DNA from: Thermosipho japonicus
GTDB lineage: Bacteria > Thermotogota > Thermotogae > Thermotogales > Fervidobacteriaceae
Direction of reading: 5' to 3'
Assembly: GCF_014201655.1 (NCBI RefSeq)
Contig: NZ_JACHEX010000001.1
Location: forward strand, 372,001 to 436,000
Length of the DNA: 64,000 bases
Translations under genes and position numbers: made by a program
In this document: positions 1 to 64,000 of the stretch, piece after piece
Position numbering within the stretch: position 1 is the stretch's first letter
How the letters are laid out: each line of letters starts with the position of its first letter
Notes under the pieces: generated by a model
Databases searched by the model: none
What the model was told of the DNA's origin: nothing
What the model saw: the letters and a program-made list of their open reading frames with translations, nothing else

Positions 1-35
1 AAAAAATACATGAGAAAGAAAAATGATGAAAGTGT

Positions 36-530
36 TTGATCATACAAAAGTTAAAGCAGGAACATCCATATTGGGGATATAGACGTATTTGTGCTATGCT
101 TAGAAAACAGGGAAAGAAAATCAATCACAAAAGGGTCTACAGAATAATGAAAGAAAATAGATTGCTTCTAAAGAAGCACATAAAGAAAGCAAAAAGAAGT
201 TTTCAAAGAAAGATAGTTCCAACCAGGCCAAGGCAGGTACTGGGAATAGACATGACGAAAGTAATGACGAAGAACGTAAGAATGATACGAGGAATTTTAC
301 AATAGTAGATATCCAGACAGTGCATTGAAATACAGAAGTCCGCGGGAGGTATACGAAGAATACTCAAACTACACAAAAGTTTCTTGATTTCTGCCCAATT
401 TTTTGTGGTGCATTACAATAGCGAGATAATAGAATATATACTAAGTGAAAGTAACAATATGGAGTTAGTGACAAACACAATAAAAAATGGCTTCGATGGA
501 GTACCGAAGTCATGCTGTTTAAAAAAGTAA
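36..530 (+). pseudogene. Degenerate IS3-family transposase (OrfB/integrase) remnants
   Basis: Three pieces of one IS3-type transposase lie here in different frames. Positions 36-305 encode the N-terminal part with the typical helix-turn-helix-like HPYWGYRRI segment, ending just after the first catalytic Asp region (GIDMTKVMTKN). Positions 292-387 in another frame encode the C-terminal tail (SALKYRSPREVYEEY), followed by a stop. Positions 405-530 in a third register resemble the middle of the integrase core (EIIEYILSESNNMELV). The DDE core is therefore deleted and rearranged and no intact transposase can be made. No terminal inverted repeats could be assigned because the left end lies outside or at the window edge. 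The family call is confident; the exact IS is not known. Confidence 0.8.
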
Positions 531-591
531 ATTATTAACTTTTTTATTTGTACCATTTACAGAGTAAGTCTACACTATAGGACGATTTATT

Positions 592-1206
592 TTAATTATA
601 ATAAAAGCATTTTGAAATAGTATAACCAATAAATGCTCCAAAAATGACATCGCTAAGCCAGTGATAATTTCCTACAACCCTTGACATTGAAAATAAAAAG
701 GGAAAAACATATAGTACTTTGTTATACCTTTCAGCTAGTGGAGTAAATAGGGCCCAGGCAAATGAACTATGTCCAGAAGGGAAGGAAAAATTTTTATTTT
801 CAAAAGAAAAAGGCTTAAAAACAAAAGGGTTGTCATATGCATAAGGTCTTCCTCTGCCAATTGAAATTTTCAAAGCATACGTTATCACCGAAGTAAAAAC
901 AGTACTTTCAAGTATAGTATATGAAAGTACAGGATCATCAAAATAAGTAATTCCTGCAACAAGCGCAGTTAAAATTAAAAAATCTTTCTCACCTAAATTG
1001 TTAATTGTTTCAAAACAAAAATTATCAAACTTAGAAAGCTCTAATCCTTTAACTTTTCCATCAATCAAGAATGTAGTTGAAAAAAGCAATGGTTCGTTAA
1101 TATCAAACTGTATCGCTTTTATGTCTTTTCGTGTTTCATCTAAAATATTAAATGAAAAAGAAAGAACTTGAAAAAACAGTAGAACAAATAAAAACAACTT
1201 TTTCAT
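592..1206 (-). CDS. PAP2-family (type 2) lipid/acid phosphatase, exported or membrane-bound
   Basis: This 204-residue protein has a signal-peptide-like hydrophobic start (residues 1-18) and all three PAP2 phosphatase motifs: Lys113 with Arg120-Pro121, PSGH at 143-146, and Ser175-Arg176 with His182 and Asp186. These form the vanadium-haloperoxidase-like active site that removes phosphate from lipids such as phosphatidic acid, undecaprenyl diphosphate or phosphatidylglycerophosphate. The hydrophobic stretches around the motifs suggest a membrane location with an outward-facing active site. The ATG start at 1206 follows a GGGGTG ribosome-binding site. It stands alone downstream of the PadR gene with a 50-bp gap. 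The substrate cannot be told from the sequence. Confidence 0.85.
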   Translation of the reverse strand: MKKLFLFVLLFFQVLSFSFNILDETRKDIKAIQFDINEPLLFSTTFLIDGKVKGLELSKFDNFCFETINNLGEKDFLILTALVAGITYFDDPVLSYTILESTVFTSVITYALKISIGRGRPYAYDNPFVFKPFSFENKNFSFPSGHSSFAWALFTPLAERYNKVLYVFPFLFSMSRVVGNYHWLSDVIFGAFIGYTISKCFYYN

Positions 1207-1256
1207 TCATAACACCCCAAAATGGCATAAGGACAGTTTAATGTTCAATTACATAT

Positions 1257-1634
1257 TTAGATTAACTTCTTAGCTTCAATAATAAATCTGGATATAGTAT
1301 TATTTATTTTTTCAAGTTCTTCCACACTTCTTTTTAAGTACTCAAGTCCTTCTGGTGTAATATAATAAACTTTTTTAGAAGGTCCCTGATTTGTATTATC
1401 CCATTCAAATCTCAAAAGACCTTCTTCTTCAAGCTTTGAAAGGATTCTATAAAGATTTCCCATCTGTCCAAGACCTGTAAGTTCTATACCAAATTCTAAA
1501 AGTTTATTTGCTATTTCATATCCATGCAATGGACTTTGTGCTATTATTAACAAAACAAATGGTTCAATAAATGTTTTCCTGAAACGTCCCATTCCTCTTC
1601 TTCGCCTTCCGTTAATTTTATCTCCTCCATTCAT
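1257..1634 (-). CDS. PadR-family transcriptional regulator
   Basis: A winged-helix regulator of about 120-125 residues. The family pattern is clear: an HGYEIANKLLE helix early in the domain, a GNLYRILSKLEEEGLL recognition region and a beta-wing ending in KKVYYITPEGLEYL. PadR proteins usually repress neighbouring or detoxification genes and respond to small phenolic or drug-like molecules. The gene overlaps the end of the upstream metallo-hydrolase gene, so the two are probably co-transcribed. The start is unresolved. ATG at 1634 is listed, but the best ribosome-binding site (GGAGGAG at 1628-1622) points to an ATT codon at 1616, which would begin the protein just before the RRRRGMGRF segment; ATG at 1592 is a third choice. 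Confidence 0.85.
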   Translation of the reverse strand: MNGGDKINGRRRRGMGRFRKTFIEPFVLLIIAQSPLHGYEIANKLLEFGIELTGLGQMGNLYRILSKLEEEGLLRFEWDNTNQGPSKKVYYITPEGLEYLKRSVEELEKINNTISRFIIEAKKLI

Positions 1635-2361
1635 CACCAGAATTTAAAATAATACACTTATCTTTCAAGCTATCTTTCATAAATTTTATTGCATTTTCAC
1701 CAGTACAATGGAGAGGTATCACTTTTAAATCATATTTTTCAAAAAGTTCAGTAATTTTTCTTACTCTTTCACTTGAGGCATTAACTAAATGGAATCCTCC
1801 TACTACATATTCTATATTATACCTTTTTATCACTTGCTCTACAATATTTTCAATCCCCCTATGCGCACAACCAGTAAACAAAAAATTCTCAATTACTATG
1901 TTTATTTCATCTTCAAAAAAATCCTTTCTTCCATCTGATAACCTAAATTTCTCATCAATAATATCTTCTCTCATTTTAATATTTGTTATTATTCTAACTT
2001 CGTCAGTTGAAATATCACTATCTACAAAGTTTACTTTTAGTTCAATTTTGTTCCAATCATATGATACTCCTGCAATTTTACTATCACTATATCTTTCAAC
2101 CAACGCTTTTTTGTGAATAAACACCTCAGGATTTGCTACATTTTGTAAAAAAATCAATCCACCAATATGATCATAATGCCCATGTGAAATTATAACTTTT
2201 TCAATCTTAGAAAAATTAATTCCAAGCTTTTCTCCGTTTTTTATAAATACATCTGTTTGTCCCGTATCAAACAATATTCTATCATTTATCAAAATAGAAA
2301 GTCCATGTTCTTTAAAAAAACCATCTCTAGAAGTATCATTACACAAAACTGTAATTTTAAT
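1618..2361 (-). CDS. Metallo-beta-lactamase-fold hydrolase of the dihydropterin-synthase-like (DHPS/MptE-like) subgroup
   Basis: The protein carries the metal-binding motif HGHYDH (His60, His62, Asp64, His65 when numbered from 2361), a later TGCAH segment and VGGFHL and LHCTG motifs near the C terminus. This set is typical of MBL-fold proteins grouped with the archaeal 7,8-dihydropterin-6-methyl-beta-ribofuranosylaminobenzene-phosphate synthase; the true substrate in bacteria is generally unknown. The start is notable. The usual family N terminus (Met-Lys-Ile-Thr-Val-Leu-Cys) aligns exactly if an ATT at 2361 is the initiation codon, about 8 nt after a strong GGGAGGGG site. The first conventional start, TTG at 2346, would remove part of the first strand. 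It overlaps the PadR gene. Confidence 0.8.
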   Translation of the reverse strand: MKITVLCNDTSRDGFFKEHGLSILINDRILFDTGQTDVFIKNGEKLGINFSKIEKVIISHGHYDHIGGLIFLQNVANPEVFIHKKALVERYSDSKIAGVSYDWNKIELKVNFVDSDISTDEVRIITNIKMREDIIDEKFRLSDGRKDFFEDEINIVIENFLFTGCAHRGIENIVEQVIKRYNIEYVVGGFHLVNASSERVRKITELFEKYDLKVIPLHCTGENAIKFMKDSLKDKCIILNSGDEWRR

Positions 2362-2459
2362 TTTTAATCCCCTCCCAAAGTAAAATTCTTACCTATTTAA
2401 ATTATACATCATTTTTGTTATATAATAGAAATAAGAAAATTAGATGAGGTGATTACTAT

Positions 2460-4259
2460 ATGATTCTTATCCCTGCTCCAAAAAAATTAAAAATAAACCA
2501 AGGAGAATTCAATTTTCCAAATAAACTTTTCATATCTATTCCTACAAAGTCATTACTTGCAAGTGCAAAAATGCTAAAAAAAGAACTTGAAAATATTGGT
2601 ATTGAAGCATTCATCAGCCTTCATAATGGTGAAAAAACAGTTATTGAAAGTAAAATAAACCGCTCAAAAGTAAAAAAACATTCTGGATATATATTAACAA
2701 TTTCAAATAAAAATATAGAAATAACGGCAAATAATGTAGCTGGTATCCATTATGCCTTTATGACGTTAATCCAAATTATCAAAAATTTTGGTCTAAAAAT
2801 TCCTCAACTTGATATTTTCGATTTTCCTAGCATAAAAAATAGAGGATATTTGTTAGATATTAGTAGAGACAAAGTCCCAAAACTTGAGACACTATTTTAC
2901 ATTGTCGATTTACTATCTCAACTTAAATTCAATCAACTACAACTTTATGTTGAACATACCTTTTCATACCAAAACCATGAAAAGGTTTGGAAAGACTATT
3001 CTCCACTAAGTGGAGAAGATATTATTCTTCTTGATAATTACTGCAAAGAAAGATTTATAGAACTTATACCAAATCAGGCTTCTTTTGGACATATGGAAAA
3101 ATGGCTAATACACAATGAATATAGTTATCTAGCTGAAACTTTTGAATTTGATACACCTTGGGAAGAACACTACAATACACCATTTTCTCTCTCACCAGTT
3201 ATTGAAGATTCTATAAAATTTCTGGATAACTTATATAAAGAGCTACTTCCTCATTTTTCAAGTAAATATTTCAATATAAATGCTGATGAAACATTTGATT
3301 TGTGTCAAGGAAAATCCAAAAAATTGTGTGAAAAGGTTGGAAAAGGTAAAGTTTATCTTGACTTCATTCTTAAAATTTATAATTTACTTAAAAAATATAA
3401 CAAAAAAATGATGATGTGGGCAGATATAATCAAAAATTATCCAGAGCTTGTAAATGAAATTCCAAATGATATCACTTTTTTAATATGGGGATATGAAAAA
3501 AATCATCCATTCGAAGATGAATGCAAATTGTTTAAAAATAGAAAATTTTATGTATGTCCAGGGACATCATCATGGAATTCATTAGTTGGTAGATTAGAAA
3601 ATTCTATTTTAAACATTAAAAATGCAGCTAAAAACGCCGTAAAATTTAAAGCTTCTGGTTTACTTTTAACTGATTGGGGAGACAATGGCCACTGGCAACA
3701 TTTCCCAATATCATTCCCAGCAATATTTTATTCAGCAGGAGTTTTTTGGGGATTTGAAGAAAACAAAGACGTTAACATAGAAAATGCCATTAGCCTGTAT
3801 TTTGAAAAAGAGGTGGCCGATATTTTAACTGCAATAGGCAACGCATATAAATTAACAGGTATTGACTTTCCTAATTCTGCGCTTTTTGCACTTGTATATA
3901 TATACCCAGATAAAATAAATAAAGAGTTTCTTGAAAAAATAAGCATAGAAAATTTAATATTAACAAAACAATTTTTGGAAGAACAATTGCAAAAGGCAAG
4001 TAAAATAAACGACTCATTAATAAAAGAAGAAATTAAAAACAATATTGAAGTTTCAATTTTAGCAACTGAACTTCTTATTTCCACGAAAAAAGCTAATGTT
4101 AGCAGTATTTCCAAGCTGCCTAGTGTTACAAAAGAAGAATTTTCAATTAGATTAGAAAAACTTATTGAAAATTATAAAAAAATATGGCTTTCCAGAAATA
4201 GATCCGGTGGGCTCAAATTCAGCATTGAAAAATTGAGCAAAATAAAGAAATTTTTATAG
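2460..4259 (+). CDS. Glycoside hydrolase family 20 beta-N-acetylhexosaminidase-like protein
   Basis: The 599-residue protein has an N-terminal GH20b-like domain (about residues 1-120) and a GH20 TIM barrel. The barrel begins with RGYLLDISRDKVP near residue 128 and contains the catalytic Asp-Glu pair Asp276-Glu277 in NINADETFD. The family releases terminal GlcNAc or GalNAc by substrate-assisted catalysis. There is no signal peptide, so it should act in the cytosol on imported chito- or muropeptide-type oligosaccharides. It begins with ATG at 2460 after GAGGTG and a TATAAT box at 2421-2426. It converges with and overlaps the broken ldh gene by a few bases. No sugar transporter is next to it in this window. 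Confidence 0.85.
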   Translation: MILIPAPKKLKINQGEFNFPNKLFISIPTKSLLASAKMLKKELENIGIEAFISLHNGEKTVIESKINRSKVKKHSGYILTISNKNIEITANNVAGIHYAFMTLIQIIKNFGLKIPQLDIFDFPSIKNRGYLLDISRDKVPKLETLFYIVDLLSQLKFNQLQLYVEHTFSYQNHEKVWKDYSPLSGEDIILLDNYCKERFIELIPNQASFGHMEKWLIHNEYSYLAETFEFDTPWEEHYNTPFSLSPVIEDSIKFLDNLYKELLPHFSSKYFNINADETFDLCQGKSKKLCEKVGKGKVYLDFILKIYNLLKKYNKKMMMWADIIKNYPELVNEIPNDITFLIWGYEKNHPFEDECKLFKNRKFYVCPGTSSWNSLVGRLENSILNIKNAAKNAVKFKASGLLLTDWGDNGHWQHFPISFPAIFYSAGVFWGFEENKDVNIENAISLYFEKEVADILTAIGNAYKLTGIDFPNSALFALVYIYPDKINKEFLEKISIENLILTKQFLEEQLQKASKINDSLIKEEIKNNIEVSILATELLISTKKANVSSISKLPSVTKEEFSIRLEKLIENYKKIWLSRNRSGGLKFSIEKLSKIKKFL

Positions 4260-5165
4260 CTCTATTTCTTTTATTTGCCTTCTTATTACATTTTTTGAAT
4301 TTTCAAACAAACTAATTTCGAATTCATCCATCTCAATTGGAATAATTCTTTCTATTCCATTTTTACCTACAATTGCAGGAAAACCAATAAAAATACCATC
4401 AATATATGTTGATGGAGTTAAAACTTTTTTCTCATCTTTAAAAATACTCTCAACAAGTTAAGCTGTAACTACTCCTATAGCAAAGTTTGTAGCTCCCTTT
4501 TTTTCAATAATCGTGTAAGCTGCATTTTTAGTTTCTTCAAATATGTCCCTCAAATTTTTACAATTTTTTATATTACATACTTTACAAAAATCTTTTATAT
4601 TTACACCGCCAATAGTCGCACTACTCCAAACCATGAGTTCACTATCACCATGTTCACCTACAATATATGCATGGACACTTGCCGGTGAAACTCCACACTG
4701 CTTTGAAACCAAAGCTCTAAATCTTGCTGTATCAAGTATTGTTCCTGTACCAATCACTCTATTTTTTGGAAAATCTATTTCTTTCCAAAGAAAGTAAGTA
4801 AGTACATCAACTGGATTAGTTACGTTTATTACAATACTTTCATTAGAGTATTTTTTTATCTCTTTTGATATATCCTTGATTATCTCATAGTTTCTCTTTG
4901 TTAAATCTAATCTTGTTTCACCAACTTTTTGAGCTGCACCAGCTGTAATAATGACAATATCACTGTTTTTTAAATCTTGAAAATTTCCAGCATAAATATT
5001 ACACCTCTTGATCAAAGAAGTTCCATGATATAGATCTAATGCTTCACCATAAGCCTTTTCATTATTTTTATCAATAATCACTATCTCATTGGCTATTTTT
5101 CTATGAAGTAAAGAATATGCTATGCTTGTACCTACTCTTCCTGCTCCAATTATTGAAATTTTTAT
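4254..5165 (-). pseudogene. ldh: L-lactate dehydrogenase, disrupted by an in-frame stop and lacking a standard start codon
   Basis: The frame encodes a nearly complete LDH: an N-terminal NAD-binding Rossmann motif (GAGRVGTS), the substrate-binding Arg in LDTARFR and the catalytic His in GEHGDSE. An in-frame TAA at 4458-4460 interrupts it at codon 236 of 304. After it the same frame continues with LVESIFKDEKKVL and the rest of the family C terminus to the stop at 4254. The expected initiator aligns with an ATA codon at 5165, properly spaced after AAAGGAG, which suggests an ATG to ATA change. A TGGTAGAAT extended -10 lies upstream (5195-5187). Two independent lesions in an otherwise intact frame indicate recent inactivation, or sequencing error. 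Lactate production from this locus is probably lost. Confidence 0.85.
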
Positions 5166-5253
5166 ATTATCACTCCTTTCTAAAAAATTCTACCACATTT
5201 TTATAAGGTGAGGCTAATTAATTTATTTTGAAATAATTTTTACAAATAATTAA

Positions 5254-5281
5254 TTTACATTCCACATGAATCTGTTATAAT
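5254..5281 (+). promoter_or_regulatory. Promoter of cysE-cysK
   Basis: TTTACA at 5254-5259, a 16-bp spacer and TATAAT at 5276-5281, with a TG one base before the -10 (extended -10). It lies about 25 bp before the cysE ribosome-binding site. Confidence 0.6.
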
Positions 5282-5305
5282 AAAAACAACAAACTAAACA
5301 GGAGG

Positions 5306-5890
5306 GTGATTTTTTATGGGGTGCGTAAATTTTTTAAAGACTTAAAAAATACTTTTATTGCTATCAAAAAAGATAAGGAAGAATTACTAAAAAAAGATCC
5401 TTCCATTGAAAATTCATATCAAGTTCTATTCCATGTTGGATTTATTTCCTTAACATTTTATAGAATATCCCACCTATTTTACATTAACAACCTTAAGTTC
5501 ATATCATTTTTGATTCACTTTCTATCAAGAATATTATTTTCAATCGATATTCATCCTGCGGCTAAAATTGAACCAGGGGTAGTTATTGATCATGGAATAG
5601 GAACTGTAATAGGCTCTACTGCATCAGTTGGTGAAGGTACAATAATTTATCACGGAGTTACTTTAGGGGCAAGAAACATTCAAAAAGGAAAAAGACATCC
5701 AGATATTGAAAAAAACGTACTAATAGGTGCCGGAGCAAAAATTCTAGGACCAGTTAAAATAGGAAATAATGCAAAAATAGGTGCAAACTCAGTAGTTTTA
5801 GAAGACATCCCAGAAAATTCTGTATTTGTTGGAATTCCAGCAAAAAATATAAATGAAATAAAAAAAGAAGAAATAGAATGGATAATATAA
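5306..5890 (+). CDS. cysE: Serine O-acetyltransferase
   Basis: This protein transfers acetyl from acetyl-CoA to L-serine, giving O-acetylserine for cysteine synthesis. Up to 194 residues long, it has an N-terminal helical region and a C-terminal left-handed beta-helix of hexapeptide repeats. Family signatures are DIHPAAKIEPGVVIDHG, VTLGAR and HPDIEKNVLIGAGAKILG, including the catalytic His residues. Cysteine synthase follows 17 bp downstream, as often seen. The start is unclear. GTG at 5306 sits inside the AGGAGGG site and GTG at 5321 is rather far from it. The well-placed ATG at 5316 is out of frame and would join the frame only if one more G were present in the G-run at 5318-5321. Confidence 0.9.
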   Translation: MIFYGVRKFFKDLKNTFIAIKKDKEELLKKDPSIENSYQVLFHVGFISLTFYRISHLFYINNLKFISFLIHFLSRILFSIDIHPAAKIEPGVVIDHGIGTVIGSTASVGEGTIIYHGVTLGARNIQKGKRHPDIEKNVLIGAGAKILGPVKIGNNAKIGANSVVLEDIPENSVFVGIPAKNINEIKKEEIEWII

Positions 5891-5907
5891 ATGGGAGGCA
5901 AATAAAT

Positions 5908-6765
5908 ATGATTGGAAATACTCCAATATACTTTATTGAAGAATTAGGGATATATGCAAAATTTGAACGAAACAATCCTTCAGGCAGTGTAAAGGATCGT
6001 GCAGCTTATTTTATGATCAAAGCCGCTATTAACAACGACTCAATTAAAAATGGAATTATTGTAGAGCCAACTAGCGGCAATACAGGAATCTCACTTTCAT
6101 GGATTGGTAAAAAATTGGGTCTTAAAACAATCTTAACAATGCCTGAAAGTATGAGTAAAGAAAGAATTGAAATTATGAATGCATTTGGTGCTGATGTGAT
6201 ATTAACTCCTGCAGATAAGGGAATGAAAGGTGCAATTGAAAAAGCAAGAGAAATAGTTATCGAAAAAGATGCTTTTATGCCAAATCAATTTGAAAACCCA
6301 TTCAATGTCTTAGCTCACGAGCTTACAACTGGACCCGAAATACTAAGGCAAACCAATTTTGAACTAGATGTTTTTATTGCAGGAGTTGGAACGGGTGGGA
6401 CAATTAGTGGTGTTGGTAGAGTTTTAAAAAAATTCTTTAACAAAAAAGTTAAAATTGTAGCTGTCGAACCTGAAAATTCAGCTGTTTTATCAGGAAAAAA
6501 TCCTGGAAAACATAAAATCCAAGGTATTGGTGCAGGATTCATTCCAAAAACTTTGGATAAAACAGTTATCGATGAAATAGAAACTGTTAAAGATGAGGAA
6601 GTCCTGGATATGTTTGTATATCTCAACAAAAAGCTTGGCCTTAACGTTGGAATTTCAGCTGCAGCAAACGCGCTTGTTGCTACTAAATACAAAAATTTTG
6701 GAAAAGTCTTAACCGTTTTTCCCGATGATGTTACCAAATACATGTCAATTTTAGATTCGATTTAA
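5908..6765 (+). CDS. cysK: Cysteine synthase (O-acetylserine sulfhydrylase)
   Basis: A PLP-dependent fold type II enzyme that makes L-cysteine from O-acetylserine and sulfide. With the start at ATG 5908 (after GGGAGG) it has 285 residues and begins MIGNTPI, as family members do. The PLP-binding lysine is Lys29 in PSGSVKDRA. The substrate loop TSGNTG and the phosphate-binding GVGTGGTISG loop are both intact. It is somewhat shorter at the C terminus than the usual 300-310 residues. It forms a two-gene operon with cysE, consistent with the cysteine synthase complex. A frame extends upstream into cysE but has no reason to be used. Confidence 0.93.
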   Translation: MIGNTPIYFIEELGIYAKFERNNPSGSVKDRAAYFMIKAAINNDSIKNGIIVEPTSGNTGISLSWIGKKLGLKTILTMPESMSKERIEIMNAFGADVILTPADKGMKGAIEKAREIVIEKDAFMPNQFENPFNVLAHELTTGPEILRQTNFELDVFIAGVGTGGTISGVGRVLKKFFNKKVKIVAVEPENSAVLSGKNPGKHKIQGIGAGFIPKTLDKTVIDEIETVKDEEVLDMFVYLNKKLGLNVGISAAANALVATKYKNFGKVLTVFPDDVTKYMSILDSI

Positions 6766-6795
6766 CTTTTTTACAATCTTTTAACCATATATGAG

Positions 6796-6825
6796 TTGAC
6801 CTAATCATAAAATACATGTTATACT
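6796..6825 (+). promoter_or_regulatory. Promoter of the pur operon
   Basis: TTGACC at 6796-6801, an 18-bp spacer and TATACT at 6820-6825. The predicted transcript starts near 6831-6833, only a base or two before the leader hairpin. Confidence 0.7.
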
Positions 6826-6833
6826 TAAGTTGT

Positions 6834-6866
6834 ACCTTTAATTTGGTCCCGTGAGGCCAAAAAGGA
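6834..6866 (+). promoter_or_regulatory. PyrR-binding-type leader hairpin covering the leader-peptide ribosome-binding site
   Basis: The RNA can fold with a lower stem (6835-6838 with 6862-6865), a three-base 5' bulge (6839-6841) and an upper stem (6842-6846 with 6857-6861). The apical segment is UCCCGUGAGG at 6847-6856. The apex matches the PyrR anti-antiterminator consensus UCCNGNGAGG, with flanking bases changed in a pair-preserving way. The 3' arm includes AAGGAG, the ribosome-binding site of the leader peptide at 6877. The layout (hairpin at the RNA 5' end, then leader peptide, then terminator) resembles the PyrR-controlled leader described for Thermus pyr operons. Here the downstream genes are for purine synthesis. 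PyrR itself is not in the window. Confidence 0.65.
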
Positions 6867-6876
6867 GTGAGAAAAA

Positions 6877-6972
6877 ATGAGCAAATTGGACTCAATACTT
6901 TTGTTATTTAAATATCTTAGAAAAATCCCTGCCATCTATGATGGTAGGGATTTTTTGCTTTATAGGGGGTGA
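6877..6972 (+). CDS. 31-residue leader peptide spanning the pur attenuator
   Basis: A short frame with ATG at 6877 after a good AAGGAG site (6862-6867) and a TGA at 6970-6972, just ahead of the purE start. It begins [16 protein letters not shown] and has no recognisable domain. It is not enriched in one amino acid as a classical charged-tRNA attenuator peptide would be. Its frame runs completely across the terminator hairpin at 6922-6956, so a translating ribosome would prevent that hairpin from forming. Its ribosome-binding site lies in the leader hairpin, which suggests that translation of the peptide is the regulated step. Confidence 0.6.
6922..6956 (+). terminator. Intrinsic terminator (attenuator) in the pur leader
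   Basis: A stem of at least 12 bp (6925-6936 with 6940-6951) has a three-base loop at 6937-6939 and runs directly into a T-tract (6951-6956). It lies between the promoter and purE and inside the leader-peptide frame, so it is placed to attenuate the whole pur operon. Confidence 0.8.
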
Positions 6973-6976
6973 TGAG

Positions 6977-7429
6977 TTGGTAAGTATTATTGCAGGTAGC
7001 AAAAGTGATTCAAACATAGTAGAAAAAGCAGAAAAAGTCCTAGAAGAATTTTCAGTACCTTATGAAACAAAATATCTTTCAGCGCACAGAACTCCAGATT
7101 TATTAGATGAATACATTAAAAACTGTGAACAAAAAGGTACTAAGGTATTTATTGCAATCGCAGGTGGAGCAGCCCATCTTCCAGGTGTAATTGCTTCAAA
7201 GACATTAAAACCAGTCATTGGGGTACCAGTAAAATCTAACGATTTAGGGGGATTAGATTCTTTATTATCTATAGTTCAAATGCCAAATGACATCCCAGTT
7301 GCTACCGTGGGGATCGATAGGGGGAAAAATGCCGCATTACTTGCAATTGAAATACTTGCGTTAAGCGATGAAAGTTTATCAAAAAAACTAAAAGACTACC
7401 GCTCAAAGCTTGTGGGGAAGTATCTTTAA
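6977..7429 (+). CDS. purE: N5-carboxyaminoimidazole ribonucleotide mutase (PurE, class I)
   Basis: PurE converts N5-CAIR to CAIR in de novo purine synthesis. The protein has 150 residues from a TTG at 6977, which is 7 nt after an AGGGGG site and 4 nt after the leader-peptide stop. It opens with [11 protein letters not shown]. The AIR/CAIR-binding His is in LSAHRTP and the glycine-rich loop [11 protein letters not shown] is intact. The frame stays open further upstream through the terminator, but that part is not family-like. It is the first gene of purECSQL and may be translationally coupled to the leader peptide. No purK, needed to make N5-CAIR, is in the cluster. Confidence 0.93.
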
Positions 7430-7440
7430 GGGGGATATTT

Positions 7441-8127
7441 ATGGAAGGAAAAACAAAGATTGTTGAAGATTTTGGAAATTACGTTATTTTAAATTTTAAA
7501 GACGATATTACTGCTGGGGATGGGGAAAAACATAACGTTTTAGAAGGAAAAGGTGCAATTTGTGCAGAAATTACTGCCATTTCAATGAAATATTTAAACT
7601 CAAGGGGGATATATACACAATTTTTAGATTTCATTACACCTAACAAAATAAAAGCAGTATCATTAAAAATGTTACCACTTGAAGTTGTAGTAAGGTTAAA
7701 AAAAGCGGGATCTTTTATAAGAAGATATGGTGGTAATGAGGGAGAAGAATTTAAAGAACCTCTTGTTGAATTTTTTATAAAAGATGATGAAAGGCATGAC
7801 CCTATGGTATGTAAAAATCATCTTGTATTATTTGGGATATGCAACGAAAAACAAGCAGAAGAAATTGAAAAAAGTGCTAAAAAAACCGCAATTGAGCTTA
7901 AAAAATTTTTTGAAAAACTTGGATTTGATCTTTGGGATATGAAGTTTGAATATGGAATTGACAATGAAGGAAAAGTCTGTTTAGGTGATGAAATTTCACC
8001 TGATACCCTGAGACTTAGAAAAAAAGATGGTATATTTGATAAGGATGTATATAGAAAAGATTTAGGAGATCCACTTGAAAAATATAGGGAGGTTCTCTCA
8101 GCATGCAGAAATTTAAATTTGTTGTAG
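7441..8127 (+). CDS. purC: SAICAR synthetase (phosphoribosylaminoimidazole-succinocarboxamide synthase)
   Basis: This enzyme couples CAIR to aspartate using ATP, the step after PurE. The 228-residue length is normal for the short bacterial type. Recognisable segments are MEGKTKIV at the start, the ATP-binding VVVRLKKAGSFIRRYG region, the DDERHDPM segment and LGDEISPDTLRL, which carries acidic residues for Mg and substrate. ATG at 7441 follows AAGGGGG, 11 bp after purE. Its last 25 bp overlap purS, so translation of the two is likely coupled. Confidence 0.94.
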   Translation: MEGKTKIVEDFGNYVILNFKDDITAGDGEKHNVLEGKGAICAEITAISMKYLNSRGIYTQFLDFITPNKIKAVSLKMLPLEVVVRLKKAGSFIRRYGGNEGEEFKEPLVEFFIKDDERHDPMVCKNHLVLFGICNEKQAEEIEKSAKKTAIELKKFFEKLGFDLWDMKFEYGIDNEGKVCLGDEISPDTLRLRKKDGIFDKDVYRKDLGDPLEKYREVLSACRNLNLL

Positions 8128-8351
8128 ATATTCAATACAAAAGCAACGTAAGAGATCCAAGAGGAGAAACTATTGCAAGAGTTTTAAGAGAAGAAAGTAA
8201 CATTCCAATAGAAAGCATACGAATTGGTAAATCCATACATGGGGAAGTTCAAGCCGAAAGCAAAGAAGAAGCAGAAAAATTAGTTATAAAAGCTTGTGAA
8301 GAATTACTGGTTAACCCTGTTACAGAGGAGTTTAAGGTGGAGATAAAATGA
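8103..8351 (+). CDS. purS: FGAM synthase subunit PurS
   Basis: An 82-residue subunit of the three-part FGAM synthase (PurS, PurQ, small PurL). PurS dimers bridge the glutaminase and synthetase subunits so that ammonia can pass. The sequence shows the compact family pattern: a first beta strand (FKFVVDIQYK), DPRGETIARVL and the SIRIGKSIHGEV segment. ATG at 8103 lies inside the end of purC behind GGGAGG. The gene overlaps purQ by four bases, which suits equal production of complex subunits. Confidence 0.92.
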   Translation: MQKFKFVVDIQYKSNVRDPRGETIARVLREESNIPIESIRIGKSIHGEVQAESKEEAEKLVIKACEELLVNPVTEEFKVEIK

Positions 8352-8980
8352 AAGCTGGAGTTATAGTATACCCAGGTTCAAATTGCGATCGAGATGCATT
8401 TTATGCATTAAAACTTGCAGGCTTTAAACCATATTTTGTTTCCACAAAGGACAATCTAGATGATTTTGAGCTTGTAATTCTTCCCGGAGGATTTTCATAC
8501 GGTGACTATTTAAGGCCTGGCGCTGTATCAGCAAAAGAATCATCTAATTTAAAAAAATTCGCAGAAAATGGTGGATTTGTACTTGGAATTTGCAATGGAT
8601 TTCAAATACTTGTAGAAATGGGACTCCTTCCAGGCGGATTACTTCAAAATAAAAACGGAAAATTTATTTGTGAAACCGTTGAACTTGAAGTTGTTAATAA
8701 CGAAACACCTTTTACATTAATGTATAAAAAAGGAGAGGTAATAAAATTACCAATTGCACATGGCTTTGGAAGATATGTTATAGATAAGCAACCAAATGTT
8801 GTATTCAAATACAAAGAAGATGTAAATGGTTCTGATCAAAACATAGCAGGAATAATAAATGGGAATATTTTAGGAATGATGCCACATCCAGAAAGAGCCG
8901 TTGAAAAAATAATGGGAAGTGACGATGGAATAAAGCTTTTTAAATCACTTTATGAATACATAAGAGGTGGTAAAAAATGA
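8348..8980 (+). CDS. purQ: FGAM synthase glutaminase subunit PurQ
   Basis: A class I glutamine amidotransferase that supplies ammonia for conversion of FGAR to FGAM. The 210-residue protein has the nucleophile Cys82 in LGICNGFQ, the oxyanion loop PGGFSYGDYLRPG and the catalytic His-x-Glu in MMPHPERA. It overlaps purS upstream and purL downstream by four bases each, which indicates strict co-expression of the three subunits. Confidence 0.95.
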   Translation: MKAGVIVYPGSNCDRDAFYALKLAGFKPYFVSTKDNLDDFELVILPGGFSYGDYLRPGAVSAKESSNLKKFAENGGFVLGICNGFQILVEMGLLPGGLLQNKNGKFICETVELEVVNNETPFTLMYKKGEVIKLPIAHGFGRYVIDKQPNVVFKYKEDVNGSDQNIAGIINGNILGMMPHPERAVEKIMGSDDGIKLFKSLYEYIRGGKK

Positions 8981-10767
8981 AATACTTAGACATACTCGAA
9001 AAAAGCCTTGGTAGAAAAGCCACCATAAACGAAATAGAAGCTTTTACAGTAATGTGGAGCGAACACTGTGGATACTCTCATACCAAAAAGTATATAAAAA
9101 GACTTCCACTTGTAAGTGAGGAATCGGGGAACGCAGGTCTTGTACCTCTAAATGATAAGTATTATATATCGTTTAAAATTGAAAGCCATAACCATCCAAG
9201 TGCAATTGAACCTTATAACGGAGCTGCAACTGGTGTTGGAGGGATAATAAGAGATATACTTGCAATGGGAGCAAGGCCTACTGCTATTCTTGATTCATTA
9301 CATATGCACAAGATAATAGATGGAATAATAGAAGGAATAGCAGATTATGGAAATTCAATAGGTGTTCCTACTGTAGGTGGTGAACTAAGAATCAGTGACG
9401 CCTATAAATATAATCCACTTGTAAACGTTATGGCAGCAGGTATAGTAAAAAAAGAAAATATTATAACTTCTAAAGCAACAAGAAAAGGACAGGTAATTGT
9501 AATTTTTGGTGGAGCAACCGGAAGAGATGGGATTCACGGAGCTTCATTTGCTTCAGAAGACCTTACCGGTGAAAAAGCAAACAAACTTTCTATTCAAGTT
9601 GGTGACCCATTTGCAGAAAAACAACTCATTGAAGCATTTTTAAAAATGGTAGAAGAAGGCCTGGTAGAAGGTGCACAAGATCTTGGGGCTGGCGGTGTTC
9701 TTTCTGCTACTTCAGAGCTTGTAGCAAAAGGTGGGTTTGGAGCAATTATAGACTTAGAAAATCTTCCACTTAGAGAACCTAACATGAAACCAATAGAGAT
9801 ATTAATAAGTGAAAGTCAGGAAAGAATGGCTGTAATAACATCAAAAGAAAAAGCAAAAAAAATACTAGAAATAGCTAAGGATCACTTACTATTCGGAGCA
9901 ATTGTCGGAGTAGTTACGGATGATGGTATCTACCACGTAAGGTACAATGGTGAGACCATTTTGAAAGTTCCTGCAAAATTACTTTCAAATGCTCCTGAAG
10001 AAGAAATATATGAATTTGAAAAAGATGCACTTCCAGAAAATATAGATCTTACATTTTCTCCTGTTGATGCAAGCCATGTCTACACTCAATATGATTATAT
10101 GGTTGGAACTGATACTATAATAAAACCAGGATATGGAGCTGCTCTCATGAGAATAAAAGATGAAGATATATATTATTCTCTTCTTACCCATAGCAGAGCA
10201 GACATTGGAAAAGTTAGTCCATATTGGGGTTCTTTTATTGCTGTTATTGAAAGTATTAGAAAAACACTAGCTGTAGGTGCCAAGCCACTTGCAATAACCG
10301 ATTGTATTAATTATGGAGATCCTGATGAAGAACCTAAAGGACTAGCTGCCATGATGCAAGGATTGAAAGATGCCTGTGAATTTTCTAATGTAAAAGTTGC
10401 AAGTGGAAATGCTTCACTTTACAATACAAACAACAAAATTCCAATTCCACCAACAATGGTAATTGGCATGGTAGGAAAAGCTACCAAGGCATTATTACCT
10501 AAATCTGGAGATTTATATCTTATTGGTTGGAAAGATTTTGATCTAGAAAGAGAAAAAATTCTTTGGAATGAAATTAAAAAACAAACATCAAAAGGAAATT
10601 TTGTACTCGCTTTATCAAACTACAAAGAAAATCCAACATACACAAAAAATTTAGGTTTAAAAATTTCCGATATTCAACACGCCCCGATTCACCAGCTAAT
10701 TTTAGTAATAGGAAATGATGTAAAAAGTGACTTGCCTACAAAAAAGATAGGTAAAGCCACGATTTAG
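8977..10767 (+). CDS. purL: FGAM synthase, small-type PurL
   Basis: The ATP-dependent synthetase subunit that turns FGAR into FGAM with ammonia from PurQ. At 596 residues it is of the short PurL form known from Thermotogales rather than the roughly 740-residue Bacillus form. Visible signatures are WSEHCGYSH with the catalytic His30, ESHNHPSAIEPYNGAATGVGG (given here in part: HNHPSAIEP) and GAQDLGAGG in the second AIRS-like half. It is the last gene of the operon and ends in a strong terminator. None of purF, purM, purN, purH or purD follows. Confidence 0.95.
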   Translation: MKYLDILEKSLGRKATINEIEAFTVMWSEHCGYSHTKKYIKRLPLVSEESGNAGLVPLNDKYYISFKIESHNHPSAIEPYNGAATGVGGIIRDILAMGARPTAILDSLHMHKIIDGIIEGIADYGNSIGVPTVGGELRISDAYKYNPLVNVMAAGIVKKENIITSKATRKGQVIVIFGGATGRDGIHGASFASEDLTGEKANKLSIQVGDPFAEKQLIEAFLKMVEEGLVEGAQDLGAGGVLSATSELVAKGGFGAIIDLENLPLREPNMKPIEILISESQERMAVITSKEKAKKILEIAKDHLLFGAIVGVVTDDGIYHVRYNGETILKVPAKLLSNAPEEEIYEFEKDALPENIDLTFSPVDASHVYTQYDYMVGTDTIIKPGYGAALMRIKDEDIYYSLLTHSRADIGKVSPYWGSFIAVIESIRKTLAVGAKPLAITDCINYGDPDEEPKGLAAMMQGLKDACEFSNVKVASGNASLYNTNNKIPIPPTMVIGMVGKATKALLPKSGDLYLIGWKDFDLEREKILWNEIKKQTSKGNFVLALSNYKENPTYTKNLGLKISDIQHAPIHQLILVIGNDVKSDLPTKKIGKATI

Positions 10768-10797
10768 TAATTTAACTTTTTATCCTTTTTAAATTTT

Positions 10798-10829
10798 AAG
10801 GCTCCATTTTAAATTGATGGAGCCTTTTT
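10798..10829 (+). terminator. Terminator of the pur operon
   Basis: A 10-bp stem (AAGGCTCCAT with ATGGAGCCTT) with an 9-10 base loop and a following T-run, 30 bp after the purL stop. Confidence 0.9.
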
Positions 10830-11087
10830 GTTATATTCATAAATAATTAACGTATTGTTCTATTTTGAAAAATTAAATTATACTAATTAACAAATATTCT
10901 TTTCTATCTCACACCTAAGATAATATTCCCCACTTTAATCCTCCTGATTTAATTTTTTCAAAATTTGAAGTTTTTTAAAATTAGTTATCTTCTTTTATTT
11001 TCAGACAAAATTTCTCCAAATAATTTTTATTCTTCCATTTTTTAAGTTATAATATTCAATTATGTATTTTTATACTCTCGCCTTTAC
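10830..11087. other. AT-rich intergenic stretch without a recognisable gene
   Basis: About 260 bp between the pur terminator and the pckA promoter. I see no protein-coding frame of note, no tRNA and no clear RNA fold. A possible promoter (TTGTTC at 10855, TATACT at 10879-10884) and a nine-codon minus-strand frame with a good ribosome-binding site (10904-10933) are present, but neither has a clear role. Confidence 0.5.
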
Positions 11088-11096
11088 TGTTATAAT
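11088..11096 (+). promoter_or_regulatory. Extended -10 promoter of pckA
   Basis: TGTTATAAT at 11088-11096 fits the TGnTATAAT extended -10 pattern. It would give a transcript with a leader of about 15 bases ending in the GGGGAGGG ribosome-binding site. The -35 region is poor. Confidence 0.5.
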
Positions 11097-11117
11097 TTCC
11101 CTTGTCAGAGGGGAGGG

Positions 11118-12758
11118 ATGGTGTTGGCAACAAAACAATATTTCAAAATCAATGAAATATCAAAGGAAAATTCACTCTTTTCTAGAATGAGAATTACAAT
11201 TGAAACGGCATTTTACGGCAACAACGTCGAAATCATTACAACTCCAAAAGAAGCATACAAGCTTGCCAAAAATTCTCCTGGTACAATAGTTACAAGTTGG
11301 AAAGTTTATCAACCAGAACTTTTAGGGCTTGACAAAGATACAAAAGTTCTTCTCTTCAATGATGGTGCTGTCACTGGAAGGTATGCAGCAGGTAGGCGGA
11401 TCATAGGAGATCCAAATATAGACAATAAAAAATATGAAGAAATAGTAAGAGAAGCAGTTTATAACTCTAGACAAAAAAAAATGTATCATGGAATATCCTT
11501 TACAGGACTTTCAAAAGATTTCATGGTAAAAAACCACTTACTAATTCCTGAAGGCCATGAAAATTTGTTATATAACTGGTTACTGAATTTTCAATACCTT
11601 TCCCTGGAATATGAAAAAATGTATAATGAATCTTTTTTGTTTAATGAAGGTGATATCTACGTTTTTGCAGATCCTGATTGGAAACATCCAGATTATCCTC
11701 TAGGACTTGCTATTTTCGATCCTCAACATAACTGTGCTGCTATACTTGGGATGAGGTACTTTGGGGAATTCAAAAAAGGGACTTTAACCCTTGCTTGGAG
11801 CATTGCAAATAGAAATGGATATGCTTCCTGCCATGGTGGATTAAAAAGATTAAAAAATGAAAAAACAGATTTTGTAGCTGCATTTTTTGGATTATCCGGC
11901 TCAGGAAAATCCACACTTACACACGCAAAACATAAAAATTATGATGTAACTATTTTACACGATGATGCCTTCATTATATCAACCAAAGATTTATCTTCAA
12001 TAGCACTTGAACCATCTTATTTCGATAAAACTGCGGATTATCCAACATCCAAGGAAGATAATAAATACCTCCTTACCATTCAAAATTGCGGGGCAACGAT
12101 GGACGAGAAAGGTAATATAGTACCTATAATGGAGGATATTAGAAACGGAAACGGACGTGCAATAAAATCTAAGCTTTGGTCTCCAAATAGGGTTAATAAA
12201 ATAGATTCTAAGATTAATGCTATATTCTGGCTCATGAAAGATCCAACACTTCCACCTATAGTTAAAATAGAAAATCCTGTACTCTCTTCAACCATGGGCG
12301 CATTGCTTACTACAAAAAGAACATCTGCTGAAAAATTGGATGACGGTGTTGATCCAAATGCATTGGTATTTGAGCCATACGCAAATCCATTTAGAACTTA
12401 TCCACTTTCCGAGGATTACCAAAAATTCAAATTACTCTTTGAAAAAGGGGTAGAATGCTACATCTTAAATACAGGATACTTTTTAGATAAGAAAATTCCA
12501 AAAGAACTGACAATATCGCTAGTAGAGAAAGTAGTTGAAGGCTCTTTAAAATGGTATAAATGGTTTGGAGATTTCTACATAACACGTATAGAGGATTTTG
12601 AACCTGACATGAATGACATTAATTATATTCAATCATTAAAAGAAGGGTTCAAAAAAAGAATAGAATTTGTTAAAACAAAAGAAGTAGAAAATTGTGGAAA
12701 AGATAAATTACCAGAGGAAGTTTTAAAAATATTAGAAAAATCAATATCAAACATTTAG
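11118..12758 (+). CDS. pckA: Phosphoenolpyruvate carboxykinase (ATP)-type protein
   Basis: PEP carboxykinase interconverts oxaloacetate and PEP with a nucleotide and links sugar and C4-acid metabolism. The 546-residue size fits the ATP type (about 520-550). The kinase P-loop is FFGLSGSGKSTL (around residue 256) and the metal-binding HDDAF follows at about 278; the usual family form is HGDDE-like, so this is a somewhat divergent member. The N-terminal PCK domain includes the YAAGRRIIGDP segment. It is monocistronic: its own extended -10 precedes it and a terminator follows at once. ATG at 11118 has an ideal AGGGGAGGG site. Confidence 0.85.
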   Translation: MVLATKQYFKINEISKENSLFSRMRITIETAFYGNNVEIITTPKEAYKLAKNSPGTIVTSWKVYQPELLGLDKDTKVLLFNDGAVTGRYAAGRRIIGDPNIDNKKYEEIVREAVYNSRQKKMYHGISFTGLSKDFMVKNHLLIPEGHENLLYNWLLNFQYLSLEYEKMYNESFLFNEGDIYVFADPDWKHPDYPLGLAIFDPQHNCAAILGMRYFGEFKKGTLTLAWSIANRNGYASCHGGLKRLKNEKTDFVAAFFGLSGSGKSTLTHAKHKNYDVTILHDDAFIISTKDLSSIALEPSYFDKTADYPTSKEDNKYLLTIQNCGATMDEKGNIVPIMEDIRNGNGRAIKSKLWSPNRVNKIDSKINAIFWLMKDPTLPPIVKIENPVLSSTMGALLTTKRTSAEKLDDGVDPNALVFEPYANPFRTYPLSEDYQKFKLLFEKGVECYILNTGYFLDKKIPKELTISLVEKVVEGSLKWYKWFGDFYITRIEDFEPDMNDINYIQSLKEGFKKRIEFVKTKEVENCGKDKLPEEVLKILEKSISNI

Positions 12759-12790
12759 AGTAAATTCCCCGCATTGTGGGGAATTTACTT
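12759..12790 (+). terminator. Terminator after pckA
   Basis: A 12-bp stem (AGTAAATTCCCC with GGGGAATTTACT) and a seven-base loop begin directly after the pckA stop. The T-run is short, so termination may be partial. Confidence 0.75.
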
Positions 12791-12801
12791 TATGATATAA
12801 T
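12774..12801 (+). promoter_or_regulatory. Promoter of the secreted-protein gene at 12822
   Basis: TTGTGG at 12774-12779, a 16-bp spacer and TATAAT at 12796-12801 with an extended TG. It overlaps the 3' arm of the pckA terminator. Confidence 0.5.
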
Positions 12802-12821
12802 CAACATAGGAGGTGAAATAT

Positions 12822-13580
12822 ATGAAAAAACTTCTTTCATTATTTTTAACTATTTTTAGTATAATTATTCTCTCAAACTCTGTTTTTATCTACCCTGTAG
12901 ACAAAGAACTACCGGATAATCTATTCCGATATGAAGGAACAAAAAGCAATATGATTTACTATTTAAAACTTTTTGAAAATGATCAAGAAAAGGGATATAT
13001 AATTAAAGGTTGGTACTTTACACCCAAAAGTGCTATTGAAACTGTCAAAATTTTAATTAGATTCAACAATGAAGAACATAACTATACAATAAAAACATTA
13101 AAAAAAGGAAACTATTCTATTATTCCTTCTTATTTAATAATTTGTCCCAAAAATGCTACTGTTATAATTGGAAATTATGAAATTGACAAAAAGCAAGTAG
13201 TAAAAAATGTAGAAATAGGTGAAATTATGACACCACAATTTAGAGAAATGGGGATCTACGTCTTTACTATAGAAAATAAGATAGTCTTAAAAGACACATT
13301 TTCAACCAATGACGATATTTTTATTGCTGTATCAATGGGACTCAGAAAAACTGGTGGCTATTCACTTGAACTTGAAAATTATGAAATAAAAGAAAATCAG
13401 ATCTTAATCAACCTTGTATTTAATGAACCCAAAAAGAGTGAAATGGTAACCCAAGCATTTACAATCCCGACATACAGGCTTAATATTGGAAAACTTGAAA
13501 AAGGAAATTACGTGATAAAGGTGAATGTAAAGAGTGGAAATAACGTTTTAAAGTTTTCAAAAGAAATAGAGATAAAATAA
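12822..13580 (+). CDS. Secreted protein of unknown function
   Basis: A 252-residue protein with a clear signal peptide (Lys-Lys then a hydrophobic run to about residue 21) and no other membrane segment. The mature part alternates beta-strand-like stretches, including repeated short hydrophobic blocks such as YVFTIENKIVLKDTF and KGNYVIKVNVKSGNNVL that resemble immunoglobulin-like or bacterial beta-sandwich domains. I do not recognise the family. ATG at 12822 follows AGGAGG; an earlier in-frame GTG at 12813 lies within that site. psuG follows 13 bp later, so the two may share a transcript, but a functional link is not evident. Confidence 0.7.
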   Translation: MKKLLSLFLTIFSIIILSNSVFIYPVDKELPDNLFRYEGTKSNMIYYLKLFENDQEKGYIIKGWYFTPKSAIETVKILIRFNNEEHNYTIKTLKKGNYSIIPSYLIICPKNATVIIGNYEIDKKQVVKNVEIGEIMTPQFREMGIYVFTIENKIVLKDTFSTNDDIFIAVSMGLRKTGGYSLELENYEIKENQILINLVFNEPKKSEMVTQAFTIPTYRLNIGKLEKGNYVIKVNVKSGNNVLKFSKEIEIK

Positions 13581-13593
13581 CGGAGGTGTAATT

Positions 13594-14475
13594 TTGATCA
13601 TTTCAGAAAAAGTCCAAAATGCTCTTGAAGAAAACAAGCCAATTGTTGCACTAGAAAGTACAGTAATAGCTCATGGGCTCCCATATCCAGAAAATCTCAA
13701 AGTAGCACAAGATTTTGAGGAGATTGTTTACGAAAATGGTTGTGTTCCTGCGACAATCGGCATATTAAAAGGTAAGGTCATTGTAGGCCTTTCAAAAGAA
13801 CAACTAATAGAACTTGTAGATGATAATCCAATAAAAGTAGGAACAAGGGAAATTTCCTATGCCATTGCAATGAAAAAATCTGCTGCAACTACCGTCAGCT
13901 CCACTGCAAGGATTGCCAATCTTTCAGGAATAAAAGTATTTGCAACAGGTGGCATCGGTGGAGTACATAGAGGGGACTGGGATGTTTCACAAGATATTAT
14001 AGAACTTTCAAAGACAAATATAATTGTCGTTTCGGCAGGTTGTAAATCAATACTTGATATAAAGAAAACACTTGAATTTTTAGAAACCTTTCAGGTCTTA
14101 ACTGTGGGATACAAAACTGAATATTTTCCGATATTTTACAATGGACTTTCAAAAGAAAAAATATATAAGGTAGAAAGCACAGATGAAATTGCTAATATTT
14201 TTCATGAAAAAAATAAACTTAAATTAGAAAGTGCAATTTTGGTTGCAAATCCAATTCCAGAAGATTATGTTTTAGATAATAATGAGATAGAAGGTTATAT
14301 AAAAATAGTCGAAAAAGAAATAACAGAAAAAGACATTCGCGGAAAAGAAGTTACACCCTATATGTTAAAAAGACTTGTAGAACTTTCAAATGGAAAAACT
14401 CTTGAATCAAATATAGCTCTCTTAAAAAACAATGTCGAACTAGCATGTAAAATTGCACAAAGCTTAAAAAAATAG
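13594..14475 (+). CDS. psuG: Pseudouridine-5'-phosphate glycosidase
   Basis: PsuG splits pseudouridine 5'-phosphate into uracil and ribose 5-phosphate, a step in salvage of modified nucleosides. The 293-residue protein matches the family throughout: VALESTVIAHGLPYP near the start, TTVSSTARIANLSGIKVF and the signature GGIGGVHRG, with the catalytic Lys region near KVGTREI. It starts at TTG 13594 after CGGAGGTG. The usual partner, the PfkB-type kinase PsuK, is not adjacent. The PfkB kinase at 34.6 kb is one candidate, but distance makes that speculative. Confidence 0.92.
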   Translation: MIISEKVQNALEENKPIVALESTVIAHGLPYPENLKVAQDFEEIVYENGCVPATIGILKGKVIVGLSKEQLIELVDDNPIKVGTREISYAIAMKKSAATTVSSTARIANLSGIKVFATGGIGGVHRGDWDVSQDIIELSKTNIIVVSAGCKSILDIKKTLEFLETFQVLTVGYKTEYFPIFYNGLSKEKIYKVESTDEIANIFHEKNKLKLESAILVANPIPEDYVLDNNEIEGYIKIVEKEITEKDIRGKEVTPYMLKRLVELSNGKTLESNIALLKNNVELACKIAQSLKK

Positions 14476-14547
14476 AGTTTTATATATTTTTGTCCTATTT
14501 TTTACTAAAATAAAGAATTTTACAAAAGTGCCTATTTAAAAAATATT

Positions 14548-14556
14548 TGTTATATT
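14548..14556 (+). promoter_or_regulatory. Extended -10 promoter upstream of the YfcE-like gene
   Basis: TGTTATATT fits TGnTATAnT, 20 bp before the GTG start at 14576. No good -35 is visible. Confidence 0.4.
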
Positions 14557-14575
14557 CTTATTAAGGGGTGAAATA

Positions 14576-15130
14576 GTGAAAGTACTAGTTATTTCAGATA
14601 CTCATGGGTCAGTATATTATTGGAATAAAATCAAAAAAATTGCAGAACAAGTTGATGAAATATTCCATCTTGGAGATGTTTTATACCATGGTCCAAGAAA
14701 TCCTCTCCCAGAAGGCTATAATCCAAAAGAACTTGTAGAAGAGCTTAAAAAATTTAATATTAACTACATAAGGGGTAATTGTGATGCAGATGTTGATGTT
14801 AAGGTTTTAGGCTTGCAGGAAATGCCAAAGCAAACTATGGAATTTTTTAAAGATATTCCAATCTATCTTTTTCATGGTGAAAGTATTGAAAATGACAATT
14901 TTGATGTTACAAGCTTTGCAAAAAATCATAATGTTAGAATAATTCTACATGGACATACCCATATTCCTAAAATTGAAGAAAAAGAAGGAATAATAATTGC
15001 AAATCCGGGTAGTCTTTCTTTGCCTAAAGGTGGTTTCCCTCAAACATATATGATTATTGATCTTTCAAATACTCCTAAAATTACAATATATGATTTGGAT
15101 AATAAAGAGGTGTTAAGCAAGACAATATGA
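14576..15130 (+). CDS. YfcE/MJ0936-family metallophosphoesterase
   Basis: A 184-residue calcineurin-like phosphoesterase. The metal ligands appear in order: ISDTHGS at the start, HLGDVLYHG, RGNCDAD, LFHGES and HGHTHIP near the C terminus. Family members are manganese-dependent phosphodiesterases, usually assayed only with model substrates, so the natural substrate is unknown. It starts at GTG 14576 after AAGGGG. Its stop overlaps the start of the YigZ gene by four bases, so this gene, the YigZ gene and the aminotransferase form one operon. Confidence 0.88.
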   Translation: MKVLVISDTHGSVYYWNKIKKIAEQVDEIFHLGDVLYHGPRNPLPEGYNPKELVEELKKFNINYIRGNCDADVDVKVLGLQEMPKQTMEFFKDIPIYLFHGESIENDNFDVTSFAKNHNVRIILHGHTHIPKIEEKEGIIIANPGSLSLPKGGFPQTYMIIDLSNTPKITIYDLDNKEVLSKTI

Positions 15131-15729
15131 ATTATATAAAATATAAAACAATATTTGGAGTACATGAACACAAAAAAAATATAGAACGCTCTATATTTAT
15201 TGCCACTCTTTCGCACATTAAAAACCAAGAAGAAGCTAAAGAGTTTATAAGAGAGATTTCTAAAAAATATAATGATGCAACTCACAATTGCCCTGCATAT
15301 AGAGTAATTGAAAATAACCAAATAATAGAATTTTCTTCTGATAATGGCGAGCCTTCTGGAACTGCAGGCCGACCTATTTTGGGAGTTTTAAAAAGATATG
15401 ACCTTTTAAATGTTGTGGTTGTCGTTACTAGGTATTTTGGAGGAGTAAAACTCGGTGTTAGGGGACTCATTGAAGCCTATTCATCAACTGTCGATGAATT
15501 AATTTCCAACTTAAAAGTAACAACACTTGTCCCCATACCAGTTTACACGGTTAAAATTGGGTACGACGAGTATGGAAAAGCAATGCAAGATTTGCACTAT
15601 AAAGGATATGAAATAATAAATACAGAATTTTTTGAAACTTTTGCCCATATTAAAATTAGAGGAAATAAAAAACCTGAAGAATACAATGTTTTAGATGAAA
15701 GCATAACATACATTAAGGAGGAGGAGTAA
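15127..15729 (+). CDS. YigZ/IMPACT-family protein
   Basis: A 200-residue member of the UPF0029/IMPACT family. The signature block is DNGEPSGTAGRPILGVL followed by VVVVTRYFGGVKLGVRGL, and a C-terminal YigZ-type domain follows. In eukaryotes IMPACT modulates Gcn2; in bacteria the role is unsettled, with suggestions around translation or proline peptidase regulation. It overlaps the phosphoesterase by four bases, and the aminotransferase starts one base after its stop. Confidence 0.88.
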   Translation: MNYIKYKTIFGVHEHKKNIERSIFIATLSHIKNQEEAKEFIREISKKYNDATHNCPAYRVIENNQIIEFSSDNGEPSGTAGRPILGVLKRYDLLNVVVVVTRYFGGVKLGVRGLIEAYSSTVDELISNLKVTTLVPIPVYTVKIGYDEYGKAMQDLHYKGYEIINTEFFETFAHIKIRGNKKPEEYNVLDESITYIKEEE

Positions 15730-15730
15730 A

Positions 15731-16921
15731 ATGATATCCAAAAGGGCTCAAAATGTCCCAGCAAGTCCTATAAGAAGGCTTGTCCCTTATGCAGACGCAG
15801 CAAAAGCTAAGGGAATACATGTATACCACCTTAATATAGGCCAACCTGATATTAAAACTCCAAAACAGTGGCATGAATATATTCAAAAATTCAAAACAGA
15901 GGTAGTCGCATATACTCACTCTCAAGGTATAAAACCACTTAGAGAAAAATTCGCAGAATACTATCATAAATGGAATATAAATGTTGAGCCTGACGAGATC
16001 ATGGTTACAAACGGAGGAAGTGAAGCAATATTATTTGCATTAGGTGTTGTATGTGATCCCGGTGATGAAGTAATTGTTATTGAGCCATTCTATGCAAATT
16101 ATGCTGGTTTTGCCGCATACCTTAATGTTAAGCTTGTCCCAGTAACTGCAAAACCAGAAAACGGCTATAGAATGCCAACAATGGATGACTTTGAAAAAGT
16201 AATTTCACCTAAGACTAAAGCAATATTATTCTCCAACCCATCAAACCCTACAGGTGTTGTTTATACTAAGGAAGAACTTGAAGTAATTGCAAATATTGCA
16301 AAAAAATTCAATTTAGTAGTTATATCCGATGAAGTATATAGAGAATTTACTTTTGATAACACAAAAGCGATTTCAATGTTTAAATTTGAAGAACTAAGAG
16401 AAAATAACTTGATAATTGTAGATAGTTTATCAAAAAGATATAGCGCATGTGGTGCAAGAATCGGAACATTTGTAACCAAAAATAAAGATTTTTATGCTGC
16501 TGCATTGAAACTTGCTCAAGCAAGACTCTGTCCACCTGAAATTACTCAATATGGTGCAATTGGTTTATTAAACACCGATGAAGAATATATGAAGAATGCC
16601 ATGAATGAATACAGATTAAGAAGAGATGTGGCATATGAAGAAATTAGCAAAATCCCAGGAATTATTGCTCATAAACCCCAAGGTGCATTTTATCTATCCG
16701 CCAAACTTCCTGTAGATGATTCAGAAGAATTTATCAAATGGATGCTCTCTGAATTTAATGTGGATGGAAAAACTACAATGGTGGCACCTCTTTCTGGATT
16801 TTATGCAACAAATGGACTTGGAAAGAGTGAAATTAGAATCGCATATGTACTTGAATCTGAAAAGCTAAAAGATGCAATTAATATAATGGCAAAGGCAATT
16901 GAGGCATATAATAACAGATAA
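15731..16921 (+). CDS. Class I aminotransferase (aspartate-aminotransferase-like)
   Basis: A PLP fold type I aminotransferase of 396 residues. Features include LNIGQPDIKTP near the N terminus (substrate Arg-binding region), NPSNPTGVVY, ISDEVYREF and the PLP lysine in VDSLSKRYSACGARIG. A C-terminal Arg for the substrate carboxylate is in KSEIRIAYVL. Substrate could be aspartate, aromatic or branched amino acids; the sequence alone does not decide. ATG at 15731 follows GGAGGAG. It ends the operon and is followed by a bidirectional terminator shared with rny on the opposite strand. Confidence 0.87.
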   Translation: MISKRAQNVPASPIRRLVPYADAAKAKGIHVYHLNIGQPDIKTPKQWHEYIQKFKTEVVAYTHSQGIKPLREKFAEYYHKWNINVEPDEIMVTNGGSEAILFALGVVCDPGDEVIVIEPFYANYAGFAAYLNVKLVPVTAKPENGYRMPTMDDFEKVISPKTKAILFSNPSNPTGVVYTKEELEVIANIAKKFNLVVISDEVYREFTFDNTKAISMFKFEELRENNLIIVDSLSKRYSACGARIGTFVTKNKDFYAAALKLAQARLCPPEITQYGAIGLLNTDEEYMKNAMNEYRLRRDVAYEEISKIPGIIAHKPQGAFYLSAKLPVDDSEEFIKWMLSEFNVDGKTTMVAPLSGFYATNGLGKSEIRIAYVLESEKLKDAINIMAKAIEAYNNR

Positions 16922-16927
16922 TAAAAA

Positions 16928-16963
16928 AATCCCCCTTCAAGAAAAGAAGGGGGAATATTTTTA
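16928..16963. terminator. Bidirectional terminator between the aminotransferase and rny
   Basis: A stem of TCCCCCTTC with GAAGGGGGA and a seven-base loop, with A-rich and T-rich flanks on both sides. It can end transcription from both converging operons. Confidence 0.88.
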
Positions 16964-18496
16964 TTATTTTGCGTAAGCTACACTTCGCTTTTCTCTAATT
17001 ACCACAACTTTTAAAACTCCTGGATATTGCAGCTCCTCTTCGATTTTCATAGCAATGTCGTGGGACAATTTATCAGCCAAAACATCATCAACTTTATCTG
17101 GTTGTACTATAACCCTTACTTCTCTACCAGCTTGAATTGCATATGCATTTTCAACATATTTAAAGCTTTTTGCAATCTCTTCAAGTTTAATAAGCCTTTT
17201 AATATAATTTTCAACATCTTCTCTTCTTGCGCCTGGTCTTGCAGCAGATAATGCATCTGCAGCTGCAACAATGACTGCTTCTGGGGTCATCGGTTCTTCT
17301 TCTCCATGGTGAGCCATTATCATATTAATAACCTCTTTCTTTTCACCATATCTCTTTAATATTTCGGCACCAATAATAGTATGAGAGCCTTCAACTTCAT
17401 GATCAAGTGCTTTACCTACGTCATGCAATAGTCCTCCACGTTTGGCCATTTCTACATTCAAACCAAGTTCGGAGGCTAACAAACCAGCAATAAGTGCAAC
17501 TTCTATAGAGTGATTCAATACATTTTGACCGTAACTCGTTCTAAATTTCAATCTACCTAAAAGTTTTACTATTTCTGGATGCAATCCTCCAACACCTGTA
17601 ACAAATGTTGCTTCCTGACCAGCTTCTTTAATTATTCTTTCGACTTCGTCTTTCGCTTTTTCATACATTTCTTCAATTCTTGTAGGATGTATTCTTCCAT
17701 CTGCAACTAACTTTTCAATTGTCCTTCTTGCAATTTCCCTTCTCAATGGATTAAAACAACTTACTGTAACCATTTCTGGTGTATCATCTATAATCAAATC
17801 TACACCTGTAACCTTTTCAAATGCTCTTATATTTCTCCCTTCTCTACCAATTAGTCTTCCTTTCATATCATCATTTGGAAGCATCACCGTACTTACTGTT
17901 ACCTCCCCAGAATACTCAGGTGCATACCTTTGAATTGCATCTGCTATAACCTTTTTTGCGTATTTTTCAGCATCTTCTTCATACCTTGTCTTAATTTGAG
18001 AATAAACTTTTGCAATTTCATATTCATACTTTTCACGTGCTTCATTTAAGACAATTTCTCTTGCCTGCTCTGGAGTAATACCTGCAAGTTTTTCAAAACT
18101 TTCTTCTATTTCTTTTTCTTTCTCAATTAACTCTCTTTGTTTTTCTTCCAATTCTTTTCTTAACTCTTCTATATAATTTTCTTTTTTATCCAAAAGTTCT
18201 TCACGCTTTGAAACCATCTCTTCCCTTTTAATAAGTCTTTCTTCAGCATACTTTAATTCCTCTTCACGAGCCTTTTTCTCTTTTTCCCAATCTTCTCTAA
18301 GCTTGTGAAGTTCCTCTCTTGATTCAATAACGGCCTTTTTCTTGATTTCACTTGCCTCTTTTTCAGCCTCTTTGATAATATGTTCTGCGTCTTTTTTGGC
18401 TAATAACAAATCTTTTTCAATTTTTCTTTTAGCTACTACATAACCAACTAAAGCTCCAACAAAAACACCAACAAATGCTAATATATATATCAACAT
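16964..18496 (-). CDS. rny: Ribonuclease Y
   Basis: A membrane-anchored endoribonuclease that starts mRNA decay. The 510-residue protein has an N-terminal transmembrane helix (about residues 2-22), a long charged coiled coil rich in Glu, Lys and Arg (about 25-190), a KH RNA-binding domain with GRLIGREGRNIRAF, and an HD domain with GLLHDVGKALDHE. Its length is as expected for the family. ATG at 18496 is chosen because it follows GGAGGTG and leads straight into the membrane helix; in-frame extension into recX is not family-like. It lies one base after recX and is the last gene of the holA-rny run. Confidence 0.95.
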   Translation of the reverse strand: MLIYILAFVGVFVGALVGYVVAKRKIEKDLLLAKKDAEHIIKEAEKEASEIKKKAVIESREELHKLREDWEKEKKAREEELKYAEERLIKREEMVSKREELLDKKENYIEELRKELEEKQRELIEKEKEIEESFEKLAGITPEQAREIVLNEAREKYEYEIAKVYSQIKTRYEEDAEKYAKKVIADAIQRYAPEYSGEVTVSTVMLPNDDMKGRLIGREGRNIRAFEKVTGVDLIIDDTPEMVTVSCFNPLRREIARRTIEKLVADGRIHPTRIEEMYEKAKDEVERIIKEAGQEATFVTGVGGLHPEIVKLLGRLKFRTSYGQNVLNHSIEVALIAGLLASELGLNVEMAKRGGLLHDVGKALDHEVEGSHTIIGAEILKRYGEKKEVINMIMAHHGEEEPMTPEAVIVAAADALSAARPGARREDVENYIKRLIKLEEIAKSFKYVENAYAIQAGREVRVIVQPDKVDDVLADKLSHDIAMKIEEELQYPGVLKVVVIREKRSVAYAK

Positions 18497-18497
18497 T

Positions 18498-18905
18498 TTA
18501 TTCACCTCCAAATCCTCTTCTATATAAGTATTCTCTAGCTTTTCTTGCATCCATATCTTTTACCAATTCTCTTTTTATCTGCTCAATATCAACTTCAGAT
18601 AAAACTTTTGAAATTGCATCATCAATTATGTATTCATCAACTCCAAGGTTTAAAAGCTCTCTTTTAATCAAAAATGGTCCCTTCTTTTTCAAAGTTAAAG
18701 AATCATAAGCATAAAGATATGCAAATTTTTCATCATCTAAAAAACCTTTTGACTTTAATTCTTCAATTGTTTTTTTTATTTCTTCATCATTATATCCCTT
18801 ATCCTTTAATCTTAAGTATATCTCTTTTTCAGAACGTATTCTAAACTTTAAAAGTCTTAATGCATCATTTATCGGATTCTTTTTTCTCATCAGATTTTTC
18901 TTCAC
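18498..18905 (-). CDS. recX: RecX-family regulator of RecA
   Basis: A small helical protein (130-135 residues) that modulates RecA filaments. The family repeat pattern is visible: [24 protein letters not shown], then [22 protein letters not shown] and [18 protein letters not shown]. It is short compared with many RecX proteins (150-270) but complete. The start may be GTG 18905 or ATG 18890, both inside the end of recA. The overlap with recA and the position directly downstream are the classical RecX context. Confidence 0.88.
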
Positions 18906-19926
18906 CCTTCTTAATTAAACCATGTTTTTCTCTTATTATACCTTCTATTTCGTCCAACAACTCTGGATGCTCCAAAAGGTACGCAATTGAATTGTTTTTA
19001 CCTTGTCCAAGAGAATGCTCTACACCCTTCAAATCAACATACGAGAACCAACTACCGCGTCTTGTTATAAGATGCTCATCAACTGCAATATTAAATAATT
19101 CATTTTCTCTTACTATACCTTTTCCGTAAATAATATCAACAATTGCTTCTTTAAATGGTGGAGCAACTTTATTCTTTACAAATTTTACCCTTACCTGATT
19201 TCCAACACTTTCGCTTCCCTCGGTAATTTTTCCAATTCCTCTAACTTCAAGCCTCATAGTAGCATAAAATTTCAATGCAACCCCACCAGTTGTAGTTTCA
19301 GGATTTCCATACATTACTCCTATTTTCATACGGGTCTGGTTTATAAATATCACAACTGTTTTTGATTTATTTATATTTCCTGCAAGTTTTCTCAAAGCTT
19401 GAGACATCAATCTAGCTTGAAGCCCTACCTGCACATCCCCCATAGAACCTTCTATTTCTGCACGTGGGACGAGTGCCGCCACAGAATCAACCACAACAAT
19501 ATCAACGGCATTACTTCTCACAAGTTCATCAACAATTTCAAGTGCCTGTTCACCATAATCAGGTTGAGCTATCAATAGATCATTTACATCAACCCCAAGA
19601 TTTTGAGCATATACTGGATCAAGTGCATGTTCTGCATCAATAAATGCTGCAACTCCGCCATTTTTTTGAGCCGAAGCTATAGCATGCAAAGCAATCGTAG
19701 TTTTTCCACTTGACTCTGGACCATATATTTCAATTATCCTCCCACGTGGATATCCACCAACACCAGATGCTATATCAATTGCAACAGAACCACTTGGAAT
19801 AGTTTCAATATTCTGTATACTTGATTCTTCACCCAAAAACATTATTGAACCCTTACCGTAAGTTTTTTCAATCTTTCCTATAGCTTTTTTCAAAACTTCT
19901 CTTTTTTTTGCATTATCATTGCTCAT
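18865..19926 (-). CDS. recA: Recombinase A
   Basis: The ATP-dependent strand-exchange protein for recombination and DNA repair. With ATG at 19926 it has 353 residues. Walker A is GPESSGKT at 69-76, and the [11 protein letters not shown] and [16 protein letters not shown] segments (Walker B and loop L2 region) are intact. The C-terminal tail is acidic and lysine-rich. The first ATG after AGGAGG is chosen; an upstream in-frame TTG lies within thpR. No LexA-type operator can be expected upstream since the gene is inside an operon and overlaps thpR. Confidence 0.97.
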
Positions 19927-20488
19927 TCTTTTCCAAACCTCCTTCAAATTTTACCTTGTAAAGCCACTTATAAATAGGACCAGATGGAGTTAAAGTTGAC
20001 GAATATATCGTCACCTTGTCAACTGAAACTATTGTTTTAGGAACAGTAATACCTTTAATTAACTCTTCCCAATTTTCTGGGCTAAACTTTAATCTGCCTA
20101 AAGTAATATGTGGAACAAAATTTCCCTTATCATCAAAAGATAACCTGAGCTTTTTCAGCTCCGACCTCATTTCAAGATAAAGTGTTTGTAAAATTTTATC
20201 TTGGGTAACCTTCAAAAAGAATACACGCGGTAAATGTTTAAATCTAAAAAATCCAAAATCAGAAACTTCATACGAAAAACTAGGAAAACCTGCCAACCTT
20301 TTGTGCAAACGTTGGGCAAGTAAATCAACCTTTTCTTCGCTCAAATCCCCCATAAAAAATAATGTCAGATGCAAATTTTCAGGACTTGTCCATGAAGCTT
20401 TAAATCCCATTTTTTTAAGTTTTTCAATAACTTCCTCTGCTATGCTCCTTACCTCTGAATTTATATCGATAGCTATAAAGGTACGCAA
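19916..20488 (-). CDS. thpR: RNA 2',3'-cyclic phosphodiesterase (LigT/ThpR family)
   Basis: A 190-residue 2H-phosphoesterase that opens 2',3'-cyclic phosphate ends of RNA. Both HxTx motifs are present: HLTL in the [12 protein letters not shown] segment (about residue 43) and HITL in [12 protein letters not shown] (about 128). The start is TTG at 20488, seven bases after an AAGGGGTG site. It overlaps recA by 11 bp and follows pgsA, the gene order commonly seen around recA in Thermotogales. Confidence 0.92.
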
Positions 20489-20495
20489 ATTAAAA

Positions 20496-21020
20496 TCACC
20501 CCTTTAATATCTCTTTATTTTGTATCATATAAACCAATCCCGATACCACGGTTAAAAATACAACTAAATAGGAAAGTAATACATTAAAAATTTCCAAACT
20601 TTCAAAACCTACAAGTTGCAAAAAAATACCAATAGTCCAAACCATCTGCGAAACTGTCTTTAGCTTTCCAAAATAATTTGCTGCAATAACCTTGTTTCCA
20701 TATGCAGCTGCCATTCTAACTGTACTTACAAGGGTATCTCTAAAAACTATAACAACTAAAATCCATGCTGGGACTAATCCAAGCTGAACAAAGACAATTA
20801 AAATGCTGGTAATAAGAATTTTGTCACTCATTTGGTCAAATATCTTTCCAAAGTTAGTAACCTGATTTAGTTTTCTTGCAAAATAACCATCAAAGTAATC
20901 ACTAATAGAAGCTATTAAAAATAAAATAAAAGCACTTAAATAAAAACCATTTAATAAAAGAAAAACAATAATAGCCGTTAAAACTACTCTCGCCCAGGTT
21001 ATAAAATTTGGTACATTCAT
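20496..21020 (-). CDS. pgsA: CDP-diacylglycerol-glycerol-3-phosphate 3-phosphatidyltransferase
   Basis: A membrane enzyme that makes phosphatidylglycerophosphate for phosphatidylglycerol synthesis. The 174-residue protein carries the CDP-alcohol phosphotransferase motif as SDYFDGYFARKLN followed by GKIFDQMSD, with all catalytic Asp residues. Several hydrophobic helices flank it. ATG at 21020, 7 bases after GAGGAG, begins the family-typical MNVPNFITWARV; an upstream in-frame start overlapping rimO is not preferred. Confidence 0.94.
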   Translation of the reverse strand: MNVPNFITWARVVLTAIIVFLLLNGFYLSAFILFLIASISDYFDGYFARKLNQVTNFGKIFDQMSDKILITSILIVFVQLGLVPAWILVVIVFRDTLVSTVRMAAAYGNKVIAANYFGKLKTVSQMVWTIGIFLQLVGFESLEIFNVLLSYLVVFLTVVSGLVYMIQNKEILKG

Positions 21021-21024
21021 AAAC

Positions 21025-22308
21025 TCACTCCTCAACAATTTTACCTTCTAAATCATATACATCAGCAGAGGTTACTTTTACCTTGAAAAATCCTTCTTCA
21101 AACTTTCCTGGAACAAAAATATTACCGTCAATTTCTGGGGCATCCATATAGCTTCTTGCAATTAAAACTCCTTCTTCTTCCTCATCAAAAAGTACCTTTA
21201 AAGTTTTTCCAACCATCTTTTCATTTATTTCGAAAGAAATCTTAGACTGTTCTTCCATTAAAATATCAAGCCTTTCTTGAGCTACTATCTCTGGGACTTT
21301 TCCTTCAAAATGATAAGATGGTGCTTCTTCTTCATCTGAATAAATAAATGCTCCTAGCCTCTCAAATCTAGCCATTTTTATAAAATCTAATAACTCTTCA
21401 AAATCTTCATCTGTTTCTCCAGGAAAGCCAACAATAATACTAGTCCTTAAAACTGCATCTTCATATCTTTTCCTTATTTTTTCAACCAACTTTAATATTT
21501 GCTCAGACTTTTTTGTTCTGTTCATAAGTTTTAGTACCTTATCACTTCCATGTTGAACAGGTATATCAAAATATTTTAAAACCTTGTCGTATGAAAAGGC
21601 TTCAATAATCTCATCTGTTATATGATCAGGGTGCATGTACATTACTCTTATCCAAAAATCTCCAGGTATTTCATTGATTCTCTTCAAAAGTTCAGGAAGC
21701 ATTTGCTTTCCATACAAATCGATCCCATATCCTGTTGTATCCTGAGCAACAAGAATAATTTCCTTCTTACCGGATAAAATAAGATATTCCACTTCGTTTA
21801 CAATATCATCTATCTCTCTGCTCTTAAAGCTTCCTTTAAAAAGTGGAATTGTACAAAAGCTACAAGCTCTATCACATCCATCGGAAATTTTAACATATGC
21901 ATACTGCTTTTCATCAATCCTACCACCAAATTCATACACAGGTTCCGGGCTTTTAGGTATTATACTTCCTTTACCAATATTTTCAGCAACCTTTTCGGGG
22001 GACAATACTCCAAACCATCCATCAACCTCAGGTATCTCCTTTTTTAATTCCTCACCATATCGTTGAACTAAACATCCTGTAACGTATACCCTTAGATCTC
22101 TTTCTTTTTTTAATTCTAGATACGTAAGTATTTCTTCAATAGATTCTTTTTTTGCTTCTAAAATAAACCCACAGGTATCAATAACCACTGCATCTGCATC
22201 TTCAATAGTATTTACAATGTTATTTCCTTTCTTTTTTAAATAAGCCTTTAAAAGTGCACAATCTGCTTCATTTTTTGGACATCCTAAAACATCAACATAA
22301 AAATTCAT
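21025..22308 (-). CDS. rimO: Ribosomal protein S12 methylthiotransferase
   Basis: A radical-SAM enzyme that adds a methylthio group to an aspartate of ribosomal protein S12. The 427-residue protein has an N-terminal UPF0004 domain with three cluster-binding cysteines (LGCPKN, DTCGF and TGCLVQRY regions), the radical-SAM CDRACSFC motif around residue 141 and a C-terminal TRAM domain from about residue 365. MiaB and MtaB are the nearest alternatives, but the FYVDVLGCPKNEADC start is RimO-like. It lies four bases upstream of pgsA. Confidence 0.94.
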   Translation of the reverse strand: MNFYVDVLGCPKNEADCALLKAYLKKKGNNIVNTIEDADAVVIDTCGFILEAKKESIEEILTYLELKKERDLRVYVTGCLVQRYGEELKKEIPEVDGWFGVLSPEKVAENIGKGSIIPKSPEPVYEFGGRIDEKQYAYVKISDGCDRACSFCTIPLFKGSFKSREIDDIVNEVEYLILSGKKEIILVAQDTTGYGIDLYGKQMLPELLKRINEIPGDFWIRVMYMHPDHITDEIIEAFSYDKVLKYFDIPVQHGSDKVLKLMNRTKKSEQILKLVEKIRKRYEDAVLRTSIIVGFPGETDEDFEELLDFIKMARFERLGAFIYSDEEEAPSYHFEGKVPEIVAQERLDILMEEQSKISFEINEKMVGKTLKVLFDEEEEGVLIARSYMDAPEIDGNIFVPGKFEEGFFKVKVTSADVYDLEGKIVEE

Positions 22309-22315
22309 ATAATTT

Positions 22316-22855
22316 TCACCTCAAAAATTTTTTTCTTTTTTCCAAATATTTCAGTCTAATTTTTTCCAATTCTCTTTTATATTCTTCTTCTTTATAATTT
22401 GGATAAGTAAAATCATAATCCTTCCATCTTCCATTAATATACATTAACGTGGTTTCGGCATAAATTCCTTTTCCTATATATATTCTATGAGGCCACATTT
22501 TTGTAGTTGCAAGAACAAATTGCATATGATGAATATATCCTGGGTCAATATTAAATCTTCTATTGCCTTTTACTGCATATCGCTGTTCAATTTCGTTTGT
22601 CATATTTTTAATATCTGCAAGCTGATAAGGGTGTATAAGTCTTTCAAAACTCAATAATATTCCTTTTACTCCCTCACCCATCTCTTTGTTGTAATATAAA
22701 GTGTATTTTTCAAAATCTAATATATCAGATTTGTAATCTATTGGCCCAAATTTTTCTATTAACTCATCCTCTACCTCAGATAACCAATATTCAACTTGCG
22801 AAGAGAAAAAAAACATTACCAAATTTACTAAATCTACTCGTCTTACTTTTCCCAT
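22316..22855 (-). CDS. DUF4416-family protein
   Basis: A 179-residue cytosolic protein of unknown function. It begins GKVRRVDLVNLVMFFFSS and contains FGPIDYKSDILDFEKYTLYY and IDPGYIHHMQFVLATTKM, which match my recollection of DUF4416 proteins found in Thermotogales and other thermophiles. No catalytic motif is evident. It overlaps the RodZ-like gene by 13 bp and precedes rimO by 7 bp, so it belongs to the long minus-strand operon. Confidence 0.75.
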   Translation of the reverse strand: MGKVRRVDLVNLVMFFFSSQVEYWLSEVEDELIEKFGPIDYKSDILDFEKYTLYYNKEMGEGVKGILLSFERLIHPYQLADIKNMTNEIEQRYAVKGNRRFNIDPGYIHHMQFVLATTKMWPHRIYIGKGIYAETTLMYINGRWKDYDFTYPNYKEEEYKRELEKIRLKYLEKRKKFLR

Positions 22856-23367
22856 CCAACCACCACCTTGTATTTTTCCATAACCACCTTTTTCGCCTCT
22901 TTGTTAATCTTTTTCAAAAGCGAAGGGCCTTCAACTATATATTCCCCTTCATCCATAAAAAAAGTTTTTGTCACTTTGCCATTTATTTTTACCACATCTC
23001 CTATCGAATCTAATCTTACTAATGGAGTTTCATATACATTTAAAAATAAAATAACCGAACCTATAAATAAAAAAACAGTAAAGATTAGAAATATATACAA
23101 ATTAGACTTCGAAATTTTGGAATCTTTTATTCTTTTACTACTTCCCAGCTCATATAACATTACCAAATCTTCTCTTATGTTAAATACTTCTTTAATCTTT
23201 CTAAGATGCTTTTCTACAATAGAAGGATCTCCAGAAAAGTTTCCTTCATAATATTTCCTGAAGGTATTTATATCTATTCCAACCCTTTTAGAAAACTCCA
23301 ATAGCGAAAGATTAGAGGATATTACCTCTTTTTTTAAAATCTCTGATATTTCTTTCCATCCATCCAT
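22843..23367 (-). CDS. RodZ-like membrane protein with N-terminal helix-turn-helix
   Basis: A 174-residue protein with a Cro/C1-type helix-turn-helix at about residues 8-60 (LSLLEFSKRVGIDINTFRKY), a basic linker, one transmembrane helix at about 90-110 and a short outer domain of about 60 residues. This is the layout of RodZ, which links MreB to the cell wall machinery, but the outer domain is much shorter than in typical RodZ. A simple membrane-bound regulator is the alternative. It sits between the RND exporter and the DUF4416 gene in one operon. Confidence 0.7.
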   Translation of the reverse strand: MDGWKEISEILKKEVISSNLSLLEFSKRVGIDINTFRKYYEGNFSGDPSIVEKHLRKIKEVFNIREDLVMLYELGSSKRIKDSKISKSNLYIFLIFTVFLFIGSVILFLNVYETPLVRLDSIGDVVKINGKVTKTFFMDEGEYIVEGPSLLKKINKEAKKVVMEKYKVVVGWEK

Positions 23368-23378
23368 ACCTTTTTATA

Positions 23379-25490
23379 TTATACTCTATTTTTTTCTACT
23401 TTTGCAAGAAATAATAAACTTGGTAAAAGAGTCAAACTAAATATAGAACTTGAAATCATTGAAACCCACATAATTCCAACTAAATATTCATGAATTTTAA
23501 ATGGTGACACCAATAAAACACTCAATCCTATTGCAAGTCCCAATGCATTAGCAAGAATAGGCTTTGAAGTTACTCTAAATGCTTCATCTAGAGCTTGTCT
23601 TTTATTCTTGAATTTCTTAAAGTTATAGTTATAACTTTCTATAAAATGGATTGCATAATCGATCCCGACTCCAACAACAATGCTTCCCATAGTTGCGGTA
23701 ATTATACTCAACTTGATATTGAAATATCCCATAAAGCCAAATAATACTATTAACGTTAAAGATATTGGCAATATTGAAATAAGTGCCTCTTTAAGATTTT
23801 TTATCCTTATCAAAACAATTATTAAGACAAATATTACTGCCAAAATTAATGAAACTATCTGCTGAGGAACTATTATTTCGTTCATTTCCTTCATTATATA
23901 TGGTATCCCGGTAATTTTTACAAAGCTAGGTGCACTTTTTTCTATGTAGTTTAACGTTCGCTTTGAAATTTCCTTGGGGAATATCAAAATTCTTCCAGAA
24001 GATGTTTTTACATTTAAAAAATTAGAATAAACATCTGGCATTAAATTCAATAAAAGACCAGCCTGGACAATATTTGGTGGATAGCCTTCTCTTCCAAGAA
24101 TTTTTTCGTTGATATTTTTCATTAGATCATAAACCGAAACTGCTTTTATATCTTTTTCTTTTATTTTTTCTTCAAATTGCAAAACTTGATTTGCAATTTC
24201 TGGAGATACTATTTTTTCTGCTTTAAAATACCCAAAAACAGGTACCGAAATTCCTGCAATTTCACTTACTTTATCAATATTTTTCTTTACCTGAGTCGTA
24301 TTCTTATACATATCTATCATATAAAATTCCGAATTTAACAAAAATGACCCCGGAACAAAAATTAATGCCAGCAAAATTGAAATTAAAATTGATTTTTTTC
24401 CAATTAAATTTTCAAGGAACATACCTATTTTGTTTTTATCCTCTTTTGTCTTTAATTTTGCATTTAATAAAATAATTGGTAAAAATAACCATGTTGCAAC
24501 TGCTGCAAAGGAAATACCAAGTGAACTAAAAAAGGCAACCTCCGCAAGAGAATCTGAATTTACATATATCAACGATAAAAATCCTACTACAGTAGTTATT
24601 GTTGTCAAAATCATTGCTATACCAGTGCTTTCCAAGGCTTTTGAAAGTGCTTTTTTATTATCACTTTCAACTTTTTTTATGTCCATAAAATGAGAAACAA
24701 AATGGAGTCCATCTGCACTTCCCATAACAATTGTAAAAATAGGTGCTAGTATGCTTAGTATAGATATTTCACCTTTGTACCACCCTATAAATCCCATTGT
24801 CCATAAAGCCCCCATACCAGCTGGAAAGACAGAAAAAAATGTAGCTTTTCTACTACCAAGTCTCCATTTAAAAACAAAAAAGATTGTCAATATTGCAAGT
24901 GGTGGTATCGTCAAAACTATAAAAAGCAAGTAATCAAATATTTTTTCCTGCAAATATGAAGTCCCTGCAAAATAGTGTGGGGCATCAATTATTTTATTGA
25001 TTTTAGAAACAACTCTTTTATTGGAGAAAATATAAAACATTAAATAATATTTACCATCTTTTTCTATTATATTTTCTGATGAAATCTTTTTTAAGAAGTT
25101 TAGCACATAGTCTATATTACTTTCATTTATCTGACTTACATCAACTTTTCTAAAGCCAACAGGGATCTGAGTTGGTAATGGAGATACAATCTCTACAACT
25201 CCATCAATTTTCTTTAATTTATTTTCATATTCTCTTATCTTTTTAATTCTTTCTAAAGAATATGGACTAACATTAAATTCAATCAGTAAATTAAGCTGAT
25301 CTTTTGATAAAAAATCCTTTTCAATTTCGTTCAATATATCTTCATACTTTGAATTTTTAGGCATGAATAATGTAAAATCAGTATTAAAACGAATTCTAAA
25401 TACACCAATAAGTGAAATAATGTTAATTAAAATCAAAAGAACTAGTAGCTTTTTTCTATTTTTTTCATAAAAGTTTACTATCTTATCCAT
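23379..25490 (-). CDS. RND/MMPL-family exporter
   Basis: A 703-residue membrane protein with the RND duplicated layout: one N-terminal helix, an outer loop domain, five helices around residues 185-340, a second helix and outer domain, and five helices around 540-700. A GSADGLHFVSHFMD and a matching GVGIDYAIHFIESY segment mark the two halves. MMPL-type members export lipids, hopanoids or hydrophobic compounds using the proton or sodium gradient. No membrane-fusion or outer-membrane partner is adjacent. It is 4 bp downstream of holA. Confidence 0.88.
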   Translation of the reverse strand: MDKIVNFYEKNRKKLLVLLILINIISLIGVFRIRFNTDFTLFMPKNSKYEDILNEIEKDFLSKDQLNLLIEFNVSPYSLERIKKIREYENKLKKIDGVVEIVSPLPTQIPVGFRKVDVSQINESNIDYVLNFLKKISSENIIEKDGKYYLMFYIFSNKRVVSKINKIIDAPHYFAGTSYLQEKIFDYLLFIVLTIPPLAILTIFFVFKWRLGSRKATFFSVFPAGMGALWTMGFIGWYKGEISILSILAPIFTIVMGSADGLHFVSHFMDIKKVESDNKKALSKALESTGIAMILTTITTVVGFLSLIYVNSDSLAEVAFFSSLGISFAAVATWLFLPIILLNAKLKTKEDKNKIGMFLENLIGKKSILISILLALIFVPGSFLLNSEFYMIDMYKNTTQVKKNIDKVSEIAGISVPVFGYFKAEKIVSPEIANQVLQFEEKIKEKDIKAVSVYDLMKNINEKILGREGYPPNIVQAGLLLNLMPDVYSNFLNVKTSSGRILIFPKEISKRTLNYIEKSAPSFVKITGIPYIMKEMNEIIVPQQIVSLILAVIFVLIIVLIRIKNLKEALISILPISLTLIVLFGFMGYFNIKLSIITATMGSIVVGVGIDYAIHFIESYNYNFKKFKNKRQALDEAFRVTSKPILANALGLAIGLSVLLVSPFKIHEYLVGIMWVSMISSSIFSLTLLPSLLFLAKVEKNRV

Positions 25491-25493
25491 TTA

Positions 25494-26432
25494 TTAACCC
25501 TCCTTGATAAATTTTATTAAATTTAAAATTTCAACTTCAGCAGCTCCTCCCGATTTTATACTTCTATCAATAAAGTATAATCTTTTAATTATATCTTTTA
25601 ATTTCTCTTCTGAATAAATCAAAAGGTGATTTATTGGTTCAATTTTTTGACCTTTAAATTTAAATCCCAAAAATCTTGCAACTTTCGGAGAAGGAATTTT
25701 TAATTCTTTTGACAGTCTTGAAATTTCTGGCCAAAAAAATGAGGTTTTCTTTTCTACATTAACAAAAATTTTGAATAAAGAAATAAAATGAGATGAAAGT
25801 GTGTATACAATTATGATTGGTTCATAGTCCTTTATTATGTCTTTTAACAATCTAAATGATTCTTCTTTCATCTCAGAAATTGCAAAGCAAAAATCATCCA
25901 ACTTTGAAAGTGTATATTTATGAATCACATCTTTTAAAATATCAAAATTTAAATCTTTTCCAAAAACTTTTAATTTTTTTATTTCATTGTAAAGTGCAAA
26001 TTCATCAGGCCCAACATTTTCAAATAAAAAGTCAATTATTTCTCCTTTTACCTCAAGACCATGCTCTTTTAACATTTCAGAAATTAAACTTTTCCATTTC
26101 TCTTCTTCCCAAACATTGGGAAGCTTAAATTCTTCTCCTGAAATACCTTTTATTTTTTTCTGTGTCCTTAGAACAAGATAAACATCATCTGAAACAAGTA
26201 ATGCTAAAATTTCTTTTCTTTCTGATGTCTTGAATTTTTCAAAATCAACTACATCAATTACCGCCTTTTTGGAAAATAAACCTATATTTGATACTTTTTC
26301 TTTTATAATCTCTAGTCTATCTGTATAATCTGAATATACTCTCACATATTCTGCATTAAACTTACTTACCAGCTCCTTTACATATTCTTCTTTTTTTAAC
26401 TCGGAATTCCCCGATAAATTGATAATTGGCAT
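25494..26432 (-). CDS. holA: DNA polymerase III delta subunit-like protein
   Basis: The clamp-loader delta subunit, 312 residues from ATG 26432 (GAGGTG site 6 bases upstream). The AAA-like N-terminal part includes SKKAVIDVVDFEKFK and the segment ending VYLVLRTQKKIKG. The C-terminal part has the KLDDFCFAISEMKEESFRLLKDI helix region and a collar-like helical domain (ending near LYFIDRSIKSGG) typical of HolA. Sequence conservation in this family is low, so the assignment rests on overall pattern. It is the first gene of the ten-gene minus-strand run ending at rny. Confidence 0.82.
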   Translation of the reverse strand: MPIINLSGNSELKKEEYVKELVSKFNAEYVRVYSDYTDRLEIIKEKVSNIGLFSKKAVIDVVDFEKFKTSERKEILALLVSDDVYLVLRTQKKIKGISGEEFKLPNVWEEEKWKSLISEMLKEHGLEVKGEIIDFLFENVGPDEFALYNEIKKLKVFGKDLNFDILKDVIHKYTLSKLDDFCFAISEMKEESFRLLKDIIKDYEPIIIVYTLSSHFISLFKIFVNVEKKTSFFWPEISRLSKELKIPSPKVARFLGFKFKGQKIEPINHLLIYSEEKLKDIIKRLYFIDRSIKSGGAAEVEILNLIKFIKEG

Positions 26433-26500
26433 TTTAATCACCTCAAAGTGTATTATAACATCAATTTTATATTATAATATTAACCAAGAGGAGGAAAAAT

Positions 26501-27514
26501 ATGAAAGATAAAATTATTCAAATTTTAAATAAGCATAACTTAAAGGCAAATCCAAAACAAATTGAAAATTTCTACAATATACTTAATAAAGAAGAAATAG
26601 ATGATAAAACATTAGAAAATCTTGTTCTAATGAATTTAACTATTGGCGAATCTTACTTTTTTAGAGATAAAGAAATACTAAAAAAACTCAAAAATATTTT
26701 AAAAACAAAAAAATTTTGGAAAATACTTAGTGTCGGCTGTTCTCGCGGAGAAGAAGTTTATACCCTTTCGTTTATCGCACAAGAATTAAAAATAAATATG
26801 GAAATTACAGGAATTGATGTAAATAAAGAAAGAATTAAGCAAGCAAGGGAAGGAAAATACAAAAATTGGAGTGTAAGATTTTTAAATAAGGACCAAATTG
26901 AAAAATATTTTGAAATAAAAGATGGATATTTTTACGTAAAAGAACAATATAGAAAAAATGTGAATTTCGAAAATCTAAATATACTAGATTTAAATAATAC
27001 AGACAAAAAATTTGATATAATATTTTTAAGAAGAGTCTTGATTTACATTTCAAACCCAGAAAAAATTATAGAAAAAATATACTCATTATTAAAAAATGAT
27101 GGATATTTAGTAATAGGACTTGGTGAATATTTTCCAGACTTGTTTAAGTATTTTTCTCCGCTTCTTCCAATATCAAGTTCTATACTAGTTAAAAATCCTA
27201 AAAAGGTTGAAAGCAAACAGATTCACAAAAAAGTTTTGTCTGAAATAAAAAAACAAAAAATAGAACTAAATCTCGAAGAAAATATAGTAATTTTGGAAAA
27301 ATATATAGAAAAAAAAGAATTTGACTCAGCCTACAAAATAGTTAAACAGCTTTCAAAGAAATTCCCTCTCTCATTCATAGTCTGGAAGTATAAAGCATAT
27401 ATAGAATTAGAACTCAATCTTAAAAATGACGCAAAAGAATCGTTAAAAAGAGCTTTAATTTTAAACAATAAAGACGAGGAAATTTGGCAGTTAAAATATG
27501 CCATTGAAGAGTAA
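26501..27514 (+). CDS. CheR-type chemoreceptor methyltransferase with C-terminal TPR
   Basis: A 337-residue protein with a small N-terminal helical domain, the CheR motif GESYFFRD (about residue 50), the SAM-binding segment SVGCSRGEEVYTLSF and a D-I-I-F-L-R-R-V region equivalent to the conserved post-motif. The last 80-90 residues form TPR-like helices (KFPLSFIVWKYKAYIELEL). CheR methylates receptor glutamates using SAM. The TPR tail suggests protein-protein interaction, as in receptor-specific CheR proteins of alternative chemosensory systems. It is the first gene of a plus-strand chemosensory run and is divergent from holA. Confidence 0.88.
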   Translation: MKDKIIQILNKHNLKANPKQIENFYNILNKEEIDDKTLENLVLMNLTIGESYFFRDKEILKKLKNILKTKKFWKILSVGCSRGEEVYTLSFIAQELKINMEITGIDVNKERIKQAREGKYKNWSVRFLNKDQIEKYFEIKDGYFYVKEQYRKNVNFENLNILDLNNTDKKFDIIFLRRVLIYISNPEKIIEKIYSLLKNDGYLVIGLGEYFPDLFKYFSPLLPISSSILVKNPKKVESKQIHKKVLSEIKKQKIELNLEENIVILEKYIEKKEFDSAYKIVKQLSKKFPLSFIVWKYKAYIELELNLKNDAKESLKRALILNNKDEEIWQLKYAIEE

Positions 27515-27528
27515 TAGGGAGTGATAAT

Positions 27529-28212
27529 ATGTATTATCTTTGTGAAATTGAAGATGACAATGATATAATCAAGATAGCTCTTCCAAAAGAAAAAATAATA
27601 GGTATAAGTGATAAAGTAGTAAAATCTACTAAAACTTGCGATTTTGCACTCCACAAAAATAAGTTATATCCAATTTTAACCCACGCAGATCTTAAAAATC
27701 CAAAATTTAAATTCTTTCTTATATTCAAAGATTTTGCTTTTGGAATAACAAGATTAATCAAAGAAACAAAAAGCACTCCAATTGAAATAATTAAAAATGA
27801 ACTATACACAGGTTTGATAAAAGAAAAAGAAGAGTACTTTATATACAACATTGAAAAATTAAAACCAACTCAAAAAGTAAGATATTTGGATAGAAATGAT
27901 AATAATGAATTTGATGAGGAAAAATTTAATTATGTAGTTGTTGATAGAAAATATGCAATTGCAATAAATAATATCTCCACTATATTATCAAGTAAAGAAA
28001 TAGTTAAATACCCAACAGAAAAATTTATTGGATTTGTAGACTATAAAAAGATAATTCCAGTTAAACAAATAAAAGAAGGAAAATACGTTATAATTACAAA
28101 TAATATAGCCTATCAATGTAGCGATATACAAACTGCAAACGGAAAAGTATTAGAAGGGGAAGATGAAAAGGTATTAGAAAGTAATATTGGTAAATTCCCA
28201 ATTTTGGAGTGA
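27529..28212 (+). CDS. Divergent CheW-like coupling protein, probably two tandem CheW-type folds
   Basis: A 227-residue protein between cheR and cheA. Two similar halves can be seen, roughly residues 1-105 and 118-227. Each has beta-strand-rich blocks of CheW/CheA-P5 type; in the second half FIGFVDYKKIIPVKQI resembles the CheW strand pattern G-x-hydrophobic-x-IPV. CheW links receptors to CheA. The sequence is too divergent to be sure, and a single stretched CheW is possible. ATG at 27529 follows GGGAGTG; its end overlaps only the spacing before cheA. Confidence 0.6.
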   Translation: MYYLCEIEDDNDIIKIALPKEKIIGISDKVVKSTKTCDFALHKNKLYPILTHADLKNPKFKFFLIFKDFAFGITRLIKETKSTPIEIIKNELYTGLIKEKEEYFIYNIEKLKPTQKVRYLDRNDNNEFDEEKFNYVVVDRKYAIAINNISTILSSKEIVKYPTEKFIGFVDYKKIIPVKQIKEGKYVIITNNIAYQCSDIQTANGKVLEGEDEKVLESNIGKFPILE

Positions 28213-28217
28213 TGTGT

Positions 28218-29981
28218 ATGGATTTTTCTGAAATTTTTTTCTCCGAATTAAAAGATAAAGTTTCTGAATCAATAAATATTATTGAAGAGCTAAAAAAATC
28301 AAAAGATAAAAAATACATAAAAGATCTCTATAGGATATTTCACACGCTTAAAGGATCTGCAAGTCTTGTAAACCTTGAAAATTTTAGAGATTTTTCGCAC
28401 AAAGTAGAGCAATATTTTAAGGAAAGCCTTGAATCAGAAAAACTTCCTGATGAATCTTTTTTAGATAACTTAATTGCGATAATAAGTAATTTTTCTAATA
28501 AAAATACAGACCTAACAGAAACTGAAGTCAAAGATTTTCTTGAAATACTTGAAGGTAAAAAGGATGCAAGTGAAAATATAGTAATATCTGAAAAAGAAAT
28601 TTTTAAAATTTCTGAAATTAGCGAATACATTTCTAAAGTACTAGAAATTGAAAACAGTATCTTGAGAAATGATTTAAAAAGTGCTTTGAGTGAAATCAGA
28701 AATCTGAAAAAATATCTTTTAAATACTTTGGATGAAATAGTTTTTGTAAAGCTAGAGAATATATTAAAAGACCTAAAAAAATTAGTATCAAGAGAAGCAA
28801 ATAGATACGGAAAAAAAGTTGAACTTTTACTAGAAATAGAAAATGTAAAAATCGAAAAAGAAGACTCAAAAGATATTATTGATATTCTTGTTCACCTTGT
28901 AAGAAACTCAATAGCTCATGGAATAGAAAATCCCGACGAAAGAAAAAAATTAGGAAAAAATGAAGTTGGAAAAATATGGATAAGATCATACGTAGACCAA
29001 GGAAATATATTTATAGAGGTAGAAGATGATGGAAAAGGTCTAGATATTGAAAAGATAGAAAACAAGGTAAAAGAAAAAAACTTGAATGTAACCCCACTTG
29101 AAGCAATTTTTCTTCCTGGATTTAGTTCCAAGGACAAAGCTGATGAACTCTCTGGAAGAGGTATTGGCCTTGACATGGTTAAAAACTTTGCAAATTTGCG
29201 TGGTGGGGATGTAAAAGTAGAAACTCAAAAAGGAAAAGGAACAAAGTTTACCGTGTTTTTCAAAACTAAAAGCTTTATCACAAAAGTTCTAGTAGTTGAA
29301 GACAGCGAAAGAATTTTTGCAATAGAAACTTCTCATATATTAAAAATTGAAAACTACAACGAAAAAGAAATGCAAATAGAAAATAAAATTGCTTCTGAAG
29401 GAAAGTTATATGAGATATATTATAAGTCAAAAAAACCAAAGTTTGTTATAATCACCAAAAATGAAAAGGCAATAGTTGTAAATAATATCATAGGAACCTT
29501 TGACGGTCAATTAATAGTTCAAGAAATAAGAGAAATAAAAGGCTTTATTAAAAATATTTTTTCAAGTCCTATCCCACTTCTAGATACTAATACTCTAAAA
29601 AAGAACGTAACATCTAAAAATGAGGAAAAAAAGAAAATACTACTTATAGATGACTCCATAGTTACAAGAAATGTTGTCTCAAAATTTTTAGAAAACCGGG
29701 GATATAATGTTGTAACGGCAAAGAACGGGTATGATGGTATAGAAAAATTCAAAAACCAAGAATTTGATATAGTAATTTCAGATGTTGAAATACCAAGAAT
29801 TAATGGGTTTGAAATCACAAGGAAGATAAAAGAAATTAATCATAACGTTCCTGTTATAATTTTTAGCACACTTTCACAAAAAAATTTTGATAAAGCTATT
29901 GAGTCTGGAGCTGACTCATTTATATCAAAAGATGAACCACCAGAAAACTTATTAAGATTAATCGAAAAATTTTCAAAGTGA
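28218..29981 (+). CDS. CheA-CheY hybrid histidine kinase
   Basis: A 587-residue CheA fused to a receiver domain. In order: an HPt domain with phospho-accepting His42 in IFHTLKGSASL, a dimerisation region, an HATPase_c domain with LVRNSIAHGIENPDER (N box), DDGKGLD (G1) and GRGIGLDMV (G2), a CheW-like P5 domain from about residue 353, and a C-terminal receiver with ILLIDDS, the phospho-acceptor Asp in IVISDVEIPRINGFE and Lys in FISKDE. No P2 domain is visible. This fused layout is typical of Frz- or alternative-function chemosensory systems rather than the main flagellar pathway. ATG 28212 is an alternative start. Confidence 0.92.
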   Translation: MDFSEIFFSELKDKVSESINIIEELKKSKDKKYIKDLYRIFHTLKGSASLVNLENFRDFSHKVEQYFKESLESEKLPDESFLDNLIAIISNFSNKNTDLTETEVKDFLEILEGKKDASENIVISEKEIFKISEISEYISKVLEIENSILRNDLKSALSEIRNLKKYLLNTLDEIVFVKLENILKDLKKLVSREANRYGKKVELLLEIENVKIEKEDSKDIIDILVHLVRNSIAHGIENPDERKKLGKNEVGKIWIRSYVDQGNIFIEVEDDGKGLDIEKIENKVKEKNLNVTPLEAIFLPGFSSKDKADELSGRGIGLDMVKNFANLRGGDVKVETQKGKGTKFTVFFKTKSFITKVLVVEDSERIFAIETSHILKIENYNEKEMQIENKIASEGKLYEIYYKSKKPKFVIITKNEKAIVVNNIIGTFDGQLIVQEIREIKGFIKNIFSSPIPLLDTNTLKKNVTSKNEEKKKILLIDDSIVTRNVVSKFLENRGYNVVTAKNGYDGIEKFKNQEFDIVISDVEIPRINGFEITRKIKEINHNVPVIIFSTLSQKNFDKAIESGADSFISKDEPPENLLRLIEKFSK

Positions 29982-29990
29982 GGAAAAAAC

Positions 29991-30557
29991 ATGGAAAAGA
30001 TTGTTATTATAGGCTCTGCAGGAAGCCCAAATAATGTTATCAAATTACTCAAAATCAATCAAAAATTAAATATTCCAATATTACTTTGCATTCATTTTGA
30101 AAAAAGTGCTATAGAAAATTTTGCAAATAGCATAAAAAAAGAAACAGGGCATGAAATTTTTATAGTTAGTGGACCAAAAACCTTAAAATCTGGATTATAT
30201 ATAGCTGAAGGTGGTAAAGATCTAGTATTTAAAACCAATAGAGTTTTAATGTCTGGAGTATACAAAAAAACAAAAACTCATCCTTCGATCGAAATATTAC
30301 TCAACTCAATTGAAAAACTTAATGATAAAAATTTTCATATTTTCGTGTTAAGTGGTCTTGGAAACGATGGTGCTAACATTGCACAATCTTTAGAACAAAA
30401 GGGAGTAAAATTTTACATCGAAAAAAAACCCTTGTTTGATTATCTACCAAGAAGTTTTTTAAATAATTTAAAAAATTACCTACACCTTACAATAAATGAG
30501 ATGAAAAATATAATCATACAAATCAATGAAAAAAGAAGAAGAGAACTTGTCAAATAA
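29991..30557 (+). CDS. CheB-type methylesterase catalytic domain without receiver domain
   Basis: A 188-residue protein that covers only the CheB esterase domain. The catalytic triad residues appear: Ser in IIGSAGSPNN near the start, His in LLCIHFEK (about residue 35) and Asp in LSGLGNDGANIA (about residue 124). CheB removes methyl groups from, or deamidates, receptors. The usual N-terminal receiver domain is missing, so it cannot be activated by CheA phosphorylation in the normal way. It starts at 29991, 9 bp after cheA. Confidence 0.85.
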   Translation: MEKIVIIGSAGSPNNVIKLLKINQKLNIPILLCIHFEKSAIENFANSIKKETGHEIFIVSGPKTLKSGLYIAEGGKDLVFKTNRVLMSGVYKKTKTHPSIEILLNSIEKLNDKNFHIFVLSGLGNDGANIAQSLEQKGVKFYIEKKPLFDYLPRSFLNNLKNYLHLTINEMKNIIIQINEKRRRELVK

Positions 30558-30642
30558 AATCCAATAGTTTTTAACTTCGATGCTTGATGCAATTTTATAT
30601 CAAAATATCTTAAAAATTTTCAAAAAAATTGCTCAAATGAAA

Positions 30643-30671
30643 TTTACATGTATCTCATTGGAAAATATAAA
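30643..30671 (+). promoter_or_regulatory. Likely promoter of the receptor gene
   Basis: TTTACA at 30643-30648, a 17-bp spacer and TATAAA at 30666-30671, about 100 bp ahead of the receptor start. Confidence 0.5.
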
Positions 30672-30701
30672 AACTACGCAAAATATTTTTGATTAACAAA
30701 C

Positions 30702-30719
30702 TTTACTAGGTTTACTTGG
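30702..30719 (+). repeat. Tandem 9-bp direct repeat upstream of the receptor gene
   Basis: TTTACTAGG is followed directly by TTTACTTGG, with one mismatch. TTAACAAA-type segments lie on either side (around 30692 and 30720). It sits in the untranslated leader downstream of the predicted promoter and could be a protein-binding site; no regulator is known. Confidence 0.45.
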
Positions 30720-30772
30720 TTAACAAAAAGAATTCAAAACTTTTAAATTTAATCTATCAGGGAGGGATTTAA

Positions 30773-32032
30773 ATGAAAAAAGATATTAAATATGGATTTC
30801 TTATTTCTGGAATTTTTTTAGTATTTGTTTTTTTACTTGCAATTACTTTTGTTCTCCCTCAAGTAAAAAAAACTTTTAAAAATGAAATTTTAGAATCTTT
30901 CCTTTCAGAAATTAAGCTTGTTGTAGAAACAAAAGCTTATGATAAATTATTTAACAATTATCAACACAAAGGATATTATTTTATAATCTCAAAAAATGGG
31001 ACGACATTGAATCACTCTGATACATCAAAAATTGGTAAAAATATTGCAGATTATGTACCAGAATTGTTTAAAGCCATGAAAGAAAAAAAAGAAGGGATAG
31101 TTGAATATAATTTTGAAAATGAAAAGAGATATGCTGCCTTTGCATTCGATGGCAATGTATTTGTAGCTCATTCTGTAACAGAAAGTGAATTATTTGAAAA
31201 TTATAATACTTTAGCAAAAAATATTATTTTTATTGGATTTCCAATCATAATCATTGCAACAATTGCATTAGGATACTTTATGTCAAAAATCCTCTCAAAG
31301 GATACTCTAAAACAATTCAACTATATAAAATCTCTATTTCAAAATATATCAGAGAATGTTCTTTCAACCTCATCTTCTACTTCCGAAATAAAATCAATGG
31401 CTGAGAATACAGAAAATGCTATTAATGAATTAGATAGATCAGTTGAAGAATTTGCAGCATATATTCAAGAAAGCTCTGCAGAAATAGAAACTGCAATAAA
31501 AAAAGTAAAAGATTTTACGATTACTATTCAAGAAATAATAAACTCAAGTTCAAAGTTAAATGAATTAACGGATATTTTAACAGATTTAACAGAACAAATT
31601 GCAGATGTTTCAGATACGATAACAGTTCTTGCAATAAATGCTTCAATTGAAACTAGTAAAGAAACTATGGATAGAGAAGGACTTTCAAGAATAGCTGAAA
31701 TGATAATGGAACTTTCAAATAATACTCGAAAACTTGTAAAAGATTCAAAGGCCTCCTTACTTGATATTGAAAACATAATCACTTCTAACATATTATTGTC
31801 TGAAAAAGCATCAAAAGAAACTATTACAGTAAACGAATCTTTAAAATCAATTGATTCTGCCAATAGAGAAAACGTTCAAAACATAGATAAATTAATAAAA
31901 ATTTCAAAGAGTACTCATGATGCAGTTGAAGAGTTATACGAAGGTCTTGAACAAGTTGAAATGGCCATTAATAACATAAAAGAACAAGTAAACGAATTCG
32001 AAAATGCAATGAAAAATTCGAAAATCATCTAA
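30773..32032 (+). CDS. Divergent methyl-accepting chemotaxis protein-like receptor
   Basis: A 419-residue membrane receptor. A first transmembrane helix (about residues 8-30) is followed by a short sCache-like outer domain (FIISKNGTTLNHSDTSKIG), a second helix (about 143-166) and a cytoplasmic coiled coil of about 250 residues. The region that should be the conserved signalling tip is weakly preserved (ITVLAINASIETSKE in place of the usual LALNAAIEAAR), and no HAMP domain is obvious. It probably feeds the CheA-CheY hybrid encoded upstream. A 215-bp gap with its own promoter separates it from cheB. Confidence 0.8.
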   Translation: MKKDIKYGFLISGIFLVFVFLLAITFVLPQVKKTFKNEILESFLSEIKLVVETKAYDKLFNNYQHKGYYFIISKNGTTLNHSDTSKIGKNIADYVPELFKAMKEKKEGIVEYNFENEKRYAAFAFDGNVFVAHSVTESELFENYNTLAKNIIFIGFPIIIIATIALGYFMSKILSKDTLKQFNYIKSLFQNISENVLSTSSSTSEIKSMAENTENAINELDRSVEEFAAYIQESSAEIETAIKKVKDFTITIQEIINSSSKLNELTDILTDLTEQIADVSDTITVLAINASIETSKETMDREGLSRIAEMIMELSNNTRKLVKDSKASLLDIENIITSNILLSEKASKETITVNESLKSIDSANRENVQNIDKLIKISKSTHDAVEELYEGLEQVEMAINNIKEQVNEFENAMKNSKII

Positions 32033-32045
32033 TGAGGAGGAAAAT

Positions 32046-32909
32046 ATGTTAAACTTTTGCACTCTTTGTCCAAGAAAATGCAGAGTCAACAGGTATAAAC
32101 AGAAGGGAATATGTGGTGCTGATTATAAAGTTAGAGTTTCAAATATTTTACTCCACAAAGGAGAGGAACCTCCCATATCTGGAAAAAATGGAGCAGGAAT
32201 TATATTTTTTTCAGGCTGCCCTATGAAATGTATTTATTGTCAAAATATGGGATTTTCTCAAAAAGGGGTTGGAAAAGAAATTTCCATTGAAAAGCTTGCT
32301 GAGGCATTTTTAACATTACAAGAAAATGGTGCAGAAACTCTAGATCTTGTAACAGCAACACAATACGTTCCCCAAGTAATTGAGGCACTAAAAATTGCGA
32401 AAAATAAAGGATTTAATTTACCTGTCGTATATAATACCTCCAGCTATGAAAATGTTGAAACTTTAAATATGCTTGAAGGTTATATAGATATTTACCTTGC
32501 CGATATAAGGTATACCAATTCTATGTATGGTGAAAAATATTCCAAAGTTAAAAACTATTGGGAAATTGCTCAAGAAGCTATAAAAGAGATGTATAGACAA
32601 GTCGGTGCATTTAGTGAAGAAAGCAAAAGAGGTATAATAATTAGAATACTTGTCCTTCCAAATAATGTGTCAGGACATTTTAAAGCTTTAAGATTCATAG
32701 CAGAACTCGATCCAAAAATTCCTGTATCGTTAATGTCACAATACCTACCCCATTTTGGGGCAAAGAATGATCCGTTGATAGGTAGAAAAATTACAAAAGC
32801 TGAATATATGGAAGCAGTTGAATATATGGAATTTCTTGGTTTAAATGGATGGATCCAACTTGATGAAAAAGATAGACTAACCACTAAGGCGGTGAATTTT
32901 AAATGGTAA
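32046..32909 (+). CDS. Radical-SAM protein of the PflX-like (COG1313) group
   Basis: A 287-residue radical-SAM protein. The SAM-cluster motif is FFSGCPMKCIYCQN (Cys-x3-Cys-x2-Cys, about residues 60-67). An extra N-terminal cysteine set, CTLCPRKCRVNR with GICGA, could bind another cluster. These proteins are often annotated as pyruvate formate-lyase activating-enzyme-like, but no substrate protein has been shown. It starts 13 bp after the receptor gene and overlaps the next radical-SAM gene by 7 bp. Confidence 0.85.
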   Translation: MLNFCTLCPRKCRVNRYKQKGICGADYKVRVSNILLHKGEEPPISGKNGAGIIFFSGCPMKCIYCQNMGFSQKGVGKEISIEKLAEAFLTLQENGAETLDLVTATQYVPQVIEALKIAKNKGFNLPVVYNTSSYENVETLNMLEGYIDIYLADIRYTNSMYGEKYSKVKNYWEIAQEAIKEMYRQVGAFSEESKRGIIIRILVLPNNVSGHFKALRFIAELDPKIPVSLMSQYLPHFGAKNDPLIGRKITKAEYMEAVEYMEFLGLNGWIQLDEKDRLTTKAVNFKW

Positions 32910-33643
32910 TTGTTAACCCTTCAGGAACTCTACCAATTTCTGTTACAAAAGGTTGCCCAATGAACTGTAAGCATTGTGGTGGTGTTTACGTAAAAAGCAT
33001 GACACATATCGACAATATTGAAAGATATGTAAATAAATATAAGTCTTTTTTGATAAGCGGTGGAATGTCTAATGATGGTATTATACCTTTCTCGCCATAT
33101 CTAAACAAATTAAAAGAATTAAAAAGAACTTACAATTTACAATACAATTTTCATATAGGATTTCCAAAAGAACCCCCATTTGAAATAATCGATGTTGCTG
33201 ATGTAGTAAGTTTTGATTTTTTCTCAGATGAAAATGTAATGCAAGAAGTTTATACAATTAAAAGAACAAAAGATGAAATACTTTCTGCAGTTTTACCACT
33301 TCCTATAAAGAAAGTACCGCACATAACTATTGGTATTTTGTGTGGTAAAATTACACATGAGGAAAAAAGCATAGAAATATTAAAAGATTACTTCGATACA
33401 ATCGTTCTAAATATTCTTATTCCAACAAAAAACACGGCATACAAAGATTGTAACCCACCAACTGTTGATGAAGTTGCTAAGGTTTTTAATCTTGCAAAAA
33501 AACATTTTAAAAGTGTAATACTTGGTTGTATGCATCCTCATGGAAAGTATAGAAAAGAACTTTTAGAAAAAATTAGCCCAGATGTATTTGTAAATTCTGC
33601 AAGTAAGAATTACGATTTTAAAGGCTGTTGCTCGTTTTTGTAA
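32903..33643 (+). CDS. Radical-SAM protein of the COG1856-like group
   Basis: A 246-residue protein with the radical-SAM motif TKGCPMNCKHCGG near residue 20 and LISGGMSNDG soon after, which is typical of radical-SAM GGxxxxG SAM-binding segments. The C terminus ends in Cys-Cys. The family is uncharacterised; homologues often pair with the PflX-like gene, as here, where the two overlap by 7 bp. Function unknown. Confidence 0.8.
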   Translation: MVIVNPSGTLPISVTKGCPMNCKHCGGVYVKSMTHIDNIERYVNKYKSFLISGGMSNDGIIPFSPYLNKLKELKRTYNLQYNFHIGFPKEPPFEIIDVADVVSFDFFSDENVMQEVYTIKRTKDEILSAVLPLPIKKVPHITIGILCGKITHEEKSIEILKDYFDTIVLNILIPTKNTAYKDCNPPTVDEVAKVFNLAKKHFKSVILGCMHPHGKYRKELLEKISPDVFVNSASKNYDFKGCCSFL

Positions 33644-33665
33644 AAATAAACAAAGGAGGATAAAA

Positions 33666-34598
33666 ATGAATATAGTAGGAGTAGACCTCGGAGGAACATA
33701 CGTAAAAATTGGGTTGGTTGATTCCAAAAATGGAAAAATATTAAAAAAATCTTCTATTGAAACGAAAGTTGAACTTGGTGGGCAAGAAGTTGTTAAAAGG
33801 ATTGCAAATGCAATATTAAAACTTACTGAAGAGACTGATTATCACGCAGTAGGTATCGGCTCTCCAGGTTCAATAGACAAAGAAAACGGAGTTGTTAGAT
33901 TCTCTCCTAATTTTCCAGATTGGCATAATTTTCCTTTAGGTTCACTTCTATCAGAACTTTTGGGTAAAAACGTATACGTTGAAAACGATGCAAATTCATT
34001 TGCGTTAGGGGAAAAATGGTTCGGTGCAGGAATAGGAAAAGATCATATTGTTGCATTAACACTTGGAACCGGTGTTGGTGGCGGAGTAATTTCACATGGA
34101 ACTTTAATTACAGGTTCTACCGGAATAGGTGCAGAATTAGGCCACGTTATTATAAATCCAAATGGACCACTTTGTGGTTGTGGAAACTATGGATGTCTTG
34201 AGGCATACGCTTCTGCAACTGCAATTGTAAGGATGGCAACAGAAAGGAAGAAAAAATTTCCAAATTCAATAATATTTAAAAATGAAAAAGTTACAGCTAA
34301 AGCTGTATTTGACGCAGCACGAGACGGTGATAGACTTGCTTTAATGTTAAGAGATGAAGTTGTTGAAGCACTTGCTATTGGTATAACAGGATTTGTTCAT
34401 ATCTTTAACCCTGAAGTAGTTATTATTGGCGGTGGTGTTTCAAGGGCTGGAGATATCTTGTTTGAACCGCTTAGAAAAAGAGTTAATGAACTTGTAATGC
34501 CAACCTTTAAAGATACATTTGAAATAATTCAAAGCCCATTGGTTGAAAACGCGGGCATATTGGGGGCTGCTTCTATTGTTCTCCAAAGAGAAAACTGA
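33666..34598 (+). CDS. ROK-family glucokinase
   Basis: A 310-residue sugar kinase that phosphorylates glucose or a related hexose with ATP. The N-terminal phosphate motif is VDLGGTYVKIGLVD, the substrate site is VENDANSFALGE (Asp catalytic), and TLGTGVGGGVI and the ROK zinc motif CGCGNYGCLEAY follow, all intact. There is no DNA-binding domain, so it is an enzyme, not a repressor. ATG at 33666 follows AAAGGAGG. The 3' end overlaps the PfkB kinase gene. Confidence 0.92.
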   Translation: MNIVGVDLGGTYVKIGLVDSKNGKILKKSSIETKVELGGQEVVKRIANAILKLTEETDYHAVGIGSPGSIDKENGVVRFSPNFPDWHNFPLGSLLSELLGKNVYVENDANSFALGEKWFGAGIGKDHIVALTLGTGVGGGVISHGTLITGSTGIGAELGHVIINPNGPLCGCGNYGCLEAYASATAIVRMATERKKKFPNSIIFKNEKVTAKAVFDAARDGDRLALMLRDEVVEALAIGITGFVHIFNPEVVIIGGGVSRAGDILFEPLRKRVNELVMPTFKDTFEIIQSPLVENAGILGAASIVLQREN

Positions 34599-35400
34599 CG
34601 TTTTTTGTATTGGAAAAACTAATCTCGATATCTTTTATTACATTGACAAAATTCAAATTGAAGAAAATCATGTGGCAAATAATTTTGCATATTTTCCTGG
34701 TGGAAAAGCCACGAATGTTGCAATTAATCTTGCAAATTTAGGTCTCAAAGTTACTTTAATCTCTACAATTGCTGATGATATTTTCGGAAGATATATAAAA
34801 GAAAAGTTAGAAAATATTTTAATGTTCAAACCACAAATAGTCAAAAATGAAAATACCGCTTTAACCAGTATCGTTGTAGAAGATTCTGGAGCAAATACTA
34901 TGTTTCACAATCTGGGTGCAAACCAGTTCTTATCATCTCAAGCAATACCTGATAATATGAATTTTGCATTTATACAAACTGGTATTCCACAAGAAACTTT
35001 AATTAAATCTTTACAATCATCAAAAACTGCTTTTGTTGAACTTTCTGAAACTTCGCAATTTGAAATATTAAAAAATTTTTCTGCTGAATATGTATCTTTG
35101 AACAAAGATGAACTAATAAAAATATTCAAGGAAGAAAATATTGAAAAAAATCTTGCAAAGTTATCACACTTTGCAAAGCATATAGTACTAAAAATGGGAA
35201 AAGAAGGAATAATTTATGCAGGCGATACAATAATAAGAAAAAAGGCTAAAAGTGTGAAAGTTATAAACACAGCAGGTGCTGGCGATGCAGTATCGGCAGC
35301 ATTTATATATGGTACTATAAACGGTTGGGAGATTGAAAAAACTTTGGATTTTTGTATCGAATTTGCAAGTGAAAAAATTCAGAGTATTTACTCAACATAG
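34576..35400 (+). CDS. PfkB-family carbohydrate kinase
   Basis: A ribokinase-family sugar or nucleoside kinase of about 274 residues. The N-terminal family signature is FPGGKATNVAINLANLG and the C-terminal catalytic signature is NTAGAGDAVSAAF with the general base Asp. Similar proteins include ribokinase, PsuK and fructokinase; substrate is not defined. It overlaps the glucokinase gene. Starts at TTG 34576 (listed, following a GGGGG run) and ATG 34543 are both possible. PsuK partnering psuG at 13.6 kb is conceivable but unproven. Confidence 0.85.
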   Translation: MFSKEKTDVFCIGKTNLDIFYYIDKIQIEENHVANNFAYFPGGKATNVAINLANLGLKVTLISTIADDIFGRYIKEKLENILMFKPQIVKNENTALTSIVVEDSGANTMFHNLGANQFLSSQAIPDNMNFAFIQTGIPQETLIKSLQSSKTAFVELSETSQFEILKNFSAEYVSLNKDELIKIFKEENIEKNLAKLSHFAKHIVLKMGKEGIIYAGDTIIRKKAKSVKVINTAGAGDAVSAAFIYGTINGWEIEKTLDFCIEFASEKIQSIYST

Positions 35401-35411
35401 GGGGTGTATCC

Positions 35412-37612
<2,201 letters not shown>

Positions 37613-37650
37613 ACTTTAAAAAGTTTTTTTCTAATATAATCAATATATAA

Positions 37651-37688
37651 AAGCCCGTTTCTAATTACTAGAAACGGGTTTTACTTTT
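37651..37688 (+). terminator. Terminator after nfnB
   Basis: A 10-bp stem (CCCGTTTCTA with TAGAAACGGG) with a five-base loop and a T-rich tail. Confidence 0.88.
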
Positions 37689-37822
37689 ATTCAAACAAAA
37701 TTTAAACAAAGTTCTTTAAAATAGTCTATATTAAGCTTTTTTTCTTTTTTTAAAACAATAATAAGTAAGAATCAAAATATTTCTCAGCTTAACATTTTAG
37801 TAACAAAAAGGTATAATAATTA

Positions 37823-37851
37823 TTGTGAATTTATACACATCTTTTTATATT
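37823..37851 (+). promoter_or_regulatory. Promoter of ctfAB-thl with a Rex-like operator
   Basis: TTGTGA at 37823-37828, a 17-bp spacer and TATATT at 37846-37851. Overlapping the -35, TGTG-N8-CACA at 37824-37839 has the half-site and spacing of Rex operators (TTGTGA-N6-TCACAA), though the right arm differs in two positions. A Rex repressor is not encoded in the window. Between the nfnB terminator and this promoter the DNA is AT-rich with nothing else recognisable. Confidence 0.45.
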
Positions 37852-37907
37852 AAAGTTATAAACTTAATAAATTTGTATATTATTGACAAAAAAAGGAGGG
37901 AAAAGCT

Positions 37908-38558
37908 TTGAAAATCATTGATCTTTCAGAAATAAGTAATTTGATTAAAGAAGGATCAACAATAATGATTGGTGGATTTTTGGGGGTTGGAACACCTGAA
38001 AAGATAATTGATGAAATCATTAAAAACAAAATTAAAAATCTAACGGTGATCGCAAACGATACGGCTTTTGAAGATAAGGGAATAGGAAAACTTGTAAAAA
38101 ATAAACTCTGTAAAAAAGTAATAGTCTCACACATAGGAACAAACCCAGAAACCCAAAGACAAATGATTGAAGGAACATTACAAGTAGAACTTGTACCACA
38201 AGGAACACTCGCTGAAAGAATTCGTGCAGGCGGTGTTGGTTTAGGTGGAATTTTAACACCAACAGGAGTTGGAACAATTGTTGAAGAGGGAAAACAAATT
38301 ATTGAAATTGAAGGAAAAAAGTATTTATTAGAACTACCACTTAGGGCTGACATTGCATTAATAAAGGCCAAAAAAGCTGATTATCTTGGAAACCTTGTTT
38401 TCAATTTAACGGCGGAAAATTTTAACCCCTTGATGGCACTTTCAGCTGACACAGTAATTGTAGAAGTTGAAGAAATTGTACCAACAGGAAGTCTTTCACC
38501 AAATGAAATCAAAATTCCCGGAGTTGTAGTTGATTATATTGTGGGGGTGGAAAAATGA
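37908..38558 (+). CDS. ctfA: CoA-transferase subunit A (acetoacetate/butyrate type)
   Basis: The alpha subunit of a 3-oxoacid/butyrate-acetoacetate CoA-transferase, 216 residues. The CoA-binding segment [17 protein letters not shown] and [17 protein letters not shown] are typical. The enzyme moves CoA between acetyl-, acetoacetyl- and related acyl groups. It starts at TTG 37908 after AGGAGGG and overlaps subunit B by four bases. With the thiolase downstream it can join acetoacetyl-CoA and acetoacetate metabolism. Confidence 0.9.
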
Positions 38559-39199
38559 ACCCAAAAGAAAAAATTGCAATAAGAGTTGCAAAAGAGTTAA
38601 AAGAAGGACAGCTTGTAAATTTAGGAATAGGTCTTCCAACGTTAGTTGCAAATTACATACCAGAAAATATACATGTATTTTTTCAAAGTGAAAACGGTAT
38701 TGTAGGAATGGGACCAGCACCTGAACCAGGTTTCGAAAATAAAGATCTTACAAATGCTGGCGGACAATTTGTTACTGCTCTCTCGGGTGCAATGACTTTT
38801 GACAGTGCATTTTCATTTGCTCTAATTAGAGGTGGACACCTAGATGTAACTGTACTTGGTGGATTACAAGTTGACGAAGAAGGGCATCTAGCAAATTGGA
38901 TGATTCCTGGAAAGATGATCCCAGGCATGGGTGGTGCTATGGACCTTGTAACTGGAGCAAAAAAAGTAATCGTTGCCATGACACACACTGCAAAAGGAAC
39001 ACCTAAAATAGTTAAAAAATGCTCTTTACCATTAACATCAATACGCAGGGTTGATTTAATAGTTACTGAACTAGCAGTTATAAAACCTACGGATGAAGGT
39101 TTATTATTAAAAGAAATAGCAAAAGAAACAAGCTTAGACGAAGTTTTGAGTCTAACTGAAGCAAAATTAATAATCTCTGATGATTTAAAAACATTTTAA
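38555..39199 (+). CDS. ctfB: CoA-transferase subunit B (acetoacetate/butyrate type)
   Basis: The beta subunit, 214 residues, with the catalytic glutamate in the conserved [14 protein letters not shown] segment (about residue 48) and the [15 protein letters not shown] start. [15 protein letters not shown] matches the family. It completes a CoA-transferase with ctfA. The thiolase gene begins 23 bp later in the same operon. Confidence 0.92.
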
Positions 39200-39222
39200 A
39201 TAAAAAAAAGGGGTGGAGTGAT

Positions 39223-40425
39223 ATGGTATACATAATAGGTGCAAAAAGAACAGCAATAGGGACATTTGCGGGGAGTTTAAAAGACATACCAGCTCCCAAA
39301 CTTGGTGCAATTGCTGCAAAGGCAGCAATAAAACAAGCTGGGATTGAGCCATCTGATATTGATGAAACTATAATTGGCTCCATTCTTACGGCTGGACAAG
39401 GTATGGGACCTGGAAGACAAGTTGGGATTTATTCAGGGGTTCCAGTTGAAAAACCTGGATTTACTGTAAATATGCTTTGTGGCAGTGGAATGAAAGCAAC
39501 AATGCTAGGTGCTATTGACATTATGCAAAAGGAAGCAGAAGTAGTTTTGACAGGTGGTATAGAAAACATGTCAGCATCACCTTATCTTCTACCAGCAAGA
39601 GCAAGATATGGTCTTAAATTTGGAAATTTTGAAATGATTGATCACATGATATTAGATGGTCTAACAGATGTATTTAATAACGTACACATGGGAATAACAG
39701 CAGAAAATCTTGCAGAAAAATACAATATAACTAGAGAAGAACAAGACAAATTCGCATATGAAAGTCAAATGAAAGCAAAAGCAGCATTAGAAAGCGGAAG
39801 ATTTAAAGATGAAATAGAAAAAGTAGAAATTGAGACAAAAAAAGGAACAATAATATTTGATACAGATGAGCATCCAAGATTCGATGTGACATTAGAAAAG
39901 CTTGCCAAACTAAAACCAGCATTCAAAAAAGACGGAACAGTAACGGCCGGAAATGCAAGTGGAATAAACGACGGAGGAAGTGCAATACTGCTTGCAAGCG
40001 AAAAATACATAGAAAAGAAAGGATTAAAACCTCTGGCAAAGATAGTAGCATGGGCACAAGCAGGAGTAGATCCAATGGAAATGGGCCTTGGTCCGGTACC
40101 AGCAACAGAGAAGGTATTACAAAAGGCAGGAATGAAAATGGAAGACATAGAATTGATAGAACTAAACGAAGCATTTGCAGCACAAAGTTTGGCAGTAATA
40201 AAGGAATGGAGTAAAAGATTTGGAGTAAGCGAGGAATGGATAAAAGAAAGGACAAATGTAAATGGAGGAGCAATAGCACTAGGACATCCAATAGGGGCAA
40301 GTGGGAATAGGATAATAGTAACGTTGCTTTATGAGATGAAGAAAAGGAATTTAAAATATGGACTTGCAACATTATGCATCGGTGGAGGTATGGGAACCGC
40401 TGTTATTATTGAAAATATTCAATAA
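39223..40425 (+). CDS. thlA: Acetyl-CoA acetyltransferase (thiolase)
   Basis: A 400-residue thiolase that condenses two acetyl-CoA to acetoacetyl-CoA or the reverse. The acyl-binding cysteine is Cys86 in MLCGSGMKA, the catalytic His is in GGAIALGHPIGASG and the second Cys in LCIGGGMG. Length is normal. The second half (from about 39700 to 40370) uses clearly more A-ended codons (GGA, GCA, ATA, AGA) than the first half and the neighbours, which hints at a mosaic origin. The gene ends the ctf-thl operon before a strong terminator. Confidence 0.94.
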   Translation: MVYIIGAKRTAIGTFAGSLKDIPAPKLGAIAAKAAIKQAGIEPSDIDETIIGSILTAGQGMGPGRQVGIYSGVPVEKPGFTVNMLCGSGMKATMLGAIDIMQKEAEVVLTGGIENMSASPYLLPARARYGLKFGNFEMIDHMILDGLTDVFNNVHMGITAENLAEKYNITREEQDKFAYESQMKAKAALESGRFKDEIEKVEIETKKGTIIFDTDEHPRFDVTLEKLAKLKPAFKKDGTVTAGNASGINDGGSAILLASEKYIEKKGLKPLAKIVAWAQAGVDPMEMGLGPVPATEKVLQKAGMKMEDIELIELNEAFAAQSLAVIKEWSKRFGVSEEWIKERTNVNGGAIALGHPIGASGNRIIVTLLYEMKKRNLKYGLATLCIGGGMGTAVIIENIQ

Positions 40426-40444
40426 AAATTAATCATGAATCTTT

Positions 40445-40477
40445 ATCCCCAAGCAAAATTTGCTTGGGGATTTTTTA
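40445..40477 (+). terminator. Terminator after the thiolase gene
   Basis: A 13-bp stem (ATCCCCAAGCAAA with TTTGCTTGGGGAT) and a T-run, about 20 bp after the stop codon. Confidence 0.92.
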
Positions 40478-40481
40478 TTGT

Positions 40482-40522
40482 TTGACAAATTTCTACTGTA
40501 ATATTATAATATTACAGTAGAA
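40482..40522 (+). promoter_or_regulatory. Promoter with a perfect 32-bp palindromic operator on the -10
   Basis: TTGACA at 40482-40487, a 17-bp spacer and TATAAT at 40505-40510 make a consensus promoter. A perfect 32-bp palindrome at 40491-40522 (half-site TTCTACTGTAATATTA) is centred at 40506/40507 inside the -10 box. The transcript should start in its right arm, only about 17 bases before the GntR start codon. This is the expected layout of an autoregulated YtrA-type repressor. Confidence 0.85.
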
Positions 40523-40533
40523 GGAGGTAAAAT

Positions 40534-40920
40534 ATGTGGTTTACTATAAACTTTTCTTCACACAAACCTGTATATAAGCAGATTATAGAAAACGTAAAAC
40601 TACAAATCATGAATAAAAAATTAAAAAAAGGAGATTTTTTACCATCTATTAGAAAAATGGCTGAAATGTTAGATGTAAATTTAAACACAGTTTCAAGGGC
40701 ATACAGAGAACTTGTAAGTGAAGGGATAATAGAACCAATAAGAGGAGAAGGATATGTAGTAAAAAAAGACATATTAGAAAATTTTAATGAAGAACTTATC
40801 AATGAATTAACAACCATAGTAAAAAAGTGTATTAATGCAGGAATGAAAATTGATGATATTTGTAACATAATAAAATCAGCGGGAGGGAAAACAAATGATA
40901 CTACAAGTAGAAAATCTTAA
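40534..40920 (+). CDS. GntR-family regulator, YtrA type
   Basis: A 128-residue repressor with a GntR winged helix in the first 75 residues (KPVYKQIIENVKLQIMNKKL, LPSIRKMAEMLDVNLNTV, EGIIEPIRGEGYVV) and only a short helical tail. A short tail without a large effector domain is the YtrA subgroup, which usually controls a neighbouring ABC exporter. It should bind the palindrome over its own promoter. ATG at 40534 follows AAGGAGG. It overlaps the ABC ATPase gene by 26 bp. Confidence 0.92.
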   Translation: MWFTINFSSHKPVYKQIIENVKLQIMNKKLKKGDFLPSIRKMAEMLDVNLNTVSRAYRELVSEGIIEPIRGEGYVVKKDILENFNEELINELTTIVKKCINAGMKIDDICNIIKSAGGKTNDTTSRKS

Positions 40921-41677
40921 AAAGTATTATAAATCAAAAAAAGCAGTAGATGGAATTTCTTTCAAAGTGGGCAAGGGAGAAATTTTTGCTCTTCTTGGTC
41001 CCAATGGTGCAGGAAAAACTACAACTCTAAAATGCATAATTGGTTTAAGAAAAAAAGACGATGGCAAAGTAGAACTAAACGGAAACTTTACATATCTTCC
41101 TGAAAAAAAAGAACTGTATAAATCTTTAACAATAAAAAAGATGTTTGAAGTAACTCAAGAATTATCAAAACATTTTAACATTGAAAAGGCATTTGATTAT
41201 TTAAAAGAATTTAATATTGAAAAAGACGAAAAAATAGCAAATCTTTCTCATGGAATGACAACACTGGTATATCTTTCAATAGTTCTTTCTGAAGATGTTG
41301 ATATCTACTTTTTAGATGAACCAACGTGGGGTCTTGACCCTCTAATGCAAAAAAAGGTAATTGAATCCATAAGAAGATTAGCTTTTGATGGAAAAACAGT
41401 ATTTTATACAAGTCATATCCTTTCTGAAGTAGAAAAAATTGCCGATAAAGTTGCAATTATGAGCAAAGGACATATAGTAGAAATGGGATATTTGGATGAA
41501 ATAAAAGAAAAATACGTTCTCTGTTCAACAAAAGAACACATCCAAGGATATTTGTATAAAAAAACAAATGATGAAAATATTTATCTATGCAAAAAAGAAG
41601 AAGCAAAGGGCGATATTCAACCAGCAAATTTTGAAACTATCTTTGAAGCTCTTGTCAAAGGAGGAGATAAAATATGA
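40895..41677 (+). CDS. ABC transporter ATP-binding protein
   Basis: A 260-residue ABC ATPase with Walker A GPNGAGKT (35-42) and Walker B IYFLDEP. The signature is unusual: LSHGMTT where LSGGQ or YSKGM is expected, and the Q-loop region is short. Such sequences are seen in YtrB-like ATPases of small exporters. It overlaps the regulator upstream and the permease downstream by four bases. The transported compound is unknown; YtrA-type systems often answer cell-envelope-active antibiotics. Confidence 0.88.
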   Translation: MILQVENLKKYYKSKKAVDGISFKVGKGEIFALLGPNGAGKTTTLKCIIGLRKKDDGKVELNGNFTYLPEKKELYKSLTIKKMFEVTQELSKHFNIEKAFDYLKEFNIEKDEKIANLSHGMTTLVYLSIVLSEDVDIYFLDEPTWGLDPLMQKKVIESIRRLAFDGKTVFYTSHILSEVEKIADKVAIMSKGHIVEMGYLDEIKEKYVLCSTKEHIQGYLYKKTNDENIYLCKKEEAKGDIQPANFETIFEALVKGGDKI

Positions 41678-42417
41678 AAAGAGAATGGCTACAAATGAAA
41701 GTTAGAACTATTAGCCTTTTTATTTTATTCACAATTCTTTTCTTTTCACTTGCACCATTTCAAAACTTTACAATAAACATATTAACCGAAAACTCGGAAG
41801 CTATTAAAAAATTCGTTGGAGAAAATTTTGTTGAAAAATTAAAAAACTGGGATTACTATATACTCTCTCAATGGTTTGGAAAAAACTTTGGCCAATTTAT
41901 TCCAATACTAGCTATAATAATAGCGTTTCCACTTTTTTCAAGAGAATATGAAAATGAAACAATAACATTTTTATTATCACGGCAAAATAGAAAAACTATC
42001 TTTCTCCAAAAAACTTTATTAAGTATTTTTGTACTCTTTATTTTAATTACCTACTTTTCTTACTTACCATCCATATATTCGTTGATAACCTCAAAAGAGT
42101 TATCAATTCTTACTGTTTCAAAATTTTATATTCACTCACTCGTAGGAGCATTCTTTTGGTTTTCAATTGTAATTGTATTCACGACATACTTTAATGACCA
42201 AGTAAAACCAATTCTTTCTTCTGCAGTAGTTTTAGGTTTAACAACCACACTAGGACTACTAAAACCACTCAAATTTTTTAATACATATAAATATATTCTT
42301 GGATATTCAATTTTTGAAAAAGGAAAAGTTGATCTCACATATACAATTGTACTTACTATACTAAGTTTTATCTTTGTCTACTTTTCATATCTAATCTTTA
42401 AAGAAAAGGAGGTTTAA
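41674..42417 (+). CDS. ABC transporter permease (ABC-2 type)
   Basis: A 247-residue membrane protein with about six hydrophobic helices: the first at about residues 11-30, a large loop with FVEKLKNWDYYILSQWFGKNF, then helices near 72-90, 105-125, 140-165, 175-190 and 220-240. The FSREYENETITFLLS segment is typical of ABC-2 permeases (coupling region). It works with the ATPase just upstream. Confidence 0.82.
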   Translation: MKREWLQMKVRTISLFILFTILFFSLAPFQNFTINILTENSEAIKKFVGENFVEKLKNWDYYILSQWFGKNFGQFIPILAIIIAFPLFSREYENETITFLLSRQNRKTIFLQKTLLSIFVLFILITYFSYLPSIYSLITSKELSILTVSKFYIHSLVGAFFWFSIVIVFTTYFNDQVKPILSSAVVLGLTTTLGLLKPLKFFNTYKYILGYSIFEKGKVDLTYTIVLTILSFIFVYFSYLIFKEKEV

Positions 42418-42419
42418 AT

Positions 42420-43673
42420 ATGAAAAAATTTATTTTTGTATTACTTGTTGTTTCAATAACTATTTTTCCTATAGAATACCAATTAGTAGCCCAATCATAT
42501 TTTGAAGGTTTAATTTCCAAAAATTTTGAAAAATGCTATGAGCTTTCCTCAGACATCTTGAAAAAACATCTTCCAGTCGCTAAATTAAAAGAAATATGGG
42601 AAGGTATTGAACAAACCTATGGCCCATTTTCAAACATTATTAAAATCACTCCAATTGAAAAAAGTCCATATATGATTTATATATACACAGCAAAATTTCA
42701 AAAAAGATCACTAAATATCTCAATAACTGTAAATAACCAAGGAAAAATAGACGGCTTATTTTTTAACCTTGCACAAAGCATTGAATACAAAGCACCAGAC
42801 TATGTAAGTAATGATAACTTTACTGAAAAAGATATTAAAATAGGAGATCTACCTGGAAAACTAACAATTCCAAAAAACTCATCTGATGTTGCTGTAATTT
42901 TAATACATGGATCAGGTCCAAATGATATGGATGAAACAATTGGCCCAAATAAAATTTTTAAAGATATTGCTTATGGACTTTCAAGCAATAATATAGCTGT
43001 ATTAAGATACGATAAAAGGACTTTTCATCCAGAGCTTCTAAAAGAGCCAGACAATATAACTGTAAGAGAGGAAGTAATAGATGATGTAGAGAATGCTGTT
43101 AAACTTTTAAAAAAAGAAGGATATAAAAAAATATATCTTTTAGGTCACAGCCTTGGAGCATACCTTGCTCCATACATAGCCTATAAAAATCAAGATATAT
43201 ATGGGTTAATTCTTCTTGCACCTCCTGCAAGAAATATAGAAGAAATAACACTAGATCAATTAGAATTTCTTGAAAAACTTTACTCTGGAAAAAATAAAGA
43301 AGAAATAAACAAAGCAAAAGAAGGGCTTAAAAAAATAATAAACAACAAAGCAAGCAAAAATGAAATAATCCTTGGTGCACCAGCAAGTTATTGGTATGAT
43401 CTTAGAAATTACAATCCTTTAAAATATATAAAACAATTAAAAATTCCAGTACTAATGCTTTTTGGAGAAAATGACTATCAAGTTCCTACAAAAGAATTAG
43501 AAATTTTCAAAAAAGAACTTTCAGAAAAGAAAAATATTAAAATTAAAATGTATTCTAATCTGACACATATTTTTACTCCAGGTGAAAAATCTCCTTATTC
43601 ATATTATATTGAAAACCACGTTAGTAGAGAGGTAATCAAGGATATCGTATCATTTATAGAAGGGAGGAATTAA
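42420..43673 (+). CDS. Secreted alpha/beta hydrolase with N-terminal DUF3887-like domain
   Basis: A 417-residue protein with a signal peptide (about residues 1-18), a small alpha+beta domain of DUF3887 type (residues about 20-120) and a C-terminal alpha/beta hydrolase. The nucleophile is in LLGHSLGAYLAP, the acid Asp is likely in LFGENDYQVP and the His in SNLTHIF. The oxyanion region is ILIHGSGPNDMDETIGPN. Substrate could be an ester, lipid or antibiotic outside the membrane. Its place in the YtrA-ABC operon, 2 bp after the permease, suggests a joint role at the envelope. Confidence 0.85.
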   Translation: MKKFIFVLLVVSITIFPIEYQLVAQSYFEGLISKNFEKCYELSSDILKKHLPVAKLKEIWEGIEQTYGPFSNIIKITPIEKSPYMIYIYTAKFQKRSLNISITVNNQGKIDGLFFNLAQSIEYKAPDYVSNDNFTEKDIKIGDLPGKLTIPKNSSDVAVILIHGSGPNDMDETIGPNKIFKDIAYGLSSNNIAVLRYDKRTFHPELLKEPDNITVREEVIDDVENAVKLLKKEGYKKIYLLGHSLGAYLAPYIAYKNQDIYGLILLAPPARNIEEITLDQLEFLEKLYSGKNKEEINKAKEGLKKIINNKASKNEIILGAPASYWYDLRNYNPLKYIKQLKIPVLMLFGENDYQVPTKELEIFKKELSEKKNIKIKMYSNLTHIFTPGEKSPYSYYIENHVSREVIKDIVSFIEGRN

Positions 43674-43674
43674 A

Positions 43675-44001
43675 ATGATAATAACTACAACAGAGAATAT
43701 TCCAGATTATGAAATTGTTGAAATATTAGGAATTGTAATGGGAAATATAGTTCAATCAAAACACTTAGGAAAAGACATCGCTGCCGCATTTAAAACCCTT
43801 GCCGGTGGAGAAATTAAAGCATATACAGAAATGATGACAGAAGCAAGAAACAAAGCAATAGAAAGAATGATAGACGAAGCAGAAAAAATAGGAGCAGATG
43901 CTGTAGTAAATGTAAGATTTTCAAGTTCTTCAGTAATGAGTGGTGCCGCAGAAATGCTTGCTTACGGAACAGCTGTAAAGATTAAAAAGTCAAATAAATA
44001 A
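43675..44001 (+). CDS. YbjQ/UPF0145-family protein
   Basis: A 108-residue cytosolic protein that matches the YbjQ (UPF0145) family: TTTENIPDYEIVEILGIVMG at the start and ADAVVNVRF followed by AYGTAVKI at the end. It forms pentamer-like assemblies in known structures; function unsettled. It is the last gene of the YtrA-ABC operon, one base after the hydrolase. Confidence 0.88.
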   Translation: MIITTTENIPDYEIVEILGIVMGNIVQSKHLGKDIAAAFKTLAGGEIKAYTEMMTEARNKAIERMIDEAEKIGADAVVNVRFSSSSVMSGAAEMLAYGTAVKIKKSNK

Positions 44002-44055
44002 CAAACTTATGTAACAATTGCTATAATTTTTAGTAAATTTTAAATTACAGCCAAG

Positions 44056-44082
44056 AATGCCTATAAACAGAGGTATTTTTGA
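44056..44082 (+). terminator. Probable terminator of the YtrA-ABC operon
   Basis: A 7-bp stem (AATGCCT with AGGTATT, one G-T pair) and a T-run, 55 bp after the ybjQ-like gene. It is weaker than the other terminators in the window. Confidence 0.6.
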
Positions 44083-44106
44083 TTTTTATTATCTATATTA
44101 TCACTC

Positions 44107-44135
44107 TTGACAAAAGACTGCTAATATCATATAAT
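44107..44135 (+). promoter_or_regulatory. Promoter of dnaK-hsp20
   Basis: TTGACA at 44107-44112, a 17-bp spacer and TATAAT at 44130-44135: a full consensus housekeeping promoter. No CIRCE inverted repeat (TTAGCACTC-N9-GAGTGCTAA) is visible nearby. Confidence 0.85.
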
Positions 44136-44156
44136 ATGTATCGGGAGGTGAAAGAT

Positions 44157-45953
44157 ATGGCAAATAAAAAAGAATATGTCGTAGGTATAGACCTGGGTAC
44201 AACAAATAGTGTTATTGCTTGGATGAAACCAGACTCTTCAGTTGAAGTTATACCAAATGCTGAAGGTGCAAGAACAACTCCGTCAATAGTTGCATTCAGT
44301 AAAACCGGTGAAATTCTTGTAGGTGAACCCGCAAAAAGGCAGCTTATATTAAATTCTGAAAGAACTATTAAATCAATAAAAAGAAAAATGGGAACCGATT
44401 ATAAAGTAAAAATCGATGACAAAGATTACACCCCACAAGAAATCAGTGCATTTATACTAAAGAAGCTAAAAAGAGACGCAGAAGAATACTTGGGCGGAGA
44501 AGTTAAAAAAGCTGTCATCACCTGTCCTGCATACTTCAATGATGCTCAAAGACAGGCAACGAAAGAGGCTGGTATAATCGCTGGTTTTGAAGTCTTAAGA
44601 ATTATAAACGAACCAACTGCAGCAGCTCTTGCATATGGTCTTGATAAAAAAGGAAAAGAAGAAAAGGTTCTCGTATACGACTTAGGTGGAGGTACATTTG
44701 ACGTTTCAATACTTGAAATTGGCGATGGAGTAATTCAAGTAGTTGCAACTTCCGGTAATAACCATCTTGGTGGTGACGATTTTGACCAAAGAATAATCGA
44801 TTGGCTCGCAGAAGAATTTAAAAAACAACACGGTGTCGATTTAAGAGAGGACAAGCAAGCTCTTCAAAGATTGAGAGATGCTGCTGAAAAAGCAAAGATT
44901 GAACTTTCAAGCAAACTTGAAACTGATATAAGTTTGCCATACATAACAGCTACAGCAGAAGGCCCACTACATCTTGAAATGAGACTAACACGTTCAATGT
45001 TTGAATCCTTAACAAGAGACCTTGTTGAAATGACAAGAAAGCCTGTTGAACAAGCGCTTTCAGATGCTAAATTAAAACCAGAAGATATCGATGAAATAAT
45101 CCTTGTAGGTGGTATGACAAGAGTTCCAATGGTTCAAAAATTCATCAAAGAAATATTTGGTAAAGATCCTAACAGAGGAGTTAATCCAGACGAAGCAGTA
45201 GCAGTTGGTGCAGCAATTCAAGCAGCTATTCTTGCAGGAGAAGAAGGAGCACAAGGAAAAGATATCGTATTAGTTGATGTCACACCATTAACACTTGGTA
45301 TAGAAGTAAAAGGTGGTTTGTTTGAACCAATTATCCCAAGAAATTCAACTATACCAATTAAAAAGAGTAAAGTCTTTACAACAGCAGAAGACGGTCAAAC
45401 AGAAGTAGAAGTAAGAGTATACCAAGGCGAAAGACCGATTGCGGCAGATAACATTTTACTTGGAAGCTTTAGACTTGTTGGAATTCCACCTGCACCAAGG
45501 GGTGTCCCACAAATCGAAGTCACATTCGATATTGATAGCGATGGAATTGTTCACGTCTCGGCAAAAGACCTTGGCACAGGAAAAGAGCAATCGATGGTTG
45601 TATCCGGTAGACATCAATTAAGCGAAGATGATATCAACAAGATCATTGAAGATGCTAAGAAATTTGAAGAACAAGATAAGAGAAGAAAAGAAGAAGTAGA
45701 ACTTAAAAACAAAGCAGATGACCTTGCATACTACATAGAAAAATCACTAAAAGAATATGGTGACAAAATCCCAGCAGATGAAAAAGACAAACTCGAAAAC
45801 CTTGTTAAAGACTTAAGGGATGCAATAAATAAAAACGATATACCAAGAATAAAGATGTTGTTTGATGAACTTGACAGAGAAAAAACAAAAATTGGAGAGT
45901 ATATTTACAAACAAAATCAACAAGGTGGAAATCAACAGGCTGAAAATCAATAA
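44157..45953 (+). CDS. dnaK: Chaperone protein DnaK (Hsp70)
   Basis: The Hsp70 chaperone, 598 residues from ATG 44157 (after GGGAGGTG). The nucleotide-binding domain starts [14 protein letters not shown] and contains [14 protein letters not shown] and the hinge region [16 protein letters not shown]. The substrate-binding domain and a helical lid with a Gln/Asn-rich tail follow. It is paired with an Hsp20 gene; grpE and dnaJ are not present here. An upstream in-frame extension covering the promoter is not used. Confidence 0.98.
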
Positions 45954-45979
45954 TAAAAAATATAAAGGGAGGTGGGAGT

Positions 45980-46408
45980 ATGTTAGCAAGAAGAAATTAT
46001 TTTGACCCATTTGTAGAACTTCAAAAAGAAATTGACAGATTATTTGAAGACTTTGTAAGACCATCAAGATTTGATACCACTCACTTCCCAAAAGTAGATG
46101 TTTACGAAACAGATAAAGAAGTTGTCATTGAAGCTGAACTTCCAGGCCTAAAAAAAGATGACGTTAAAATAACAATTGAAGATAACGTTCTTACAATCAA
46201 AGGCGAAAGAAAATTCAATCGCGAAGACAAAGGAAAGAACTATAAAATAATCGAAAGGGCAGAAGGATACTTCGAAAGGTCATTTGGACTTCCAGAATAT
46301 GTTGATGTAGAAAAAATCAAAGCAAAATTCAACGATGGAGTTTTGACAATTGAACTTCCAAAGAAAGAAACAAAAGACAAAAAAGTTATTGATATACATG
46401 TTGAATAA
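45980..46408 (+). CDS. hsp20: Small heat-shock protein Hsp20
   Basis: A 142-residue alpha-crystallin-type holdase. The crystallin domain spans about residues 38-130 with VDVYETDKEVVIEAELPGL, KKDDVKITIEDNVLTIKGER and the GVLTIELPKKE end motif. It binds unfolding proteins without ATP and would pass them to DnaK encoded just upstream. The start ATG 45980 follows GGGAGGTGGG, 26 bp after dnaK. Confidence 0.96.
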   Translation: MLARRNYFDPFVELQKEIDRLFEDFVRPSRFDTTHFPKVDVYETDKEVVIEAELPGLKKDDVKITIEDNVLTIKGERKFNREDKGKNYKIIERAEGYFERSFGLPEYVDVEKIKAKFNDGVLTIELPKKETKDKKVIDIHVE

Positions 46409-46411
46409 TAA

Positions 46412-46448
46412 AAGAAGGCTCCGAAAATTCGGAGCCTTCTTATTTTTT
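46412..46448. terminator. Bidirectional terminator between hsp20 and fliE
   Basis: A 13-bp stem (AAGAAGGCTCCGA with TCGGAGCCTTCTT) and a following T-run on the plus strand. It serves the dnaK operon and, read on the other strand, could also end the fliE operon. Confidence 0.92.
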
Positions 46449-46459
46449 CACATAGTTAT

Positions 46460-46747
46460 TTAAAATTGCATCCTCATGATTTCCTTATACGCATCAACAA
46501 TCTTATTTCTAACCTCGACTGTAAGTCTCAATGAAATTGATGCTTTTTCTGCTTCTACAATAACTTCGTGGATATTGCTAATTTTTCCAGTTGCAAAATC
46601 ATCTGCCATCTGCTCCGCTTTTTTTTGCTGTTCATTTACGCTCTTTAGAGCATCATTAAGTATTTTCGTAAAATCCGTATTTTGTTTTTTTACGTTTGAA
46701 GGTTTTAAATTTCCATAATTTCCTATACCATTTATTCTATCTATCAT
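46460..46747 (-). CDS. fliE: Flagellar hook-basal body complex protein FliE
   Basis: A 95-residue protein that joins the MS ring to the flagellar rod. The family pattern is present: a Ser/Asn-rich N terminus, [22 protein letters not shown], then [20 protein letters not shown] and the C-terminal [24 protein letters not shown] at 46747 follows GGGAGGTG; the flgC stop lies within that site. It is the last gene of its operon. Confidence 0.94.
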
Positions 46748-46752
46748 ACAAA

Positions 46753-47166
46753 TCACCTCCCAATTTGGAGAGCACTATTTATCATAGCTTTTGTGGTGTT
46801 AAATGCAGTAACATTTGCCTCATATGCTCTTTGAGCATTAATCATATCCACCATTTCCCTTACAACATTTACATTTGGAAGTTTAACATAACCATTTTCA
46901 TCAGCATCTGGATGTGTTGGATCATATACTATCCTAAATGGAGATTTATCCTCGTAAATTTTTTTCACAACTACTCCACCATTTTCCAATCTACCGTTGA
47001 TATTTCTCAAAAGTTCCTGGAACACTGGTACCTTTCTCCTATATGGCTCACCATTTTCAGTTCTTGTTGTTTCTGAATTTGCTAAATTATTTGAAATAAC
47101 ATCTATTCTGAGTCTTTGAGCTGACATTCCCGTCGCAGAAATCGTCATTATATTAAATTCATTCAT
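46753..47166 (-). CDS. flgC: Flagellar basal-body rod protein FlgC
   Basis: A 137-residue proximal rod protein. It begins with the rod/hook N-terminal helix ([20 protein letters not shown]) and ends with [19 protein letters not shown], the conserved C-terminal helix. It follows flgB by 11 bp and its stop overlaps the fliE ribosome-binding site. Confidence 0.96.
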
Positions 47167-47177
47167 ATTTTACCTCC

Positions 47178-47561
47178 TTACCTAATATTCCTTATAACTG
47201 TGTTGTATCTATCAATATTAGCACTCATAAGCCTGGACAAAGTCTGATATCTAAGCGCATTCTTTACCATTTCTACCATTTCAATATCAATATCTACGTT
47301 ATTACCATCGTTAGTTAATGAAGTGTTTTTTTGAGTCTTAATAATAGGGCTCACAACTTTTGAAGTTTTTTCTATATGTTTCCGTGAAGTTGTTTTTAAA
47401 CTCAACTTCATTTTTGATTCATTTAACAATTCTTCAAAAACAATATATTTTCTTTTGTAATTTGGGGTTTCAGCATTAGCGATATTCTGTGAATGTATTT
47501 CCTGCCTTTTAAGTGCAACATCCATTGCCGCTTTCAAAGTTGAAAAATTTGAATTGAACAT
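47178..47561 (-). CDS. flgB: Flagellar basal-body rod protein FlgB
   Basis: A 127-residue rod protein with the N-terminal helix ALKRQEIHSQNIANAETPNYKR (given in part: HSQNIANAETPNYKR) and a C-terminal helix with MVEMVKNALRYQTLSRLM. It starts at ATG 47561, 21 bp downstream of the DMT transporter gene, after AAGGGGG. The usual downstream genes fliF and fliG do not follow in this window. Confidence 0.95.
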   Translation of the reverse strand: MFNSNFSTLKAAMDVALKRQEIHSQNIANAETPNYKRKYIVFEELLNESKMKLSLKTTSRKHIEKTSKVVSPIIKTQKNTSLTNDGNNVDIDIEMVEMVKNALRYQTLSRLMSANIDRYNTVIRNIR

Positions 47562-47582
47562 GTCTTTACCCCCTTTTCATAG

Positions 47583-48425
47583 TTATTTTTCTACGTGTCT
47601 ATAAAAATTCCTAAAATATTTTTCAGGAATTATTGATAACATCAAAGCAAACATAGTTAAAACTACACCAAAAATCTGTAACATATCAAGCCTTTCAGAA
47701 AGCAAAATAATTGAAAAAATTGTTGCAAATACAGGCTCACCCACAAAAATAAGTGCAGAAGTATTACTTCCAACCACTTTTTGGTACTTTGCCTGTGCTA
47801 TTAACGCATAAATCGTAGCAAAAATCGCTGTAAATAAAGCTACACTAAATATTTTTACATCTATTTTCCATGATTGATTCAAACCAAAGAGTGAATTTAA
47901 CACCGCAACCATTAAAAACTGAGAAGTAAGTAAATCTTTTTCGGGGCTTTTTTTAGAAAATTCTGTAACCAAAACAACATGTAACGCGTAAAGAATTGCA
48001 CAAAAAAACGTTAAAACATCACCAAAATTTATACTATTGATTCCTCCAGAAAGGAGATACTCACCTATCATAGCAATTAAAAATGAAAATATTTGTACCT
48101 TAGTTGGTTTTTCTTTTTCAATAAAATAGGAAAAAATAGGAATTAATACTATATAAAAAGCAGTAATAAAACCACTTTTAGAAGATGTTGTTAGTGTAAG
48201 CCCCCACGTTTGGGCAGCGTATGATACTCCAAGTACTACACCTAATATTAAACCATATTTATTACCTTTTCCAAAAACAAAAAATGAAAGGAGTGTTGCA
48301 ATCCAAAATCTTATAGCGTTGTAAGCAAAAGGAGAAATATCGACTAAAACCATCTTTTGGATGGGAAAAGTTAATCCCCAAATTAATGTAACTAACAACA
48401 AATTTACGATAGCAACTATCTTCAT
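47583..48425 (-). CDS. EamA/DMT-superfamily transporter
   Basis: A 280-residue membrane protein with about ten transmembrane helices in two five-helix repeats (EamA domains). Typical segments are TLIWGLTFPIQK near the N terminus and FVGEPVFATIFSIILLSE in the second repeat. Such proteins export amino acids or other small metabolites, or take part in salvage. It overlaps the phosphoesterase gene by four bases and is followed closely by flgB. Confidence 0.9.
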   Translation of the reverse strand: MKIVAIVNLLLVTLIWGLTFPIQKMVLVDISPFAYNAIRFWIATLLSFFVFGKGNKYGLILGVVLGVSYAAQTWGLTLTTSSKSGFITAFYIVLIPIFSYFIEKEKPTKVQIFSFLIAMIGEYLLSGGINSINFGDVLTFFCAILYALHVVLVTEFSKKSPEKDLLTSQFLMVAVLNSLFGLNQSWKIDVKIFSVALFTAIFATIYALIAQAKYQKVVGSNTSALIFVGEPVFATIFSIILLSERLDMLQIFGVVLTMFALMLSIIPEKYFRNFYRHVEK

Positions 48426-49183
48426 AAATCTCCTCCCAGCTCAAAAATTGATATTTTATCCTTATCAAATTTTTCATTAATGGCAATTAAATTATAACTT
48501 GTTTCTTTTAATTCCTGCTCGTTTTCAGGAATAAACAAAGTAGTTAAATGCCCACCATAAACACAACCAGTATCTATATTTATATCCACTATTTTACCAT
48601 TTATCTTTAAAAAAGAGATTTTGTTATCATATGTTGGAGTATGACCATGAACAAGCACATAACCTTCAATTGGTTCAACTATTCTATACCAAATATTGCT
48701 TTCAGAAAGTGTAATTTCATTTTCCTTTAAAAATGAACTGTAGTCACCTTTCCATCTAATTGCCTTATCTAAAGGATAATTTGAAGGCAAATTTGCATGG
48801 GAAAATAAGAATCTAACCTTTCCATATAAAGTTTCAACATGTAAAAATTTGAGACTCTCAAAAAAGAAAAAGTACTCTTTAATCTTTTCTATACTTGAAA
48901 ATGATTTTAAAGTATAAAGTCCCCCATTATTTTCAGACAACCAACTAGACCTACCTGTCTTTATATATCTAATCATCATATCCTCATGATTTCCCAGCAA
49001 ACAAACTTTAGGTTCAATTTCAATAACTTTATCAACAACCTCTTTTGAACCAGGACCTCTATCAATATAGTCTCCCAAAAATATATACCTTATATTAAAT
49101 TTCCCGAACTTCTTCTTAATATAATCCAATAACAACTGAAATTCATAGAAACACCCGTGTATATCACTAAAAACTGCTATCAT
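48422..49183 (-). CDS. Calcineurin-like metallophosphatase (PrpE/ApaH-type)
   Basis: A 253-residue serine/threonine-phosphatase-like enzyme with metal ligands in FSDIHGCFYEF, GDYIDRGPGS, LLGNHEDMM and LVHGHTPTYD, in the right order. It may act on phosphoproteins or on diadenosine polyphosphates. It starts at ATG 49183 and is the first gene of a minus-strand run into the EamA gene and flgB-flgC-fliE, which is a mixed functional set. Confidence 0.9.
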   Translation of the reverse strand: MIAVFSDIHGCFYEFQLLLDYIKKKFGKFNIRYIFLGDYIDRGPGSKEVVDKVIEIEPKVCLLGNHEDMMIRYIKTGRSSWLSENNGGLYTLKSFSSIEKIKEYFFFFESLKFLHVETLYGKVRFLFSHANLPSNYPLDKAIRWKGDYSSFLKENEITLSESNIWYRIVEPIEGYVLVHGHTPTYDNKISFLKINGKIVDINIDTGCVYGGHLTTLFIPENEQELKETSYNLIAINEKFDKDKISIFELGGDL

Positions 49184-49244
49184 AATTTATCACCCAAAAA
49201 AATTATATAATAGATATATAAAATAATCAAAGGGTGGTGAAAAG

Positions 49245-49529
49245 ATGTTGGTAAAATTTGTCGGAAGCATAAAATATTTACTGGGTAAAAGTAACATAGA
49301 AGTTTGCTTTAAAGACGAAAATGATTTATTAGAGCAAATAAGTAAAAAGCTCAATAAAGAAATTCTAATAAAAATAGACAAGGAAAATAAGAAAACTTTT
49401 TTGATAATAAACGACGAACAAAAGATAAAGCTATCTGTTGTTATACTGAACAATGGTGAAAATATATTGAGAAAAAACAAAATAGAAGATGGTGAATTAG
49501 CAATTATATTACCGGTAGGTGGTGGATAA
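49245..49529 (+). CDS. MoaD/ThiS-like ubiquitin-fold sulfur-carrier protein
   Basis: A 94-residue protein with a beta-grasp-like pattern that ends in a C-terminal Gly-Gly-Gly (ILPVGGG). The C-terminal diglycine is the site that E1-like enzymes adenylate and load with sulfur in MoaD and ThiS. Its coding frame overlaps the start of the ThiF-like gene by one base, as sulfur carriers and their activators often do. The target pathway (molybdopterin/tungstopterin, thiamine or tRNA thiolation) is not shown by the neighbours. Confidence 0.75.
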   Translation: MLVKFVGSIKYLLGKSNIEVCFKDENDLLEQISKKLNKEILIKIDKENKKTFLIINDEQKIKLSVVILNNGENILRKNKIEDGELAIILPVGGG

Positions 49530-50185
49530 TGCTTGATATTTCAAGACATAAAAAATTAATAAGTGGACTAAATCTTAAAAATATAAAAATATTAGTAGCA
49601 GGCGCTGGTGGTTTAGGATCTACCATCCTTAATAATCTTGTAAGAATAGGCTTTGAAAACATAATTATTTACGATCCTAAAATAATAGATCCTCCAGATC
49701 TAAACAGACAAATTCTTTATAACCAAGAAGATCTATATGAAAACAAAGCACTTATAGCATTGAAAAAGCTTAAAAAAATAAACCAAAATTGCAATATTAA
49801 AGCAATAGATAAAGCTCTTCCCACCTACTTTAACGAAAAGGTTGATATTGCTTTTGATTGTATGGACAATATTGAGGGGCGATTAGTTCTAGAAAAAATC
49901 TGCAAAAAGCTACAAATACCAATGATACACGGAGCTGTACAAGAATTTTCTGGGCAGGTTACGGTAATAATACCTCAAATCACAAAATCTCTTTTAGACA
50001 TATACGAAGGATTTGACATTCCAAAAACTCCACAGGTATTTCCTCCAACAGTTCTTGTGACTGCATCAATTCAAGTTTCTGAAGCTATTAAAATTCTTAA
50101 AGGTGATTTTAAAAATGCATTGGTTAATAAAATTCTCTTTTTTAATCTGTTATATAACGACTTTGAAATTCTACAACTAAATTAA
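49529..50185 (+). CDS. ThiF/MoeB-family E1-like adenylyltransferase
   Basis: A 218-residue E1-like enzyme. The ATP-binding segment is LVAGAGGLGSTILNNL, followed by DLNRQILYN (the Asn-Arg-Gln contact for ATP) and DCMDNIEGR. No CxxC pairs for structural zinc are present, unlike MoeB, and no rhodanese domain is fused. It should adenylate the C terminus of the MoaD-like protein encoded just before it. It ends 31 bp before the HD protein gene. Confidence 0.88.
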   Translation: MLDISRHKKLISGLNLKNIKILVAGAGGLGSTILNNLVRIGFENIIIYDPKIIDPPDLNRQILYNQEDLYENKALIALKKLKKINQNCNIKAIDKALPTYFNEKVDIAFDCMDNIEGRLVLEKICKKLQIPMIHGAVQEFSGQVTVIIPQITKSLLDIYEGFDIPKTPQVFPPTVLVTASIQVSEAIKILKGDFKNALVNKILFFNLLYNDFEILQLN

Positions 50186-50225
50186 AAGTGTGTTAGAATA
50201 GATAATATAAAGGAGGTTGTTAACT

Positions 50226-51275
50226 TTGGGATACGGAAAACTCATCTTTATGCTTGGTAATTTATTTACAATTCAAAGGTGGAACAACAAACCAGCAATT
50301 GTAAAATTTTCCGAAGCTGATAATGCCTACACTACGTTGCTAATATCATTTGCATTAAGAGATTACTATAAATTAGATATTGAGCCTTCTTTAAAATGGC
50401 GATTAAACAGGATACTTCCCAAGCTCGTACTCTCAGATGTTTCCCTTGAGTTAAAAGAAAGAATAGAAAGATTATCACCGGATGTCTGGGAAAAAGTAAG
50501 AGAAAAAGCTTTCGTAGAACTATATAATATAGTTGACAAAAGTTCTATAACAAATATAACTTCAGAAAAGTTTGATCCAATCGACAAATTTTCCGACATC
50601 TTAACAAGTCTTTTTGAAGCAAAGGTCAACGGAAAAGTTTTCGATTTTAACAAGCCAATAAAGGAACTCGAAGAAAAACTCCAACCGTATTTAAAGGATT
50701 TCTCTGAAGTTTCCGATATACCTAAATTAATATTTTCAATAGCTTTAAACATGATTTCAATGACAAGATGGAATAGAATGTACAGAAACATAAAATCTAC
50801 AGTTGCAGGTCATTCTTTTGTGGTTACAACAATTGCTTATATTATCTCTGTACAACTTGGCCTTAGTAAAGATGAAAAAGAAAAGATAATAAAAAAGGCA
50901 CTTCTTCATGACCTTCCTGAAGCTTTTACAGGAGATGTAATAACTCCTACAAAAAAGAAAACCCCAGAACTTGATTCTCTTGTATCATTAGTTGAAAAAC
51001 AAATGTTTAATGAATGGGTTAAAGAAAATAAATCACTTAGTCACTTAGAAAAATATGAAGATTTTGCAGCTGATCCATTTTCAGGGGATACTGGGAAAAT
51101 AGTAAGGACAGCCGATCTTTTTGCTGCATTGCTTGAATGTGCTCTTGAAATTTTTTCTGGAAATAAGGAAAAGTTATTCCAAAGTGTATTTTTTGACTTA
51201 AAAAAGACTCTGAAAAAATTTAAAGAAATTGATCTCGGTCAATGGATTGACGAAATCGAAGAAATAGTTTTTTAG
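50226..51275 (+). CDS. HD-domain phosphohydrolase (YfbR-like group)
   Basis: A 349-residue cytosolic protein whose C-terminal half is an HD domain: VAGHSFVVTTIAY supplies the first His, KALLHDLPEAFTGDV the His-Asp pair, and a later Asp lies in VRTADLFAALLE. Nucleotidase or dNTP-hydrolase activity is typical for the YfbR-like group. The N-terminal 170 residues are helical and unassigned. TTG at 50226 is chosen for its spacing from AGGAGG (50211-50216); TTG at 50217 is too close to it. Confidence 0.82.
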   Translation: MGYGKLIFMLGNLFTIQRWNNKPAIVKFSEADNAYTTLLISFALRDYYKLDIEPSLKWRLNRILPKLVLSDVSLELKERIERLSPDVWEKVREKAFVELYNIVDKSSITNITSEKFDPIDKFSDILTSLFEAKVNGKVFDFNKPIKELEEKLQPYLKDFSEVSDIPKLIFSIALNMISMTRWNRMYRNIKSTVAGHSFVVTTIAYIISVQLGLSKDEKEKIIKKALLHDLPEAFTGDVITPTKKKTPELDSLVSLVEKQMFNEWVKENKSLSHLEKYEDFAADPFSGDTGKIVRTADLFAALLECALEIFSGNKEKLFQSVFFDLKKTLKKFKEIDLGQWIDEIEEIVF

Positions 51276-51291
51276 TTAGGGGGGAGCACTA

Positions 51292-51900
51292 TTGTTTAAC
51301 TTAAAAATCTTTAAATCTGGAATTGTTTTTTACATTGATAAATATGAAAAATTAGACACATTATTCAAAGAGATTGACAATAAAATGCACGATATAAGAC
51401 AGTTTTTTGATGATAGCGAAAAAATAATGATCAAAATTGAAAATTTTAAAGAAAAAATTCATGATATTCCCAAAATAATTGAAAAATTTGAAAGTTATAA
51501 TCTAAAAGTTAAAGGAATATTGACTGAACATTATGATGAAAAAGAAACTCCAATAAAAAGAGAAGAAGATAAAGAAACGACGCTAATTATAATTAAAAAT
51601 ATAAGATCAGGTCAAAAACTAAATCACACAGGCCATTTAATAATTGTAGGTAACGTACATTCTGGTTCTGAAATAATTGCAAATGGTTCTATTGTAATTT
51701 TTGGCCAATGTAGTGGAATTGTACGTGCAGGTATTAAGATTAAGCCTTCATATATTCTTGCGCTTTCAATGAACACTCCTCTAGTTCAAATTGGAGAAGT
51801 AAAACATCAAGTAAACAATAATTATAAAAATCCAGTCTTTATTTATGAAAAAGGAGGAAAATTATTTTTTGATGAGTTTAAAAAGGAGGAAGAATTGTGA
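51292..51900 (+). CDS. minC: Septum site-determining protein MinC
   Basis: A 202-residue division inhibitor. The C-terminal beta-helix domain (about residues 100-185) is clear: [39 protein letters not shown] and [14 protein letters not shown] (each quoted in short form: [14 protein letters not shown]). The N-terminal domain is divergent. MinC blocks FtsZ assembly away from mid-cell; minD and minE are not adjacent. It starts at TTG 51292 and overlaps secA by four bases. Confidence 0.88.
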
Positions 51901-54467
51901 AATTATTCGACAAAAATGAAAGGGTTATAAAAAAATATTGGAAAAAAGTAAACAAGATCAAAAAGATAAACCTTGAAAGTAAAAAATTAACTGAATTAAT
52001 TAATTCCATGAAAACAATTAAAGAAAATATTACACTTGAAAATATTGACGAATATCTTCCAGAAGTTTTTGCAATAGTAAGAGAAGTATCCAAACGAGTA
52101 ATTGGATTAAGACCATTTGATGTACAACTTATAGGTGCAATGGTTCTTCATGAGGGGAAAGTTGCAGAAATGAAAACAGGTGAAGGAAAAACTCTAGTTG
52201 CAACTATGCCGGTTGTATTAAATGCACTACTTGGAAAAGGTGTTCATCTTGTAACTGTAAATGATTATCTTGCAAAAAGAGACGCTATGTGGATGGGACC
52301 TATATATCTTGCTTTGGGACTTAGAGTCGGCGTTATAAACACACAAAACAAATCGTATGAGGTTATTTGGAAAAATAAAGAACTTGCAAAAAAGGCGTTA
52401 AATGAAAATTTGAGTGTTTGGCCTCAAGGTTTTAATGGAGAATTTCTTGAAGATGAGGTAAAAAATAAAGAAGCGCTAGAAGCTTATCAGGTTGAATTGA
52501 AGGAAATCAGCAGAAAAGAAGCATATGAGTGTGATATAACATACGGAACAAATACAGAGTTTGGATTTGATTACTTAAGAGATAATCTTGTAATTGACCT
52601 GGAGGATAGAGTTCAAAGAGGACATTTTTATGCGATAGTAGATGAAGTAGATAGTATCCTTATAGACGAGGCAAGAACTCCTTTGATAATAAGTGGTCCA
52701 TCAAAAACAAAAGCTTCAGATTATATTCGCTTCAATCAAATTGCCAAAAAGCTTGTAAAAGACAAGCATTTTACTATAGACGAGCAGAAAAAATCTGTAA
52801 TACTAACAGACGAAGGTATTGAATATATCGAAAAACTTTTAAATATAGAAAATCTCTATGACCCTGAACACGTTAATAAAATGTATTTCTTACTAAATGC
52901 TTTAAAAGCACATTACCTGTTTAAAAAAGATGTAGATTATATTATACATAACGGCGAGATTATAATAGTAGATGAATTCACAGGTAGACTTCTTCCAGGA
53001 AGAAGATACAGCGGAGGGCTTCACCAAGCTATTGAAGCAAAAGAAGGAGTTAAAATCAAAGAAGAGTCGGTTACTTATGCAACTATAACATACCAGAATT
53101 ACTTTAGAATGTATGAAAAACTTTCTGGTATGACAGGAACTGCTAAAACAGAGGAAGAAGAATTTAAACAAATATACGGTATGGAAGTAGTTGTTATTCC
53201 AACTCACAAACCAATGATCAGAATAGATAGAGACGATTTAATTTACAGAACAGAAAACGAAAAATTTGAGGCAGTCGTAAAAGAAATTAAAAAACGCTAT
53301 GAAAAAGGACAACCTGTTTTAGTGGGTACAACATCCATTGAAAAAAGTGAAAGATTGAGTAAAATGCTAAGCAAAGAAAAAATACCTCACAACGTCTTAA
53401 ATGCAAAACATCATGAAAAGGAAGCTCAAATCGTTGCATTAGCTGGCCAAAAAGGTTCAGTTACAATTGCAACTAATATGGCCGGTAGGGGTACAGACAT
53501 TAAATTAGGTCCCGGTGTAAAGGAGTTAGGCGGGTTACTTATAATCGGAACTGAAAGACATGAAAGTAGAAGAATAGATAACCAACTTAGAGGTAGAGCT
53601 GGAAGACAAGGTGACCCAGGTGAATCTATATTCTTCTTGTCCTTAGAAGATGATATTATAAGAATATTTGGTGGAGAAAAACTTGAAAAAATAATGAATC
53701 TAGTAAAAATTGAAAAAGGCGAGCCTATATACCATCCTATGCTTACAAAATTAATAGAAAGAGTTCAAAAAAAGGTTGAAAGTATAAATTTTGGAATAAG
53801 AAAAAATTTGCTTCAAATGGATACTGTTTTGGACACACAAAGACGAGCAATATATAGTTATAGAGAATATTTACTTTCAGGAAATATCGATGAACACTTT
53901 AACGATGCAATAGATGACTTTATTGAAAGAAGGCTTGAAGAATTTTGTGAAAAAGGCGTTTGTAATGTAGAAGAAATAAAAGAATCTTTAAAAATATTAA
54001 ATATTAGTCTTGATAAACTACCTGATACTAGAAACGAACTAAAAGAATATCTAAAAAATCTTTTAATAGAAAAATTTGAAAATAAAAAGGAAGAATTGGG
54101 AGAAGATTTCCCAAAAATTGGAAAGTTCATAGCATTACGTGTAATAGACGAAAATTGGAGACAATATCTTGAAGAAGTTGAACATGTAAAAGAAGCAGTA
54201 AGCCTTAGAGCATATGGTCAAAAAGATCCAATCTTAGAATTTAAAAAGGAAACATTTAGAATGTTTGATGAGATGATGGCAAAAATATTTGAACAAACTA
54301 TAATCTATACATTAAACATAAGAAAAATCACTGATGAAGCCGAAAAAGAGTCAGAAAACGAGCTGAAAAAAATAAATACCCAACACGATGAATTTACACT
54401 TGTAAACAGAAAAGAGAGAAGAGTTGCAGAAAAGAAAGGAAAAAAGAAATTAAAAGTCAAGAGGTGA
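51897..54467 (+). CDS. secA: Preprotein translocase ATPase SecA
   Basis: The motor for Sec-dependent export, 856 residues. The DEAD-like motor has Walker [12 protein letters not shown] (about residue 100), Walker [17 protein letters not shown], the preprotein cross-linking region, and motifs GRGTDIKLG and RQGDPGES in the second motor half. The C-terminal zinc-binding Cys motif is absent and is replaced by a lysine-rich tail, as in many thermophiles. GTG at 51897 starts the frame within minC. Confidence 0.97.
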
Positions 54468-54471
54468 AATA

Positions 54472-55191
54472 ATGAAAATCCAGGGAATTATTTTTACAAC
54501 TAATGAAGTACCTAGAAAACTTTATAAATTAAAAAGTGGAAAAGTACGTGAGTTAAAAAAATCTGGACCCGTAATATTGAACCCTGGTGATTATATTGCA
54601 ATTGCTGAATATTTACTTGAAATCCCTCTTTTTGGTGATGTCTCTGCTATCGAAGAATCGGAAATTGAAGAGGTAGAATTATCAGATGAATTTGAAAACA
54701 TTTTAAAAAGATTAATTGAATTAAGAAAAAACAAAAATGCTGAAGAAAATTTTTCTTTAGAAGACTTCGTAATTGACGAGGAGAATATTGATAATGTAAT
54801 AGAAGAAGTAGAAACACTCTTGTCGCTTACTTCAGATAATCTACCCGACGATGAAGAAGCAGCTATAAATCTAATTGAATCAATAGATGATTCAAAAATG
54901 ATCACAAAAGTAAATTATATAAAAAGCTTTTTCAAAAAATTCCCAGACTCAAAACTTGGCGGAGATCTCATATTGGACACTGCAAAGAAAGTTTATTCCA
55001 CACTTGGAGATAGATATATAGCAAAACTACTTTGTAAGAAAATAATTTTACATTATTCAGATGATTTAGAATTATGCCACAATGCACTAAATTTATTAGC
55101 ACTTGTTTACAAAGAAGAAGGAAATGTAATGTGGCTTACTTATTCGGAAATTGCCAAGCATGTTGAGGTGATGCTAAATGAAAACAAATGA
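54472..55191 (+). CDS. Protein of unknown function with a cNMP-binding-like N terminus
   Basis: A 239-residue cytosolic protein. The first 65 residues (LYKLKSGKVRELKKSGPV, LNPGDYIAIAEYLLE, SAIEESEIEEV) follow the strand-and-glycine pattern of cyclic-nucleotide-binding domains, but the phosphate-binding cassette is not conserved. A very acidic linker (about 75-135) and a helical, TPR-like C terminus follow. No family is recognised with confidence. It starts 4 bp after secA and overlaps the next small cNMP-like gene by 14 bp. Confidence 0.65.
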   Translation: MKIQGIIFTTNEVPRKLYKLKSGKVRELKKSGPVILNPGDYIAIAEYLLEIPLFGDVSAIEESEIEEVELSDEFENILKRLIELRKNKNAEENFSLEDFVIDEENIDNVIEEVETLLSLTSDNLPDDEEAAINLIESIDDSKMITKVNYIKSFFKKFPDSKLGGDLILDTAKKVYSTLGDRYIAKLLCKKIILHYSDDLELCHNALNLLALVYKEEGNVMWLTYSEIAKHVEVMLNENK

Positions 55192-55495
55192 GATAAAAAA
55201 AGGAGAAAAAATATTTGAGGAAGGTCAAGAAGCAAAATCAGTTTATTTAATAAAGTCTGGCGAAGTAGTAATAAAATTTGGTCAATTAGAAGAAAAAATG
55301 GAAAAAAATGACGTTATTGGAATTGAGTCACTAATTAATGAAAATTATACAGAAAGCGCAATTGCTCATACAGATGTAAAATTAACCGAATTAACACCCG
55401 AAGAGTTTAAAGAATTATATAGTGGCACTGATGTTGAAAAAAAAGCTATTAAATCATTTACTAAAAGGACAATGAAGCTGCTTGGCTGGCTTTAA
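55178..55495 (+). CDS. Stand-alone cyclic-nucleotide-binding-like domain protein
   Basis: A 105-residue protein that is almost only a cNMP-binding fold: KKGEKIFEEGQEAKSVYLIKSGEV is the classic start of such domains, followed by NDVIGIESLINENYTESAIA. There is no DNA-binding helix-turn-helix and no kinase. The Arg that contacts the cyclic phosphate is not present in the expected place, so it may not bind a nucleotide. It overlaps the preceding gene and lies before the methylmalonyl-CoA genes. Confidence 0.75.
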   Translation: MKTNEIKKGEKIFEEGQEAKSVYLIKSGEVVIKFGQLEEKMEKNDVIGIESLINENYTESAIAHTDVKLTELTPEEFKELYSGTDVEKKAIKSFTKRTMKLLGWL

Positions 55496-55559
55496 TCGTA
55501 ATTTTCTAAATTTGATTAACTACCTTAGCAATGTTAAAATTTTAGCGGAGGTGATGATT

Positions 55560-55967
55560 TTGAAGTCAAATAAAATAGATCACATTGGCATAGCAGTAAA
55601 AGATGCCAAAGAAAGATTGAAACTTTACAAAGATTTTCTTGGGCTTGAAGTTAGTGGGGAAGAAGAACTACCAGAAAGAGGATTAAAAGTATACTTTGTA
55701 AAAATTGGCGAAACAAGATTCGAATTGCTTGAACCACTTAATGAAAATTCTGAAATTTCATCATTTTTAGAGAAAAAAGGTGAAGGAATTCACCATGTAG
55801 CTATTAATGTATCAGGCATTGATGAAGCTGTAGAACTTGCAAAAAATCTTGGTTTTAAACCACTTTCAGATGAACCAAAGAAAGGTGCTGGAGGAACTAA
55901 GGTACTGTTCTTACATCCAAAAACAACTGGCGGCGTGTTGTTAGAATTAGTAGAAGGAAATCACTAA
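55560..55967 (+). CDS. mce: Methylmalonyl-CoA epimerase
   Basis: A 135-residue vicinal-oxygen-chelate protein that interconverts (R)- and (S)-methylmalonyl-CoA. It begins KIDHIGIAVKDAKERLKLYKDFLG, with the metal His at HIGIA, and has EGIHHVAINV with a second His and LLELVE with the metal-binding Glu. TTG at 55560 is chosen since it is eight bases after GGAGG and gives the family-typical N terminus. It heads the methylmalonyl-CoA gene set. Confidence 0.92.
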   Translation: MKSNKIDHIGIAVKDAKERLKLYKDFLGLEVSGEEELPERGLKVYFVKIGETRFELLEPLNENSEISSFLEKKGEGIHHVAINVSGIDEAVELAKNLGFKPLSDEPKKGAGGTKVLFLHPKTTGGVLLELVEGNH

Positions 55968-55981
55968 AAGGAGGAAAAACG

Positions 55982-57523
55982 ATGGAAGAATTAATAAAAA
56001 AACTCAAAGAATTAGAAGAAAAAATTGAATCTGGTGGAGGAGAAAAACAAATTGAAAAGCAACATAAAGCAGGAAAATTAACTGCAAGAGAAAGGGTTGC
56101 TCTTTTATTTGACGAAGGCACTTTCGAAGAAATTGATAAATTTGTAAAACATAGGAACACTAATTTTGGACTTGATAAAAAAGAATTACCCGCAGATGGA
56201 GTAATTGTTGGAATTGGAAAAATTAATGGAAGACCTGTCGCAGCATTTTCGCAGGATTTCACAGTAATGGGCGGCTCTTTAGGAGAAATGCATGCAAAAA
56301 AAATCGTTAAAATAATGGATCTTGCAATGAAGTTAGGCATACCAATTATAGGAATTAACGATTCAGGTGGTGCAAGAATACAAGAAGGCGTTGATGCATT
56401 GTATGGTTATGGTGAAATATTCTTTAGAAATACCCTTGCTTCAGGTGTAATACCTCAAATCACGATTATAGCCGGTCCATGTGCGGGAGGCGCAGTCTAT
56501 TCACCAGCAATTACTGATTTTGTAATAATGGTTGATAAAACTGCTCAAATGTTTATCACAGGTCCAAATGTAATTAAAGCAGTTACAGGTGAAGAAATAA
56601 CTAAAGAAGATCTTGGAGGAGCTTTCATTCATAATTCAAAAAGTGGTAATGCACACTTTGTAGCACAAAGCGATGAAGATGCAATCAATATTGCAAAAAA
56701 ATTACTTTCATATATTCCACAAAATAATATGGAAGAACCTTTTGTAACATCTTCTACACAAGATTTAGATATTGATGACTCAATACTCAATATTGTTTCA
56801 CCAGATTCCAAAAAAGGATACGATGTTAAAAATGTAATTAAGAAAATTGTAGATAATGGCGAATTTTTAGAAGTTCACGAACATTTTGCAAAGAACATAG
56901 TAGTAGGTTTTGCAAGGATAAATGGTTATCCAGTAGGTATAATTGCAAATCAACCAAATGTATTTGCAGGTGTTCTTGATATTGATTCTTCAGACAAAGC
57001 TGCAAGATTTATTAGATTCTTAGATGCATTTAATATTCCTATTGTCACATTCGTAGACACTCCAGGATATCTTCCTGGCACAAAACAAGAACACGGTGGA
57101 ATAATACGCCACGGAGCTAAATTACTTTATGCATATAGTGAAGCAACTGTTCCAAAAATAACAATAATATTAAGGAAGGCCTTTGGTGGAGCATATATAG
57201 CAATGGGAAGTAAACACCTTGGTGCAGACTTTGTTGCAGCTTGGCCAACAGCCGAAGTTGCAGTTATGGGACCTGAAGGTGCTGCAAATATTATTTTTAA
57301 ACGCGACATTGAAAACTCAGAAAATCCTGAAGAAACCAGAAAACAAAAGATTGAAGAATATAAAAACGCATTTTCAAACCCATATGTAGCTGCTTCAAGA
57401 GGTTATATTGACGCAGTAATAGATCCAAGACAAACTAGAAGATTTATTGCTCAATCTCTAGAATACGGAAAAACAAAAGTTGAACCAAGGCCAAAGAAAA
57501 AGCATGGAAATATACCATTATGA
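55982..57523 (+). CDS. mmdA: Methylmalonyl-CoA decarboxylase / propionyl-CoA carboxylase carboxyltransferase subunit
   Basis: A 513-residue acyl-CoA carboxyltransferase of the biotin-dependent family. The N-terminal half has KLTARERVALLFD and INDSGGARIQEGVDAL; the C-terminal half has FVDTPGYLPGTKQEHGGIIRHG and AFGGAYIAMGSK. These motifs form the acyl-CoA and biotin sites. Gene neighbours (OadG-like, biotin carrier) favour the sodium-pump methylmalonyl-CoA decarboxylase complex over a cytosolic carboxylase, but no biotin carboxylase and no sodium-pumping beta subunit is encoded here. Confidence 0.92.
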   Translation: MEELIKKLKELEEKIESGGGEKQIEKQHKAGKLTARERVALLFDEGTFEEIDKFVKHRNTNFGLDKKELPADGVIVGIGKINGRPVAAFSQDFTVMGGSLGEMHAKKIVKIMDLAMKLGIPIIGINDSGGARIQEGVDALYGYGEIFFRNTLASGVIPQITIIAGPCAGGAVYSPAITDFVIMVDKTAQMFITGPNVIKAVTGEEITKEDLGGAFIHNSKSGNAHFVAQSDEDAINIAKKLLSYIPQNNMEEPFVTSSTQDLDIDDSILNIVSPDSKKGYDVKNVIKKIVDNGEFLEVHEHFAKNIVVGFARINGYPVGIIANQPNVFAGVLDIDSSDKAARFIRFLDAFNIPIVTFVDTPGYLPGTKQEHGGIIRHGAKLLYAYSEATVPKITIILRKAFGGAYIAMGSKHLGADFVAAWPTAEVAVMGPEGAANIIFKRDIENSENPEETRKQKIEEYKNAFSNPYVAASRGYIDAVIDPRQTRRFIAQSLEYGKTKVEPRPKKKHGNIPL

Positions 57524-57533
57524 GGTGAAATAA

Positions 57534-57881
57534 ATGCAAATGTTTATAATTACCTTCATAGGTCTTGTAACAGTATTTATAATATTTTTCATTCTATATT
57601 TTGTTTTCTTGCTTTTTGGATTTTTCTCAAAAAAAGCTTCTATGAAATTACCTAAAAAAATTCACTCTCAAGAAGTAACAAACGAAAAAAATATTCTACT
57701 TGAGAGTGAAGAAAGTGAAGAAGAAATCGCAGCTGTCATGGCTGCTATATACGCGTTAATGGGGAGTAATATAAGAATAATATCTGTATCAAAGAAAAAC
57801 AGAAAAAGAGAATGGACCTTCTGGAAAAAAACTGGATGGAGAGGTGTAAAAGGATGGTCAGAAAGTTCAAGGTTAGAGTAA
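57534..57881 (+). CDS. OadG-like membrane subunit of a sodium-pump decarboxylase
   Basis: A 115-residue protein with one N-terminal transmembrane helix (about residues 5-30), a charged linker and the family C-terminal block EEIAAVMAAIYALMG followed by a basic, Trp-rich tail. OadG/MmdD proteins hold the decarboxylase complex together at the membrane. It overlaps the biotin carrier gene by 28 bp. Confidence 0.85.
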   Translation: MQMFIITFIGLVTVFIIFFILYFVFLLFGFFSKKASMKLPKKIHSQEVTNEKNILLESEESEEEIAAVMAAIYALMGSNIRIISVSKKNRKREWTFWKKTGWRGVKGWSESSRLE

Positions 57882-58261
57882 ACGGAAAGGAATACACAGT
57901 AGAAGTTGAAGAATTAGGTGGCTCTCAATCGATTCAGAGCGCTCCAAATCCTGAGCCAGTTGTCGAAAATGAAACAAAACTAATACAACCTCAATCAACT
58001 GTTGAAGAAAAACCTGCTCCAAAACAAGAAGTAGCAACCCCATCTTCTGGAGCAAAAGTTGTTGCCCCAATGTCAGGAATAGTATTAAAAGTTTTGGTTT
58101 CAGTTGGTCAAAAAATTAATTCAGGCGACAAAGTGGTTATTTTGGAAGCTATGAAAATGGAAAATGAAATTATCTCTGAATTTTCCGGAACTGTTAAAAA
58201 CGTATTGGTTAAAGAAGGAGACAACGTAGATACAGGTCAAGTATTAATTGAACTTGAATAG
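57854..58261 (+). CDS. Biotin carboxyl carrier protein
   Basis: A 135-residue protein with a short N-terminal fold ([15 protein letters not shown]), a Pro/Gln/Glu-rich flexible linker (about 35-70) and a C-terminal biotinyl domain with the biotinylation site EAMKMEN. This layout matches the MmdC/PccB-type small carrier. ATG at 57854, inside the OadG-like gene, gives the family start; the frame upstream is not family-like. Confidence 0.92.
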
Positions 58262-58272
58262 GGGGAGAAAAC

Positions 58273-58671
58273 ATGGAAAAAAAGATAAGAGTACTAATTG
58301 CTAAACCAGGACTTGATGGTCATGATAGAGGAGCTAAAGTTGTATCAAAAGCATTGAGAGACGCTGGTATGGAAGTAATATATACAGGTCTTAGACAGAC
58401 TCCAGAACAAATAGTCAAAGCTGCTATCCAAGAAGATGTTGATGTTATAGGACTTTCAATACTTTCTGGAGCACATATGAGTATTTGCAAAAAAGTATTA
58501 GACCTTATGGAAGAAAATGGTATAGAAAATATTCCCGTATTTGTCGGTGGAATAATTCCAGAAGATGATGCAAGAGAACTTAAGAAAATGGGAATAAAAG
58601 AAGTTTTTGGTCCTGGGACACCCCTTTCAAAAATTGTAGAAAGAATAAAAGGACTTTTTGCGGAGGTATAG
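58273..58671 (+). CDS. Methylmalonyl-CoA mutase cobalamin-binding subunit
   Basis: A 132-residue stand-alone B12-binding domain of methylmalonyl-CoA mutase. The cobalamin motif is intact: [12 protein letters not shown] with the cobalt-binding His (about residue 17), then GLSILSGAH and VFVGGIIP. In many anaerobes and archaea this is a separate small subunit that needs a large catalytic subunit of about 550 residues, which is not encoded next to it in this window. Confidence 0.93.
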
Positions 58672-58673
58672 AA

Positions 58674-59549
58674 TTGAAAGAATTAATTGAAAAATTAAAA
58701 CAAAAAGATCAAAAAGCATTGGCAAAACTTATAACGTATGTTGAAAACAATGAAGATACATCTTTCATAGAAGAATTGCCATCTTCGGGTTCAAAAATCA
58801 TCGGAATTACTGGAAGCCCCGGTGCAGGAAAAAGCTCGCTTGTTGATGCTATTATTACAAAACTAAGAGAAGCGGGGAAAACTGTCGGTATTATCGCAAT
58901 AGATCCATCTAGTCCTTTCACTGGTGGTGCCTTCTTAGGTGACAGAATAAGGATGAAAAAACATTTCCTGGATGATGGAGTTTTTATAAGAAGTATGGGA
59001 AGTGGTAATAGTCTTGGCGGGCTTAATGAAAGTATATTTGATGTAATAAAATTGATGGATACATTCGGTTTTGATTATATACTTATAGAAACGGTAGGGG
59101 CAGGACAAAGCGAAATTGACGTTGTATTTGCATCGGATGTGGTAATATTGGTTTTATCTCCAGGAAATGGTGATGAAATTCAACTATTAAAGGCTGGTAT
59201 AATGGAAATCGGTGATATTTATGTTATAAATAAAGCAGATTTAGATGGTGCAAATTCTCTAAAAGTACAATTGGAATATACATTATCATTTTCCAATGTT
59301 AAAAAGCCTATCATAGAAACTATTGCAACTTCTGGAGTAGGAGTGGACAAATTAGTTGAGAGTATAAATGATTGTTTTTATAACTTTTCAAAAAACGGAG
59401 AATTAAAAAAACGCCTAAATAGAAGGATTAAAAAACATGCTGAAACAATAGTTCTAAAGAAGGTCAAACATATTATCAATAGCAAAGAAACCAAGAGTGT
59501 ATCATCATTAGTAACGGAAACAATAAAAAGTTTGTGTAATATGGTATAA
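58674..59549 (+). CDS. meaB: MeaB/ArgK-family GTPase (mutase chaperone)
   Basis: A 291-residue G3E-type GTPase that guards and reactivates methylmalonyl-CoA mutase during cobalamin loading. The P-loop is GSPGAGKSSLVDA (about residue 47), with DPSSPFTGGAFLGDRIRM, ETVGAGQSEIDV and NKADLDGA following. It starts at TTG 58674, two bases after the B12 subunit stop. The overlap of functions supports mutase activity in this organism. Confidence 0.94.
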   Translation: MKELIEKLKQKDQKALAKLITYVENNEDTSFIEELPSSGSKIIGITGSPGAGKSSLVDAIITKLREAGKTVGIIAIDPSSPFTGGAFLGDRIRMKKHFLDDGVFIRSMGSGNSLGGLNESIFDVIKLMDTFGFDYILIETVGAGQSEIDVVFASDVVILVLSPGNGDEIQLLKAGIMEIGDIYVINKADLDGANSLKVQLEYTLSFSNVKKPIIETIATSGVGVDKLVESINDCFYNFSKNGELKKRLNRRIKKHAETIVLKKVKHIINSKETKSVSSLVTETIKSLCNMV

Positions 59550-59550
59550 T
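59542..59550 (+). promoter_or_regulatory. Extended -10 promoter at the end of meaB
   Basis: TGGTATAAT fits TGnTATAAT, overlaps the meaB stop codon and lies about 32 bp before the TPR protein start. No good -35 is seen. Confidence 0.45.
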
Positions 59551-59581
59551 TGCTTAAAAACGGGGGATAGGGGGAGTTTCT

Positions 59582-60274
59582 ATGAAAAAAGTTGCTCTTA
59601 TTTTTTTGATTCTTTTATCTAGCGTATTTTTTTCAAATAGTCTTGAAGAAAATTTTATAAAAGCAAGGAATTTTCATGATGTTAACCTAATAAAAGACGT
59701 TATATCAAATGCAAAAAAAGAACAAAATAATGTCATTTACGCAGAAGCTTTAATGGAATATGCGCTATGGGGAAATTCTGAAAACAAAGAAAAATTATAT
59801 ACTGAAGCTCTTGAAGTTATTAAAAAAGAAATTAAAGAAAATCCAAATAACGGTAAAGCATATTATGTTGCAGGGGCTATAGTTGGAAGGTTGGCTCAGT
59901 ATAAAGGAATCATTCAAAGTCTTTTTATGTTAAATGATTTTGACAACTACATCGAAAAAGCTATTGAAATTCTTGATGATAACTTTTATAAAGGACTTGC
60001 ATTAATTGCAATGGGAATGCGCTATAGAGATGTTCCATGGCCTCTGAGAAACTATAAAAAAGCAGAAAAATACTTACTTGATGCCTTAGAAATTCTTCCA
60101 AATTATCCAAATATACATCTGGAACTTGGAAAGTTATATGAAAAAATGGGAAAAGTTGAAGAGGCAAAAAAAGAATATGAAATAGTTATAAATTCAAATG
60201 CTTATCCACTGTTAAATGCTACACATGAAGAAGCAAAAGAAGAAGCAAGGCAACTTTTGCAAAATTTAAAGTGA
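59582..60274 (+). CDS. Secreted TPR-repeat protein
   Basis: A 230-residue protein with a signal peptide (about residues 1-20) and helical repeats. TPR consensus is clearest in YLLDALEILPNYPNIHLELGKLYEKMGKVEEAKKEYEIV, quoted here by its LGKLYEKMGKVEEAKKEYE core at about residues 183-201. It probably acts as an envelope protein-interaction scaffold. No specific family. It starts at ATG 59582 after GGGGGAG and lies 9 bp before phoH. Confidence 0.75.
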   Translation: MKKVALIFLILLSSVFFSNSLEENFIKARNFHDVNLIKDVISNAKKEQNNVIYAEALMEYALWGNSENKEKLYTEALEVIKKEIKENPNNGKAYYVAGAIVGRLAQYKGIIQSLFMLNDFDNYIEKAIEILDDNFYKGLALIAMGMRYRDVPWPLRNYKKAEKYLLDALEILPNYPNIHLELGKLYEKMGKVEEAKKEYEIVINSNAYPLLNATHEEAKEEARQLLQNLK

Positions 60275-60283
60275 GGTGCTTAC

Positions 60284-61231
60284 GTGTTAAAAAAGATATC
60301 TATACCAAAAGACGTATTTGTCGTTGAAGTGTTTGGACAATACGATAATAGACTGAGGTACTTGAAAAAGAAATTCGGACTTGAAATTAGTTTAAGAGGA
60401 AATGATATATTTATTCGAGGTGATGATGAAAAGAAAATTGAAATTGTAGAAAGTATAATAAAAGAAATGATTAATATTACCCGCGACGGTCATTTGTTAG
60501 ATAAGCATGAATTTGAATACCTTGTTTCTGAAAAAGAAGAGGAAACTCAAGAAGAAGCTCTTTCCAACGTTGTTACAAAAACTATTGCTCGAGGTAGGGT
60601 AAAACCAAAAACAAAGGGACAAAAGGCCTATATTGATGCAGTAGAAAAAAATGATATAGTGTTTGTAATTGGACCTGCTGGAACTGGAAAAACGTACCTT
60701 GCCTCTGCACTTGCTGTAGATTATTTAAGAAGCGGGAAAGTAAGTAGAATAATATTAACCCGCCCTGCAGTTGAAGCAGGGGAAAAGCTTGGTTTTTTAC
60801 CAGGTGATCTCTCTGAAAAAGTAGATCCATATTTAAGACCATTATTCGATTCACTAATGGATATGCTACCTCTCGAAAAATTCATATCCTATAGAGAAAA
60901 AAATATAATAGAAATCGCACCTCTTGCATACATGAGAGGTAGAACCTTAAATAATGCATTTATAATACTTGATGAAGCCCAGAATACAACTTATGAACAA
61001 ATGAAAATGTTTCTTACAAGAATTGGATTTAATTCAAAGGCAATTATAACTGGAGATATAACACAAATTGATATTAGAGAAAATTCAGGGCTCGTAATGG
61101 CAGAAAAAATTCTTAAAGGAATTGAAGGTATTGGCTTTGTTTATCTTAGTGAAGCAGACGTTGTTAGACATCCTCTTGTAAAAAAAATAATAAAAGCTTA
61201 CGAAGTCTATGAAAAAGGGGTAAAAGAGTGA
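60284..61231 (+). CDS. phoH: PhoH-family ATPase (PhoH-like)
   Basis: A 315-residue RNA-associated P-loop ATPase. A small KH-like N-terminal region precedes the PhoH domain with Walker A GPAGTGKTYLASAL (about residue 131), RPAVEAGEKLGFLPG and Walker B ILDEAQNTT. It starts at GTG 60284 and overlaps the PgpH-like gene by four bases. The order phoH-pgpH-ybeY is widely conserved and is linked to ribosome maturation and stress. Confidence 0.94.
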   Translation: MLKKISIPKDVFVVEVFGQYDNRLRYLKKKFGLEISLRGNDIFIRGDDEKKIEIVESIIKEMINITRDGHLLDKHEFEYLVSEKEEETQEEALSNVVTKTIARGRVKPKTKGQKAYIDAVEKNDIVFVIGPAGTGKTYLASALAVDYLRSGKVSRIILTRPAVEAGEKLGFLPGDLSEKVDPYLRPLFDSLMDMLPLEKFISYREKNIIEIAPLAYMRGRTLNNAFIILDEAQNTTYEQMKMFLTRIGFNSKAIITGDITQIDIRENSGLVMAEKILKGIEGIGFVYLSEADVVRHPLVKKIIKAYEVYEKGVKE

Positions 61232-62607
61232 AGAAAATACCATTAAAAAACTTCGATGGTGTAATTGTTTCTTTCATTACTGTTACTTTATTAAATTTTT
61301 TTGATTTTAATATTATAAAAGCGATTTATGAGTTTATTTTTCTAATTATTGTCTGGCATCTAGTAATAGAAAAAGTATTTGAAGAGGTTTATTATTTTAG
61401 ACTACATAAATTATATAAAAATACTTTTTATTTCCTTTTTATTTTTGGAGTATTTATAACTTACATTTCAATTAAGCGATTTGATTTAACACTCTCTCCT
61501 TTTCTAATATCTTCACTACTTTTAACGCTACTAACTTCGTACATAGCCGGATTTTCTGCAGGAATACTGCAAAGTATTTTAATAGCTTTCCATATAAATG
61601 ATTTTTATAGTGCTATATACATGATATCTCAAATATTATTAATGAACTTTTTGATAAGGAATATAAATAGAAGAATAGAGATTGCTAAATCTGCCGTTTT
61701 CACCTCTTTTCTATCATTGATTTTACTTCTTGATCAAATCCCTCTAAAACCTTTATATTTAAATATCTACGACATTTCCTATGGAGTTCTAAATCCTTTC
61801 ATTTCAACTATAATAATACTTGGTACACTACCATATATAGAATATTTTACAAGAATATACTCAAACATCGGAATTTCAGAACTTGCAAATATGAATCATC
61901 CACTTTTAAAAAGACTGTCTCTTCAAGCACCTGGAACATATTATCACAGCATTATGGTAGCAACTCTTGCTGAAGCAGCAGCAGAAAGAATTGGTGCTAA
62001 TTCAACTTTTGCACGTGTTGCCTCATATTTTCATGACATAGGTAAAATGATAAGACCTTATTTCTTTGTAGAAAATATTCCAGACAATCAAGAAAATCCT
62101 CATGATAGCATAAGTCCTTTCTTAAGTCATCTTATTCTAGAAGACCATGTTAAATCAGGTATAGAATTAGCAAGAAAATATAGACTTCCTTTAACAATAG
62201 AATTTATAATACCGCAACACCACGGTACAAGAGTACAAAAATATTTTTATCATAAAGCAAAAGAAATTGAAGAAAATGTATCTGAAGATTCATTTAGATA
62301 TCCTGGTCCAAAACCACAATTCAAAGAAGCTGGAATAATAATGCTTGCTGATAGCGTAGAGGCCGCATTAAAAAGTTTAAATTCTTCAAATTATCAAAGA
62401 ATAAAAGACTTGGTAGAAAATATTGTTTCTTCTATTTACAATGAAAGGCAATTAGATGAATCTGGGTTAAATCTAAAAGAATTGGAATTGATAATAGATG
62501 AATTTATAAAAGTTATTGTAAATATCACAAAAGCAAGAATAGAGTACCCTAAAGAAGAAATCAAAAAGGTGGTGCAGGCAAATGATAACAACAAACAAAC
62601 AAATTGA
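61228..62607 (+). CDS. PgpH/YqfF-like membrane HD phosphohydrolase, short form
   Basis: A 459-residue membrane protein with six to seven transmembrane helices (about residues 10-205) and a cytosolic HD domain: [19 protein letters not shown], then [11 protein letters not shown] and a later HH in IPQHHGTR. PgpH hydrolyses cyclic-di-AMP to pApA. The large extracellular N-terminal domain of typical PgpH (700-800 residues) is absent, so outside sensing may be lost or different. It lies between phoH and ybeY. Confidence 0.9.
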
Positions 62608-62986
62608 AGAAGGATACTTAAAATATATGGATAAAATTCTAAAAAATGAAATAGGTAAAGATGTTAATGTAAATTTGGTCTTTATCGATAAAGATGAAAT
62701 TGAAAAATTAAACAACCAATATAGAAATATAAGTACTCCAACAGATGTACTAACCTTTGTATACGGTGACGACGATTTATATGCAGAAATATTCGTATGT
62801 GAAGATGTTATAAAAGAAAATGCCGAGAAATTTTCTAATACCTTTGAAAAGGAATTACTTACAGTTTTAATACACGCAGCATTGCATGTAGCAGGCTATG
62901 ACCATGAATATGATACAACCAATGCAAAAGAAATGTTTCAAAAACAAGAAGAGTACTTAAAAAAATATGATGTGGATAACAATTAG
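62582..62986 (+). CDS. ybeY: Endoribonuclease YbeY
   Basis: A 134-residue metalloprotein for 16S rRNA 3' end maturation and ribosome quality control. The zinc motif is [15 protein letters not shown] (three His), and [12 protein letters not shown] is the typical upstream segment. It overlaps the PgpH-like gene by 26 bp and the downstream transporter gene by 20 bp. Confidence 0.95.
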
Positions 62987-63800
62987 GATAATTTTACTCG
63001 GTTTTGAGAGGATATTTGGAAAAATACTAACAGAAAATTCCTCACCAATCATATCTGCATGGGGTTTTTTCGGTTTTTCAACATTAATGTTTTTACCGTT
63101 TATAAACTATCTTAATTTTGATATAATAAAAGTATCTTTAATAAGTGGAACAATATATTCTTTTTCCTTTTTCTTATATATGTACGCTCTATCAAACGAA
63201 GATGTTTCAGTTGTAGCACCACTTTATAATATAAATGCTATATTTTTAATTTTTATAAGTTTTTTATTTTTAAGCGAAAAAATTACCATACAAAAAATTG
63301 CCGGTAGCTTTCTAATGATATATGGTATTTCGTACCTAAAAAAAGAAAAATCAATCTCAAGTTCATATAAAAATATATTAAAAAGTAAAGGTGCCCTTTC
63401 TATGATTATTTCCTCTCTACTTATGGCAATAGGTAGAGTCATTGATGGATTTCTTACTACATCATTCAACAAACTTGGTTATTCTTTTGGTGTTTATTTA
63501 ATAATTACAACTTACTTTTTTATCATAAGTTTTTTATCACACAAAAATGTGAAGATACATATAGACTATACAAAGAAAAACATAATATACCTTATATTAG
63601 GTGGTTTTTGTAATGCGTATGCATACTTTGCACTGCTAATGGCTTTTAAATATATGGATGTTAGCATTGCAGAACCTGTCTCTATGATTTCAGCGTTGGT
63701 TTCCGTACTATTCTCATACATTATATTTAAAGAAAAAATTAAAGTAAGAATATTTGGAACAATTTTACTAATTTCAGGTGCATTTGTAATATACATTTAG
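62967..63800 (+). CDS. EamA/DMT-superfamily transporter
   Basis: A 277-residue membrane protein with about ten helices in two repeats, ending in the EamA-like [11 protein letters not shown] helix. [24 protein letters not shown] segment (first repeat end) and the matching [20 protein letters not shown] (second) mark the duplicated domains. Substrate unknown. ATG at 62967, inside ybeY, is taken as start, though the ribosome-binding site is weak. A second DMT transporter is at 47.6 kb. Confidence 0.85.
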
Positions 63801-63811
63801 GAGGTAAGAAT

Positions 63812-64000
63812 ATGATTACACCTGTTGTAAATGCAATAGCAATTGTTATCGGAAGTTTAATTGGAATAATCTTAAAAAAAGGATTCCCGGAAAACATCAA
63901 AAAAATTCTCTTTTTTGCAGTCGGACTAAGTACAATTGGTATGGCTATAAATATGATAATAAAAGCCAACAACTTTTTAATAGTATTAGGCTCTATGGCT
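63812..64000 (+). CDS. DUF554-family membrane protein (5' part, runs off the window)
   Basis: The first 63 residues of a membrane protein. MITPVVNAIAIVIGSLIGIIL and GLSTIGMAINMI are typical of DUF554 proteins, which are seven-helix membrane proteins of unknown function. ATG at 63812 follows GGAGGT, 11 bp after the transporter gene. The rest lies beyond position 64000. Confidence 0.85.
   Translation, partial: MITPVVNAIAIVIGSLIGIILKKGFPENIKKILFFAVGLSTIGMAINMIIKANNFLIVLGSMA

Follow-up and report, generated by a model that had tools for sequence, protein, structure and literature searches.

A PyrR-type hairpin and leader reading frame ahead of purECSQL in Thermosipho japonicus: a probable translation-coupled attenuator of purine genes

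Introduction

PyrR is known to act on pyr, car and uracil-permease genes, and PRPP is a known antagonist of the protein. The Bacillus subtilis attenuators at pyrR, pyrP and pyrB (Rfam family RF00515) have an apex of consensus UCCNGNGAGG, an upper stem, a purine-rich bulge, a lower stem and a downstream terminator. A coupled transcription–translation attenuator, with a PyrR site that overlaps the start region of a leader peptide and a leader frame that reaches the terminator, has reportedly been proposed for the pyr operon of Thermus, and PyrR of Mycobacterium smegmatis is said to repress translation. Purine synthesis in B. subtilis is regulated by PurR, a protein of phosphoribosyltransferase fold that acts on DNA.

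Bacillus PyrR binds RNA together with UMP or UTP, and GTP and GMP oppose binding (PMC7430163, which also gives the apex consensus); that article credits the antagonism by purine nucleotides to Chander et al. (2005). In the searchable literature, whose coverage is partial and leaves most subscription papers outside, no report of PyrR control of purine genes was found.

The leader described here has the RF00515 parts and the layout of the Thermus model. Unlike the B. subtilis attenuators it precedes a purine operon, has no supported antiterminator and holds the Shine–Dalgarno sequence of a leader open reading frame (ORF) within its hairpin; unlike the Thermus element it lies in a different phylum and would control purECSQL, not pyr genes. 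It is counted as new because of this purine target; the hairpin is a member of RF00515 and the mechanism is of the coupled kind that is reportedly found in Thermus.

Results and discussion

Anatomy of the leader

The window, i.e. the whole stretch of 64 kb that was analysed (G000:C1:372001-436000), belongs to a genome of 1.92 Mb from the family of Fervidobacterium and Thermosipho. The original prediction was of a promoter whose start site touches a hairpin with the PyrR apex, a leader peptide with its Shine–Dalgarno sequence in the 3' arm of this hairpin and a terminator wholly inside the leader frame, together directed at purECSQL. The features were as follows.

6796–6825, + strand: sigma-70-type promoter (TTGACC 6796–6801, 18 nt spacer, TATACT 6820–6825, extended −10 TG), from sequence and genus comparison
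6835–6865, + strand: PyrR-type binding hairpin (RF00515 61.3 bits; custom model R1 56 bits; covariation)
6847–6856, + strand: hairpin apex UCCCGUGAGG (PyrR consensus UCCNGNGAGG), from sequence
6861–6867, + strand: Shine–Dalgarno sequence AAAGGAG of the leader ORF, the first five bases (AAAGG, 6861–6865) being the hairpin 3' arm
6877–6972, + strand: leader ORF of 31 codons, running through the terminator, with its stop on or next to the purE Shine–Dalgarno sequence GGGGG
6921–6955, + strand: intrinsic terminator inside the leader ORF, 16 bp stem plus T-run (−22.4 kcal/mol, z = −6.9)
6977–7429, + strand: purE, TTG start (TIGR01162)
7441–8127, + strand: purC (TIGR00081, below cut-off, E = 1e-44)
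8103–8351, + strand: purS (TIGR00302)
8348–8980, + strand: purQ (TIGR01737)
8977–10767, + strand: purL (NF010690)

The anatomy was confirmed. From the promoter, transcription is expected to start at about 6831–6833, against the hairpin that begins at 6835; both hexamers are mostly kept in all four members of the genus. The hairpin consists of a CCUUU/AAAGG lower stem, an AAU bulge, a UUGGUC/GGCCAA upper stem and the hexaloop CCGUGA. The Shine–Dalgarno sequence does lie partly in its 3' arm and is followed after 9 nt by the AUG at 6877, and the five genes downstream were identified as purE, purC, purS, purQ and purL by protein family models. The enclosure of the terminator in the leader frame holds here but not in every relative: the stop lies within the terminator in the pur leader of G023 and 1 nt ahead of the terminator stem in that of G017.

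A scan of the whole window with cmscan gave a match to RF00515 (PyrR binding site) at 6831–6960 with 61.3 bits (E = 5.4e-6), above the Rfam gathering score of 54 bits; this was the sole Rfam match within the 64 kb and the sole match to RF00515 over the cut-off in the genome. The other three genus members give 61.6–64.2 bits, likewise over the gathering score. Weaker RF00515 matches elsewhere in the genome (≤30 bits) were rejected as noise, having no overlap with matches to the apex consensus, and R1, run at E ≤ 0.05, reported none of ten further places in the genome that match the apex consensus. The consensus apex stands in a hairpin with a purine-rich internal bulge (AAU), as membership of RF00515 demands. 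Known members precede pyrimidine genes, whereas the hairpin at 6835–6865 precedes purECSQL; such a location is habitual in the known members, and the RNA family, being defined by structure, does not require it. Judged by its sequence, the hairpin is almost certainly a PyrR-type element belonging to RF00515, and binding of PyrR is predicted.

The hairpin copies from the order (n = 22) align without gaps as CCUUUAA-N-YU-SS-YCCNGNGAGG-SS-ARAAAGGAG. All paired cells (100%) are standard pairs, and GC↔CG exchanges occur at two pairs of the upper stem, so that the stem has changed on both sides in relatives, as had been called for; with the partner shifted by one column as a control, pairing falls to 62–67%.

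PyrR and its occurrence with the hairpin

The proposal demanded a pyrR gene, and the genome has a single canonical one (L009:1486-2016, minus strand), which scores 233 bits with NF003548 against a curated cut-off of 218 bits. The solved structures closest to the protein are all PyrR. In an alignment with the B. subtilis sequence, the PRPP loop VILVDDVLFTGRT is intact and R19, H22, R27, H140, R141, R146 and K152 are conserved, T18 being replaced by Met; these eight positions, of which seven are identical, we take to be the RNA contacts. The suggestion that a PyrR relative had changed its ligand thus found no support, since there is one PyrR, with a conserved PRPP loop and seven of the eight presumed contacts as in B. 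subtilis.

Across the order, pyrR is present in 28 of 45 genomes, which are related species and hence not 45 independent trials. The hairpin reaches R1 scores of ≥49 bits in 28/28 of the genomes with pyrR and stays at ≤24 bits in 17/17 of those without it, where a strong hairpin occurs in 0/17. Two genomes inside the family that have no pyrR (G029 and G030) are missing the hairpin too.

Pur leaders across the family

Within the family, 14 genomes have pyrR as well as purE, and in every one of them the pur operon is headed by the hairpin, the order being hairpin–uraA–purK–purE in eight and hairpin–leader ORF–purE in six. Most Fervidobacterium-like genomes have a single operon, hairpin–uraA–purK–purE–purC–purS–purQ–purL (L087–L091; L224), the gene order in G012 and G014 being read from an equal hairpin-to-purE distance of about 2.5 kb. 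G017 and G018 lack uraA; after the hairpin come leader ORF, terminator and purE, as in Thermosipho.

This distribution could suggest that the pur hairpin is a relic of an ancestral uraA–pur operon, now without a regulatory role: the Fervidobacterium hairpin belongs to the uraA that heads uraA–purK–purE, and Thermosipho and two other lineages have no uraA there. Such a reading is hardly credible, however, given that the 33 nt hairpin is invariant in four species of the Thermosipho lineage except at two apex N positions while the surrounding leader diverges, and that leader ORF and terminator have been retained.

In all six pur leaders the Shine–Dalgarno sequence of the ORF lies within or adjoins the 3' arm of the PyrR hairpin, the start codon follows 7–9 nt past the hairpin GGAG and the ORF stays open as far as the terminator or through it. 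The frame is kept across species, as had been expected, and the peptide sequence is not; terminator sequences differ among the six as well. ORF length alone is mildly unusual, the probability of an equally long ORF being 0.08–0.57 per leader, and it is the fixed start-codon spacing, along with the parallel cases given below, that carries the argument for coupling.

A Bacillus-type mechanism, in which PyrR stabilizes an anti-antiterminator, the terminator has a separate antiterminator as its competitor and translation has no role, agrees with the alignment of the three-hairpin RF00515 model over the whole leader. The middle (antiterminator) part of that alignment is, however, poorly paired. When upstream sequence was tested for pairing with the 5' arm of the terminator, four of the six leaders did no better than shuffled sequences and two did slightly better (a level reached by 8–9% of shuffles), so that an antiterminator in the pur leaders was rejected as unsupported. 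This mechanism would also leave unexplained a Shine–Dalgarno sequence in the hairpin at fixed spacing from the start codon, and we regard it as quite unlikely.

PyrR sites at other genes

The search for further copies of the hairpin yielded a second site in Thermosipho, found in 4/4 genus members (L002, L047–L049), at the uraA gene for a uracil-permease-like NCS2 transporter. In G000 it lies at G000:C8:292-324, below the Rfam cut-off, with an R1 score of 59.6 bits; it sits directly on the ribosome-binding site of uraA itself and has no terminator. No PyrR site is present at the pyrCKDFE operon in 4/4 genus members, and the PyrR sites found in Thermosipho are therefore those at uraA and pur only. 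Neither a PyrR site nor a regulatory Rfam match lies upstream of the purF-N-H-D-M operon, so only half of the purine pathway would be under PyrR.

Leader ORFs also occur at both of these other operons. At pyrCKDFE in the four genus members (L260:3560-3690 in G000:C2; L294–L297) a short ORF (e.g. MKTFEQKLKINIFHINP) has its stop adjoining a terminator rich in G+C; the PyrR apex is missing, and a G-run lies close to the probable start site. This may be another type of leader-peptide attenuator or start-site-dependent control. Ahead of purF (L292:10240-10400, minus strand) the ORF MKDKRLLRIKSLSFLYYIFPVREL is followed by a terminator.

Fervidobacterium and similar genomes have the PyrR hairpin at pyrCKDFE with a leader ORF of 73–97 codons through the terminator (L245–L250, L256). 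Most of these ORFs begin MVNLVQRGQN, with the hairpin just past the start codon, and several extend up to or past the start of pyrC. The hairpin copies inspected in f2, a sister family that L174/L176 show to be Pseudothermotoga-like, sit at uraA, and purE is at a different place.

When 84,980 species were scanned by pattern for hairpins with a Shine–Dalgarno sequence in the 3' arm, at least 118 hairpins were obtained. Among the matches listed, 109 were assigned to a gene: 38 to carA/carB, 28 to pyrB, 24 to uraA, 17 to pyrR, one to pyrK and one to purE. The purE case (L215) is that of G018, one of the listed uraA cases (L224) is the head of a uraA–purK–purE operon, and the match at the pur leader of G017 (L201) was too short for assignment. 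Purine targets among the matches listed occur only in the Fervidobacterium/Thermosipho family, the other classifiable elements preceding pyrimidine genes.

Clostridial carAB leaders (L129, L132 and others) have the hairpin, a start codon at equal distance and a short ORF that stops within the terminator or beyond it. Among the matches listed, 47 leaders, mostly clostridial, were scored, and in 42 the leader stop lies at or past the base of the terminator. The layout is that of the Thermosipho pur leader and the target differs, carAB being a pyrimidine (carbamoyl phosphate) target. By its layout this is a widespread candidate for coupled PyrR attenuation at carAB that the three-hairpin Rfam model does not describe, and its recurrence would make the coupled attenuator a recurrent kind. 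At least about 37 carAB leaders from clostridia and related organisms (L128–L243) were seen to combine PyrR hairpin and Shine–Dalgarno sequence, short ORF and terminator, the stop being mostly inside the terminator.

Proposed mechanism

Direct observation covers the anatomy of the pur leader, how it is conserved and covaries, the co-occurrence of hairpin and pyrR, and the association with pur throughout the family. From these we infer binding of PyrR, its ligand, blocking of the terminator by ribosomes and the direction of the response, as follows. PyrR with UMP or UTP would bind and stabilize the hairpin, hiding the Shine–Dalgarno sequence of the leader ORF and keeping ribosomes out of the leader; in the untranslated leader the terminator would fold and transcription would end ahead of purE. 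With the RNA free of PyrR, when UMP is low or when PRPP or purine nucleotide is abundant, ribosomes would translate the leader, and one that reached the terminator would block its folding and let RNA polymerase continue into purECSQL. Nearest-neighbour energies at 70 °C, for which the parameters were extrapolated, are −1.0 kcal/mol for the free hairpin and about −9 kcal/mol for the terminator; with the former near neutral and the latter stable, bound protein would decide whether the Shine–Dalgarno sequence is hidden.

The element is thus very probably a PyrR-controlled, translation-coupled transcription attenuator of purECSQL that works through leader ORF and terminator. Coupling is favoured over an antiterminator because the Shine–Dalgarno sequence is in the hairpin at fixed spacing, the ORF reaches the terminator and no clear antiterminator pairing was found.

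Alternatively, the hairpin might repress translation of the leader ORF only, the terminator being a constitutive partial one or an RNA-processing site and pur being affected by translational coupling between leader stop and purE. The overlap of the leader stop with the purE Shine–Dalgarno sequence in the T. japonicus window fits this, as does uraA, at which the same hairpin would act without a terminator. Yet terminators are retained in the pur leaders despite their sequence differences, and in G023 and G017 the leader stop is not beside purE, which makes this alternative highly unlikely. Sequestration of a Shine–Dalgarno sequence by the hairpin is common to the pur leader, the uraA and pyrB sites seen here and, reportedly, the M. 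smegmatis site. In the latter cases the first structural gene's own site is hidden, whereas the coupled attenuator at Thermosipho pur would act through leader ORF and terminator and hence on transcription.

Ligands and evolution

UMP is likely to be the co-repressor, and a pyrimidine sensor probably controls purine synthesis in the Thermosipho/Fervidobacterium group. If the Bacillus ligands hold, purine synthesis would fall when pyrimidine is plentiful and rise with PRPP or purine nucleotide. The sign is odd, as GTP or GMP would by analogy with Bacillus relieve repression of a purine operon, amounting to positive feedback. A response to PRPP makes sense because PRPP is a purine precursor and the genome has no Bacillus-type PurR that passes the family cut-off.

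It could well be, and could equally not be, that PyrR of the Thermosipho lineage no longer acts on the pyrimidine biosynthesis operon at all and is confined to the control of uracil uptake and purine synthesis, as a PRPP/UMP sensor in place of PurR, after uraA and its hairpin joined the pur operon in an ancestor of the family and uraA was later replaced by leader ORF and terminator. B. subtilis PurR would then be a counterpart of the same phosphoribosyltransferase fold acting on the same pathway, with DNA as its target. That operon fusion came first and the leader ORF afterwards is suggested by the distribution of the two arrangements, and the order could be reversed.

If true, a purine target throughout the family would link both nucleotide pathways directly through a single protein and would be a case of regulon rewiring by operon fusion in which intermediate states survive in living species. 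The antagonism of PyrR by purine nucleotides, published (PMC7430163, citing Chander et al., 2005) but puzzling, would likewise gain a function.

Weaker PyrR hairpins (R1 30–34 bits) were seen at the ribosome-binding sites of uraA homologues in the more distant family f10 of the phylum (L252, L253 and L254, in G090, G082 and G099), and a similar uraA-type site occurs in Petrotoga (L148). As for the genes behind the leader, the operon of the Thermosipho genus (6977–8127 in the window) has kept purE without purK, Fervidobacterium having purK–purE, and PurE may here work without PurK.
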